A stretch of 43,602 nt of DNA from IMG/VR virus record IMGVR_UViG_3300025645_000141, positions 1 to 43,602 of that record; one strand, given 5' to 3'. This DNA comes from a virus. The translations under genes were made by a program, and so were the position numbers. The notes beneath the pieces were generated by a model that worked only from the letters and a program-made list of their open reading frames with translations, was not told where the DNA came from and ran no database searches. This document shows, piece after piece, positions 1 through 43,602 of the stretch (the first letter of the stretch is position 1; the number at the start of each line of letters is the position of its first letter).

Positions 1-282
1 GGTGGTTTTCAAACACCTTAAAGGGAGATTTGTGTATCTTTGTAGGGAGGATGGTAGAGGCATTTTAAAGATTCAAAGCGGGGTAATAGCCCCCCATAAA
101 ACCTCTATGACCCCTATACTACCCCTCTATGCCCCCATCACCCATGTCCATAGATGATCATCAATGCATCATCAATGCAACACTAATGTAACAGCTATGT
201 GCCCGGATTAAAGGCGACCGTAATGGCACATATGGTCACAAATAGTCATATATGAATATCAACTCTCTTTGTGTACAGGTAG

Positions 283-343
283 GAGCATAGGTGGGCATTA
301 GTGGGCATGGGTGATCATGTGTGATTGATGGTAGATTAGGGGT
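283..343 (+). repeat. 10-bp iteron array A
   Basis: Successive 10-base units follow the pattern ATNNGTGGKY: ATAGGTGGGC, ATTAGTGGGC, ATGGGTGATC, ATGTGTGATT, then a degenerate unit. The spacing of exactly one helical turn suggests cooperative protein binding. The same unit occurs in the opposite orientation at 408-520. Confidence 0.6.
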
Positions 344-407
344 ATTCTTGATATTTCCTTAAAGGCAGTTATTCAATTTCTGCACACATCTGCATGATTA
401 TTAGCAC

Positions 408-520
408 AAATGACCACGTATACCCACGTATCCCCACATATCACCATGAGTCTACCATCAATACCCCCTCATCATTAATGACCATCAATGCCCATAAATA
501 TACATCAATGTTGATTTATT
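408..520 (-). repeat. 10-bp iteron array B (inverted)
   Basis: Read on the minus strand, the units ATATGTGGGG, ATACGTGGGT and ATACGTGGTC match the array A pattern ATNNGTGGKY, so A and B form a large inverted arrangement around an AT-rich centre near 345-405. Further degenerate 10-base units (CCATCAATG-like) continue to about 520. The word ATTGATGGTAG at about 327 also has its exact inverted copy at about 452. Confidence 0.55.
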
Positions 521-594
521 ATCAAGTATGATTTCCCTAATATATGATCATATATGGTAGCTAAATGTTCATACCTCTCTGATTAATAGCCTTT

Positions 595-644
595 ATCTAT
601 CGCTCATCTATTATTATCTATCGCTCATCTATTATTATCTATCC
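595..644. repeat. 21-bp direct repeat
   Basis: Two perfect 21-base copies (595-615 and 616-636; each begins ATCTATCGCTCATC) are followed by a partial third copy. The period equals two helical turns, in phase with the 10-bp arrays to the left. Confidence 0.8.
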
Positions 645-847
645 CTATAGTGCATTATCTATAGTCTCATCTACTAAGCTCTATGCCCGTCTCTCTTATT
701 TTAAATTAAAGCATAAGCACTATATACTATCCCTACAGAATACGCTCTATGGTAACCATCTATTAGTCCTCTATGGTCTTCTATGCCTGCACAACAGCTT
801 CTGTAGAGCCGCACAAAAAGCTTGAGGATTATCTATGAAGATATACA

Positions 848-915
848 CAAAAAAAATAATAAAAAGCCCCTCTGAAACACTAACACCCATAAGGGCATTA
901 ATGATTCAGAGGGGC
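848..915 (-). terminator. Very strong intrinsic terminator
   Basis: On the minus strand the arm GCCCCTCTGAA (915-905) pairs with TTCAGAGGGGC (876-866). The interior continues pairing with G-U wobbles, closing on CCC-TTAT-GGG, and the hairpin is followed by a T-rich run (865-850). It lies directly after the last gene of the leftward operon. The inner part of the stem is nearly the same as the hairpin at 26140-26163. Confidence 0.92.
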
Positions 916-934
916 GATTCTTATTTAACTTATT

Positions 935-1462
935 TTAACTCCATAGTCCTTCATAATACTTCCCGAAAAGACGGAAGCCGTTACTAATTCTATCCTGATA
1001 TTTCTCCATACCCTTCATATCGATTTCAAAGGTATGGTTGGGCCCTTCTAGCCATTCGATATAGCCGTTCTCTAGGTCTTTAAATACTCTATCAGATTCA
1101 CCAGAGTAAAACTGCTCTTCCCAATCTTTGGACTTGCTTTCAAATGCAAAGATCATTTCGCTAAGAGCCCAGTCCCAGGCTTGTTCAGCGAACTCATCAG
1201 GCTCATGTGAGTTTGGAGTAGGCAGAGTTCCAACCAAATGTTCGGGACGATCTTCTATGTCTACATTACCAAAAGAATGAGTAGTATCACGAAGCTGAAC
1301 CAGCATTGGCGCAACAATGTAAGCAAGAGTGTAATCCATAGACCAAGTGTCCCATTTATCAATCTGAACATAAACAGCTTGTTCATTTTTATAGCCGAAA
1401 ACTTTGTTAAGAAAGTTGTGATACCAACGATGAGTTGGATATTTTGTTATATTTACTTGCAT
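935..1462 (-). CDS. Conserved phage protein, unknown function
   Basis: 175 residues, soluble, rich in aromatic and acidic residues. It opens with a basic HRWYHN segment and then IDKWDTWSMD, and later has a WDWALSEMIFAFES stretch. I recognise this combination from uncharacterised proteins of other marine phages, but no function is known to me. It is the last gene of the leftward operon, immediately before the terminator. AGGAGAG upstream of the ATG is a good ribosome binding site. Confidence 0.85.
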   Translation of the reverse strand: MQVNITKYPTHRWYHNFLNKVFGYKNEQAVYVQIDKWDTWSMDYTLAYIVAPMLVQLRDTTHSFGNVDIEDRPEHLVGTLPTPNSHEPDEFAEQAWDWALSEMIFAFESKSKDWEEQFYSGESDRVFKDLENGYIEWLEGPNHTFEIDMKGMEKYQDRISNGFRLFGKYYEGLWS

Positions 1463-1587
1463 TTTTCTACTCTCCTACACTTTTCAAAATTAAGAATACT
1501 GTACCGAACTCCGTAAAGATCATCATCAGTTTTCATGGAAACCGCCAACCATAGTAAGAGCAGTGCTCTCATAGACAAGACTAACAT
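1453..1587 (-). CDS. Possible small secreted or membrane peptide
   Basis: 44 codons. The ORF fills the gap between its neighbours: it begins 4 bases after the stop of the upstream gene and overlaps the start of the downstream gene. The N-terminus is strongly hydrophobic (MRALLLLWLAVS, residues 6-17), followed by a polar tail with two cysteines. GGAG lies about 11 bases before the start, which is further than ideal. It could be a small TM protein or non-coding spacer. Confidence 0.35.
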   Translation of the reverse strand: MLVLSMRALLLLWLAVSMKTDDDLYGVRYSILNFEKCRRVEKCK

Positions 1588-1591
1588 TTAT

Positions 1592-1918
1592 TCACCACTC
1601 CACCTCATGCCAATTAGTATCTTCGGGCATCAGTGTAATCTGACCTTCAAAGGCTTCGTTTTCTTTAAGTTGATTATACAATCCAGCGTTCGCCATTGTC
1701 AAGCGATAACTACCTTGATGACACCAATACACAGAACCAGAACTACCGTAGAATCCATACAGATATGCCTGCTTCTCTACACCCGTGATACCGCTGTTCA
1801 ATCTCCAATAGTCACCATCAAGATAACCGCCAGACCAACCGCCTAGCACTTTATATATTACTTCTTCGTCCTGAGTTATCTTTAAAACAACCCAACTGTC
1901 AGGCGTATATTCAGTCAT
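1592..1918 (-). CDS. Conserved phage protein, unknown function
   Basis: 108 residues. The centre carries VLGGWSGGYLDGDYWRLNSG and then FYGSSGSVYWCH, motifs I have seen in uncharacterised marine-phage proteins. No membrane segment or catalytic signature is visible. It belongs to the last small-gene cluster of the leftward operon, 10 bases after the previous gene. Confidence 0.8.
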   Translation of the reverse strand: MTEYTPDSWVVLKITQDEEVIYKVLGGWSGGYLDGDYWRLNSGITGVEKQAYLYGFYGSSGSVYWCHQGSYRLTMANAGLYNQLKENEAFEGQITLMPEDTNWHEVEW

Positions 1919-1928
1919 TTGCTCACCT

Positions 1929-2300
1929 TCACTTGTCTTCTCCTTTCAGCAATCCAGTTGACCACCTTATAGGTTGACCGTGATGTTCTTCGAATTGACG
2001 TATCAGTTCTTTGTATGTAGTTAGACTTTCATCTTGTATATTATCTAACCAGTCGCCAAAATCATTCCAGTCTTCGGTACGCATAGGAGCGACACTATAT
2101 TCTGATTTACCGCCCCAATATTCCTCTTCATCAAGCCCATAGATGTCGATACGACCGCATGAATAAGATTCAAGAAAGTGTTTGTACTCACGCTGTGGGA
2201 ATCTCTCACCAGAAGTCATTCGCATCTCGAAAGGTATGTCTCGTTCTTCGTACCAACGAGTAGCTACAGGCCCCATCCAGTTTGTGCTGTAACTAATCAT
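1929..2300 (-). CDS. Hypothetical acidic protein
   Basis: 123 residues, soluble and acidic, with many Trp and Tyr residues; no recognised domain. Its 5' end overlaps the previous gene by 8 bases, indicating translational coupling within the operon. Confidence 0.75.
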   Translation of the reverse strand: MISYSTNWMGPVATRWYEERDIPFEMRMTSGERFPQREYKHFLESYSCGRIDIYGLDEEEYWGGKSEYSVAPMRTEDWNDFGDWLDNIQDESLTTYKELIRQFEEHHGQPIRWSTGLLKGEDK

Positions 2301-2499
2301 GCTTCATGTCCTCCCAGTTTCCAAATACTTCAGGAGCTGCCTTTCGTGCTTCTTCCATGTAGTACTCACCGGGGTAATGTTTTAAACAATAATAGGCTTG
2401 GTCTCTTACACTTTCTGGTATATCTGGCATTGCTAATAAATCTAAAAGAAATATTCGAGTAGTATTTACTGCATTGCGTCTTTCGTATGGCATTGTCAT
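2293..2499 (-). CDS. Hypothetical small protein
   Basis: 68 residues, predicted mostly helical (for example IFLLDLLAMPDIPESVRDQA), with no recognised domain. The first ATG has a GGA box 9 bases upstream; a second ATG lies two codons later. Its 3' end overlaps the next gene by 8 bases. Confidence 0.7.
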   Translation of the reverse strand: MTMPYERRNAVNTTRIFLLDLLAMPDIPESVRDQAYYCLKHYPGEYYMEEARKAAPEVFGNWEDMKHD

Positions 2500-2532
2500 A
2501 TCAAAATTCCATTCTATTTAACATAATTTTGG

Positions 2533-2754
2533 CTACAGAGGAGGACCTACATAACGGATATCTACAGTAAATCCCACAGTTTCAAAGGTGAATAATAACT
2601 GATCTAACAACTCTTCTTTTGAAGGAGCGTCTACTAGTTGCTCTTCAATATCTACAAACCTACGAGGCTTAATCATATGATTCGTTTGATCTGGGGGATA
2701 CGGTAGTGAAGTATAAGTATTGTTTATAAGTTTATAACTAATAGCATAACGCAT
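2533..2754 (-). CDS. Hypothetical small protein
   Basis: 73 residues, soluble, no recognised domain. The ATG directly follows the stop codon of the preceding gene, so it is probably translated by re-initiation. Confidence 0.65.
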   Translation of the reverse strand: MRYAISYKLINNTYTSLPYPPDQTNHMIKPRRFVDIEEQLVDAPSKEELLDQLLFTFETVGFTVDIRYVGPPL

Positions 2755-2991
2755 TTAGTTACTCTTACTTTTGCAAGAATATACAGTGGGAGCATACGGT
2801 GTATTAGAGTTAGTTTTATAAGCTACAACTTTATTTTCTTTAATTAAAGTTTGTAGAGCGTATTGAATATTAAAATAACGACTGTTAGTACGATAATCGA
2901 GATGCAAAGCTTTAGCAATAGCACCATAAGTGAGAGCACGGCCAGTAGAGCGGTTCAGAATGTTTAGTACTTTAGTATTTAAGTTTATCAT
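2755..2991 (-). CDS. Small winged-helix-like protein
   Basis: 78 residues. The pattern VLNILNRSTGRALTYGAIAK, then YFNIQYALQTLIKENKV, then a short basic beta-like tail looks like a compact winged helix-turn-helix, so a DNA-binding or regulatory role is possible. This is inferred from residue pattern only. The product has a basic C-terminus (KSKSN) and sits among small unknown genes. Confidence 0.7.
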   Translation of the reverse strand: MINLNTKVLNILNRSTGRALTYGAIAKALHLDYRTNSRYFNIQYALQTLIKENKVVAYKTNSNTPYAPTVYSCKSKSN

Positions 2992-3014
2992 AGTATATAT
3001 TTCCTATTAATTTA

Positions 3015-3164
3015 TTAGATAGTTTCGACAAGTGCGATAACAGCAAATTCAGGACTGTTATCAATTAGATTTGAAATGTAAATTAGTTCTTCTTCAGTAA
3101 GGATACGAATGTTCTTTAATTCAGGTCTACAGGGAAAATGAAAAGTTACACGATAAGTGCTCAT
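3015..3164 (-). CDS. Hypothetical 49-aa protein
   Basis: 49 codons, MSTYRVTFHF... to ...VIALVETI. It fits exactly between its neighbours, with its ATG right after the stop of the preceding gene and its own stop 24 bases before the next. The segment LTEEELIYISNLI looks helical. No family recognised; the tight spacing and coding-like composition support it. Confidence 0.6.
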   Translation of the reverse strand: MSTYRVTFHFPCRPELKNIRILTEEELIYISNLIDNSPEFAVIALVETI

Positions 3165-3166
3165 TT

Positions 3167-3358
3167 TTATTCTTTAGCTTTTTCTAAATGTTTAGTAATG
3201 AATAATTTAAGAGTTCTATTATTGTCTTGAAGAGAAGCAGTGATGTTTTTAATTGAACCGTGAACAGCTACAAATGTGCGGCCTCGTTCATCGATAACCT
3301 CTAACCGAGTAACATCTCTCAAATCTTCAACAAAGTCAAGATGCGGAGTTGGATTCAT
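3167..3358 (-). CDS. Conserved small phage protein
   Basis: 63 residues. The segment LRDVTRLEVIDERGRTFV followed by an alternating, beta-like section (SLQDNNRTLKLFI) resembles a small uncharacterised protein common in T4-like and marine phages. Function unknown. It overlaps the preceding gene by 23 bases. Confidence 0.7.
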   Translation of the reverse strand: MNPTPHLDFVEDLRDVTRLEVIDERGRTFVAVHGSIKNITASLQDNNRTLKLFITKHLEKAKE

Positions 3359-3563
3359 ATCTACCTCTGGCTAGTGCTATTTTTAATTTAGATTCAGCGA
3401 TTTTTATATTTTCATAAGTTTTTATCATTTCTACACGAGCGTTAATTATGTCAATTTTGTTTCCGATATAATTAGCATTAATAAAAGTATCTTCAGCATT
3501 AGCTCGTTCTTTTAAATAAGTCTGAAGATTAGCTTCTAGCATTTGCACCATAAGTGATTTCAT
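3336..3563 (-). CDS. Hypothetical helical protein
   Basis: 75 residues, almost entirely helix-forming with repeated Ala, Lys and Glu, so probably a short coiled coil. No domain recognised. AAGGA sits 8 bases before the ATG. It overlaps both neighbours (35 and 23 bases). Confidence 0.7.
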   Translation of the reverse strand: MKSLMVQMLEANLQTYLKERANAEDTFINANYIGNKIDIINARVEMIKTYENIKIAESKLKIALARGRYESNSAS

Positions 3564-3729
3564 AAATTATATCCTTTGTGTTTAACAGGGTCATTTTACC
3601 GACCGCAGCGTTAGCGGAGGGTAGGTGTTTTGCTATTACAAACATTATAGATACGAATAGTGTAGTTGCAACAATTGTTAAAACCACATCAATTATTCCT
3701 GTAAAGAAGAGTTTTATGTATTTCAACAT
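3529..3729 (-). CDS. Small membrane protein
   Basis: 66 residues with one long hydrophobic segment (about residues 8-33, LFFTGIIDVVLTIVATTLFVSIMFVI) and a polar C-terminal half. A single-pass inner-membrane protein is likely. AAAAGGA upstream. Function unknown. Confidence 0.65.
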   Translation of the reverse strand: MLKYIKLFFTGIIDVVLTIVATTLFVSIMFVIAKHLPSANAAVGKMTLLNTKDIIYEITYGANARS

Positions 3730-3759
3730 AATATTTTTTTTCCTTTTAAATTTGAACGC

Positions 3760-3867
3760 TCACATTAACACACGCAAGCTTTCGTAGAACACAGTAGCTG
3801 CTGCTCCTGACATTAGTAAGTTTGCACAAGCTCGACATGATTTACAGCGTTTAGACAGGTAATACAT
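3760..3867 (-). CDS. Possible Cys-rich 35-aa peptide
   Basis: 35 codons whose ATG overlaps the stop of the preceding gene (TAATG). The N-terminal half holds CKSCRAC, a closely spaced cysteine cluster, followed by a weakly hydrophobic part. There is no clear ribosome binding site, so expression would rely on coupling. It could equally be chance. Confidence 0.4.
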   Translation of the reverse strand: MYYLSKRCKSCRACANLLMSGAAATVFYESLRVLM

Positions 3868-4082
3868 TAGTTTTTAGTTTTCCTTTTGAGAGTTTTTAAG
3901 AAGGACTTGACATCGCCTTCGTGTTTGTTTAATCGAGTAGTCATAGAGGATATGTCCTTTAAAGACCATTCGTATTTTTCTAGTTCATCAGCAATAACAT
4001 CAAAGAGCTCTTGAGCGTCCTCTAATGTATTCTGACAGTATTTAGCCTTTTTCTTCATGAAAGGCATTTTAGCTCTAGCCAT
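3867..4082 (-). CDS. Hypothetical basic protein
   Basis: 71 residues with basic ends (MARAKMPFMKKKAK and LKTLKRKTKN) and an acidic helical middle. Its start overlaps the preceding gene by 8 bases. No family recognised. Confidence 0.7.
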   Translation of the reverse strand: MARAKMPFMKKKAKYCQNTLEDAQELFDVIADELEKYEWSLKDISSMTTRLNKHEGDVKSFLKTLKRKTKN

Positions 4083-4437
4083 CCTTGTACTCCTTTATAT
4101 TAGCGTTAATCTTAAGCCAAGTACGATTAAAGCCCTTACCTACTCCCGGCATTAACATTTTTATAGTATTTCTAAATCTAAAGCCTACTCCAGCATAAAA
4201 GAGCCCATCAGGGTATTCATTGTAACCATAGGCTTTGCCCCAGAATAAATAAATAAAACCAAGCTTACGCCATTCACCGTTTACGCTTGAATCCTTCCCA
4301 AACGAATTTGTAAACTTAGCATAAAATTTATTATTCTGTTCATTTAATACACCAACAAAATGATTATCGTATCCCTCAACATATTTAACACCTTTATTAT
4401 TTAGATGCTTAACATAGCTGTCATCAATTGTAATCAC
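4075..4437 (-). CDS. Hypothetical protein
   Basis: 120 residues, rich in Tyr, Phe and Asn, with no recognised domain or membrane segment. It overlaps the preceding gene by 4 bases and the next by 8, typical of a translationally coupled operon. Confidence 0.75.
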   Translation of the reverse strand: MITIDDSYVKHLNNKGVKYVEGYDNHFVGVLNEQNNKFYAKFTNSFGKDSSVNGEWRKLGFIYLFWGKAYGYNEYPDGLFYAGVGFRFRNTIKMLMPGVGKGFNRTWLKINANIKEYKDG

Positions 4438-4619
4438 TTTTTTATCTCCTCTGACATATTATATTCCTTAATTGCCTCTTTAACTATGTCTACCCTGTCT
4501 TGCATATCGGCTTCTTTTGCAGAAAGGCCCGGAAAGAGTTGAGAAAAAACATCTATTAGTGTTGCTATTAAAAATAAAATGAATATCAAAACACCTATAG
4601 CTTCAAATATAATATACAT
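4434..4619 (-). CDS. Small membrane protein
   Basis: 61 residues: an N-terminal transmembrane segment (residues 2-24, YIIFEAIGVLIFILFLIATL) and a charged helical cytoplasmic or periplasmic tail. First gene after the terminator at 4638-4666. Function unknown. Confidence 0.7.
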   Translation of the reverse strand: MYIIFEAIGVLIFILFLIATLIDVFSQLFPGLSAKEADMQDRVDIVKEAIKEYNMSEEIKK

Positions 4620-4637
4620 AATATAGTCCTTTTCTTT

Positions 4638-4666
4638 AAAAAACCCTCATCCATTAAGGACAAGGG
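4638..4666 (-). terminator. Intrinsic terminator
   Basis: Minus-strand stem CCCTTGTCC / GGATGAGGG (with G-U pairs), loop TTAAT, then TTTTTT. It lies between two small membrane-protein genes. Confidence 0.8.
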
Positions 4667-4677
4667 CGTTTAAAATT

Positions 4678-4869
4678 TTAATGTTTAACAACGGAAGGTG
4701 CCGTATTGCTTGACAGGTCTTCATTCTGTACTTTTACTTTACTAAAAGGATCATTATTAAATGCTTTTATAAAACAAGAAATAGCTGCAAGTGTAGTAGC
4801 TAAAAGGCCTGCAACTGTTACAAAAAATAAAGTTAAAGGTAATAATAAAATTCGTATAATCATATTCAT
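4678..4869 (-). CDS. Small membrane protein
   Basis: 63 residues with a long hydrophobic N-terminal segment (about residues 4-36, IIRILLLPLTLFFVTVAGLLATTLAAISCFI) and a polar tail. Single-pass, or a tight hairpin, in the inner membrane. It follows the small-terminase-like gene and precedes a terminator. Function unknown. Confidence 0.7.
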   Translation of the reverse strand: MNMIIRILLLPLTLFFVTVAGLLATTLAAISCFIKAFNNDPFSKVKVQNEDLSSNTAPSVVKH

Positions 4870-4884
4870 AAGATTTATTCCGTA

Positions 4885-5358
4885 TTAATGTTTAGGTAAA
4901 TTAGAAGAGCTTTCGATTATATCTTCAGGCTCAATTACTGTTTCAGGAGGAGCTAAACCTGTAAGGTTAATTGTCATGGGTTTTCTTTCAGTAATTTCTT
5001 GCTCAATCTTTTCTGGTACGTGACGATAACCATATCGCATTAAATCATTAATTAGCTTTTGCTTAGTAATAATTAAGGAAGCCATCGCTTGAGCGCTGTA
5101 GCGTCTTGGATGCTTAGGGTCGTCCATCTCTTGAATCATTTGTTGGGTGTCATGAAACAACTCAACCATTGCAGCCATTGGATCAAATTCTAATTCTTTT
5201 AATCGATCAACAGAATGTTTACTAAATTGGTTTTTACTGCCTTTAGGCCGACCAGAGCCTGCTCTTTTTCCGCCCCATGCACCCACATCCGAAGTAGGTT
5301 CAGTAGCGTTAGGATCTACTGCTCCTGTTGGATCATTATTACTTGTATCTTCACTCAT
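4885..5358 (-). CDS. Small terminase subunit-like protein
   Basis: 157 residues. The disordered acidic N-terminus is followed by GGKRAGSGRPKGSKN (about residues 29-43), a basic Gly-rich motif typical of the start of many phage small terminases. Helical segments follow (DPMAAMVELFHDTQQM; AQAMASLIITKQKLINDLMRYG), then a Pro-rich C-terminus. A small terminase recognises genome DNA and loads the large subunit. No large-terminase gene lies next to it here, so the assignment rests on the motif and general architecture. An AT-hook-like DNA-binding protein is the alternative. Confidence 0.6.
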   Translation of the reverse strand: MSEDTSNNDPTGAVDPNATEPTSDVGAWGGKRAGSGRPKGSKNQFSKHSVDRLKELEFDPMAAMVELFHDTQQMIQEMDDPKHPRRYSAQAMASLIITKQKLINDLMRYGYRHVPEKIEQEITERKPMTINLTGLAPPETVIEPEDIIESSSNLPKH

Positions 5359-5394
5359 TTATATCTCCATTTTTCTTTTAAAAATTAAGCCCTG

Positions 5395-5556
5395 TTAATA
5401 AGCCCATACGTAGTAAATAATATGGCTAGATGCCAATATTAAAGATAAATCTCTGATAAGCTTAATTAGTTTAAAAGGGTCAAAGCGATCTTTTGTCAGT
5501 AGCTTGTCGCCTTTAACCCCTAATTTGTTTTCTTTGTTTTGTAAGTAGTTAACCAT
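5395..5556 (-). CDS. Hypothetical 53-aa protein
   Basis: 53 codons filling the gap between phoH and the small-terminase-like gene. The N-terminal half is basic (KENKLGVKGDKLLTKDRFDPFK) and the C-terminal half hydrophobic (LSLILASSHIIYYVWAY), so it may be a membrane-attached peptide. Function unknown. Its start is 11 bases after the phoH stop. Confidence 0.6.
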   Translation of the reverse strand: MVNYLQNKENKLGVKGDKLLTKDRFDPFKLIKLIRDLSLILASSHIIYYVWAY

Positions 5557-5567
5557 ATATTACTCTT

Positions 5568-6248
5568 TTAAATATCGTTCATATAAAACATTCGCACCAT
5601 AGAAGCGCAAAGCTCACTACGAACAATGTGATCAAGTCCAAATCTAATTACAGGGACATCTATATTTGATCTCTCGCACATCTTTAAAAAACGTGTTAAG
5701 TCAGTACCATGCTTTACATCAGATTGAGTTTCATCACCTACAAAAGCCATTGTTGTATCTTCGCCTACACGGGTTGTAAGAGCCTTAATTTCTTCAATAG
5801 ATAAGTTTTGAGCTTCATCAACAATTACAAATGCATTCTCAAATGATTGTCCACGAATGGTTTCAAGAGGCTGAACTAAAATTGACTTGCCAAATCGGCA
5901 TTCAAAGTCTTTAGCGCCAATAGCTCTTTTTAGAACGTTAGTAATTGGAGCTAACCAAGGAGCTAGTTTTTCTTCTACACTTCCGGGAAATGAGCCAAGA
6001 GTCTTACCTGTTGGAACATTAGGACGGGTTAGCACAATTGTATTAACATCACCACGAAGTAAGGCCTGAGCAGCTAGCATTCCAGCTATATAAGTTTTAC
6101 CTGTACCGGCACAACCGATTCCACAAACAAAAGGTTTTGATCGTAATGCATCTATAAACTCTTTTTGTAAATCGTTCTTTGGTACTACTGTATTGGCGGG
6201 TTTCTCTTCTCTTTCTTTGATGAATTTTACCTTTTGCGCTCTTTTCAT
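5568..6248 (-). CDS. phoH: PhoH family ATPase
   Basis: 226 residues. Walker A GIGCAGTGKT at residues 43-52 and Walker B/DEAQ (VIVDEAQN, 141-148) are followed by the family's VGDETQSD motif, giving an almost complete PhoH core (superfamily 1 helicase-like NTPase). PhoH proteins are widespread in marine phages and their role is unsettled (RNA metabolism or phosphate stress have been proposed). It is the first gene after promoter-like repeat 6351-6373, with a hairpin leader in between. There is no strong Shine-Dalgarno box before the ATG, which is unusual in this window. Confidence 0.93.
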   Translation of the reverse strand: MKRAQKVKFIKEREEKPANTVVPKNDLQKEFIDALRSKPFVCGIGCAGTGKTYIAGMLAAQALLRGDVNTIVLTRPNVPTGKTLGSFPGSVEEKLAPWLAPITNVLKRAIGAKDFECRFGKSILVQPLETIRGQSFENAFVIVDEAQNLSIEEIKALTTRVGEDTTMAFVGDETQSDVKHGTDLTRFLKMCERSNIDVPVIRFGLDHIVRSELCASMVRMFYMNDI

Positions 6249-6277
6249 AATGAGTGTCTTATTGTTAGTTAGAGGAG

Positions 6278-6296
6278 GTTATGAGATATACATAAC
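6278..6296 (-). promoter_or_regulatory. Leader hairpin with conserved loop
   Basis: On the minus strand GTTATG pairs with CATAAC around loop TATATCT, about 30 bases before the phoH start. The hairpin at 26079-26095 before the SSB gene has almost the same loop but a different, still complementary stem, which suggests selection for RNA structure. Confidence 0.55.
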
Positions 6297-6311
6297 AATA
6301 GGCAGGGTTGA

Positions 6312-6345
6312 GGCCTTAAAGGTAATTAATTAGACCCAAAAGGCC
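6312..6345 (-). promoter_or_regulatory. Hairpin after promoter-like repeat
   Basis: On the minus strand GGCCTT (6345-6340) pairs with AAGGCC (6317-6312), with an inner GGGU/ACCU helix. It starts 11 bases after the predicted transcript start and has no T-run, so it is probably a 5' leader structure and not a terminator. Confidence 0.5.
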
Positions 6346-6350
6346 GGGGA

Positions 6351-6373
6351 TTCTTCTTTATAAGGCGGTATTT
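6351..6373 (-). promoter_or_regulatory. Phage RNAP promoter-like repeat, copy 1
   Basis: A perfect copy of the 20-base minus-strand core TACCGCCTTATAAAGAAGAA, preceded by AAA-type sequence. The 23-base element aligns without gaps to the T7 promoter (AATAC block and TATA-like region coincide) and would start RNA with GAAGAA at 6356, as SP6 promoters do. It lies 6 bases after the ClpP stop and leads into phoH and the genes beyond. Assigned from repetition and resemblance; no experimental support. Confidence 0.72.
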
Positions 6374-6379
6374 GATATT

Positions 6380-6949
6380 TTAATAAGGGGCAGCAATCTT
6401 GTCAATAATACCGTGCTTAATGCACTCATCTGCAGTAAGCCAAACATCAGAAGGCCCTAATAAGTTTTTAGTGATATAAGAGTCAGACTTACCTGTACAG
6501 CGTTTATAATGGCTAGCTAACAAACCAGTCAAGAAGTCCATGTTTTTACGGCTAGCCCGCATTTCGTGGTCTTTACCCCCTGATCCTCCTGCATACTGAT
6601 GCGACATAATAGAAGCAGTTGGTGAAGCAGACCGACGGCCTTTAGTGCCAGACATTAGTGTCAAGATACCACAAGAAGCTACAAGACCCATCCCGATTGT
6701 AGCAACAGGGATTTTAGATGTACGCATTGTATCGATCAAGTGAAAAGCTGATCTTACTTCACCGCCGGGAGAGTTGATGATTAGTTTAATCTCATCAGGT
6801 TGGTTAGCTTCAGGAAGCATGTTGTATTCCATAATGCGAGCAACAATGGGCATGATGCTCTCTTGATCGAAACAGTCTGTTAACATTATTACCCCTGTCT
6901 CTGCAAGAAGAATACCGGGAGTGCTATACAGCGATTTAGCGTCATACAT
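6380..6949 (-). CDS. clpP: ClpP-like serine protease
   Basis: 189 residues, the usual ClpP length. It shows the INSPGG oxyanion motif, the nucleophile in GLVASCGI (Ser92), His117 in SIMSHQ, and Asp168 in LGPSDVW, so the catalytic triad is intact. ClpP forms a barrel-shaped peptidase fed by AAA+ unfoldases. Phage copies may act in head maturation or in degrading host proteins; which applies here is unknown. It ends the block with MoxR, thioredoxin and the VWA protein, and is followed by a promoter-like repeat. Confidence 0.93.
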   Translation of the reverse strand: MYDAKSLYSTPGILLAETGVIMLTDCFDQESIMPIVARIMEYNMLPEANQPDEIKLIINSPGGEVRSAFHLIDTMRTSKIPVATIGMGLVASCGILTLMSGTKGRRSASPTASIMSHQYAGGSGGKDHEMRASRKNMDFLTGLLASHYKRCTGKSDSYITKNLLGPSDVWLTADECIKHGIIDKIAAPY

Positions 6950-6998
6950 ATTTTATTACCTTAATAATTAAAAAGTTTTTTTTGATAAGCTTTTAAAA

Positions 6999-7283
6999 CT
7001 AACGATGCACACCCCTAGGCCCACCCATTAGGTCTACTTGTGTAGCATTAGAGGCATCGATGATTGGCTTGTCCCAATCAGTAGGGTGCTTACCTACCTT
7101 GCCTTTTAAGTTCTTCTCAATAGGCTCAGGGAAAGCCATTTGCATTGCTTGATACACTAGATCGTGTTGGAAGGTAGACATCTCTACCGCTTCTTTTTCA
7201 GTGAGCTCGGGGTCAAGAGTCTGATAATATTCTTTAATGATTTGGATTACTTGGAGACGTGGGTCTTCAATTGGGTTTGACAT
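6999..7283 (-). CDS. Hypothetical protein
   Basis: 94 residues, acidic and helical at the N-terminus (LQVIQIIKEYYQTLDPELTEKEAVEM), with a Gly/Arg-containing tail. No domain recognised. It lies between clpP and the 322-residue protein of the MoxR-VWA neighbourhood. Confidence 0.75.
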   Translation of the reverse strand: MSNPIEDPRLQVIQIIKEYYQTLDPELTEKEAVEMSTFQHDLVYQAMQMAFPEPIEKNLKGKVGKHPTDWDKPIIDASNATQVDLMGGPRGVHR

Positions 7284-7298
7284 ATTATTGTTCCTTAT

Positions 7299-8267
7299 TT
7301 AGAATGAAAAGTCTAGAGTGTCTAGAACTTTGTTTTTAGTTTTAACGTTAACACCACCAACAGCACGGCCCGGGGTTGTAGAGCAAGAGACAATGCGCTC
7401 TCCTCCGTTTGTTTGCCCTACACAGATGTATCGTTCTTCAAGACTAAAGCCGGTAAGGGCCTCTCTCTCTGTCTCTGCACCGTCTATTTTGCTAGGGAAT
7501 ATAACTAACACTTTAGAAGCATAAAGCTCATAAGAAGGCTCGCACTTTTTAGGTAGTGGAATTGGCTTAGCATTAAGAGGAAATCCTGTTTTACCATTGC
7601 AATTCACTATGCAGAGATTACGATCGTTTACCTCTGACATGTAATTGTGGTCTAAAGAAACATTAGCAGAAGCTCTCCACAGCGGTTCTCGTTCATAGCT
7701 ATTGGTATACGGATTTCTTTTGTGTTGGTAACCAGCCGTGCTTGCGGTGGTTGTGACAGAAGGGTCAACTGTATGGTCTGAGCTTATCCTTGCACCATTG
7801 CGAACCCAATAGTTAGAGCATTCAGCACTAAACAAAGATCTCATCTTAAGCACAGCTTGGTCAGCAGCAGCCTTTTCAAGGCTTATGTCAAAAAATTCAT
7901 CTCTCAACACTTCTAACTCTGCAACTCTCATAATTGGAGCAAATGCGGAGTTATAGTGAACCCTACGATTGTGATTTACGGTACTAATTTTGCTTTCTAG
8001 ATTAGAACTTGAGAGTAACTTATGAGTAGGTCCGTTGCTAGTTCCTTGCCAGAAATGACATTGTAATTGGACTTCTGTATTATAAGTGTCTTTCTCTGCT
8101 TGAGCCGCATCACGAGCGTAGGAATACGCGTCTTCTTCGAATCCTTTAGGAATCCCTAGTATATCAATTAGCCGAGAAGCAAAAATCTTAGTGTTGTAAA
8201 TTAATTCTTCTAATTCAGTAAAGGTGGGTAATGGGTGGTTTTGCATGTATTGAGTAGTGTGATGCAT
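7299..8267 (-). CDS. Unknown protein next to VWA gene
   Basis: 322 residues, unrecognised. The first half is helical and contains a His-rich stretch (HNRRVHYNSAFAP); the second half looks beta-rich and ends with ERYICVGQTNGGERIVSC. There is no signal peptide or TM segment. It starts 4 bases after the VWA gene stop with AAGGA in front, so it is probably co-expressed with the VWA and MoxR proteins and may be their partner or substrate (inference). Confidence 0.8.
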   Translation of the reverse strand: MHHTTQYMQNHPLPTFTELEELIYNTKIFASRLIDILGIPKGFEEDAYSYARDAAQAEKDTYNTEVQLQCHFWQGTSNGPTHKLLSSSNLESKISTVNHNRRVHYNSAFAPIMRVAELEVLRDEFFDISLEKAAADQAVLKMRSLFSAECSNYWVRNGARISSDHTVDPSVTTTASTAGYQHKRNPYTNSYEREPLWRASANVSLDHNYMSEVNDRNLCIVNCNGKTGFPLNAKPIPLPKKCEPSYELYASKVLVIFPSKIDGAETEREALTGFSLEERYICVGQTNGGERIVSCSTTPGRAVGGVNVKTKNKVLDTLDFSF

Positions 8268-8270
8268 AAT

Positions 8271-9500
8271 TTAATCCTTAACTAGTATGAGATCGCCAAA
8301 TGGCACGGGGTAATCTTGACTGGTAGACAGCCATGTAACAGGGTAATCGGGAGCGTGTTTAGGAAAAGCACCTTGATAAACTTCCATGTCAGAGAAATAA
8401 ACTAAGTGGTCAGGTGTAATCCCGTGGTACTCAAGGTAATCAAACACTGGTGTAAATTCTGTACCACCACCACCTCTTGTGTTCAACTGATTTATTTCTT
8501 CACCGGGACCATACTCTTCAACTTTGGCAACATTACAGTCTGTGTAAATAACCATAGTTTTCAAGGGCTTAAGCTCAAGTGATACAGCGTTCATTTCAGA
8601 CAAGTGTCTAACCATCTCTGATTGGCTAACTGAACCACTGGTGTCCAAGGCGAACACTAGGGTATCGATGGTCTCACTGTACATAGATGGCATGTAGATA
8701 CCGGTTGCAGCATAGAGTTTCTTGTTAGGTCTACGAAAAGAATAGTCATCAGGGCATGATGATTTGATATTTGTTCTTATCATAGCTTTCCAATCTACCT
8801 TAGCTGTTCTGATCTCTTTGATGATTCCATCGACACCACCCGGTAATTTACCAGCAGCTTTAGCCTGTTCAGCAGCAGATACTGCCATTCTTTCAACAGT
8901 ATCCTTAAGGGCCGCCATGTCTGCTTCAGAGAGTTCATCGTTTGTTTGAACGTGATCTTCATCAAACCCAGCGATTTCTTTAGCGATACTTTGCTGACTT
9001 CTACTGCTGATATTTGCGTTCTTAGCTGACTCTGAACCATCACCCTCTTGAGAACCAATGGTACCTCCTTGGTCTTGTTGCTGCTTATCTTTTGCTTGAA
9101 TGTCCTTTAGGATATTGTAAACTTGTTGCCAAGCTAAACCTGTAAAGTCACCATTGCGATTTATTAAAGCCCCTTCAGGTAAGATTATACCATCATAAAT
9201 CAGGTTCTCGTTTATCACATAATCCATAGCAGCGTTGCATAACTTAGGGTCTTTACCTTTCCACGGCTGACAGTGTAGCAATATAACGTGCATTACCTCG
9301 TGGCATAGAACGCCAAGAGTCTCATCCTCTGATAGGTTATCAACGAACTCTTTGTTGTAGTAGACGTGCTTACCATTAGTTGCCATTGTCGGCACTTTGT
9401 CACTCATCTCTACTCTTAGGTTTAAAAGGCAAGAACCAAAGAAAGGTCGCTGAATAGCTGCTCTGGTTACTGCTCTACTTACTTTTAATTGAGCTTCCAT
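8271..9500 (-). CDS. Metallopeptidase-like/VWA domain protein
   Basis: 409 residues in two domains. The N-terminal domain has a zinc-protease-like HEVMH (67-71) and the motif CNAAMDYVIN, as in the DUF2201 N-terminal putative metallopeptidase family. The C-terminal domain is von Willebrand A-like, with a MIDAS DTSGS at 286-290, a GGGGTEF segment and a later YFSDMEV. A low-complexity polar linker (about 135-175) joins them. Such proteins are commonly paired with MoxR AAA+ ATPases, as here (MoxR is two genes upstream), and are thought to help assemble or activate target complexes. Whether the HExxH site is catalytic cannot be seen from sequence. Confidence 0.88.
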   Translation of the reverse strand: MEAQLKVSRAVTRAAIQRPFFGSCLLNLRVEMSDKVPTMATNGKHVYYNKEFVDNLSEDETLGVLCHEVMHVILLHCQPWKGKDPKLCNAAMDYVINENLIYDGIILPEGALINRNGDFTGLAWQQVYNILKDIQAKDKQQQDQGGTIGSQEGDGSESAKNANISSRSQQSIAKEIAGFDEDHVQTNDELSEADMAALKDTVERMAVSAAEQAKAAGKLPGGVDGIIKEIRTAKVDWKAMIRTNIKSSCPDDYSFRRPNKKLYAATGIYMPSMYSETIDTLVFALDTSGSVSQSEMVRHLSEMNAVSLELKPLKTMVIYTDCNVAKVEEYGPGEEINQLNTRGGGGTEFTPVFDYLEYHGITPDHLVYFSDMEVYQGAFPKHAPDYPVTWLSTSQDYPVPFGDLILVKD

Positions 9501-9517
9501 ATTTGTTCTCCATTTAA

Positions 9518-9835
9518 TTAAAGAATACTATCAATGAAATCTTTTAACTGTTGTCTAGTAAGTGCTCCTACTTTTGTTGCTTCTACTTTTCCGTTTTTAA
9601 ATAAAAGAATAGTAGGTAAACCTCTGACATTTAGTTTCTGAACAATATCAGAATTTACATCTGCATCTATTTTACTTATATTTAATTGACCTTCATACTC
9701 AGTAGCCGCATCTTCTAATAAAGGTGAAAGCATTTTGCAAGGCCCACACCAATTAGCATAAAAGTCTACTAAAACAGGAAGTTTAGATTCTATTACATCT
9801 TTTTGAAAACTTTTATTACTTGTATTAATTAACAT
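9518..9835 (-). CDS. trxA: Thioredoxin
   Basis: 105 residues, full length, with the classical WCGPCK active site (Cys30, Cys33), the buried Asp in VDFYANW, and the cis-Pro motif in RGLPTILLF. It is a disulfide reductase. The most likely client is the phage class II ribonucleotide reductase, whose C-terminal cysteine pair needs external reduction. A role as DNA polymerase clamp, as host thioredoxin has in T7, is possible but not indicated. It overlaps the preceding 45-aa gene. Confidence 0.96.
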   Translation of the reverse strand: MLINTSNKSFQKDVIESKLPVLVDFYANWCGPCKMLSPLLEDAATEYEGQLNISKIDADVNSDIVQKLNVRGLPTILLFKNGKVEATKVGALTRQQLKDFIDSIL

Positions 9836-9966
9836 TTCTTTATTCCTTTATAACATCCAATACCAAATAAAAACCCTAGAAAAAACAAAGGTCCCATCGA
9901 AAATAATACTACACCAAGTATAGCATACATTGTACAACTTGCTATTATATTTAATAACTTAAACAT
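9829..9966 (-). CDS. Small membrane protein (45 aa)
   Basis: 45 codons coupled on both sides: the start shares TAATG with the MoxR stop, and the stop overlaps the thioredoxin start. It is almost wholly hydrophobic (MYAILGVVLFSMGPLFFLGFLFGIGCY, about residues 13-39), with a basic C-terminus. Probably a membrane peptide; function unknown. Confidence 0.65.
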   Translation of the reverse strand: MFKLLNIIASCTMYAILGVVLFSMGPLFFLGFLFGIGCYKGIKKC

Positions 9967-10991
9967 TACAATAACAGCTCCTTACCCTCAACCATTACCC
10001 ATCCAATGATATCTTTGTTTTTCTTAAGTTCAGGCTTACGCTTCAAGCAATCACGAATTAAGAATGCAGCAAACTCTCTCTGTGGGAATCTACGAATGTA
10101 GGTTACTAGAGCATTAGCGTTACTTTCAGTAGTGTGATGCGCAAGCATAGAGCACAAGGCATACAGAACGTCAGGCTTGGTAGGAATAATAGTATCAGTA
10201 GGGTTAGCAAAGATATCCGCAGAACGAGGAAGGTCACGGTAAACACGGAGGTAACCAACAAAGTCAGCTAATGCTGCTTCACCGATTTGGCCTTTCAATG
10301 CTTGTGCTTCTAGTTGATTAGGTAGCTTCAATTTTAAGATAGTATCAGCTCTTTCCCATGAACGAGGGCTAGGTGATGCATCTTGGCTTGGATCAAACTT
10401 TTGCAGAAACTCAGGACGGTCTTGAATAAAGCCTGTTACTTCAGGAGTGAAACCATTAGCAAGACCATAGTTACGGAAGCCTTCGTGGTCAGTCTCGATA
10501 TGAAGATGAGTCAAGCGGTCTTTCAGGTGTGACGGCATAGGGTTAGTACCTGCGCGAGAGGACATGGGGTTGCCTGCGCATACTATTGTAACGTTATCAG
10601 GAAGCTGATGCTCACCAATACGGCGCTCGTTAACTAACTGAGCGATAATGTTCTGATTAGCTGTTGGAGCCTGTGGCAATTCATCAATAAACAAAATTGT
10701 AGGCTTGTCAGTAGTAGGAAGGAAGAAGGGACGGGCACGGTAATAAGTGTCAGTTTCTTTGTTAACAATAGGGAAACCGCCTAATTCACCGGCATCAAAC
10801 TGTGCAGGAACTAAGGTTACAATCTCGTACTTAAGCTCTTTGGCTAAGTCTTCAATGGCAGTAGTTTTACCTTCACCGGGCAAAGACCAAAGCATTGGAA
10901 CAAGATACTTAGAGTTGGAAGAACCAACCTCTAGAGCTAGGTTATGCTTGACGAAAGATTCAACGATTGCTTTAGTGTCTGATAATTTCAT
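9966..10991 (-). CDS. MoxR family AAA+ ATPase
   Basis: 341 residues. Walker A SLPGEGKTT (36-44), the ELGG motif, Walker B ILFIDELPQAP (D103, E104), a sensor region CAGNPMSSRAG and an arginine in LKDRL identify a MoxR-type AAA+ ATPase. These act as chaperones that remodel protein complexes, usually with a VWA partner, which is encoded two genes downstream. AAAGGT lies 8 bases before the ATG. The mRNA leader carries a hammerhead ribozyme that should cut about 51 bases before the start codon. Confidence 0.9.
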   Translation of the reverse strand: MKLSDTKAIVESFVKHNLALEVGSSNSKYLVPMLWSLPGEGKTTAIEDLAKELKYEIVTLVPAQFDAGELGGFPIVNKETDTYYRARPFFLPTTDKPTILFIDELPQAPTANQNIIAQLVNERRIGEHQLPDNVTIVCAGNPMSSRAGTNPMPSHLKDRLTHLHIETDHEGFRNYGLANGFTPEVTGFIQDRPEFLQKFDPSQDASPSPRSWERADTILKLKLPNQLEAQALKGQIGEAALADFVGYLRVYRDLPRSADIFANPTDTIIPTKPDVLYALCSMLAHHTTESNANALVTYIRRFPQREFAAFLIRDCLKRKPELKKNKDIIGWVMVEGKELLL

Positions 10992-11037
10992 AGTTTCTTA
11001 CCTTTTAAATTAAGAGTTATATGGGCCAGATTTGACT

Positions 11038-11092
11038 CCACAGACTACCCCGGAAGGTAGTTTCGTCCGTATCACAGGACTCATCAGTGTGG
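11038..11092 (-). ncRNA. Hammerhead ribozyme, type I
   Basis: Read on the minus strand, all invariant parts are present and in order. Stem I CCACA (11092-11088) pairs with UGUGG (11042-11038). Core CUGAUGA is at 11087-11081. Stem II is GUCC (11080-11077) with GGAC (11068-11065). Core GAAA is at 11064-11061. Stem III is CUACC (11060-11056) with GGUAG (11049-11045). UC at 11044-11043 sets the cleavage point between 11043 and 11042. Stem I is the open helix, hence type I. It sits between a terminator and the MoxR start. Known family: self-cleaving RNA giving 2',3'-cyclic phosphate and 5'-OH ends. Confidence 0.93.
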
Positions 11093-11107
11093 TTAACGGT
11101 TTCGATT

Positions 11108-11134
11108 AAAAAACCCCCATCCGAAGACAGGGGT
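11108..11134 (-). terminator. Intrinsic terminator
   Basis: Minus-strand 9-bp stem ACCCCTGTC / GATGGGGGT around a stable TTCG tetraloop, followed by T6. It lies 8 bases after the 66-aa gene and 16 bases before the hammerhead ribozyme, so only read-through transcripts, or transcripts from a start in between, contain the ribozyme. Confidence 0.88.
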
Positions 11135-11142
11135 TGTGTGTA

Positions 11143-11343
11143 TCACTTGCGCTGTTTGACAGGTTTCACAAGACTGCGCCAGCTCTCTAAAAACCGACCA
11201 CCTTGTTCTACACCTGTAAGTAGTAATTTACGAAAACCTTCGGGACCAATAACACCTCGAACGGATTCAGATTGAACCACGAATGTTTCTCGTGGGCTGT
11301 TAACTTTAGAAAACTTAAGCTTATATGTAAATAACTGATTCAT
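11143..11343 (-). CDS. Hypothetical basic protein
   Basis: 66 residues, basic (pattern KLKFSKVNSPRETFVVQSESVRG, then RSLVKPVKQRK), with no recognised domain. It follows the ribonucleotide reductase gene by 21 bases and ends just before a terminator, closing that transcription unit. Confidence 0.7.
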   Translation of the reverse strand: MNQLFTYKLKFSKVNSPRETFVVQSESVRGVIGPEGFRKLLLTGVEQGGRFLESWRSLVKPVKQRK

Positions 11344-11364
11344 AGTATTACTCTTTATAGTTAA

Positions 11365-13224
11365 TTAAATCTCGCAAACACCGGCGGTGCAGGATAGTTG
11401 TTGATCAGCAGTTGTATTGTCTTCTTTCTCATAGTTAATTAATTTAGAGAAGTCAGGATTAACCGCTTTAGGTAAGTCAGTTGAAGTTTCGTATGGAGTC
11501 ATTTTATAAGTACCTGAGTCATATGGCAAAAAGCTTAAACCGCCTACAATCTCAAAGTTCTTAAAGACCCAATCACCTACACCTCTCCATTCATCTTCAT
11601 GGATACTAACTGTAACACTAGGGTTATGGTCTGTGTAATGCACCTTATAAGTCTTCCAGATTTCTAAAAATTCGATTGCAGACAAATCATCACGAGTAAG
11701 AGATTCTGGGCGTTCAATTCCGAATTCAAAGACGTGAGCATTTGGGTTGTAAAAGTCTGTATCACCTTGTACTCCTTCATCAATCAATAGTTGAGTTAAT
11801 GGGTCTTTCTTATCGTTACGTACTCTACGAATATAAGACTTAGCATGGGCAGGATGAATACCACTTGACACTCCACATAATTGACTAACTGTACCAGAGG
11901 GTTTAACAGTAGTAACCGCAGCTGAAGGGTTAACATCTAGGATTTTAGCATATTTAGCATTGGTAGAATTAGCAATATTACGTAATTCAATTAATCGACT
12001 TTCAAGGTTTTTGCTTTTACCATTAGTAAGCTTATTATCCATAATACCTGTCATAGAAACGCCAAGTAGTCTCTCTTCTTTGGTATTGTCTATCCACTTC
12101 TGTCTTAAACCTTTTAAGTTATCGAATGTAGATTGGATAGTACCAATGGTAGCAGCAATTTCAATTTTCTCTTTAAGTGTAGACATAGTATCTTCTGGTC
12201 GAATAATTACTTCACTTAGATTGCAAAATTGTCCGTCTCGAAGAAGGATCTCTCCACAGGGGTTCGTTCCCATCACGGATGGATCCCGTCCTATCTCTAG
12301 GCACTTTTTCTTTGCGCTGTCTAGATTGAAAATACCACGTTCCCCGCTGCCTGATGCCTTTATTGCTTCCCATTCTTTTGCCCACTCTTCTTCAGTTGGT
12401 TTACCATAATAGACTGCACTGTTGTTAGCTAGTGCAAACTCACCATTTTCAATCCACCACTCTCCTGCTTTAGCTTTAGCCATTTCATCATCAGAAAGAT
12501 CTGATAAGCTAATCAAAGCAGAACGCCTAACGCCGCCTACTACTACAACTTCAGCAATCTTACATACAATAGAATGAGCTTCTACTGTAGTAATTTGTCG
12601 GCCTCTTGCTCCACCAATAATCTTAACAAGATGCTGATGTAACTCCATTAAAGGCTTAGGGCCACTAGCTCGGCCACCAAATGTTTTTAATCGAGCACCT
12701 TCTGGTCGAATAGCACTGTAGTCAAAGTATACTTCATAACCCATGCTAATGAGATCGCAAGCAACAGCTACACTGTCTCTCCAGCCTTCTTTGCTGTCAG
12801 CTATTTTGTAATGAACTTTCTTACCGTTAAATTGCAAAACTTTAGGAAGTTTATTAATAGACTCATCTTTAACAGAGAAACCTAAACCTGTACCATGCAT
12901 GAGAACATACAGGGCTTCAGGAAAAGCATCATAGCTGTCAATGTCCAAAAATGAACAGTTGTAAGCAGCAATGTGATTATTGTCTAATGCAGGACCAGCC
13001 GCCATCATCACCCGCATAGATGGTACAACGTCTCGGTTTAAGATAGCATTCTCAATCTTTTCCCAAGGTACTTCTACATTGTTGTTTACTTGTTTTTTAA
13101 AAGCGTTTATAACTCGTGTTACTGTTTCAGGCCAGATTTCTCTGCGACCTTCTTTTTCGCGCCAACGAGAATATCTACTTAAATAAATAAAATTTTCGTA
13201 AGCTGTAAATGGGCGGTATGTCAT
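11365..13224 (-). CDS. nrdJ: B12-dependent ribonucleoside-triphosphate reductase
   Basis: 619 residues, shorter than the roughly 740-residue Lactobacillus-type monomeric class II enzyme but with all key parts: Cys90 in NCSF, the HGTGLGFSV loop, the thiyl-radical region GTNPCGE (Asn321, Cys323, Glu325), and the C-terminal pair Cys612-x4-Cys617 (CTAGVCEI) that is re-reduced by thioredoxin. It makes dNTPs from NTPs with adenosylcobalamin as radical source and without oxygen. It lies between dCMP deaminase and the MoxR/thioredoxin block. No cobalamin riboswitch is seen upstream. Confidence 0.93.
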   Translation of the reverse strand: MTYRPFTAYENFIYLSRYSRWREKEGRREIWPETVTRVINAFKKQVNNNVEVPWEKIENAILNRDVVPSMRVMMAAGPALDNNHIAAYNCSFLDIDSYDAFPEALYVLMHGTGLGFSVKDESINKLPKVLQFNGKKVHYKIADSKEGWRDSVAVACDLISMGYEVYFDYSAIRPEGARLKTFGGRASGPKPLMELHQHLVKIIGGARGRQITTVEAHSIVCKIAEVVVVGGVRRSALISLSDLSDDEMAKAKAGEWWIENGEFALANNSAVYYGKPTEEEWAKEWEAIKASGSGERGIFNLDSAKKKCLEIGRDPSVMGTNPCGEILLRDGQFCNLSEVIIRPEDTMSTLKEKIEIAATIGTIQSTFDNLKGLRQKWIDNTKEERLLGVSMTGIMDNKLTNGKSKNLESRLIELRNIANSTNAKYAKILDVNPSAAVTTVKPSGTVSQLCGVSSGIHPAHAKSYIRRVRNDKKDPLTQLLIDEGVQGDTDFYNPNAHVFEFGIERPESLTRDDLSAIEFLEIWKTYKVHYTDHNPSVTVSIHEDEWRGVGDWVFKNFEIVGGLSFLPYDSGTYKMTPYETSTDLPKAVNPDFSKLINYEKEDNTTADQQLSCTAGVCEI

Positions 13225-13226
13225 TG

Positions 13227-13652
13227 TTAATCCTTGGAGTATTGTCTAACAGTAACACCGGCTTCTTGAAGCACAGTGATACCTTCGTGAGGTGATAGCC
13301 GGAATAGGTCTCTGTAAACTACAGTAGCAATTCCTGACTGAATAATTGAAAGAGCACAATGCACACAAGGAGATAATGTAGTGTACAAAATTGCTCCTTC
13401 AGAGGAGGAGTGTGAACGCGTTATTTTTGCGAGTGCATTGATTTCAGCGTGTATCACGGTAGGTAAGGTTCGACCTTCTTTATTTTTGCATTCGTTATCG
13501 AAACCAGCAGGGGTTCCGTTATAGCCATAACCGAGTATGCGATCCTCTTTAGAGATTACGCATCCAACCTTAGTAGAACTGTCATAAGACTGTTGTGCTA
13601 CGCGAGCAGCAATGTCCATCATAAAGGTTTCTTGTTTGTGGAATTTACTCAT
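13227..13652 (-). CDS. dcd: dCMP deaminase
   Basis: 141 residues of the cytidine/deoxycytidylate deaminase family: zinc ligands His68 in HAE (with catalytic Glu70) and Cys96/Cys99 in SPCVHC. It converts dCMP to dUMP for dTTP synthesis and is allosterically controlled in many relatives. It ends 2 bases before nrdJ starts, so the two form a nucleotide-supply pair. No thymidylate synthase is seen in the window. It is the first gene after promoter-like repeat 13707-13729. Confidence 0.92.
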   Translation of the reverse strand: MSKFHKQETFMMDIAARVAQQSYDSSTKVGCVISKEDRILGYGYNGTPAGFDNECKNKEGRTLPTVIHAEINALAKITRSHSSSEGAILYTTLSPCVHCALSIIQSGIATVVYRDLFRLSPHEGITVLQEAGVTVRQYSKD

Positions 13653-13673
13653 AGGGATTTACCTATATTGGTT

Positions 13674-13698
13674 AAAAACCCCCACTCGGAAGTAGGGG
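13674..13698 (-). terminator. Terminator-like hairpin after promoter repeat
   Basis: Minus-strand stem CCCCTAC / GTGGGGG, loop TTCCGA, then TTTTT. It lies only about 15 bases downstream of the predicted start within the promoter-like repeat, and before the dCMP deaminase gene. It could be the terminator of the upstream unit or an early attenuator. Confidence 0.75.
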
Positions 13699-13706
13699 CA
13701 TGTAGT

Positions 13707-13729
13707 TTCTTCTTTATAAGGCGGTATTT
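13707..13729 (-). promoter_or_regulatory. Phage RNAP promoter-like repeat, copy 2
   Basis: A perfect copy of the 20-base core TACCGCCTTATAAAGAAGAA with AAA in front, identical over 23 bases to copy 1. It overlaps the stop codon of the AAA+ ATPase gene and points toward dCMP deaminase and nrdJ. The predicted start is G at 13712. Confidence 0.72.
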
Positions 13730-15446
13730 AAAATTGAAAAGATTTATTCATTTCTTCTTTTAATACTTCTGGCATTGTACGTCTTTTAAGGTCAATTTCA
13801 GCTTTAACCATTTCACGAATACGTTTAATAGTTGGCTTTTTAGGCTCAAATAAGGCAGCTTGTTGCACTACTTTTAAATCACCCGGAGTCATAAAGTCAT
13901 AAAGACCAAGTTTGCTTTTCTTAAATTGTGGAAAGTACATTTGAAAACATTTCTCAGTCTGCTCTTCATTCATAAATTTAAACTCAGTCTTCAAGAATAG
14001 TCTACGAAGTATAGCAGGGTCTAATCCTTCCATAAAGTTAGAAGTGCAGAAAAAGATACCGTTAAAGTCATCAAGCTCAGTAAGTAACTGATTTGTAAAG
14101 GTTTTTTGGTGTTGACGATCAGCGTGATGTCTGCTTCCCGCCATAGAATCAATTTCATCTATTAACAAAATAGCTCTTTCTTCTTTAGCTTCTTCAAAGG
14201 CTTTATGCAAGTTCTTTTCACCTTCACCTACATACTTAGATTGTAACTCTCCATATGTCTTTTTGATAACCTTCATACCTAACTCTTTACCAATATGATT
14301 AGCTAAAGCACTTTTGCCTGTACCGGGTACTCCATAAAATAACCCTGTAATTGTTTTTGGGCGATCTTGTACTGGTTTGTCCATTATTGATTTTAATCTT
14401 TTTACTAGATTTTCAGCAGAAGGATCAATGTTGACAATAGATAAATCATAAACTTCTGAAAAATTTTCTAATTGAGCTTCTTCGGAAAGTAATGAAACTA
14501 CAATATTTTTACCAAATACCATTTCAGTTACAGAGTTTGCTCCTTGTATTTTTTCTAAATAAGTATTTGCGCGTTCTCTAGTAGCTATAATTTTCTTTGC
14601 TATATAAAGTATTTCTTCTTTGTTAAATTCAATTGGACTTACCCTCAAAACAATACCCGGTATATCTTCACCTTCTAAAGTAACAGGTACTTCTTCCCCT
14701 AACGCCCACATTCTATCTGTAGCTCCAGAGGAATGTGAAGCAGAACTAAGACTACTTAGAAATGAATCAAGAGCAAAGAAACTTAATTCACTTCCAGAAT
14801 CTTCCGAAGTAGAAGATCTGTCGGCGCTAACTAAATAATCATAAAAATAACCTAGCTCAATACCTAACCATTGCAAAATAGCATCACTACGCAAATAATA
14901 ATCAAAAGGTCCAGAATTTAAAAGAGCTTCTGCTGTACCTACAGAGTTGTAAGTACCATAAGTACGCGCTATATGAGTGTTAGCGCCAGTAGGCTTTTTA
15001 AGTATTCCGGGTTTACTTACTAAGAAACTCTGTATGTAAGGCCCATTTAGAAAATCATTTACTATCTTAGATGATTCTTTTAAAGACAAATTTGGACCTT
15101 CTCTCGTTAGTTTAGCTGCTTCTTCTCTTTCTATGAGCTTGTCTGCATAACTAATTAAAAAAGAATGGAATTGTTGAAGATCCCTTTGTATACCTGTTTC
15201 TTTCCAACTACCAAAACTTTTAAGTGAATCACAAAGATCTAAACATTTTTCAGCATCAAACAAATCTGGCTCATTTTCAAGGAGATTAATATCCCACTTT
15301 GAAACACATTGATTAGAGTCATCATGTATTTGAATAAGTTTATTATAAATTTTAGCAGTCCGCTTAGAATCTAGGCTAGTATATCTAGCAATAATAATTA
15401 ATGAAGTTACTAAAGCTTTAAAATTAACTATGTTGTATTCCGACAT
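13728..15446 (-). CDS. AAA+ ATPase, Cdc48/FtsH-like
   Basis: 572 residues. The first 360 are unrecognised, with a Ser-rich section (SSTSEDSGSELSFF, SSLSSASHSSGA). The C-terminal 200 form one AAA+ module: Walker A GVPGTGKSA (372-380), Walker B ILLIDEID, sensor 1 FFCTSN, and arginine fingers RR (481-482). The YVGEGEKN pore-loop-type motif is like that of Cdc48, spastin and FtsH. It is probably an unfoldase or complex-remodelling ATPase. No protease domain (HExxH) is fused, so ClpP-like or unknown partners are possible. It ends at promoter-like repeat 2. Confidence 0.88.
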   Translation of the reverse strand: MSEYNIVNFKALVTSLIIIARYTSLDSKRTAKIYNKLIQIHDDSNQCVSKWDINLLENEPDLFDAEKCLDLCDSLKSFGSWKETGIQRDLQQFHSFLISYADKLIEREEAAKLTREGPNLSLKESSKIVNDFLNGPYIQSFLVSKPGILKKPTGANTHIARTYGTYNSVGTAEALLNSGPFDYYLRSDAILQWLGIELGYFYDYLVSADRSSTSEDSGSELSFFALDSFLSSLSSASHSSGATDRMWALGEEVPVTLEGEDIPGIVLRVSPIEFNKEEILYIAKKIIATRERANTYLEKIQGANSVTEMVFGKNIVVSLLSEEAQLENFSEVYDLSIVNIDPSAENLVKRLKSIMDKPVQDRPKTITGLFYGVPGTGKSALANHIGKELGMKVIKKTYGELQSKYVGEGEKNLHKAFEEAKEERAILLIDEIDSMAGSRHHADRQHQKTFTNQLLTELDDFNGIFFCTSNFMEGLDPAILRRLFLKTEFKFMNEEQTEKCFQMYFPQFKKSKLGLYDFMTPGDLKVVQQAALFEPKKPTIKRIREMVKAEIDLKRRTMPEVLKEEMNKSFQF

Positions 15447-15455
15447 ATTATTTCC

Positions 15456-17105
15456 TTAGAGTTCTGGTTCTTTATTGAAAGTACTGCCATCCACATAAAC
15501 AAGACGACCTGTCTCTGCTTCGTAATAAGCGCCGCCTGCATTGCCTGTTTTACCTGTATACCTTGATTTTAAAACACGAATCTTAATAGTGTTCTTTTCT
15601 CTTTCATCGTTACTTACCATGTTACGAGCAAATGCGATAATCTGAAATGAAACTTGTTTAATAGAACCTGAGCCTTTAATATCATCCATAGATGGTAGCT
15701 TGCCTTCCTCAAATGCAGTTCCATTTCCACTTGTTTTTCTTAAGTGAGAAATAACACCTAGCCATACATTGTGTTTTTTACAAATCTTTAGAAGATCACT
15801 CATTACTTTATCTACTGCGCTATTAACATCCCCTTCTACTTCAGAAGTAGCAATTGTTAAATGATCTAGAATTAAATACTTACAACCCATAAGACACATA
15901 GTTTCAATCTTATCCATTAAAGAACCATCAGATACAGAGCCTTGATGATCCAACAAAATAATGCTCCGATCACCAAACACAGCATCAAAAGCTGCCTTTT
16001 TGTCTTCTTGGAGTACATCTTCTTTCTCCGTTAAATTGACTTTCATTTGCATACCAATAAATTTTTCTACAGTATCACCTGGACCTTCTTCCAATGAGAT
16101 CATACCTATTTTATCTTCTGTAGTTTCTTTAAGATGCAAAACAATCTCTTTGATCATTGTGCTTTTACCGGAACCCGTACCAGAAGTGAACAAGTCTAAT
16201 TCGCCAAATCGCATACCCTTAGTTAGCTCATTAACACCCTCCATACAAGGAGGATAAGGAACAGACTCTGTTGCTTCACGCTCTAAGAATTTATCCCATA
16301 AAGTATCACCTTGAAGAATACCAGAAGGTGACCAAGGTTGCGCATCCCAAATCGCTTTAAGAATATCCATATATCCGTGTTTAATTAATTCATCGTTAGC
16401 ATCTTTTTCTTTTAATTTAGCTATTTTTACTTTATCAATACCGACTATGGAACAGGCCTTGTCTAGTGCTTTTTTGCCAGCTTCATCGTTGTCAAGCATT
16501 AACACTACTTCATCAAATTGCCTTACCCAGTCTCTTTGCTCAAGCAAAGCCTTAGTGCCACTTGCAGAAGGAAGAGATACTACGGGATAGACTTGGCCAT
16601 ACTTCTTCATAGATGCAGTAGCTACAGCCATAGCATCTAGTTCGCCTTCAGTAATAATTAATCTTTTACCACCATTAAACTTAGATTGGCCGAAGAGACC
16701 TTCAATACCTTCAACTACACGAAAGTCTTTAGGTAGTGTTCTGACTTTATATCCTATGGTCTTATCAACACCATAAGGGTAATAATGTTCGTTAACATCC
16801 CCGTTAAGGTCTACACCTGCTTTTACTCCAAAGAATTCACAAATGTCTTTAGGTATTTGTCGTTCTTTAAAACCTCTTGTCGAATAAGTATTTATCTCAT
16901 CGAGAGACACTTTCGAATAGTTAGAAGTATTAGAAGATGCAACAGCTGTAAACCCTTCCGGGGTTTCATTAGGGTTCTTGTGAATGGCATCACAAGCCAT
17001 ACACTTTGCAGGACCGGATTCATACACAGCTACTGCGTCACTCGAACCGCAAGCAACACATTCACTGTGTCCTAGGAAGCTAGATTTTTCTTGCTGCTTC
17101 TTCAT
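15456..17105 (-). CDS. Primase-helicase (T7 gp4-like)
   Basis: 549 residues. An N-terminal zinc ribbon (Cys16, Cys19, Cys35, Cys38) recognises the template. A TOPRIM domain follows with LIITEGELDAM and VVLMLDNDEAGKKA, then a RecA-type hexameric helicase with Walker A TSGTGSGKST and ILDHLTIATS, as in T7 gp4. It unwinds DNA at the fork and primes the lagging strand. It sits with the exonuclease, DNA polymerase and SSB genes. Length is close to T7 gp4 (566). Confidence 0.95.
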   Translation of the reverse strand: MKKQQEKSSFLGHSECVACGSSDAVAVYESGPAKCMACDAIHKNPNETPEGFTAVASSNTSNYSKVSLDEINTYSTRGFKERQIPKDICEFFGVKAGVDLNGDVNEHYYPYGVDKTIGYKVRTLPKDFRVVEGIEGLFGQSKFNGGKRLIITEGELDAMAVATASMKKYGQVYPVVSLPSASGTKALLEQRDWVRQFDEVVLMLDNDEAGKKALDKACSIVGIDKVKIAKLKEKDANDELIKHGYMDILKAIWDAQPWSPSGILQGDTLWDKFLEREATESVPYPPCMEGVNELTKGMRFGELDLFTSGTGSGKSTMIKEIVLHLKETTEDKIGMISLEEGPGDTVEKFIGMQMKVNLTEKEDVLQEDKKAAFDAVFGDRSIILLDHQGSVSDGSLMDKIETMCLMGCKYLILDHLTIATSEVEGDVNSAVDKVMSDLLKICKKHNVWLGVISHLRKTSGNGTAFEEGKLPSMDDIKGSGSIKQVSFQIIAFARNMVSNDEREKNTIKIRVLKSRYTGKTGNAGGAYYEAETGRLVYVDGSTFNKEPEL

Positions 17106-17111
17106 TTAGTA

Positions 17112-17633
17112 TTATCCTCTTGCTTTATTTAAAATTTTATATGATTTACTTAAACAACTCTCCATTTCCTTATGTTCAGTCTTAGACTCTTTAGGGACAA
17201 ATCGAATAGCGGCAACCTGATTGTTATACCACATACGTTCACCCTCTAGGTCCCTCTCTGTCATTGTCTGTAAAACCATTTGTAGATAGGCCTCAGTATA
17301 GGATAACCACGCTCTTGTCTCAAACACACCAAGAATGTGATATTCGAATGTATCGCCACCTTTAATAGCAGCTTTTACATGCGAGCTGGATGACTTGTAC
17401 AAGCGCCACAGAGCAGCACCTGTCTTAGTCATAGAGTTTCTTTTAAACGCCCAGAATTGTCTCTTACCTACATAAGCCATTCCAGTATTCTTGTTTACCA
17501 TCAAGTATAAAAATCCGAATGATTCTGAAAGTTTCCTGTCTTTACCCGTGTAACTCCAATGACCCAGCTCTTCCTTGAGCTTGGTGTCCTTGGGTACATA
17601 CTTAGCTTTCTTCTTCAATGTTGGTCGGGCCAT
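17112..17633 (-). CDS. GIY-YIG-like endonuclease
   Basis: 173 residues. The segment FGFLYLMVNKNTGMAYVGKR (residues 39-58) is a divergent GIY-YIG nuclease start, as seen in many cyanophage and T4-like proteins, with Tyr residues and a Glu (YTEAY) in suitable order. The start at 17633 is chosen because GGAGG lies 6 bases before it; an ATG three bases earlier is too close. It overlaps the exonuclease gene by 32 bases. A role in DNA processing, in the place of T7's endonuclease I, is an inference. Confidence 0.72.
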   Translation of the reverse strand: MARPTLKKKAKYVPKDTKLKEELGHWSYTGKDRKLSESFGFLYLMVNKNTGMAYVGKRQFWAFKRNSMTKTGAALWRLYKSSSSHVKAAIKGGDTFEYHILGVFETRAWLSYTEAYLQMVLQTMTERDLEGERMWYNNQVAAIRFVPKESKTEHKEMESCLSKSYKILNKARG

Positions 17634-18327
17634 CATTATCCTCCAACTTAAAGTGTCCATCACGAGTAGGTAAAATATGTATTAACGTACCTGTGTGCAT
17701 TATTTCTTCTCTCCATTTATCCCCTACTTTTTCATAATAGGCATTAATGACCGCTTGTTTCCTTTCACCAATAGCATAACCTTCTAAAATCTTTTGAGCT
17801 TTCTTAGGGCCAATACCTCTAAGACCACGGATGTTATCTACACCGTCACCTGTGAGTATCTGTATCCAGTAATGAACATCAGCCTCATCTTCATCCATAT
17901 ATATAAACTTATTCTTATGAATTAAATAATGAGTACCTTCGATGCACAACAAGTCTTTATCGATTGAAGCTACAACAAAAGGTATGCCAGCGTCACGAGC
18001 TTCTTTAGCCCATATATGGACTAAGTCGTCTGCTTCCATACCATCTGAGGGTTCTGCTAATCCTTCCTCAATTAGATAGTTGCGCATATCCATGAAGTAA
18101 GGGTTGTTTGCTTTAGACTTATGGCGATTAGGAGTATTCTTATAGTCAGGAAAGAATTTAGTTCGAAAGTTGTTAGCGCCTTGAATAGCTATTTTAACTT
18201 CAGTAGCAAAGCATCGTTCTCTAATTTCTTCAATCATTTCTTCAAACCTATCTACAGCATCCTCAAAGCAATTTTTGTTCCAAGCAGAACGAAAAGCTAC
18301 TACATCGCCATCAACAATTAACAACAC
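17602..18327 (-). CDS. 5'-3' exonuclease (FEN family)
   Basis: 241 residues. Acidic metal ligands follow the FEN/T7 gp6 order: Asp7 (VDGD), Glu98-x-Asp100-Asp101 (MEADD), Asp123 and Asp125 (SIDKDL), Asp161 and Asp164 (GDGVDN). The helix-hairpin-helix-3-turn GLRGIGPKKA (168-177) contacts DNA. It removes RNA primers and degrades host DNA. It begins with GTG, which overlaps the stop of the preceding gene and has no strong ribosome binding site, so coupling is likely. Confidence 0.94.
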   Translation of the reverse strand: MLLIVDGDVVAFRSAWNKNCFEDAVDRFEEMIEEIRERCFATEVKIAIQGANNFRTKFFPDYKNTPNRHKSKANNPYFMDMRNYLIEEGLAEPSDGMEADDLVHIWAKEARDAGIPFVVASIDKDLLCIEGTHYLIHKNKFIYMDEDEADVHYWIQILTGDGVDNIRGLRGIGPKKAQKILEGYAIGERKQAVINAYYEKVGDKWREEIMHTGTLIHILPTRDGHFKLEDNDGPTNIEEES

Positions 18328-18620
18328 TACGAGTAGAACTTACTAAAGAAAGCTTTAAATCGTGCTACAACACCATCAAAAGGGTCGGGAGCTAATACTT
18401 TCGTAAGTGCTGCATCTTTTACTGCATTAGATAATTCAATTTTTTGCTCACGGTCTTGAATTTGAGTTTCAGTCTCAACAACACTATTAGCAACAAGCGT
18501 GGCCAAGTCTCGTTTATTCATATTCTTAATACCTTTTTCTTGGTACTTAGAAGCCATACGAATCAGTGCAGCACGGTTGTTGTTCTTGATTAGGGATGCG
18601 ATTTTAGTTTCAACGGTCAT
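18327..18620 (-). CDS. Hypothetical protein
   Basis: 97 residues, helical. The segment NRAALIRMASKYQEKGIKNMNKRDLATLVANSV looks like a SAP-like or three-helix element; the C-terminus is basic and aromatic (FKAFFSKFYS). No family assigned. It overlaps both neighbours (MazG by 11 bases, exonuclease start). Confidence 0.75.
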   Translation of the reverse strand: MTVETKIASLIKNNNRAALIRMASKYQEKGIKNMNKRDLATLVANSVVETETQIQDREQKIELSNAVKDAALTKVLAPDPFDGVVARFKAFFSKFYS

Positions 18621-18912
18621 AATTATTTTCCTTTCGAGTATTTAGTTTAGTTACATTATTAGTGGCGATATCAGAAAGCTGGATATTATAGGTAGAAGCA
18701 ATAGTTGCTACGTACCATAACACATCTCCTAACTCGCTCGCTACTTCTTCTTGCTTAGGGTTTTTACGATCACTTCTTAACTCTTTCATACGCTCAGAAC
18801 ACAGCTCTCCTACTTCGGCAGATAATCCTATAAATAGAGTATCAAGGCTTGGGTGTTTTGTAGCGAAAGAAGTTGCTTCAGCTTGATATACATCTAAATT
18901 ACTAATTTTCAT
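18610..18912 (-). CDS. mazG: MazG-like nucleotide pyrophosphohydrolase
   Basis: 100 residues, a single MazG domain. EVGEL (Glu33, Glu36) and ELGDVLWY (Glu60, Asp63) form the magnesium site. It hydrolyses (d)NTPs to monophosphates; phage versions have been linked to nucleotide recycling or alarmone control. It lies in the replication block. Confidence 0.9.
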   Translation of the reverse strand: MKISNLDVYQAEATSFATKHPSLDTLFIGLSAEVGELCSERMKELRSDRKNPKQEEVASELGDVLWYVATIASTYNIQLSDIATNNVTKLNTRKENNYDR

Positions 18913-19210
18913 AAAGTACCTCTTGAGTATCCCATTCTTCTACGTGTATAGAATCGTCACCAATATACTGCGGGGCGCCTAACCCAGATAACTTTAGTCT
19001 ATAAGTGTTTCCAGTTTTAGTTAATATTAGGAGGCTATCATTACCGTAGCTTATTGTTTCTATCTCTTGACTAATGATGTAGTTAGGTACTTTCGCTGTA
19101 TAAGAAGCAGCTACTCTGTAACTCCTATCTATATAAATGCTAGTAATCTCGTCAGTTAGCTCTGCCATAATATTTTCTATTTGAATTTCATTTTCAGTTA
19201 ACTTTGTCAA
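18902..19210 (-). CDS. Hypothetical protein, TTG start
   Basis: 102 residues, predicted mixed alpha/beta, no domain recognised. The TTG start is favoured because GAGG lies 8 bases before it; the first internal ATG, 14 codons later, has no ribosome binding site. It overlaps mazG by 11 bases. Confidence 0.7.
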   Translation of the reverse strand: MTKLTENEIQIENIMAELTDEITSIYIDRSYRVAASYTAKVPNYIISQEIETISYGNDSLLILTKTGNTYRLKLSGLGAPQYIGDDSIHVEEWDTQEVLYEN

Positions 19211-19213
19211 TTA

Positions 19214-19372
19214 TTAACCCTCATCTTTGTAAATGATCATACACCCTGCAACAGCAAGAGTAGCTGCTATCGGGTTCGACACTGTAGCTCCAAGGATTAT
19301 AAATGCGCCTATTGGTTTGTTATACTTATTAAAAAAGTCTTTAACTGCATTGTAAATATTTTTAATATTCAT
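19214..19372 (-). CDS. Small membrane protein (52 aa)
   Basis: 52 codons, MNIKNIYNAVKDFFNKYNK followed by a hydrophobic segment (about residues 21-48, PIGAFIILGATV through LAVAGCMIIY) and a KDEG end. AGGAAATACT precedes the ATG. It resembles the next-upstream 82-aa protein in layout (basic helix, then Gly/Ala-rich TM), so the two may be related or work together. Confidence 0.65.
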   Translation of the reverse strand: MNIKNIYNAVKDFFNKYNKPIGAFIILGATVSNPIAATLAVAGCMIIYKDEG

Positions 19373-19380
19373 AGTATTTC

Positions 19381-19629
19381 CTATTTAGTAATATATTTGT
19401 AAGCACCAACTGCTGCGCCTGCTGTTGCGCAGAACCCAATTTCAAGAATAGGCAATGCTGCACCAATAAAAGCACCTGCCAAGCCGGCATAGACAATATG
19501 TTTAACAGCAGGTTTCTCCATGCTATCACATATAAAGTCCCATACTTTTTTAAAAAACTCTTTAGTATCAGGAGAGTTAACCATAGCTTTAGCTGATTTA
19601 GTTGCTTTATTGTATTTTTCTTTTAACAT
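19381..19629 (-). CDS. Small Gly/Ala-rich membrane protein
   Basis: 82 residues: a basic helical N-terminus (LKEKYNKATKSAKAMVNS) and two small-residue-rich hydrophobic stretches (IVYAGLAGAFIGAALPI; IGFCATAGAAVGAYKYI). Probably an inner-membrane protein; function unknown. Confidence 0.7.
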   Translation of the reverse strand: MLKEKYNKATKSAKAMVNSPDTKEFFKKVWDFICDSMEKPAVKHIVYAGLAGAFIGAALPILEIGFCATAGAAVGAYKYITK

Positions 19630-19644
19630 TTATTATTAGACCTA

Positions 19645-19995
19645 TTATTTTATAAAGAAGAGCCGTCTGCTATTATAAGCGAGGCTAAGACCTTCCCCGA
19701 GCGGGGCACAGGCGGTTGTAGAACGATTTAAACATTGACCTTCAAAGTGCTCTCTGTGACCATCTTTCCTAGTGCCACCTAGTTCTTTATCGATTGCTTC
19801 GAATTCAGCGCGTAGGCATTCACCAAGAGTGCGGTGTTCAGATATGGCTTCAAGCGAAATCCATTCGGCATCTTCGTAACGTTTAGAAGCTCTATGAGCC
19901 TTAGTACGTCCAAGGATGTCAGTTGTGGATCCTATGTAAAATTTAAAACCGATGTGACCTTTATGCTTTGAAGTAATTTTATATACGTAATGCAT
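19645..19995 (-). CDS. GIY-YIG endonuclease domain protein
   Basis: 116 residues with YVYKI (3-7) and FYIGST (19-24), the two halves of the GIY-YIG signature, a conserved Arg region (RTKAHR), and Glu in ECLRAEFEAI as probable metal ligand. Small single-domain GIY-YIG proteins can be homing or host-attacking nucleases. No intron or intein is seen next to it. Confidence 0.8.
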   Translation of the reverse strand: MHYVYKITSKHKGHIGFKFYIGSTTDILGRTKAHRASKRYEDAEWISLEAISEHRTLGECLRAEFEAIDKELGGTRKDGHREHFEGQCLNRSTTACAPLGEGLSLAYNSRRLFFIK

Positions 19996-20013
19996 AAGTA
20001 TCCTTAATTTGGT

Positions 20014-20187
20014 TTATTCTAAATTCTTAAAGTAAGGATGTGTTCCTTTGAAAATTTTGTAGCATTCAGAATAAAAATTAATTATTTCTTTCCGTTCTTC
20101 CCATAAGATTACTATTGGAATATAGATAGGAGATATTAAAAATAGTCCGATTGCTTTAACAATAAATAAATATTTTTTCTTCTTCAC
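20014..20187 (-). CDS. Small membrane protein (57 aa), GTG start
   Basis: 57 codons. The GTG start overlaps the TGA of the preceding gene (GTGA), with AAAGGA 8 bases upstream. N-terminal KKKK is followed by a hydrophobic segment (residues 6-29, YLFIVKAIGLFLISPIYIPI) and a polar tail ending in KNLE. Single-pass, probably N-in topology; function unknown. Confidence 0.65.
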   Translation of the reverse strand: MKKKKYLFIVKAIGLFLISPIYIPIVILWEERKEIINFYSECYKIFKGTHPYFKNLE

Positions 20188-20606
20188 GATGCTTTTCCTT
20201 TACTCTCTGTATTTAAGGTACCGTTAAATTGTTCGTCACGATATTTTGCCTCATCTTGCATCACTTTGTACAAAGCTGGGCGCATGTGCCATTGCTGTGT
20301 TTCTAAAATAGCTCTAAGGTGATATGGGTTTAAATCAGCAACTTTCACATAACACAGAGGCTTGTCACCATCCTTACCATAAGTTCCCCACTTGACCACC
20401 TCTCTTATTACTTCATGGCTATCGTCTGAAGTGACAGTTAGCATTTCCTCATCACCATTAGCAGAGCATCTAACGTAGTCGAACCCACCATCTAGCATAT
20501 ACTCTTTGCCGTTAGCATCAGTATGCGTAACATAGTCGTGACGATGAATGGACTCAAGTATTGTCCCGTCAGGTGTCTTCATTCTATTATTTAATATAAC
20601 GCTCAT
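20184..20606 (-). CDS. Conserved phage protein, unknown function
   Basis: 140 residues. The opening NRMKTPDGTILESIHRHDYVTHTDANGK matches a pattern I know from uncharacterised cyanophage and T4-like phage proteins. It is soluble, with no catalytic signature that I can name. GGAG lies 10 bases before the ATG. Confidence 0.8.
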   Translation of the reverse strand: MSVILNNRMKTPDGTILESIHRHDYVTHTDANGKEYMLDGGFDYVRCSANGDEEMLTVTSDDSHEVIREVVKWGTYGKDGDKPLCYVKVADLNPYHLRAILETQQWHMRPALYKVMQDEAKYRDEQFNGTLNTESKGKAS

Positions 20607-20609
20607 AAT

Positions 20610-20948
20610 TTACTTACTCCGCTTCGGGTAAAGACCGTGAACATTGCCACCAACACTGCCACAAACATTGCCACCAACATTGCCACCAACATTGCGACAA
20701 ACATTGCCACCAACATTGCCACAAACATTGCCACAAACCGTGCCTACAACATCGCCTAAAACATTGCCACCGACATCGCCACCAATATCGCCACCGACAT
20801 TGCCACCGACATTGCCCCCGACATTGCCTTTAACACTGCCTTCAACATCGCAGCTAACTTCTTTTAGTATGTAGCGACCGTTCTCATCTTTACCTAGTGT
20901 TAGATTCTCTTGTACAAAGTCTAGTATTTCTTCATCTGTTAGTTTCAT
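20610..20948 (-). CDS. (N/D)VxG tetrapeptide-repeat protein
   Basis: 112 residues. A 33-residue N-terminal part (MKLTDEEILDFVQENLTLGK...) is followed by 18 tandem tetrapeptides of the type Asn/Asp-Val-x-Gly (residues 34-105) and a short basic tail (LYPKRSK). Such short-period repeats are expected to form a beta-helix or fibre, in the style of bactofilin-like folds. The start at 20948 has AAGGAGA in front; longer in-frame starts lie inside the DNA polymerase gene. Repeat positions x are often Cys (six), which could give cross-links. Function unknown. Confidence 0.75.
   Translation of the reverse strand: MKLTDEEILDFVQENLTLGKDENGRYILKEVSCDVEGSVKGNVGGNVGGNVGGDIGGDVGGNVLGDVVGTVCGNVCGNVGGNVCRNVGGNVGGNVCGSVGGNVHGLYPKRSK
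20634..20849 (-). repeat. 12-bp tandem repeat, 18 units
   Basis: DNA encoding the (N/D)VxG repeats: 18 imperfect 12-base units whose plus-strand form is ACATTGCCACCA. The code-preserving variation shows the repeat is maintained as protein, while the short period makes unit number easy to change by slippage. Confidence 0.9.
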
Positions 20949-20958
20949 TACGCTCTCC

Positions 20959-22821
20959 TTAATGAGTTTCATACCAATTATCACCTGACATAGCTTCACC
21001 GTCCATACAAATAACACCAAACAACTTAGGTGCTTCTCTAAATGATTCAGCGGCTATTTCCATGGCTCGTTTAACCTGATCCTCTCTTACTGAAAGCTGG
21101 AACTCATCGTGATAAAGAACCATAGGGCGTACATCTATGCCTTCTGCTCTCATCTTGTTTACAGCATATACATAAGCAGCTTTACAAGTTATAGATTCCA
21201 TACTCTGTAGTAAATAGTTAAGAGCCTTGTGTCCGGAGTCTAGATATATACGTCTACCGTCAATCGCTGGGATGCTTGCTCGTTCTTTGCGATGCTCGCA
21301 CATCTTGACGATCTCCATAAGGCGATCCGTGAGACGCTTGAAACCGGGAATAGCAGCGGCAAATTTGGCACGGGATTCTCCTCCAGCTTTCTTATTGCGG
21401 ACACCTGTGAGTATAAGGCCAAGCTTTTCGAGTCCAGCGCCGAAGAGGAATGCGTAAATCCACGGCTTAGCAGTACTGCGTTTACAGCCAAGAATATCGG
21501 CGTTTTTCTGATGCACATCTCCATTAATTACCTCATTCGTAAAGTCTTGATCTTTGATATAATGACACAAAGCTCTAAATTGATTACCAGAGCTATCAGC
21601 GCCTACCACTTTATACCCTTTCTCACAACCAAATAACGAACGCATTTGTTTACCCCAAGCAGCATCACTGCCGGGAACATTTACAACAATCTTATGTCGT
21701 GATCGACCAGTAGGGGTTCCAATAACAAACATGTCGCCTCTAAGCCTTCCATCATCATCTACGTTTTTAATCCAACCATTTAAAATACCTAATCGGCTTT
21801 TAGTTGTTGTATACGTATCAATTAACAACCCATCTCTACCCAATAAACTTAGTGATTCAGAACAAAGTTTAGGCGACTTCTTTTTGAATTCTTTACCTAC
21901 TTTTTCCCAGTTCCAGTCTAAAGGCTCCCATCCAATAGAATAAAGGTGGAGTTTAACAGCGTCCATTGATGTAATATCTGGATATACGAATTCAACACGA
22001 TTGTATTCACCGTCTACCATTCGGGCACTTGTCTGGCCGTTTTCTGAGGGTATCTTAAACCAAGAAGATGTTCTGGCCATATAGCCACCATTTATCTTGA
22101 ACTCAGGAAACTTCGTTTTTCGATCTAAACACTTAGCCTTCATTTTCATTTTTGGATTCATTTCATTTTCAATATTTTGAATCTCGCACTCCATTTCGAA
22201 TTGAAGCTTACGAGCAGCATCAATATCGAACACCCAGCCGCCTGCTTGAGCTTCCGCTGTGAGCTTTGCAACTTCGTGCTCATTACGCATAGATGTGAAG
22301 AACATCTTTTTCTTATCAGGTTCCATGTCCTTCGTGTAAAAGGTCATTTCTCTTGCTAATAGGCGATACACCTTTTCATTGATACCAACATCTTCTCTGC
22401 ATCGATGTAACATATCATCACTATAATTTAACCAATCTTCGTGTTCTGGTTTTTTCTGACCAAGATACTCGCCCCATAAGGCAAGAGCATGGCGCCCATT
22501 ACCAAATCGGTCGTAATCAAGCACTTGCGACATAATCATTGTATCTCGAAGAATAGTTTTGGGGTTGGGAGTCCATCCAATTAATTTCTTTATTACTGGT
22601 AAATCATATGAAAGTATGTTATGACCAATCAATTCTTTGGCCGCGTATAGATGATCCCATGCTTTTGCTAAAGGCTCTGCTGTGTCCGAGTGGTCACAGA
22701 AAATGTACTCTTTACCTGTATCAAGGTCTCTTGTAACTACCATCCATATTTTATTTGCGGCAAGCTTTTTCCCTTGAGTAGAGAGCAAGCCATTAGCTTC
22801 TATATCCCAAATTAATTTCAT
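20959..22821 (-). CDS. DNA polymerase, family A (T7 gp5-like)
   Basis: 620 residues. The 3'-5' exonuclease domain has Asp6 and Glu8 (WDIEANG), Asp73 (NILSYDL) and Asp144 (CREDVG). The polymerase domain has motif A GADSSGNQFRALCHY (Asp409), motif B with Lys and Tyr in STAKPWIYAFLFGAG, and motif C YHDEF (Asp572). It is about 80 residues shorter than T7 gp5, consistent with loss of the thioredoxin-binding insertion (inference from length). It replicates the phage genome together with the primase-helicase and SSB. AGGA lies 7 bases before the ATG. Confidence 0.97.
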   Translation of the reverse strand: MKLIWDIEANGLLSTQGKKLAANKIWMVVTRDLDTGKEYIFCDHSDTAEPLAKAWDHLYAAKELIGHNILSYDLPVIKKLIGWTPNPKTILRDTMIMSQVLDYDRFGNGRHALALWGEYLGQKKPEHEDWLNYSDDMLHRCREDVGINEKVYRLLAREMTFYTKDMEPDKKKMFFTSMRNEHEVAKLTAEAQAGGWVFDIDAARKLQFEMECEIQNIENEMNPKMKMKAKCLDRKTKFPEFKINGGYMARTSSWFKIPSENGQTSARMVDGEYNRVEFVYPDITSMDAVKLHLYSIGWEPLDWNWEKVGKEFKKKSPKLCSESLSLLGRDGLLIDTYTTTKSRLGILNGWIKNVDDDGRLRGDMFVIGTPTGRSRHKIVVNVPGSDAAWGKQMRSLFGCEKGYKVVGADSSGNQFRALCHYIKDQDFTNEVINGDVHQKNADILGCKRSTAKPWIYAFLFGAGLEKLGLILTGVRNKKAGGESRAKFAAAIPGFKRLTDRLMEIVKMCEHRKERASIPAIDGRRIYLDSGHKALNYLLQSMESITCKAAYVYAVNKMRAEGIDVRPMVLYHDEFQLSVREDQVKRAMEIAAESFREAPKLFGVICMDGEAMSGDNWYETH

Positions 22822-22830
22822 TTATATATC

Positions 22831-23076
22831 CTATGTTATAACAAAAACCATTAACTCACCTTGTATTTTTGTTTCATACAAGTTGTCTTCCTCTTCTCCT
22901 ATTTTAATTACGTGATGACCTAAAACCCAATCGAGATATTTAGGCATTATATCTTCATTTAATTTTATATGAAAAATAGTTTCAGAACGAGTTATATTGT
23001 ATTTAATATCAGTAGCTCTTGTTTGGTTTTGAAACAGGGAAACAACTGTATCGGCAATTACTTTACTTCTATTCAT
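22831..23076 (-). CDS. Hypothetical protein
   Basis: 81 residues, mixed alpha/beta, no recognised domain. It lies 9 bases before the DNA polymerase gene and overlaps the preceding gene by 4 bases. Confidence 0.7.
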   Translation of the reverse strand: MNRSKVIADTVVSLFQNQTRATDIKYNITRSETIFHIKLNEDIMPKYLDWVLGHHVIKIGEEEDNLYETKIQGELMVFVIT

Positions 23077-23288
23077 TTAAGTGCGCCTTGATGGACTAAA
23101 TCTTCATAAGTCTTCCACAGTTTTCTGAATTTCAATTCTCCGATAGAAGACAAGCCTAATAAGGCATTTGAAGTCTTATCACAGTCTGTTAATTCAGCGT
23201 GGAACACGAGATCTATATCATTAATAATAGACCAGCAATCCATTATTTGTGTTTCTAGGTCAAACCTATCAGTCGTTGTTTTCAACAT
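23073..23288 (-). CDS. Hypothetical protein
   Basis: 71 residues, acidic and helical, with no recognised domain. It overlaps the next gene by 4 bases (ATGA-type coupling), placing it in the DNA polymerase operon. Confidence 0.7.
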   Translation of the reverse strand: MLKTTTDRFDLETQIMDCWSIINDIDLVFHAELTDCDKTSNALLGLSSIGELKFRKLWKTYEDLVHQGALK

Positions 23289-23300
23289 TTATTTCTCCAG

Positions 23301-23411
23301 TTATTTATTAGCTCTTTGATAAAAATAATTAAATGGTAAATAAAAAGGTGCGATTAAAAGTACGCTAGCTACAATTAGCACCCACTTTAGTACTATGAAA
23401 ATATTAGTCAT
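23301..23411 (-). CDS. Possible 36-aa membrane peptide
   Basis: 36 codons, MTNIFIVLKWVLIVASVLLIAPFYLPFNYFYQRANK. The ATG overlaps the end of the DUF3310-like gene, and the ORF fills the gap before the next gene. It is one transmembrane span with a basic end. There is no good ribosome binding site, so it depends on coupling. Confidence 0.5.
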   Translation of the reverse strand: MTNIFIVLKWVLIVASVLLIAPFYLPFNYFYQRANK

Positions 23412-24363
23412 TATTGTCCACATGGATCTCTCCTGTTTGTACAAACTTAACTAGACAATTAGTGTACCAACGAGCTTTACGAATGTCTTGCTCATAGTCA
23501 TCTTTCTTGCCTGCTCGCATTAAATACTTGTATACTTGACCAAATAAGTGAGCTTCAACGCCTGACTTGCCATCTAACATATGTTGCATCATTTGCATAT
23601 ATTGCATACCAGGGACTACATCATTATAGTGCTTACCCGATACATAATGGTCTACATCTTTTTCTGGATTGTTATCAAATTCAGCTTCTACATTAAAATC
23701 TTCCATTAAAGGGTCACTACCATCAGAGCCATAAGGGCACTCAGGTGTCAAGGATTTTGCATACATCCATGTCATATCTTTATCTGCTTCCATTAAAGGG
23801 TCACTACCATCAGAGCCATAAGGGCACTCAGGTGTCAAGGATTTTGCATACATCCATGTCATATCTTTATCACCCATGCTCACTCCTCTAGCCCAGTCAT
23901 CAAACTCTTTTTGAACAACAGGGTCTTCGAAGGTCTCTGCCCACTTAGTGGACAAAGCAAGTTCACGCATGTCTGCTTCTGACTTAGACTTACCCACAGG
24001 TTTCTTATGTGCCTTAGTTGCGGCATCCCACTCAGCAGGTGTTGCATCATTTAGCTGACGAGCTGCTATACCAAACGCACTATCTTTTACACTTATTTTC
24101 ATATTATATTCCTTTGTTATTAGATGGGATATGAGACGAGGCGCAGCACCTGCAGCTTGAGCATCCTCAAAGTCTACTGTTTCGTAACGATGGAGGGTCT
24201 CTCTTTGATGCACCTCATAAAAACCTAATAATGGCAAGCCAGCTATATTAGCAGCTATCGCTAGTATTTCATAGTCTTCAAAAGTAACACTAAGGTTTTC
24301 AACAAGTTCTTTAGCAGAAACTTTAGTTATGTTTTTTAAACTAGCCAAATCCACATTAATCAT
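23404..24363 (-). CDS. DUF3310-like protein with internal duplication
   Basis: 319 residues from the ATG at 24363, chosen because GGAG precedes it and it directly follows the upstream stop. The C-terminus (HYNDVVPGMQYMQMMQHML ... YLMRAGKKDDYEQDIRKARWY) is the DUF3310 pattern found in many phage proteins. The middle holds a perfect 29-residue tandem duplication (DKDMTWMYAKSL...). A second likely start lies in frame at the MKISVKD segment, with AAAGGA 7 bases in front, so the first 86 residues may be a separate unit fused to the DUF3310 part. Function unknown; DUF3310 is often encoded near nucleotide-metabolism genes. Confidence 0.82.
   Translation of the reverse strand: MINVDLASLKNITKVSAKELVENLSVTFEDYEILAIAANIAGLPLLGFYEVHQRETLHRYETVDFEDAQAAGAAPRLISHLITKEYNMKISVKDSAFGIAARQLNDATPAEWDAATKAHKKPVGKSKSEADMRELALSTKWAETFEDPVVQKEFDDWARGVSMGDKDMTWMYAKSLTPECPYGSDGSDPLMEADKDMTWMYAKSLTPECPYGSDGSDPLMEDFNVEAEFDNNPEKDVDHYVSGKHYNDVVPGMQYMQMMQHMLDGKSGVEAHLFGQVYKYLMRAGKKDDYEQDIRKARWYTNCLVKFVQTGEIHVDNND
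23700..23871. repeat. 85-bp perfect tandem duplication
   Basis: Bases 23700-23784 and 23787-23871 are identical, with a period of 87 bases (29 codons) that keeps the reading frame of the DUF3310-like gene. No mismatch between copies means the event is recent, or that it is an assembly effect. Confidence 0.95.
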
Positions 24364-24364
24364 T

Positions 24365-24622
24365 TTATACATCTCCATTATCGAATATACATTGGTCTTC
24401 ATAAGGTGCTACATATCTGCGATAAAACTCTAGGTTTGCTCCATTGAGTGCGCCTAGGATATCATTGCAGTTTTGATAACGCATATCTGAATTAGCAAAC
24501 ATTTCTTTAATTAATACAGCAATCAAGTATTGCAGCTCGCCTGCTGTTTCTGGGGGTGACGTTTTTATTTCTTTTACTAAGTATTTAAAATTAGTACGAT
24601 CTTCAGATTTAATATATGGCAT
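24365..24622 (-). CDS. Conserved small protein (DUF6899-like)
   Basis: 85 residues. MPYIKSEDR at the start, AGELQYLIAVLI in the middle, and LEFYRRYVAPYEDQCIFDNGDV at the end match a small family found in phages and bacteria that I believe is DUF6899. No biochemical function is known to me. Its stop is followed within 2 bases by the next ATG. Confidence 0.8.
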   Translation of the reverse strand: MPYIKSEDRTNFKYLVKEIKTSPPETAGELQYLIAVLIKEMFANSDMRYQNCNDILGALNGANLEFYRRYVAPYEDQCIFDNGDV

Positions 24623-24633
24623 TTTAGTAACCT

Positions 24634-25077
24634 TTAATTATAGTAGGAGGAAACAGCTTCAAGCGCGTCATCGATATTATAAAATTTTTCAGTGTAAATA
24701 GAGTCGAGAAAAGGGTGAGGCTTGTCATCTTTATCTGCAATCATTATAATAATCTTGTTTTTCATATGAGCATACATAAGTTCCATACTTGTTCCAGTAC
24801 CTCTACCTGAAGAACGTCTTACATCTGCTAATACAACTGTCGATTGAGCGATATCTTGTAGATCTTGTTTAAAAATACGCTTAGAAATATTCATAGATCT
24901 GATTTCATCTTCTAAAAACTCATTTACTTGTTTATGAAAAGATACACGCCGTGTAGGGTCTAGTGTGTAAATTTCTTGGTATTCAAGAAAAAGAGTAGCT
25001 TTTGTTCTCCAGTCTTTCATTTCATTTACTGATACATCTTCCATTGAACCTGCTAAGTACACATAATTCATCTTCAT
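24634..25077 (-). CDS. Nucleoside 2-deoxyribosyltransferase-like protein
   Basis: 147 residues. VYLAGSM at the N-terminus, DLQDIAQSTVVLADVRR in the middle, and GTSMELMYAH (Glu99 as candidate nucleophile) fit the nucleoside 2-deoxyribosyltransferase/RCL superfamily, which exchanges or hydrolyses the base of deoxynucleosides. It is probably part of nucleotide salvage or modification. GAGG lies 6 bases before the first ATG. Confidence 0.82.
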   Translation of the reverse strand: MKMNYVYLAGSMEDVSVNEMKDWRTKATLFLEYQEIYTLDPTRRVSFHKQVNEFLEDEIRSMNISKRIFKQDLQDIAQSTVVLADVRRSSGRGTGTSMELMYAHMKNKIIIMIADKDDKPHPFLDSIYTEKFYNIDDALEAVSSYYN

Positions 25078-25078
25078 A

Positions 25079-25249
25079 TTAATCCTCGGGTTCTAATAAA
25101 TCTTCACGACCTACAGCTATGCAAACGCTTGAATACTCATCTGCATGATCTGGGTCAATTTCCCAAACATACAAATTAAAAGCAATTCCATTATCTACAT
25201 AAAATTGAAATCTTGCTGCACCTTCATAATTGTCAAGTTCACTAATCAT
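25079..25249 (-). CDS. Hypothetical acidic 56-aa protein
   Basis: 56 codons, MISELDNYEGAARFQFYVDN to DLLEPED. AGGAGA lies 6-7 bases before the ATG. It overlaps the preceding gene by 8 bases and ends just before the next ATG. Strongly acidic; no domain recognised. Confidence 0.72.
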   Translation of the reverse strand: MISELDNYEGAARFQFYVDNGIAFNLYVWEIDPDHADEYSSVCIAVGREDLLEPED

Positions 25250-25487
25250 TTTCTATCTCCTGAGGTTCGCCCCATCCAAATACAACTAAGCTAACAAGTT
25301 CGTCATCTTCTATAATATTGCTACCATCTTCAGTAATTAAACGCCAATCTGCTATGATTTCATCTTCTTCAAGAACATCAAGAAGGGTCATTTGTAACAT
25401 AGCAACATCTATTGGTATATGACTAATAGTTGTAGCTTCGTAAGTATTAAATAGTTCTTTGATGCTTTTATCTTTTTCTTTAGACAT
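25242..25487 (-). CDS. Hypothetical acidic protein
   Basis: 81 residues, very acidic, especially the second half (DVLEEDEIIADWRLITEDGSNIIEDDELV). Together with the next acidic 56-aa protein it might mimic DNA or act as an inhibitor, but this is speculation from charge alone. It is the first gene after the terminator at 25507-25540. Confidence 0.7.
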   Translation of the reverse strand: MSKEKDKSIKELFNTYEATTISHIPIDVAMLQMTLLDVLEEDEIIADWRLITEDGSNIIEDDELVSLVVFGWGEPQEIEND

Positions 25488-25506
25488 TAGTATTCCTTGT
25501 TTTGAT

Positions 25507-25540
25507 TAAAAACCCCCACAGAAGTTAATCTGCAGGGGTT
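25507..25540 (-). terminator. Intrinsic terminator after SSB gene
   Basis: Minus-strand 12-bp stem AACCCCTGCAGA / TCTGTGGGGGTT (two G-U pairs), 6-base loop, then T5. It would stop most transcription after the SSB gene, giving extra SSB mRNA relative to the replication genes downstream. Confidence 0.9.
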
Positions 25541-25549
25541 GAAAGGTTT

Positions 25550-26047
25550 TTACCATTGATCGTCGTCAGAGTCAGTATCGACAGGCACAACAACTTGAGT
25601 TGCACCTTCATCTTCAAAGCTTAATCCAGCTTTAGACTTGTACTCTACAAGGCGTGTCACTTGGATACCTTTAATGCTTGAGCCAGTACCGGTTTTACCA
25701 TTCATTGTAAATTCATATTGATCGATTTGAACATTACCAATAGAACCATTACCAATGATAGTACCATCAAGAGGCATTAATTGGCCATCTACAACAGTAG
25801 GAGGCTTACGGAGTGTACCGTCACGCATTGCTGCTTTAGCTTTAAGATTTACTTGATAAAACAAGCCATCATCATCTTCTTTTGGTGTTACGTTTAAAGA
25901 GTGATCTTTCCAAGTCTTTGCTTCGTCTTTTGAACGAGTTCGGATTTGGACTTCCCAGTGAGGCTGAGGAGCGTTAAAAGGGTTTACTGGAGAAGCAGGA
26001 TCAAGTTTAGCCCAAAAAAGTTCTGCATTACGGATTACGATTGACAT
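25550..26047 (-). CDS. Single-stranded DNA-binding protein (T7 gp2.5-like)
   Basis: 165 residues. A beta-rich OB-fold-like body with many aromatic and basic residues (FWAKLDP, HWEVQIRTR, FYQVNLKAKAAM) ends in a strongly acidic tail closed by an aromatic residue (DTDSDDDQW), the hallmark of gp2.5-type SSBs that contact polymerase and helicase. It has its own promoter-like repeat upstream and terminator downstream, so it can be made in excess. AAAGGA lies 8 bases before the ATG. Confidence 0.88.
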   Translation of the reverse strand: MSIVIRNAELFWAKLDPASPVNPFNAPQPHWEVQIRTRSKDEAKTWKDHSLNVTPKEDDDGLFYQVNLKAKAAMRDGTLRKPPTVVDGQLMPLDGTIIGNGSIGNVQIDQYEFTMNGKTGTGSSIKGIQVTRLVEYKSKAGLSFEDEGATQVVVPVDTDSDDDQW

Positions 26048-26078
26048 AGGGTATTTCCTTTAAGTATTTTAAGTTTGA

Positions 26079-26095
26079 TAATGAGATATTCATTA
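26079..26095 (-). promoter_or_regulatory. Leader hairpin with conserved loop
   Basis: On the minus strand TAATGA pairs with TCATTA around loop ATATC, about 30 bases before the SSB start. It shares the loop region with the phoH leader hairpin (6278-6296) while the stem bases differ in compensating fashion. Confidence 0.55.
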
Positions 26096-26139
26096 CCTAG
26101 TTTTATGTAAGTGTTTTAGTTTTTAAATATACATAATAA

Positions 26140-26163
26140 TAACACCCCTTATGGGCATTAATG
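26140..26163 (-). promoter_or_regulatory. Hairpin after promoter-like repeat
   Basis: On the minus strand TAATGCCC pairs with GGGTGTTA (two G-U pairs) around a short loop, followed by a U/A-rich stretch. It begins about 20 bases after the predicted transcript start. The flanks are identical to the inner stem of the terminator at 848-915. Confidence 0.65.
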
Positions 26164-26176
26164 TTATGGATAGTGT

Positions 26177-26199
26177 TTCTTCTTTATAAGGCGGTATCT
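26177..26199 (-). promoter_or_regulatory. Phage RNAP promoter-like repeat, copy 3
   Basis: A perfect 20-base core copy (TACCGCCTTATAAAGAAGAA), preceded by AGA. It overlaps the stop codon of the RNA polymerase gene and points to the SSB and replication genes. The predicted start is G at 26182. Confidence 0.72.
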
Positions 26200-28526
26200 T
26201 AACAAAATGCGAAATCAGATTCCATTATTGCATTAAGATCTAAGTTACCTTTTGCTGGTAAAAGCTCTAAAGCATTTACTTGAGTTAAAACTTGTTCAAG
26301 CGGTTTACTACTATAAAAGCCTACAAAAGTTTCTCTAACAATCTTAAACATGTTTCCCATATCTCCTATATGACAACCGAAGCTGTCGTGAATTACTGTA
26401 ACAGGGAAGTCACAAGCTACTATAGTAGATGTTAAATGAGCCGCATCAAAAGAATGAACTAAGTTAGGAGCTGCACCTGTTTTTTGCGCTCGCTTTTCTA
26501 GCTTTCTTCTTTCATACGGACGTATTGTAAGCCTTAAAGTTTTAGGAGGATTATACAGCGATCTAGATTCTCCTCTACCTTTATATTTAGCTCTGCTTGT
26601 ACCTTCACCGCAAAAACTAACTTCAAGCTGAACTTCTTTAGTAGCCTCATAAGCTTGGACTACCGGAAATCCAGTTATAGGTACATTCCACTTTAAGAAT
26701 ACACCTTCATCATTAGCTCTTTCAGCTAGTGTCCTAAACAAGTCAAGCATTGCTGCTGGTCCTTTCATGTTAGAAAGTGTGGTATCCATTAGCAAGTCGC
26801 CAAAGGGGTTGACCCATCCTTTCTCTTTAAATTTAAGCTCTTCAGATAAAGTGCGAGTATCATCAAATACCTGCTCTCTTACACCCATTTTAGTAACACC
26901 GTAACCTAAAGTCATAACAGGTCTTTTTACGGTCTTTCTTTGGAGCTTTTTGTCATTTGCTAATCGCATCCAAAATGGAACAAACATTCCTTTAGTTTCT
27001 TCACGATTATCTTTACGCCACTGATCAAGTTCTGCAAATACAGCGTTTTTGTCTTCTTTAGTTACAGTTTTTTCCATCTTAAGTTTAATAGTTGTTACTT
27101 CTTTAATAAACCTATCAGCATTAGCTTTTAATTCAGGTGAAATTTGTTCATACGCTTTTGCTAGTGCTTCCCAAGTTTTTTCCGCAACAAACATGTAAAC
27201 ATCTCCGGGAACTTTAGTAGGCACAAGGTTAACGAGATGAGCAACAGTATCATCTAAACTTAAAGCGGTTAAATGCTGTACACCGTTGTTAGAGCCATCA
27301 ATAAACAAAGGTAAAGAACTTTCGTACTCCTCTATATTACCTCCGTAATTAAGCCGAAGATTTATTTTGTACCATTCAAAACAACAAGCTAAGAATGACC
27401 ATGACTTATCCGCTTTAGTCCATCCATTATTATTATAAGGGTCGCTAGCGTAAGCACATATGTCATCCATGTTATCTTGAACCCACTGAGCCCTATCATC
27501 TAATGTTAACTTGTCTTCACCCCAGCAATTAGCTGTATGCACACTAAGCCAATAGGCACCTTCTTCCCCTAATGGTTTTTTATGGTCATACAGAATTAAG
27601 CCTTTAGCGTTATCAGAAGACTGCTCATGCAAGTAAGAAGAACCGGGGTATATACGGCCTCTAAAGTCACAATTGTATCTGTGATAAAAGGTTTTATTTA
27701 GAAAGCCTTCTGCAATTGCAAGAATAGCATCAGCCTCTAAGAACATACCTTCTCTGCTTGGTTTTCTTTCTTCTTTTTGATGTTTAAAAGGAGAATCTTT
27801 GTCTATAATAAAATCACGAGAGAATACAGTTTCTCTATCTTGTTGTTTTAAAAGAGTTTTATAAACAGAAAATACTTCATGGTTTATAACATAACCTGTG
27901 TTTTGTAATTTATTTAGAGCAGTAAGTACTATCGGGCAATTGTCCTTATTAACTTGCTTTAGAGCTTCCGCATTACCTCTACGAATTAGTGTATGACCAT
28001 CTACATGATAACCAGTTTCCCAATCAGGAGACGGAGTAGATCGAGGACTTTCTTCTAAAGCAGCTACATCCAAAGTAGCCCATAGCTCATCAAATAACGG
28101 CTCATTTAATAAATTAAGATGATAAGTAGAGTGTTCAGTTCTACTAGTACTTTTTCCTCTTTGGTGCATTTTTTCTACACTTAATAGTTTAAAGTTAACA
28201 GAAGGTTTGTCCTTATTGCAATAAGCTTCCATTATTTTTAAACCAAAGTACAAGGCAATTTTAGTTTCATTTAAAGGATCTTCATCTACACCTATATTTC
28301 TTCGAACTTTACTACCAAGTCCTATTGCTGTTTCTGTTAACATTGATCTACTTCTTAACGCCATTAGCACTGAACCAAGAGTCATTTCAACAATTTTATC
28401 TATGGTTTCATCCCAGTCCATCCCTTTATCTTCAAGATGTTTTGGAAACCATTTGTTGGTATTTCTCCCGTCCTTCGTGTCTAACAGGCGTACTGCCATG
28501 CTATGTCTTAGGCGTTCTTTCGGCAT
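26199..28526 (-). CDS. T7-like single-subunit RNA polymerase
   Basis: 775 residues. Catalytic motifs match T7 RNAP: CDFRGRIYPGSS, FIDGSNNGVQHL (Asp410), KRPVMTLGYG (Lys534, Tyr542), and VIHDSFG (Asp714). The chain ends in DFAFC, like the conserved FAFA foot. The catalytic Asp is at 410 versus 537 in T7, so the N-terminal domain (promoter and upstream contacts, RNA exit) is about 125 residues shorter. It should transcribe phage genes, probably from the four repeated elements in this window. AGGAG lies 7 bases before the ATG. The leader contains an attenuator-like structure. Confidence 0.97.
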   Translation of the reverse strand: MPKERLRHSMAVRLLDTKDGRNTNKWFPKHLEDKGMDWDETIDKIVEMTLGSVLMALRSRSMLTETAIGLGSKVRRNIGVDEDPLNETKIALYFGLKIMEAYCNKDKPSVNFKLLSVEKMHQRGKSTSRTEHSTYHLNLLNEPLFDELWATLDVAALEESPRSTPSPDWETGYHVDGHTLIRRGNAEALKQVNKDNCPIVLTALNKLQNTGYVINHEVFSVYKTLLKQQDRETVFSRDFIIDKDSPFKHQKEERKPSREGMFLEADAILAIAEGFLNKTFYHRYNCDFRGRIYPGSSYLHEQSSDNAKGLILYDHKKPLGEEGAYWLSVHTANCWGEDKLTLDDRAQWVQDNMDDICAYASDPYNNNGWTKADKSWSFLACCFEWYKINLRLNYGGNIEEYESSLPLFIDGSNNGVQHLTALSLDDTVAHLVNLVPTKVPGDVYMFVAEKTWEALAKAYEQISPELKANADRFIKEVTTIKLKMEKTVTKEDKNAVFAELDQWRKDNREETKGMFVPFWMRLANDKKLQRKTVKRPVMTLGYGVTKMGVREQVFDDTRTLSEELKFKEKGWVNPFGDLLMDTTLSNMKGPAAMLDLFRTLAERANDEGVFLKWNVPITGFPVVQAYEATKEVQLEVSFCGEGTSRAKYKGRGESRSLYNPPKTLRLTIRPYERRKLEKRAQKTGAAPNLVHSFDAAHLTSTIVACDFPVTVIHDSFGCHIGDMGNMFKIVRETFVGFYSSKPLEQVLTQVNALELLPAKGNLDLNAIMESDFAFC

Positions 28527-28550
28527 TCTTTACTCCTAATTAATTTAACA

Positions 28551-28692
28551 AAAAAAAAAACATCTGCCCCCTGCCCTCTACAAGTCCTACACGAGACGCT
28601 AATAACCCTAAGGTTATCAATGACTTATGTAGAACCTGTAAAGGACAGGGGGCTAGACGCGCTGGGCGTAGGACGTTATTTACAGGCGCGTC
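28551..28692 (-). promoter_or_regulatory. Structured leader/attenuator of RNAP gene
   Basis: On the minus strand a 12-bp helix GCCCCCUGUCCU (28653-28642) / AGGGCAGGGGGC (28577-28566) encloses CUACAUAAGUC/GACUUGUAG and AUAACC/GGUUAU hairpins. AGAUG and U10 follow, i.e. a terminator shape directly before the RNAP ribosome binding site. Upstream, GACGCGC (28692-28686) pairs with GCGCGUC (28662-28656). Competing pairings exist: CCUGU/ACAGG inside the main stem's 5' arm, CCUGUAAA (28686-28679) with UUUACAGG (28642-28635), and GUCCUAC (28674-28668) with GUAGGAC (28590-28584). It resembles an attenuator or riboswitch-like switch; no known class recognised. Confidence 0.75.
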
Positions 28693-28819
28693 CGCCTTTC
28701 TTGACTATTTTTCTAGCATTAAAAATCATTGATTTCTGTTCTTTTGTTAAGGAAGACCATTGTTCTGGAGTGAATGTAAAGTTAGCTTTTTGCCTTAGGG
28801 ATAAAGATTGGATATCCAT
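28676..28819 (-). CDS. Hypothetical 47-aa protein
   Basis: 47 codons, MDIQSLSLRQKANFTFTPEQ... to ...KKGGRACK. The ATG overlaps the stop of the DUF1289-like gene (TAATG), and AAAGGAAAG lies just before it. The FTPEQWSSLTKEQKSMIFNAR segment looks like a small helical pair. Its stop codon lies inside the first helix region of the RNAP leader, so translation of this ORF could influence folding of that leader. Confidence 0.65.
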   Translation of the reverse strand: MDIQSLSLRQKANFTFTPEQWSSLTKEQKSMIFNARKIVKKGGRACK

Positions 28820-28977
28820 TATTTCTTTCCTTTAATATTATTCATAATAGTTTTACGCTTTTCTTCACTATACTTAGACCACATTTTAATGTCTTCTAAG
28901 TTTCTTTTACAACCTGTGCAAGTGTCTTTATAAATTTTACAAGCTTTGATACAAGGAGAACTTGCTGGTTTTTCCAT
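28819..28977 (-). CDS. DUF1289-like Cys-rich small protein
   Basis: 52 codons. SSPCIKACKIYKDTCTGCKR has the four-cysteine spacing of the DUF1289 family (SPC-x3-C ... C-x-GC-x-R), followed by EDIKMW and SEEKRK, also typical. It probably binds a metal through the cysteines. Function unknown; bacterial members are widespread. It is coupled by one-base overlap to both neighbours. Confidence 0.8.
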   Translation of the reverse strand: MEKPASSPCIKACKIYKDTCTGCKRNLEDIKMWSKYSEEKRKTIMNNIKGKK

Positions 28978-29204
28978 TAATTATATTCCTTAATTAAATC
29001 TTCTTTAAACCATTTTTGACAAGCTTTAACTTGAACACCCACTCGACTTTCGCCACACTCACTGGCTCGGTATTTAACTCTATCTTCGATTATTACATTA
29101 AACAGCTTAATTGCTTCTTTAAAACCCTGGGTGGCTACTACTTTATGAGCTACATCAAAGTTAATATCTCGATAAGTTAATTCTGCAAAGTGATAAGTTT
29201 TCAT
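28977..29204 (-). CDS. Hypothetical protein
   Basis: 75 residues, mixed alpha/beta (YHFAELTYRDINFDVAHKVVATQG), with no recognised domain. AAAGGA lies before the ATG. First of a short coupled run leading to the RNA polymerase gene. Confidence 0.72.
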   Translation of the reverse strand: MKTYHFAELTYRDINFDVAHKVVATQGFKEAIKLFNVIIEDRVKYRASECGESRVGVQVKACQKWFKEDLIKEYN

Positions 29205-29215
29205 ATTAGTTTCCT

Positions 29216-29737
29216 TTATTTTAAAAAGTTTGGAGTAGAAGTAAATTTGTAAGTTGCCATGTAAGCCTTAGCGCCTTTGTAATACGCTTGATAAGATAAT
29301 ACACACTCATTCCAAGACTTAGGTTGCTGCCTGCCTTTAATATAATACTCTTCCGGCATACATAATGGAGGGATAGTTAAATTTTTAATATTAATAGATG
29401 TTTGCAAACTACAAGGTATATACGCTAACGTCTCTTTTAACTTAGTTTCACTGAGATGCACTTTACCGTAGCGCTTAGTATACTCATCACATAAGGCAAC
29501 AAAGTGCATATAGCTCCATACATAATTGGCCCCACTAGTTCGAACCCAAATTGTAGAAGGGTGGTTAAGGTGAGTCTTTTTATACAGCAAGCAATCATCT
29601 GTAACTATTTTAGAAGTAAGCTCCCGGTGGGCTGTACTAAGCATTTGTGCAACTTCAAGTATCATTTTGACTACATGCTTGTCACACATTAGTATAGCTG
29701 ACTTTGTAGGAGATTTATTTAAAACAAATAAGTTCAT
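29216..29737 (-). CDS. Conserved phage protein, unknown function
   Basis: 173 residues. The opening MNLFVLNKSPTKSAILMCDK, then HVVKMILEVAQMLSTAHREL and NHPSTIWVRTSGANYVW, is a pattern shared by many uncharacterised proteins of cyanophages and T4-like phages. The conserved Asp, Lys and His residues suggest an enzyme, but I do not know its activity. AGGA lies before the ATG. Confidence 0.82.
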   Translation of the reverse strand: MNLFVLNKSPTKSAILMCDKHVVKMILEVAQMLSTAHRELTSKIVTDDCLLYKKTHLNHPSTIWVRTSGANYVWSYMHFVALCDEYTKRYGKVHLSETKLKETLAYIPCSLQTSINIKNLTIPPLCMPEEYYIKGRQQPKSWNECVLSYQAYYKGAKAYMATYKFTSTPNFLK

Positions 29738-29746
29738 TTGGCTTTC

Positions 29747-29935
29747 CTATTTATCAAACAAGTCTAGTTGGTTGCCATCAATAAGAAACATCCTTGATTT
29801 TAAAGACTTAATCATACGTTGGTTGTCTTCACTATCTTGCTCAAGCAACTCAATTTGTCTCGTTAATTTACGGATACTAGCTGTTCTTGAGTTCATTGCA
29901 CTTTTAATTTTAAAGTCTTTCCACCAGTTTTTCAT
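29747..29935 (-). CDS. Short coiled-coil protein
   Basis: 62 residues. Residues 17-48 (RTASIRKLTRQIELLEQDSE...) have heptad-like spacing of Ile and Leu, a probable coiled coil; the basic N-terminus starts MKNWWKDFKIK. Its ATG overlaps the TGA of the preceding small membrane protein. Confidence 0.7.
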   Translation of the reverse strand: MKNWWKDFKIKSAMNSRTASIRKLTRQIELLEQDSEDNQRMIKSLKSRMFLIDGNQLDLFDK

Positions 29936-30063
29936 AATGATAATCCTTGGGCATGTTTACCTAAAAGTTCTATAAGATGTAATACAGTTAAAACAAATGA
30001 AAGAGCGCCTACACCAAGGATAGACATTCCGATTACTTCAATACCTTTGTCACTTATATTCAT
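29932..30063 (-). CDS. Small membrane protein (43 aa)
   Basis: 43 codons with ATGA overlaps at both ends, so a true member of a coupled operon. A hydrophobic segment (about residues 9-34, EVIGMSILGVGALSFVLTVLHLI) predicts a single membrane span. Function unknown. Confidence 0.68.
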   Translation of the reverse strand: MNISDKGIEVIGMSILGVGALSFVLTVLHLIELLGKHAQGLSL

Positions 30064-30182
30064 TTTACACCAATCCAATCTGCTATTTTAGCAGCAACTG
30101 TAGTTAAAAGAAGACCTATAAAATTTACAACAAAAACACCAGCAATAAAAACAACAATAGTTAACATCGTAAAAGAAGTCAT
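30060..30182 (-). CDS. Small membrane protein (40 aa)
   Basis: 40 codons. AAAGGA lies 7 bases before the ATG; the stop overlaps the next start (ATGA). Mostly hydrophobic (MLTIVVFIAGVFVVNFIGLLL), with an amphipathic end. Single-pass; function unknown. Confidence 0.68.
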   Translation of the reverse strand: MTSFTMLTIVVFIAGVFVVNFIGLLLTTVAAKIADWIGVK

Positions 30183-30193
30183 AATATTTTCCT

Positions 30194-30496
30194 TTAGTTT
30201 AATAAATAAACAATAATACTACCAACAATAAGAAGTGATACAGATATGATTAAAAAACCTCTTTCAAGCGCTCTAAAGTCAACCTGCTTACTTAACGCTT
30301 TATATGATTTAGCCCAGACTACAGCGGGGATTACAGAAGACATTGCGCCTGCTATAAAAGTACCTGCATTATTAAATTCGCCATCTAGTGCTAACCAGAG
30401 CGCTAACCCTTCTAAAAAGAATACAGACAAAGCAATTAATGTTGCTATTGCAATAATTTTAAAGAAAGTTTTTAAGTTAGAAACAAAATTTGTCAT
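30194..30496 (-). CDS. Membrane protein with three TM segments
   Basis: 100 residues, three predicted spans (about 12-37, 42-63, 80-99) with a short basic loop (KSYKALSKQ) between the second and third. The size and topology would suit a holin or antiholin, but it lies apart from the lysozyme gene and the assignment is open. There is no strong ribosome binding site. The mRNA leader begins with the type II hammerhead, whose cut would leave about 62 bases before the ATG. Confidence 0.72.
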   Translation of the reverse strand: MTNFVSNLKTFFKIIAIATLIALSVFFLEGLALWLALDGEFNNAGTFIAGAMSSVIPAVVWAKSYKALSKQVDFRALERGFLIISVSLLIVGSIIVYLLN

Positions 30497-30526
30497 TTTA
30501 ATATACCATATTTAGTTTAAGAATCT

Positions 30527-30581
30527 GTCTCATCAGCACATGTAGATTAGTTCATGTGGACGCCCAAAAGAGCGTTTCGAC
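30527..30581 (-). ncRNA. Hammerhead ribozyme, type II
   Basis: On the minus strand the circularly permuted order of a type II hammerhead is complete. Stem II 3' strand GUC is at 30581-30579. Core GAAA is at 30578-30575. Stem III is CGCUC (30574-30570) with GGGCG (30565-30561), loop UUUU. UC at 30560-30559 sets the cleavage point before 30558. Stem I is CACAUG (30558-30553) with CAUGUG (30542-30537), closed by a 10-base loop. Core CUGAUGA is at 30536-30530, and stem II 5' strand GAC at 30529-30527. The open stem II has only 3 bp. The ribozyme starts immediately after the stop codon of the 98-aa gene. Confidence 0.88.
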
Positions 30582-30878
30582 TTATGCTACAATTGTAACT
30601 TCTTCAATCATGTTGCCTAACTCAAGATTCATTTGAGACGTAGGGACAACATACTCAATGTGATTAAGCTCAGTAGTCTCGCCTAAAGCTACGCCACGAT
30701 AAGTATTAAGGTCACGGTCTAAAACAAGTTTAACAACAACACGACCGTCTAACTGATAACCCTTTGCAACCTCTAAGCTGTCTGCCCAGTAAGAAACACG
30801 AAGGTTAGTATTAACTTTATCAGTGGCAATTAAATTGTCAGCTTCTAATTTACTCATAGCGCGATAATAAATATACAT
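30582..30878 (-). CDS. Hypothetical protein
   Basis: 98 residues. MYIYYRAMSKLEADNLI, then SYWADSLEVAKGYQLDGRVVVKLVLD and LNHIEYVVPTSQM, recalls the layout of small ADP-ribosyltransferase-like folds (RxxS, then a strand-rich core), but I cannot confirm this. AAAGGAG precedes the ATG. Its stop codon abuts the type II hammerhead, so its mRNA would be trimmed about 23 bases after the stop. Confidence 0.75.
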   Translation of the reverse strand: MYIYYRAMSKLEADNLIATDKVNTNLRVSYWADSLEVAKGYQLDGRVVVKLVLDRDLNTYRGVALGETTELNHIEYVVPTSQMNLELGNMIEEVTIVA

Positions 30879-30996
30879 TTTGTTTCTCCTTTAACAGATA
30901 GATTTGATTAGTATGACTTTTAATTCTTCCATATTAGATACATCATTTTTCTCACTTTTTGGGCTATTTTTTGATCATTTTTAACTCTTTTTCGAT

Positions 30997-31029
30997 AAAA
31001 AAACCCCTCCAGATTTCTCTGAAAGGGTT
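30997..31029 (-). terminator. Intrinsic terminator after lysis genes
   Basis: Minus-strand 12-bp stem AACCCTTTCAGA / TCTGGAGGGGTT with a GAAA tetraloop, followed by T7. It directly follows the holin gene and closes the lysis cassette. Confidence 0.92.
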
Positions 31030-31033
31030 AAAT

Positions 31034-31411
31034 TTATTTTCGCATGTTCATTAATTTACCAGCTCCACGAATACCAAAGCTAGATGATATAGCAATAAAT
31101 AATAAGTACTGATACCATTCGGGTAAGGTTTCTAATGCAGCAAAACCAGTAGCTACACGGGCAATGACGGTTACATCATTAACAGCAATAGCATAGCCTA
31201 CCATAAATATTGGTATAGCTAAAATAACAGTCCAAAATTCGTCTTTCCAAGAATCCTTAGATGCATCAGCCATCTTGGATTCCCAGTCAGCATCATTCTT
31301 TATGCCAGACAGTTTACGCTCGTGTGTAGCTTGTTTTTCTTCTGCCTTGTTGTTCATATAGGTCTTAGCTAAGCCGACAACAGGCCCAAGTAAACTAGTA
31401 AAAAGATTCAT
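31034..31411 (-). CDS. Probable holin (3TM-type)
   Basis: 125 residues. A basic/acidic amphipathic N-terminal half (LAKTYMNNKAEEKQATHERK) is followed by KDEFWTVILAIPIFMVGYAIAV (TM, about 55-77) and YQYLLFIAISSSFGIRGAGK (TM, about 102-118). This layout is that of marine-phage and gene-transfer-agent holins, and the gene sits 2 bases after the lysozyme gene. It should make membrane lesions that release the lysozyme. GGAG lies 7 bases before the ATG. Confidence 0.72.
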   Translation of the reverse strand: MNLFTSLLGPVVGLAKTYMNNKAEEKQATHERKLSGIKNDADWESKMADASKDSWKDEFWTVILAIPIFMVGYAIAVNDVTVIARVATGFAALETLPEWYQYLLFIAISSSFGIRGAGKLMNMRK

Positions 31412-31413
31412 AA

Positions 31414-31893
31414 TTAATCTCCATAATAAGACAACAAAGTGCCCGTTTGAAGCATCCTTGATTGACGATTAGTTCGGTTAGGGGTTTGTTGAGCAAGAAG
31501 AGAATCTAACATTTCTTCTCCTGCTTTTTCAAAATTTCCATCAGTACAATATCCTAACATTCTTTTAAAATTGTTAAGACCGCTAACGCCTATCTGATAG
31601 CCCATTGAAATCAATACTGCCTTTTGAACATCATTACAATTTTCATATGCAGACAAAATACGAGGAAAGTTTTTAAAGCTTTCTTCAACTTCAATAGAAT
31701 GATGCTTTGACCATAACTCTGCTACATCTCTAGGCATTTTAGGAAAGCCTTTAAAGTCTTCAAGTGATTGATCTTTGTATCCTATTTTCAATCCTACTCC
31801 TACAGTAGGGTACTTCAAAGTACAATAGTAAACACCGCTAGAATATCCTTCTTCTGCTACAATTATTTTAGTAACTAAATCTAATTTATTCAT
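31414..31893 (-). CDS. Endolysin, GH24 lysozyme
   Basis: 159 residues from the second of two adjacent ATGs, which has the better spacing to AAAGGA. Catalytic triad spacing E15-x8-C24-x5-T30 (in EEGYSSGVYYC and YPTVGVG) equals T4 lysozyme Glu11/Asp20/Thr26, except that Cys replaces Asp, as in phage P1 Lyz. It cleaves peptidoglycan. There is no signal or SAR segment, so it needs the adjacent holin for release. Confidence 0.9.
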   Translation of the reverse strand: MNKLDLVTKIIVAEEGYSSGVYYCTLKYPTVGVGLKIGYKDQSLEDFKGFPKMPRDVAELWSKHHSIEVEESFKNFPRILSAYENCNDVQKAVLISMGYQIGVSGLNNFKRMLGYCTDGNFEKAGEEMLDSLLAQQTPNRTNRQSRMLQTGTLLSYYGD

Positions 31894-31913
31894 CATTTTC
31901 CTTTATATTATTT

Positions 31914-32336
31914 TTAAAGCAAAAGTATTAATACATATATAAAAACAGGAATAATAACCAAAGCTGCTGCTATGGCTATAGTAAAATTCATAATCATTTT
32001 AATCATATTTCTTCTTTTTAATATAGCTATTCTTTCTGCTTTTAATCTATCTTGTTTACACTGAGCTTGATAAGACAGCCAATCGCCCCACATATCCGGA
32101 CGACCGGCGTATATCATATAGTCTTTAAGCCATTCTTCTTGAGCTTTAATTTTCTCAAGTGCCATAAAAGCTTCCAGATCACTTTTGCCCTTAGATGATA
32201 CTCTTTTAGATATTGAGCTTTTGTTATTAAAATAAGATTGAGCTGCAGCAGAACAATCGTAAAGTTCTTTGCCGTTACTAAGAGCTGATTTAATAACTTG
32301 AAATGCAGCATTAGCCGCAGCAATTTCTGCTAACAT
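31914..32336 (-). CDS. Phage protein with C-terminal TM, spanin-like
   Basis: 140 residues. The helical N-terminus MLAEIAAANAAFQVIKSALS and the central LEAFMALEKIKAQEEWLKDYMIYAGRPDMWGDW are typical of a family found beside lysis genes in marine and T4-like phages. Residues 113-140 form a membrane segment. The charged helical body plus one membrane anchor would fit a spanin-type or lysis-regulating function, but this is inference. Confidence 0.75.
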   Translation of the reverse strand: MLAEIAAANAAFQVIKSALSNGKELYDCSAAAQSYFNNKSSISKRVSSKGKSDLEAFMALEKIKAQEEWLKDYMIYAGRPDMWGDWLSYQAQCKQDRLKAERIAILKRRNMIKMIMNFTIAIAAALVIIPVFIYVLILLL

Positions 32337-32349
32337 TAGTTATATACCT

Positions 32350-32553
32350 CTAGTTATACACTTTTACCTTAGTGGGGTCTACGTACTTGGGTACGCAATA
32401 AGCATGAACCGGAGTGTAATATCTACGTTTAGTACCTTGAATAGTCAACTCTTCAGCAAACCATCTGCATCGATTTAAATCTTTCCAGTAACTAGTGGCA
32501 TCTGCATCGATAGTACCATTTACTAGCACTATCAATGCAAATACTAGTTTCAT
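32350..32553 (-). CDS. Small exported protein
   Basis: 67 residues: hydrophobic N-terminus MKLVFALIVLVNGT (signal or anchor), then DADATSYWKDLNRCRWFAEEL and YCVPKYV, a pattern I recall from uncharacterised cyanophage proteins. Two cysteines may form a disulfide in the periplasm. Its start overlaps the previous stop (ATGA). It lies in the lysis cassette. Confidence 0.75.
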   Translation of the reverse strand: MKLVFALIVLVNGTIDADATSYWKDLNRCRWFAEELTIQGTKRRYYTPVHAYCVPKYVDPTKVKVYN

Positions 32554-32768
32554 TCTACAATTTCTTCTTCTTTCTCAAGATCAGCAACTAACATACTAAT
32601 GAATGCTTCTTTGCCAACTGATAGTTGATCAAGGTTAAATTGAGTTGATTGTATCTTACGATCCAAATCAGAGCAATGACTTACCATGGCTTGCTGTTTT
32701 TGAGTCATGTCTTCAAAAATATATTCTACGTCATTGATTACGATAGGGTTGGTTTTTTTCTCGCCCAT
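32550..32768 (-). CDS. Small coiled-coil phage protein (DUF6447-like)
   Basis: 72 residues. PIVINDVEYIFEDMTQKQQAMVSH, then a helix DLDRKIQSTQFNLDQL and an acidic end. This short beta hairpin plus coiled coil resembles small phage proteins of the DUF6447 type. Function unknown. First gene of the lysis transcription unit, after promoter-like repeat 4. GGAG lies before the ATG. Confidence 0.75.
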   Translation of the reverse strand: MGEKKTNPIVINDVEYIFEDMTQKQQAMVSHCSDLDRKIQSTQFNLDQLSVGKEAFISMLVADLEKEEEIVE

Positions 32769-32837
32769 GTTAATTCTCCAGTTAATTAAATTATTAGTTT
32801 ATGACTTTCTAAGTCTTTAGTTTTAAGTTATTATATT

Positions 32838-32865
32838 AAAAAAAGACAATAATATCATCATTGCC
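32838..32865 (-). terminator. Terminator-like hairpin abutting promoter repeat
   Basis: Minus-strand 9-bp stem GGCAATGAT / ATTATTGTC (with G-U pairs), 3-base loop, then TTTTTTT. It begins only about 6 bases downstream of the predicted start in promoter-like repeat 4, so it may be the end of the virion-gene transcript and not part of a new one. Confidence 0.75.
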
Positions 32866-32888
32866 TTCTTCTTTATAAGGCGGTAATT
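32866..32888 (-). promoter_or_regulatory. Phage RNAP promoter-like repeat, copy 4
   Basis: A perfect 20-base core copy (TACCGCCTTATAAAGAAGAA), preceded by AAT. It lies 32 bases after the glycosyltransferase stop and leads into the lysis genes and, further on, the RNA polymerase gene. The predicted start is G at 32871. Confidence 0.72.
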
Positions 32889-32920
32889 TAAATCAATATT
32901 AAATTACCAATTAAGTATTT

Positions 32921-33925
32921 CTAGTACTTTACTGCTTTATGCGGATAATTGACTAAACCATCAGTATCGGGTATGTAGTCAGAAGGGAATTCTAATAGGT
33001 CTATATATAAAGGTTTTTCTATAATGGCCTTACTTTCAGAAACAATTCTAGCATATTCTTCATTAAGTGCTTCCATCCAGTCGATAGTGCCCCAGTCTTT
33101 ATCTCTTCTGTTAGCGTAGCATACTATGCCATCTAGTCGTTGATCATAAACATAAGTAGGATAAATTTCATGCAGATGTCTTAAATCAATAGTACCTTGA
33201 CTCCAAGCATACTTTAAATTATTATACTGCATAGTATCTTCACCTACTATTAAATTTGGATCGAACGCAAACTCTATAGCAGCTGCTTTTTTCGAATAAA
33301 ATGTTAACCTTAAATGATGCTCCCAGTTATTAATGTACTTATAAGCAAATGAATATAATTTAGTATGAGCTTCATTTAGTCTTTTTGAGTATTCATCAAA
33401 AACCGGAATGTACTCCCCTGCTAATGTAGCTTGCCACCATTCATAAGAGTGCATAAATGATCTATAAGCATATCCGGGAATATATTTAGGGTTTGTTTCA
33501 TTTGGAGCATTTTGATAGAAAGTGTCAGCATTAATACCCATCTGATATTCTAAAGCAATCGCATCCGGTGGTGAATTACTTTGTGCAATTTTATCATATA
33601 GCCATATACCATGGGGGGTAATAAAATCGTCGCCATCTACCAGTACCATATAGTCGTTATCTGACTCACGAAAAAGTTTCATTACTGAGTTCTTTCCCGT
33701 TGACGGCGTACCATCACTTTCAGTAACGTAATACTCAACTCCTTTAGAGATACACCAAGCCTCAGCGTCCATTAGATATTGAGCGTTTTTATCGCCGTCA
33801 TTACCCTCAGCGTCTACCCAAGAGTTCAAGACAATAACCAAGTCTTCTTTTGGTATGTAATCTAAGTGCCTTTTAGTGCCATGCATGTTTCTACAACAAA
33901 GCACGTAATATTTTAATTTTGCCAT
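32921..33925 (-). CDS. Glycosyltransferase family 2-like protein
   Basis: 334 residues. A GT-A fold is indicated by an N-terminal strand (YYVLCCRNM), the donor-binding region and YMVLVDGDDFI, whose DGDD is the metal-binding DxD site. The ATG at 33925 is used (AGGG upstream, just after the previous stop), not a TTG ten codons earlier. It lies next to tail-fibre genes, so it could modify virion proteins or the host surface; the target is unknown. Confidence 0.85.
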   Translation of the reverse strand: MAKLKYYVLCCRNMHGTKRHLDYIPKEDLVIVLNSWVDAEGNDGDKNAQYLMDAEAWCISKGVEYYVTESDGTPSTGKNSVMKLFRESDNDYMVLVDGDDFITPHGIWLYDKIAQSNSPPDAIALEYQMGINADTFYQNAPNETNPKYIPGYAYRSFMHSYEWWQATLAGEYIPVFDEYSKRLNEAHTKLYSFAYKYINNWEHHLRLTFYSKKAAAIEFAFDPNLIVGEDTMQYNNLKYAWSQGTIDLRHLHEIYPTYVYDQRLDGIVCYANRRDKDWGTIDWMEALNEEYARIVSESKAIIEKPLYIDLLEFPSDYIPDTDGLVNYPHKAVKY

Positions 33926-33930
33926 ATCAA

Positions 33931-34464
33931 TCACCCTAAAGGTGCTATTGGCCAAACAACACTGTTTGGGTAGCCTTCTTGATCAGTTATATCACGTAGT
34001 GCTTGCCTGTACTCTATTAAAGCACCTGGCATAGTTCTATCACTAAGCGCATTTACATCTGTGGCGTTAAGAAGCTCTTCTCTTTTGAGTAAAATCTGCA
34101 CAACCTTCTCAGCCTCATCTAGCTCAACCACAGTTAAGACTCTAGTTCTCGACTCTTCGGTTTCAACCCAAGATTCTTCTAGCTTTTCAAAAGATGGGTT
34201 GTAGACAGGTATATCGCCCATAACAAGATTTCGTAAACTCCCAGTCCAGCTTAATGGGGTGAAGGCTACGGATTCAACATCCCTGTTATAAAACGCGTAC
34301 GCCTCAGTCTGTGCATGCTCAACAAGGGCGGTTATAATTTCATCGTTTATTTCGTCCTTGTAGTATCTACGAGTAACGTAATCAGTACGCCCTTCCTCCA
34401 TAAACTTAATAACAACCATTTCTTCAGTTGTATCAATGTGTAGTATTTCGTAGTTTGTATACAT
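33931..34464 (-). CDS. Tail fibre assembly-like protein
   Basis: 177 residues. The C-terminal YRQALRDITDQEGYPNSVVW is the signature of many phage tail fibre assembly or tail chaperone proteins (RQALRD ... P ... W). The N-terminal part is an acidic mixed fold. Its place downstream of the fibre genes supports a role in fibre folding or attachment. AGGA lies before the ATG. Confidence 0.75.
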   Translation of the reverse strand: MYTNYEILHIDTTEEMVVIKFMEEGRTDYVTRRYYKDEINDEIITALVEHAQTEAYAFYNRDVESVAFTPLSWTGSLRNLVMGDIPVYNPSFEKLEESWVETEESRTRVLTVVELDEAEKVVQILLKREELLNATDVNALSDRTMPGALIEYRQALRDITDQEGYPNSVVWPIAPLG

Positions 34465-34479
34465 ATTTTTTCCTATCGT

Positions 34480-35190
34480 TTAGTAGATTATCTTAAAAGA
34501 GATGTAGCCGTTGTTAGACGCTCCACGCAGTGCAAGGTACGCCTTACTGGCTTCGTCTGCGCCGCTGCTAGAAGATGTAGTCCACCGGAATGCGTAAGTA
34601 GCTGTACCTCCGCTGTCATACGTGTTCCCGATAATCCCGTAAGTTGCGCTTGACCTGCTAAAAGTCATTTCATAGTTAGTCGCTGCACTTTGCCCAGCGG
34701 GAGTTGGGTCGCCATACCTCCAGTATTTATTGTTAGCCCTGATTTTTAAGGTTGTGAACCCTCCGGTTGTAGATGTGTTGCCGGAGCCCTTCTTGGTTAA
34801 GGCGATATACCGCACAATGGCGCTAGAGTAGGTTTGATCTGCTGCATATAGCCCTACTATTCTTTGCCCTGTAGACATGTACAATGTTTTACTAGTAGAC
34901 CCAAAAGCGTTTCTGTTCTCGGCTGTTTCACTCCCTGTTAGGAACCCTGAGCCTTTCGCTTCTGCCCAACCAGCTCGACCGAACCCCGAGCTGTAACCAT
35001 CTGAAGATTGATTACATGTAAGTTCGGCTGTTCTATTGTCAGAAGAATAAAAGTTACTAAACGCTATAGTCCCAGATCTCGGCACTGGCAAGTATGGGTC
35101 ACAGCCGTAGTACGAGCTAAGGTTATACCCTAGCCCGAACTCGGCATTAAACGCAGCAAAAGCAAGTGATCCTGATGAGGATATAGCCAT
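34480..35190 (-). CDS. Virion (tail) protein
   Basis: 236 residues, rich in Ser, Gly, Tyr and Thr and nearly free of charge. It begins MAISSSGSLAFAAFNAEFG and contains RSGTIAFSNFYS, a motif that recurs in phage virion proteins near tail fibres. The rest is beta-rich and ends in NNGYISFKII. Probably a fibre tip or decoration protein. The start overlaps the previous stop (TAATG). Confidence 0.75.
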   Translation of the reverse strand: MAISSSGSLAFAAFNAEFGLGYNLSSYYGCDPYLPVPRSGTIAFSNFYSSDNRTAELTCNQSSDGYSSGFGRAGWAEAKGSGFLTGSETAENRNAFGSTSKTLYMSTGQRIVGLYAADQTYSSAIVRYIALTKKGSGNTSTTGGFTTLKIRANNKYWRYGDPTPAGQSAATNYEMTFSRSSATYGIIGNTYDSGGTATYAFRWTTSSSSGADEASKAYLALRGASNNGYISFKIIY

Positions 35191-35561
35191 TACTCAGGAG
35201 CTCCCTCTTCGACCACAGGCGCCCAAGGCATAGCCGATTCAACAATCGGAGTTACCTTCTCGTCAATCTGCTTTTGGATTTGACCATTCACATGTTCTTC
35301 GTATCCTTCAATGACAAGAGCCTGAATCCAACCAAGTACGATTTCTTCGGTCAGCGTATCAAACTGCTTGAAATTTTCCTCAGTCAAGTTAGCAGCAGAG
35401 AATGGAGTAGCGCCAGAGAATGTTCCCTCGTTTCCGTTCTCGTCTGTGCCGATCTTTTTCCAGTAGGTCTGGCACACTGCATTGGGTAATACAACGCCAT
35501 CGCCAAGGGTTTCGTTTTTAGTTTTAAGGGAAGTGATTTCCCAAGTGTACGTTATTGCCAT
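35190..35561 (-). CDS. Conserved tail-region protein
   Basis: 123 residues. TYTWEITSLKTKNE, then NAVCQTYWKKIGTDENGNEGTF and LTEEIVLGWIQALVIEGYEEHVNGQI, is a pattern known to me from cyanophage and other marine-phage proteins beside fibre genes. Function unknown; possibly a fibre adaptor. AAGGAG lies 7 bases before the ATG, one base after the fibre stop. Confidence 0.78.
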   Translation of the reverse strand: MAITYTWEITSLKTKNETLGDGVVLPNAVCQTYWKKIGTDENGNEGTFSGATPFSAANLTEENFKQFDTLTEEIVLGWIQALVIEGYEEHVNGQIQKQIDEKVTPIVESAMPWAPVVEEGAPE

Positions 35562-35562
35562 T

Positions 35563-38500
35563 TTAATGCTCCTTCTGAGCTAGTTGTGTTTTAAGGTTAT
35601 CAACCTCGGTTTTTAATTCTTTGATTGCTTCTACTAACAAACCAATTGTTGCGTTGTAATCAACTCGCTTAATCACATCGTCATCAACTGCTTCTGGCAG
35701 TACTTTTTCAATGTCTTGTGCTATTAAACCAGCGTATCGTTTAGTTTTATCGCTTAAATCTATGCGGTTAAAAGTTACACCATTAAGCTGTTGAACTTTG
35801 TTCAAGGCGTTGGTTATCGGCTCAATGTTTTCTTTAACTCTGCGATCAGAATATGCTGTGATATTACCACCAGCTATAATTGACCCCGCAACATTAACAC
35901 TTGTTCCTGTGGAGTTAGGGTCTAAATAATAAGCAGTGTTATCTGCGTCGTAGAAGATTGAACTAGTGCGACCAATTTGAACATTAGACTGAGTTGATGA
36001 TACGGCAAGAAAACTGGTTACGAGATTAACATCCCAGCCATCATCCCAGTTGGCTACAGTTGAAGCACTGTGACCCGCAAAAAACTCCGTCACTGCTACT
36101 TTCAAATAACTCCAAGAGTCGCTCGGCTCACCTATATAGATACAGCATTTTGTGCCGTCATGCCCAAAACGAATGTTAAAGTTACGGTGGATGCGAGGTG
36201 AGCCAAGAATATAAGCAAAGGTGTTTATCCAAGTCGCGCCGGAGTAGTTATACCCCCCACAATGGACATCAAACGACTCGTTATTCGCGTAATCATATAC
36301 TTTGATGACCATCGACATCATCGTGTTTGTCCAAGACTGAGGCAAGGTCACCTTAATCGCGCCAACTTCTGTGCCATTGCCGTTTCTTGCCGCGCCGTTG
36401 GGAGCGAATATCTTAACAGTGCTGTTTTGCTCCTGACCGAAAGCGTTGGCGTTTACAACATTAAGCCTTGAGGTAGTGCTGGGGTCTGAGTAAAAACCAG
36501 TGTTATCGGAGTCGTAGAAGACCGGAGCGCGGAAAGACCCAATTGATTGCGTGTAGTTACTCTTATGCACTTGTAAAACAGCGCCTAGCGTTCCTACGCC
36601 GTAATGCGGGTTCGCCTGATTATCGTACCAACCAAAGTCGAGGGTTGACGCATTATTGTTACCTGTACCAATTCCGAAACGCCTGAACCCTGAATCAGTC
36701 TCACTCACAAAACTCAAAGTAGGACCGTGGTTAGGGTTACCGTTACCACCAGTCATAGTGGAGTCGATTACCATCGACGGGTATTGCCCGCCCCTGAGCT
36801 GGAACTGAGGTCTGTTAGCGTCATCAGTATCGCTTCGGAAGCCAGTACTTCCCACTACCATCTTATCTACTACTGTTACCTTGTCGAAAGTAGCGTGACC
36901 CGTGTTGCTGACAGACGCGACGTTGCCCGTTCCCGCTCTAAATATCCAACCTCGGTTAGCCTGCGTGTCCATAGTAAAGTAGGTAGCCCAATTACCCGTG
37001 ACGACGTTATGCGTTCCAGATCCCGCAGTGCCAGTAAACATAATTCCAAACGTAGGGTCTACTGATGCCGTGCCACCGCCACCGCCGTATAGCGATATGC
37101 CTCTTTTCGTACTGGATGAAGTATTATTAATACCAATACCTACCGCGCTGACCCGTAGCAAATTACTGTCGCTAGCAGGGTCTACATAATAGTCAGTGTC
37201 GCTGGAGTCGTAGAAGATGGGGGCGCGATAGGAGCCTGTTGCAGTGACGTTACTCGACCTATCAATCAATAGAGCGGTTGTTCCCCAGCCACTGTTTCTA
37301 TGCCCGTGATCCATCTTGATTCGGAAGTTGTCATCTGTTAAGCCGTATCCAACACTCCATGTATTGCTATTAAATGCAGAAGAAAACAGGATTGAGGGGC
37401 GATCAGTTCCAACAGCATTAGCAACTCTAAACTCCGAAACAATGCCCCAAGAATTATTGCCATGCGCGTTTTGGAACAGACTTCCAACGGCATTGCCGCC
37501 CTCTGTTTTTGTAACGGTTAGAGTTGGACTTGCAGAGCCATTATTGTCAAGAATAGATGACCCATGAGGATTTACATAGAAATTAGTATTATCTGAATCA
37601 TAAAAGATCGGGGCGCGATAGGAGCCAGTATGCAGAGAGTATCCGCTATACTTTGATTCCTGCTCCGTTCCTCCGTGGAAGTTTGCAAGCCTGTCTGGAT
37701 AGCTCACAAAACTATGTCTAGGCGCACCAGATGTAGACCCAGCAGCAGCACCAAACGCAATCGTTGATACGCCTTGTGACGTATCATAAAGTCGAATGTT
37801 CTCGTTCCAGCTTCCTGTGCTTGCGCCGTTATTTATCCAGATAGATGGATTAGAGATAGTGCCAATATTAGCGAGGTTGCGGCTTGAGTCTATTACTGTG
37901 GTGCTGCCAACTTGAAAAGCTCCTGCGGCGGTAAAGCCGAACGTATCTGAGCTAGAGCCATTAGTCCTAATATAAACGCCTCTACCTGTTGCAGCGGCAA
38001 GAAATAACCCGTCACCGTTGTCATCTCTACCAAACACTCGGTTGTAACCATTGGTTATGCCGCCAAAGCCAATAACCCCGTAGCCCCCGTATGTTCCATC
38101 TTCACCTACTTGAGTTCCTGTCTTGGCAAATATTTGACGGCTTGAGTCTATTACTGTGGTGCCGCCAAGCTGCAAAGCTCCGGTGTTTATGTTGACATCG
38201 CCAACATTTGTTATCCTCATACGCTCTGGCGAGCTATTATTAGAGGAGGTGTGAAACCTCAAGTCAGCCTGATTAGCGTAACCTCCGCCACTTTCTATCC
38301 TTGCGTGATTTATATATTGCCCAGTTGTGGTATCCCCAAACGTTAGCTGACCATAAACCATATCAACGGCATTATTGGCGTGCTGCTTAACTAGGTGGAT
38401 ATCATGCCCACCACTTAACACAACATCTCCTCCGAAGTTAGATACACCAGCAGGGTCTACATAATAAACAGTGTTATTAGAATCACGGAAAAGTGGTGCG

Positions 38501-41500
38501 TCTGAAGAAACTCTGGCGTGTGATCTGCCATCGGGCGTAACCCAAAAGTTTCTATCTCCTCTACCGTTAACGGTTCCATTGTCGGCGGTAGTAGCCCACA
38601 CCTCGAAAATACCGCCAGTTTTAACGAACCTAGCGTACACCCCGTAGCCGTGATTTACGGCTCTTCCATAGTATGGCGAGTTAGTCGCAATGTTTACGCC
38701 GATGCCGCCGCCGTCATGTGTAACTCCGGGTTCGGACAAAAACATAACCATGTTGCTTTTGTAGATGTCATTGCCGTTATAGTCGTAATTTAGGACAATG
38801 TTGTCGCTAGAATGGCTGCTTTTAATGGTAATCCCACCACCTAAATTAGACGCGGCAGAAGGGTCTACATAGTAACCAGTATCATTGGAGTCGTAGAATA
38901 TTGGGGCGCGGAATGAGCCGGTAACAATACAAGCTGCATTACTATCTAAATAAAACAGCTCGTTAGTAGTGTTACTTGTAGTGTTATCATAAATTCTAAA
39001 AAAGGAAGTAGCATTATTACTGTTGCTGTCAAGCCTTATAGTAACGTCATTATAACTATTGATAGACATACTATCGGCATACGCGCCTGCGGAATTTGTA
39101 GACGTAATGCCTTGATTTTGTGGGTTATCCCAGCCAGCTGTCTCATAAGCAAACGAAATAGACTTTACGCTATGCCCAGTCATGGCATTAGCGCCAGCGT
39201 TACGCCAGCCCTGCTCTGATGTACCGAAGTCCATTCTATTTACGATAGAGGTACCAGAAGGGTCTACATAGTAAGCAGTGTTGTTGTAATCCTTAAAGAT
39301 AGGCGCATGCATTTCCCCGAAAGCGTATACAACTTTCGTCTGTCCGTTTATTCCTAAAGAGTCGTATGACCCGCCGAAACCACCCCCTACAGAATCATGG
39401 GGATTTGAAAAATTTCCATCTCTCCAGCCAAAACGAAGTAGGTGCGAACCACCCCAGTTGCCTTGATTAATTACAAACTTTCTATAATCCGCTGAGTTGG
39501 CTGGGTTTGAAGTAGTAAATGAAATCGTACTTCCGTGGTTAGCATTTGTCTGCTGAGACGCGATAACTACATCGCTATAGTACGAAGACAGTACTACCTG
39601 CGACCGTCCGTTAGCACCGCTTGTCGCCTCTAAACCAGTAAATGTTCTATTGGTGTTTAGCGTTATGCGACCCGCAGCAGAGACAGTGCCGATGTTAGTC
39701 AGGTTACGGCTAGAGTCTATTACTGTGGTGGAGCCTATCTGAAAGTTACCAGATATAACGTCAGTGTCATTATCAACTCGTAGCTTTTCTGTAAAGGTGC
39801 CGCCTTCACCAGACCATGAACTACCATGACCAAACCGAAGGTATCCATTCACCCCCATAATCATTGCAGGCTTGTTAGTGCCGCCAGAGTCTTGGTTGCC
39901 CATCATTAATACTTGGGCTGTCCCTGACTCTGTAATTTTTAACGCCCCGCCTACCTGCGCGTTACCGCTCGCTGTAATAGTGCCGATGTTAGTCAGGTTA
40001 CGGCTAGAGTCTATTACTGTGGTGCCGTTAATTCGGTATCCACCAATCGGGACATTTACGCCATACCCAACAGTACTGCTATCTCCAATCTGGAATTGGT
40101 CAGCAAGCGCATCCGCGTTTGTGGGCTTAGTTTGGAATCTAATATAGCCAGACGCTCCGCCACTACCACGATAGAATGTCATGTTTGCGACTTCAACACC
40201 GTTATATCCTGAAACTTTAGATACCCCAATGTTTGATAAATCCTGCCTGTTGTTCCACAGCTTTAGCTCACTAACAGCATTCTGTGTTTTGAACATATTG
40301 ATGAGACCGTAACCCTCACCAAGCTGTAACTGTGTACCTGTCGGGCTTGCCTCCATAGCACGATATGAAGTGCCGCCATAGATTCTATCGTTTGAGTTTA
40401 AGTAGATGCTGTCAAAAGCCGCAGTTGTACCTGTCAAATCACCGGTCAAATTACCGCCAGACAGGGGCAGCTTGCTCGCTATGTTTGAGTTAACCGTAGT
40501 AGCAAAGTTCGGGTCATCGCCTAACGCAGCAGCAAGCTCATTCAGTGTGTCTAGCGCAGCAGGGGAGGAGTCAACAAGGTTGCTTATCGCTGTGCCAACA
40601 TACGTCTCAGTGGCGTAGCCGCTTAAAGAAGGTATTGTTGGAGTGCCGGTTAAATTTGCATATGCTCGATAGTAAGAGCCATGTTGCCCATCGAGAAGAT
40701 CAGCGTCTAATCCGGAAGCCGAACCATGATTACCGTCATTCCAAATTTTGTGGTTTGCAAAGTATGAGTGTTCTTTTGCTTCGGCGAAAGTCGTAATATT
40801 AGAAACAACAGGACTTGAATAAACTACTGAAGTTGCTCCACCACTTGTTGGAAGAGTATTTACATTAAAGCCAGCGCTATAAAAGTCTGCGGCTACAGTA
40901 AAGTTCATGTAATAAGAAGCTTCAGCGTAGACGTCTACATAATAAGTATTTTGACCAGAGTTGTCCCATCCAGCATCTACAGGCGTTCCAAGTACAAGTC
41001 TAAATCTACTATGCTCTGAAGAGCCTCCGGCATCTTTAAGGCGAAGCTGGAACATCGTGTTCTGGTTTCCACCATTATAGTCGCCACATATTTCATATTT
41101 TAAGTTTGTAGCTTCATAGGTTTCTGACCAAACTTTAAGATGAATATCTTGCCAACTGCTATCCCAATGACCTGGGCTCGCATACAATCTCATAATTACA
41201 AAACGTCTTGCCTGCACTCCGAAAGCTGAAATATTAGTCCAACGATAATGCGAGTGCGCAGGATTCAGGTCTGCTTTTTGGTATCCATCAAGTAAATCTG
41301 CATCTAAGCCAGAACCGGAACCGTTAACAGTTTTAATTTTAGTCAATATTTGAGCAGCTGTATCTGGCGAACCCTGAGCACCTTGGGCACCAATAACTCC
41401 TTGAGCGCCTGTAGAGCCTTGAGAACCAGTAACGCCTTGAGCGCCTGTAGAGCCTTGTAAGCCAATAGCTCCTTGAGCGCCTGTAGAGCCTTGAGAACCA

Positions 41501-42645
41501 GTAGCGCCTTGAGCGCCTGTAGAGCCTTGTAAGCCGATAGACCCTTGTAAGCCGATAGACCCTTGAGCGCCTGTAGAACCTTGTAAGCCGATAGACCCTT
41601 GAGCTCCTGTAGAACCTTGTAAGCCAATAGCCCCTTGAGCGCCTGTAGCGCCTTGAGAACCAGTAGCGCCTTGAGAACCAGTAGCGCCTTGAGCGCCTGT
41701 AGAACCTTGTAAGCCAATAGCCCCTTGAGCGCCTGTAGAACCTTGTAAGCCAATAGCTCCTTGGGCACCTACAGCGCCTTGGGCACCTACAGCGCCTTGA
41801 GCACCTTGAGCACCTACAGCGCCTTGAGCACCTTGAGCACCTTGAGCACCAATATTTCCCTGAGGACCTACGATACCTTGGGGGCCTACGATACCTTGGG
41901 GGCCTACGATACCTTGGGGGCCTACGATACCTTGCAAACCGATAGGGCCTTGTAATGCTACACTAGCAATAGTTCCCTTTTCCCATCGACCTGCTGATAC
42001 ATCATAATATGGAACTAAATCGGAGCTTGCAGCATCAGTACCTGCAGGAAACGCAGTCAAAGCAGATCCAGCATTTGTCAAGTAACCAGCAGAAGCATGG
42101 TTACCCCAGCCGTAAGCTGTGTTCCAGTTAGCTACACTTGAGGTAGGAAGGTTTCCATAATGCCAGACTTCGTTACCTGTGCCTATTAAGTCAGCGCTCG
42201 TTCCTACACGTAGCGTACCAGCACTTGCTCCTTGACCAACATACGTAGTGCCTGAAGCGCTTGAGTATTTTATATTTATATTTGTTCCAGAAGACCTTGT
42301 TATCTGTATTGGCGTGGCACTTGCGTGATTTGCAAGTAGATTACCAGTCAGCGTACCGCCAGCAAGGGGCAGTTTAGTGGCGATAATATTTGTAACAGTT
42401 GTAGCAAAGTTAGGGTCATCGCCTAACGCTGCTGCTAACTCGTTAAGGGTGTCTAACGTAGCAGGAGCAGAATTAGCAAGATTACTAATTTGTGTTCCAA
42501 CATATGACTGCGTAGCGTAGTTAGCACTAGCATGACTTCCCCAGTTATAAGCAGTATTCCAATTTGCAGAAGTGCCATCACTGGATGTTATAGTGCCTCC
42601 TACATCTAGGCCGTTCTTTATTCTAAAATTATGGGTGTCTGCCAT
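35563..42645 (-). CDS. Giant tail fibre with collagen-like and S74 domains
   Basis: 2360 residues. Order: beta-rich N-terminus with the module NWNTAYNWGSHAS and LDTLNELAAALGDDPNFATTV; collagen-like Gly-x-y repeats (about 233-426); a second LNELAAALGDD module (about 700); a long body with seven copies of FRAPIFYDSNNTGYYVDP-type repeats and four of GSTTVIDSSRNLTNIGT; and a C-terminal peptidase S74 intramolecular chaperone starting YSDRRVKENI (Ser2266 as candidate self-cleavage residue) with coiled-coil tail. Such fibres bind the host surface, and the chaperone trims itself off after trimer folding. A sigma70 promoter and GAGGAG precede it. Confidence 0.94.
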   Translation of the reverse strand: MADTHNFRIKNGLDVGGTITSSDGTSANWNTAYNWGSHASANYATQSYVGTQISNLANSAPATLDTLNELAAALGDDPNFATTVTNIIATKLPLAGGTLTGNLLANHASATPIQITRSSGTNINIKYSSASGTTYVGQGASAGTLRVGTSADLIGTGNEVWHYGNLPTSSVANWNTAYGWGNHASAGYLTNAGSALTAFPAGTDAASSDLVPYYDVSAGRWEKGTIASVALQGPIGLQGIVGPQGIVGPQGIVGPQGIVGPQGNIGAQGAQGAQGAVGAQGAQGAVGAQGAVGAQGAIGLQGSTGAQGAIGLQGSTGAQGATGSQGATGSQGATGAQGAIGLQGSTGAQGSIGLQGSTGAQGSIGLQGSIGLQGSTGAQGATGSQGSTGAQGAIGLQGSTGAQGVTGSQGSTGAQGVIGAQGAQGSPDTAAQILTKIKTVNGSGSGLDADLLDGYQKADLNPAHSHYRWTNISAFGVQARRFVIMRLYASPGHWDSSWQDIHLKVWSETYEATNLKYEICGDYNGGNQNTMFQLRLKDAGGSSEHSRFRLVLGTPVDAGWDNSGQNTYYVDVYAEASYYMNFTVAADFYSAGFNVNTLPTSGGATSVVYSSPVVSNITTFAEAKEHSYFANHKIWNDGNHGSASGLDADLLDGQHGSYYRAYANLTGTPTIPSLSGYATETYVGTAISNLVDSSPAALDTLNELAAALGDDPNFATTVNSNIASKLPLSGGNLTGDLTGTTAAFDSIYLNSNDRIYGGTSYRAMEASPTGTQLQLGEGYGLINMFKTQNAVSELKLWNNRQDLSNIGVSKVSGYNGVEVANMTFYRGSGGASGYIRFQTKPTNADALADQFQIGDSSTVGYGVNVPIGGYRINGTTVIDSSRNLTNIGTITASGNAQVGGALKITESGTAQVLMMGNQDSGGTNKPAMIMGVNGYLRFGHGSSWSGEGGTFTEKLRVDNDTDVISGNFQIGSTTVIDSSRNLTNIGTVSAAGRITLNTNRTFTGLEATSGANGRSQVVLSSYYSDVVIASQQTNANHGSTISFTTSNPANSADYRKFVINQGNWGGSHLLRFGWRDGNFSNPHDSVGGGFGGSYDSLGINGQTKVVYAFGEMHAPIFKDYNNTAYYVDPSGTSIVNRMDFGTSEQGWRNAGANAMTGHSVKSISFAYETAGWDNPQNQGITSTNSAGAYADSMSINSYNDVTIRLDSNSNNATSFFRIYDNTTSNTTNELFYLDSNAACIVTGSFRAPIFYDSNDTGYYVDPSAASNLGGGITIKSSHSSDNIVLNYDYNGNDIYKSNMVMFLSEPGVTHDGGGIGVNIATNSPYYGRAVNHGYGVYARFVKTGGIFEVWATTADNGTVNGRGDRNFWVTPDGRSHARVSSDAPLFRDSNNTVYYVDPAGVSNFGGDVVLSGGHDIHLVKQHANNAVDMVYGQLTFGDTTTGQYINHARIESGGGYANQADLRFHTSSNNSSPERMRITNVGDVNINTGALQLGGTTVIDSSRQIFAKTGTQVGEDGTYGGYGVIGFGGITNGYNRVFGRDDNGDGLFLAAATGRGVYIRTNGSSSDTFGFTAAGAFQVGSTTVIDSSRNLANIGTISNPSIWINNGASTGSWNENIRLYDTSQGVSTIAFGAAAGSTSGAPRHSFVSYPDRLANFHGGTEQESKYSGYSLHTGSYRAPIFYDSDNTNFYVNPHGSSILDNNGSASPTLTVTKTEGGNAVGSLFQNAHGNNSWGIVSEFRVANAVGTDRPSILFSSAFNSNTWSVGYGLTDDNFRIKMDHGHRNSGWGTTALLIDRSSNVTATGSYRAPIFYDSSDTDYYVDPASDSNLLRVSAVGIGINNTSSSTKRGISLYGGGGGTASVDPTFGIMFTGTAGSGTHNVVTGNWATYFTMDTQANRGWIFRAGTGNVASVSNTGHATFDKVTVVDKMVVGSTGFRSDTDDANRPQFQLRGGQYPSMVIDSTMTGGNGNPNHGPTLSFVSETDSGFRRFGIGTGNNNASTLDFGWYDNQANPHYGVGTLGAVLQVHKSNYTQSIGSFRAPVFYDSDNTGFYSDPSTTSRLNVVNANAFGQEQNSTVKIFAPNGAARNGNGTEVGAIKVTLPQSWTNTMMSMVIKVYDYANNESFDVHCGGYNYSGATWINTFAYILGSPRIHRNFNIRFGHDGTKCCIYIGEPSDSWSYLKVAVTEFFAGHSASTVANWDDGWDVNLVTSFLAVSSTQSNVQIGRTSSIFYDADNTAYYLDPNSTGTSVNVAGSIIAGGNITAYSDRRVKENIEPITNALNKVQQLNGVTFNRIDLSDKTKRYAGLIAQDIEKVLPEAVDDDVIKRVDYNATIGLLVEAIKELKTEVDNLKTQLAQKEH
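41368..41949 (-). repeat. Collagen-like repeat DNA in fibre gene
   Basis: About 65 Gly-x-y triplets, mostly GAQ, GLQ, GST and GPQ, encoded by 9- and 18-base tandem DNA units (plus-strand words CCTTGAGCGCCTGTAGA and CCTTGTAAGCC). Trimeric collagen-like rods are common in phage fibres. The near-identical DNA units invite length change by recombination. Confidence 0.93.
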
Positions 42646-42704
42646 GATTCACATCTCCTCAAGTGGCTTGCCCCTTTGCAGGGGCTGAATTTTAATTTAA
42701 ACAT

Positions 42705-42733
42705 AGTATAAGAAATTTAGACTATTTTGTCAA
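42705..42733 (-). promoter_or_regulatory. Sigma70 promoter before tail fibre
   Basis: On the minus strand TTGACA (42733-42728), a 17-base spacer and TATACT (42710-42705), almost a perfect host consensus. The start is expected near 42698. The leader holds a GCCCC/GGGGC hairpin before the GAGGAG ribosome binding site of the fibre gene. A host-type promoter for a late structural gene is unexpected for a phage with its own RNAP. The -35 box overlaps the arm of the hairpin at 42731-42754. Confidence 0.8.
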
Positions 42734-42754
42734 GGTTTATTTTTTAAAACCTTG
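42731..42754 (-). terminator. Hairpin after upstream fibre gene
   Basis: Perfect 8-bp stem CAAGGTTT / AAACCTTG with an 8-base A/T loop, 4 bases after the stop codon of the rightmost gene. The following bases are not a pure T-run, so termination may be partial. Its 3' arm runs into the -35 box of the fibre promoter. Confidence 0.6.
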
Positions 42755-42758
42755 TAGA

Positions 42759-43602
42759 TTACACCGTTATACTATGTCTAATTACCTTAAAGGACATCGC
42801 ATCGGTAGAGGTCGGTGTTGCAAGTATACGTACATTTCCTGAATTTATATCTGCTGTAAAAACTGCTTCAACTGCTGCTCCTGTGTAAATAGTACCAAAT
42901 TCACTGGTTGATGGAGTAGTTCCATTGTGTATAAGCAATATTTCAGTAAGATGATAAGTATTATCTGTACTGTTTGTAACTTGAATGGTATATCGTGCGC
43001 TTCTAAAGTTTGCTGCAATCATAGAATCAATTGATACCTGAGTAGTTGCAGCGGTAGAGGTTGTTGTAGTATCAATACCTAACTCTTTTACTTGAAGCTT
43101 AGCTTTTGGCGAATCATTACCGATACCTAAGTTACCGCTAGTATCAATTCTAACTGCTTCATTTGTTCCTATGTTAAACCTGTGCTCTGACGCAATAACG
43201 TTATTGATTAAATAAGCTGAACCGCTGCGATTGTAATGCTGCGTGGTGTTGCCGCCAGTAATATTAGCAGGGAAGAACTCTATTCCTTCAGCACCATTAT
43301 TAGAAACTGTTAGCTTGCCAATAGATGAGGTTGTGCCTATGCTCAAATTACCATTAGCGAACAAGCGCATGGCTTCTGTGCTGCCGTTAACAACCATTCT
43401 CATAATTGCTGAGGCAGTTAAGTCTAATACCGTAGAACCTCCTGAAGCATTACTACCAATACTACCTACGGATGTGCCGTCTTTGCGGAAGTCTGCAATA
43501 GTGCCGTCGGAAGTCTTGCGGTTTAAAAGCAATGCTCTAGTTCCGTCAGACGTATGAGCCGCATAATCTCCTTGCCCGTCTGACAAGAACTGATGTCCAA
43601 CT
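42759..43602 (-). CDS. Virion fibre-like protein (5' part missing)
   Basis: At least 280 residues, open at the window edge; the frame continues through the TTG at 43586 without a stop (VGHQFLSDG...). Repetitive beta-rich sequence (DGTRALLLNRKTSDGTIADFR; NLSIGTTSSIGKL; NLGIGNDSPKAKLQV) leads to a C-terminal globular module (ARYTIQVTNSTDNTYHLTEILLIHN ... RILATPTSTDAM) that I know from cyanophage structural proteins. No S74 domain is present. Probably a second fibre or tail protein. Confidence 0.82.
   Translation of the reverse strand, partial: VGHQFLSDGQGDYAAHTSDGTRALLLNRKTSDGTIADFRKDGTSVGSIGSNASGGSTVLDLTASAIMRMVVNGSTEAMRLFANGNLSIGTTSSIGKLTVSNNGAEGIEFFPANITGGNTTQHYNRSGSAYLINNVIASEHRFNIGTNEAVRIDTSGNLGIGNDSPKAKLQVKELGIDTTTTSTAATTQVSIDSMIAANFRSARYTIQVTNSTDNTYHLTEILLIHNGTTPSTSEFGTIYTGAAVEAVFTADINSGNVRILATPTSTDAMSFKVIRHSITV

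Follow-up and report, generated by a model that had tools for sequence, protein, structure and literature searches.

Comparative sequence analysis confirms that the sequence between two operons of the phage genome studied here encodes a genuine type I hammerhead ribozyme. The analysed stretch, called the window throughout, comprises the 43,602 nucleotides of IMG/VR virus record IMGVR_UViG_3300025645_000141, and the ribozyme (11038–11092, minus strand) is probably active and used as an RNA-processing site. The original prediction, that a MoxR leader contains an entire type I hammerhead, is borne out by the catalytic core, a covariance model, compensatory change of stem III in a relative and a chance control, all of which agree. 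Type I hammerheads in phage leaders are of a kind already known and described in 2011 (Perreault et al, 2011; PMC3088659); what appears to be unreported is a second ribozyme in the genome, the repeated use of hammerheads before MoxR and a product hairpin that covaries in relatives.

The hammerhead in the MoxR leader

Along the minus strand, the locus runs from RNR through a 66-aa ORF, a terminator, the ribozyme, MoxR, thioredoxin, a DUF2201 metallopeptidase/VWA protein and products of 322 aa and 94 aa to ClpP. The ribozyme is intergenic and on the coding strand, between the 66-aa ORF and MoxR, in keeping with the placement criterion of Perreault et al (2011). The features of the locus are:

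11365–13224, minus strand: RNR, upstream of the 66-aa ORF
11143–11343, minus strand: 66-aa ORF, upstream of the terminator (ORF call; homologous ORF in relative L004)
11108–11135, minus strand: intrinsic terminator closed by a UUCG loop, 3′ of the 66-aa ORF and 5′ of the ribozyme (sequence)
11038–11092, minus strand: type I hammerhead, whole (core and stems read; covariance model R1, 45.2 bits, E=2.7e-12)
11088–11092, minus strand: stem I 5′ strand CCACA, open end (pairs with 11042–11038; same in L004)
11081–11087, minus strand: catalytic core CUGAUGA (sequence)
11065–11080, minus strand: stem II GUCC/GGAC with loop UGUGAUAC (excised fold)
11074–11071, minus strand: candidate pseudoknot strand UGAU in loop II (loop II–tail complementarity, class with stem I of at most 5 bp)
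11062–11064, minus strand: catalytic core GAA; the next A (11061) is A15.1 of stem III (sequence)
11044–11061, minus strand: stem III ACUACCU-UCCG-GGGUAGU, 7 bp including A15.1-U16.1 (fold; rewritten in L004)
11042–11043, minus strand: predicted cleavage site, C17 (11043)/U1.1 (11042) (hammerhead numbering)
11038–11042, minus strand: stem I 3′ strand UGUGG, predicted new 5′ end of the MoxR mRNA after cleavage (fold)
11033–11036, minus strand: tail GUCA, candidate pseudoknot partner of loop II UGAU (complementarity)
11020–11042, minus strand: predicted 5′ hairpin of the cleaved MoxR mRNA, UGUGG.GUCA/UGGC.CCAUA (MFE −9.4 kcal/mol, z −1.3)
11001–11006, minus strand: Shine–Dalgarno-like AAAAGG of MoxR (sequence)
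9966–10991, minus strand: MoxR-family AAA+ ATPase, the first gene 3′ of the ribozyme (phrog_1297, E=1.3e-75; Pfam AAA)

Read from the window, the minus strand from 11092 to 11038 is CCACA-CUGAUGA-GUCC(UGUGAUAC)GGAC-GAA-ACUACCU(UCCG)GGGUAGU-C/UGUGG, with the slash at the predicted cut. The invariant core is present in full (CUGAUGA, GAAA, A15.1-U16.1 and GUC, with H17 not G), and the topology is that of type I, stem I being open and stems II and III closed by loops. Helices of 5, 4 and 5 bp had been claimed; stems I and II are as stated, and stem III has 7 bp rather than 5 because A15.1-U16.1 and the U-G closing the UCCG loop pair too. When 71 nt are excised and folded with RNAfold, the MFE and the centroid structure are both exactly the hammerhead fold, at an ordinary folding energy (z −0.31). 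Within a 162-nt leader context the MFE structure retains stem III and rearranges stems I and II into an alternative fold, which is a caution and no refutation because MFE programs leave the tertiary contacts that hold a hammerhead unscored.

That chance would hardly produce such a motif, as had been supposed, is what the random controls indicate. A strict type I descriptor (stems of at least 5/4/5 bp) matched nowhere in 60 Mb of Markov sequence that reproduced the dinucleotide content of the window. When the three topologies were counted together, at minimum stem lengths of 5/3/6, eight matches turned up in 758 Mb of random sequence, or about 0.0009 per window over both strands; by an equally strict descriptor about 0.001 are thus expected per window. 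The bare core pattern was discarded as a statistical test, since it is uninformative (23 matches, 14.8 expected).

The absence of a significant hit to any hammerhead model had been named as grounds for giving up the prediction. Instead, covariance model R1, built on 24 hammerheads taken from other phages and genomes with the window, L004 and Pseudomonas phage BroderSalsa left out, reports exactly one site in the window, 11092–11038, at 45.2 bits (the E value is roughly calibrated, the bit score being unaffected by this). The BroderSalsa ribozyme scores 53.9 bits with a covariance model built without it. In reference set A4, 97.5% of the cells are paired, but its rows were chosen for pairing. 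The proposed check against the Rfam hammerhead I model came out less favourably: RF00163 (Hammerhead_1) yields only 20.3 bits against a gathering threshold of 34, and the whole window has zero Rfam matches at gathering thresholds. The same thresholds recover 0/38 of the hammerheads, all intact in core and stems, that were detected by the descriptor in 13 loci; because all 38 are missed too, the RF00163 threshold is no defining feature of the structural class, and curated Rfam models as a rule miss phage hammerheads of this class. In a permissive regional search, the RAGATH-1 hammerhead (RF03152), which shares its core with the window ribozyme, reached 22.4 bits against a threshold of 56.3. RAGATH-1, DUF2815 RNA and COG2908 RNA, all far under their thresholds, were rejected as identities of the region, and neither the gathering-threshold search of the window nor the permissive regional search found an Rfam riboswitch in the MoxR leader.

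Just upstream of the ribozyme stands the predicted TTCG-loop terminator, a hairpin AACCCCTGTC-TTCG-GATGGGGGTT (11135–11112) followed by a T-run; the distance to stem I is 15 nt and not 16. No sigma-70-like promoter was found in this 15-nt gap (the window also encodes an N4-like phage RNA polymerase). Because only these 15 nt, devoid of such a promoter, separate T-run and ribozyme, the suggestion that the ribozyme acts only on read-through RNA is reasonable. As for cleavage as the separator of the RNR and MoxR messages, the terminator already keeps them apart; the 66-aa ORF lying in between, which has no match in Pfam or PHROG, had gone unmentioned. The N4-like polymerase is encoded at 26199–28526, and its promoters matter for the set of RNAs that include the ribozyme. 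At 35563–42645 the window has its largest gene, which encodes a tail-fibre-like protein of 2360 aa.

Relatives of the locus and a second ribozyme

Relatives L002 and L004 were gathered by MoxR protein similarity and not by ribozyme. The MoxR of L002 is identical to that of the window; that of L004 is at 89% over the 108 residues available. The L004 ribozyme is CCACA CUGAUGA GUCC UGUGACAA GGAC GAA ACCGCUUC UUUC GAGGCGGU C UGUGG. Its stem I and stem II strands are those of the window, and stem III (ACCGCUUC-UUUC-GAGGCGGU) has gained one pair and lost none: two pairs are altered on both strands, and two on one strand in a way consistent with pairing. Loop II is altered from UGAU to UGAC facing the tail GUCA, and the pseudoknot pairing is retained; in the window UGAU/GUCA could form three Watson–Crick pairs and one G-U pair. 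Homologues whose helices break without compensation had been expected to speak against the ribozyme; in L004 stem III is compensated. All 54 nt before the ATG are identical between L004 and the window (54/54), compared with 84% identity of the MoxR coding sequence. L004 also has a small ORF (5711–5897) between terminator and ribozyme that ends at the ribozyme edge; none is there in the window.

Conservation also sets a limit on the earlier reading. The closest MoxR relatives, with 60–66% identity (among L132–L139), have a leader and no hammerhead, so MoxR expression does not in general depend on it. A small ORF is present in these relatives, and a terminator in several of them. The type I site of the window has no close relative except L002 and L004; BroderSalsa carries the same kind of type I ribozyme at 42713–42765 in unrelated surroundings. 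Two further probes were set aside: the leader DNA retrieved mostly Klebsiella phages from phage records, matching the terminator alone, and RNR yielded near-identical contigs only. A hairpin with a GCAAU loop, which may be a terminator or belong to phage promoters, recurs intergenically in MoxR relatives (L132 at 2885 and 2927, L133 at 2884, L139 at 2622, L144 at 2706 and 2950) and occurs at 30350 in the window.

An all-topology scan of the window returned just one strong site besides 11092–11038, which is of type II:

30527–30581, minus strand: type II hammerhead, predicted cut 30559/30558 (all-topology scan; stems I, II and III of 6, 3 and 6 bp)
30522–30526, minus strand: tail AGAUU, candidate pseudoknot with loop I AAUCU at 30548–30544 (sequence; kept in L413)

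From 30581 to 30527 the RNA is GUC GAA ACGCUC UUUU GGGCGU C CACAUG AACUAAUCUA CAUGUG CUGAUGA GAC, then AGAUU. It begins right after the stop codon of ORF 30582–30878, and the predicted cut lies 62 nt before ORF 30194–30496. With the Rfam type II model (Hammerhead_II, RF02276) it shares the topology and the loop I–tail pseudoknot AAUCU/AGAUU, and its score of 34.2 bits (E=1.2e-5 in 201 nt) is just below the curated gathering threshold of 37. In L413, a relative of the phage found via the upstream protein, stem I of the type II ribozyme has become UAUAGG/CCUAUA with compensation and the pseudoknot is unchanged. The genome thus holds more than one hammerhead, another criterion of Perreault et al (2011). 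Within 1.3 kb, L413 has three type II hammerheads, at 2295–2349 (the one with the rewritten stem I), 2763–2815 and 3491–3543.

Type I hammerheads across phages and before MoxR

In viral contigs from a pattern scan that yielded at least 120 stretches, the descriptor found at least 161 type I hammerheads in at least 108 loci, some loci having four to six copies. Six viral contigs (L062, L048, L109, L044, L110 and L078) each have 4–6 type I hammerheads spread through them. After removal of near-copies and addition of a second viral scan and a prokaryote genome scan, the final set comprised at least 186 type I hammerheads. We looked in this set at the loop II–tail pseudoknot and at a product hairpin, defined as complementarity of the stem I 3′ strand to the sequence following it, at the 5′ end of the cleaved product. 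In the class with stem I of at most 5 bp, to which the window belongs, loop II–tail complementarity is seen in 36 of 92 among the matches listed against 13.3 ± 3.0 after permutation (0/1000), and the product hairpin, again among the matches listed, in 29 of 92 against 14.1 ± 2.7 (0/1000). The longer stem I class has no excess of either among the matches listed (pseudoknot 8 vs 10.4, hairpin 18 vs 16.2). The hairpin excess is weak in each of the two new independent sets (6 vs 3.4 and 6 vs 3.7; pooled 12 vs 6.0, 1/1000) and vanishes in the whole set when G-U pairs are allowed and finer strata are used; a mirror control, with a hairpin of the 5′ strand and the head, gave no clear excess. The product-hairpin excess therefore belongs to the class with stem I of at most 5 bp and is clearest for Watson–Crick pairs. 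The loop II–tail pseudoknot has statistical support for the same class, and in the window it is a proposed pairing.

Position was the other property compared. A Shine–Dalgarno sequence plus start codon lies within 200 nt past the cleavage site in 118/145 viral type I hammerheads and within 60 nt in 99/145, among the matches listed; for random same-strand points the shares are 43% and 18%. The 51-nt spacing of the window is ordinary for viral type I hammerheads, and the original prediction of a 5′-OH end 51 nt upstream of the MoxR start agrees with the predicted cut between 11043 and 11042.

Covariance model and all-topology scan also revealed hammerheads in the MoxR leaders of other phages. 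Type I hammerheads, mostly with an extra U after CUGANGA, stand 37–44 nt before MoxR in 11 contigs (L196, L198, L199, L202, L207, L209, L414, L417, L419, L421 and L423), and type III hammerheads 65–71 nt before it in L152, L153, L154 and L167. A tree of 44 MoxR proteins sets the window apart from these phages, in another well-supported part, and requires eight changes of label, so that the MoxR-leader hammerhead has been gained, lost or replaced several times. Hammerheads are borne by 9/41 MoxR leaders and by 21/369 leaders of other genes (Fisher p=0.001), an enrichment that is suggestive only, because the sampling retained label-distinct near-copies and the test is rough. Other hammerheads in the contigs of MoxR phages also lie between genes, often abutting the upstream stop codon. 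In the clade of L196, L198, L202 and L414–L433, the extra U between CUGANGA and stem II is common, and stems and loops look as if swapped between copies as modules.

Among phages with a MoxR gene, 18 distinct type I hammerheads, located in MoxR leaders or about 0.8 kb upstream, can be aligned unambiguously and form family A6. Its three stems and pseudoknot covary, with 99.5% of cells paired and 12 pairs changed on both sides; the pseudoknot (columns 22–26 with 61–65) is 97.8% paired with both-sided changes in two pairs. In the product hairpin, which joins the 3′ strand of stem I to an arm 5 nt further on, 90/90 cells are paired and 3/5 pairs have changed on both sides, cell counts that overstate the number of events because the sequences are related. 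Both strands of stem I and the downstream arm thus vary in concert, as in the triplets (5′ strand, 3′ strand and arm) GCUAC/GUAGC/GCUAC, GCUGC/GCAGC/GCUGU, GCUAU/AUAGC/GCUAU and GCCAC/GUGGC/GCCAU, and the pseudoknot strand turns into the loop of the product hairpin. BroderSalsa has the same product-hairpin layout (CGGGA-AGUC-UCCCG). The layout in the window, UGUGG A GUCA AAUC UGGC CCAUA, is looser than that of the MoxR-phage family, with one G-U pair, a bulge and an ordinary z, and, because the L004 leader is identical, it is without independent covariation. At the level of sequence, comparison thus establishes the fold, its compensatory conservation and the typical leader position, and in the MoxR-phage family also the product hairpin. 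Roseobacter phage CRP-7 (L382, MK613349) has a type II hammerhead at 571–625, about 1.8 kb upstream of its MoxR gene.

Proposed mechanism, alternatives and meaning

For the window, we infer that the RNA cuts itself, that its own hairpin forms and that stability or translation of the mRNA is affected; cleavage and its chemistry would follow from the hammerhead class. A polymerase that passes the terminator, or that set out further upstream in a polycistronic unit, would transcribe the ribozyme, and stems I, II and III together with the loop II–tail pseudoknot would fold as the motif emerges. The RNA would then cut itself between 11043 and 11042, leaving an upstream RNA that ends in the stem II and stem III hairpins with a 2′,3′-cyclic phosphate and a MoxR-operon mRNA that starts with a 5′-OH at UGUGG. 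The freed UGUGG may pair with the downstream CCAUA instead of stem I, giving a 5′ hairpin that absorbs the pseudoknot strand, would render cleavage irreversible and would shield the new end. A 5′-OH end alone does not imply stability, because in Bacillus subtilis it is from this end that RNase J1 degrades the cleaved glmS mRNA (PMC3997798). On the other hand, 5′-terminal stem-loops can stabilise mRNA in Escherichia coli (according to references given in PMC3997798), so that a hairpin on a 5′-OH end is plausibly protective, depending on the nucleases of the host.

Compared with bacterial and phage type I hammerheads (PMC3088659; reviewed in PMC6155905), the window has the same core, three helices, a possible loop–tail pseudoknot and a site between genes. 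What differs is a new phage lineage and gene, the MoxR operon, a terminator directly upstream and the predicted product hairpin made from the freed stem I strand, of which we found no description in the literature searched. HHphage of haloviruses HF1/HF2 likewise stands in a phage gene leader, 13 nt before the start codon of a helicase; it has core insertions and was discussed in a high-salt setting, whereas the core in the window is canonical (PMC3088659). The natural elements look similar in function to the synthetic insulator RiboJ, a hammerhead with a 23-nt hairpin (PMC7536230) that shortens the leader and leaves a hairpin upstream of the ribosome-binding site. Such a hairpin at the new 5′ end is predicted in the window and covaries in the MoxR-phage family. 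RiboJ is engineered, however, and its hairpin was added separately; in the window one strand would serve as stem I and then in the predicted hairpin. No paper linking hammerheads with MoxR, and no description of a covarying product hairpin, came up in the literature searched, which leaves out most subscription journals.

Among the alternatives to a processing site that serves the MoxR operon, the one to be taken most seriously, although unlikely, is that the ribozyme is active but travels as a selfish or neutral passenger, spreading between intergenic sites of phages by recombination without a selected effect of cutting on MoxR expression. The patchy distribution, with closest MoxR relatives that have no hammerhead and a type I site shared only with L002 and L004, would fit a passenger, as would the many viral contigs with several copies (up to six) in varied intergenic places. 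Against a passenger, 54/54 leader bases are identical to L004 at 84% coding identity, stem III stays paired through change, the spacing to the start codon is consistent and MoxR leaders of separate clades carry different topologies, at 9/41 against 21/369 for other genes in a rough test with label-aware sampling. We consider it improbable that cleavage is a controlled switch in which the downstream-arm hairpin competes with stem I and ribosomes, a protein or a ligand decide on cutting. Product hairpin and stem I do use one strand and are mutually exclusive, and the long leader adopts an alternative MFE fold, but Rfam finds no riboswitch in the leader, and fast co-transcriptional cleavage should win because the competing arm is transcribed only after the complete ribozyme.

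That the motif is an inactive look-alike, arisen by chance or decayed, is very improbable. Its score is under the Rfam threshold and its folding energy ordinary, but only about 0.001 such motifs are expected per window, every invariant base is intact, L004 shows compensatory change, and the same Rfam threshold misses 38/38 descriptor hammerheads in 13 other loci. In eukaryotic repeats, type I hammerheads release circular RNA from retrozyme- or satellite-like elements, and this general role is what would favour such an element here. We regard it as the least probable reading of all, with hardly any weight, as the region has a single hammerhead, the second one of the window is 19 kb away, and circular or spliced products of clustered phage hammerheads were sought and none detected (PMC3088659).

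The function of phage hammerheads has been termed an open question (PMC6155905). The leader position of the viral type I hammerheads agrees with the proposal of Perreault et al (2011) that cutting divides long phage transcripts into mRNAs the length of an operon or a gene; in their experiments three prophage arrays cleaved in vitro and one did so in E. coli (PMC3088659). For annotation there is a practical gap, since such hammerheads are overlooked in phages, with Rfam curated thresholds reporting 0/38 in 13 loci. They are present in two sequenced named phages, Roseobacter phage CRP-7 and Pseudomonas phage BroderSalsa. From the relatives the question gains the form of a concrete claim, with differing topologies in the leader of the same gene and a predicted 5′ end, to which the covariation of product hairpin and stem I in one family adds. 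Tentatively, and with rather less confidence than we place in the processing site itself, we suggest that many short-stem-I phage type I hammerheads are strand-exchange devices, in which the cut is followed by a pseudoknot strand and then a repeat of the stem I 5′ strand, so that the new mRNA end would refold into a capping hairpin, and that phages have time and again placed hammerheads, and not of a single topology, before MoxR to fix the 5′ end and lifetime of the operon mRNA. If this strand-exchange reading is true, these ribozymes would be a natural counterpart of RiboJ.
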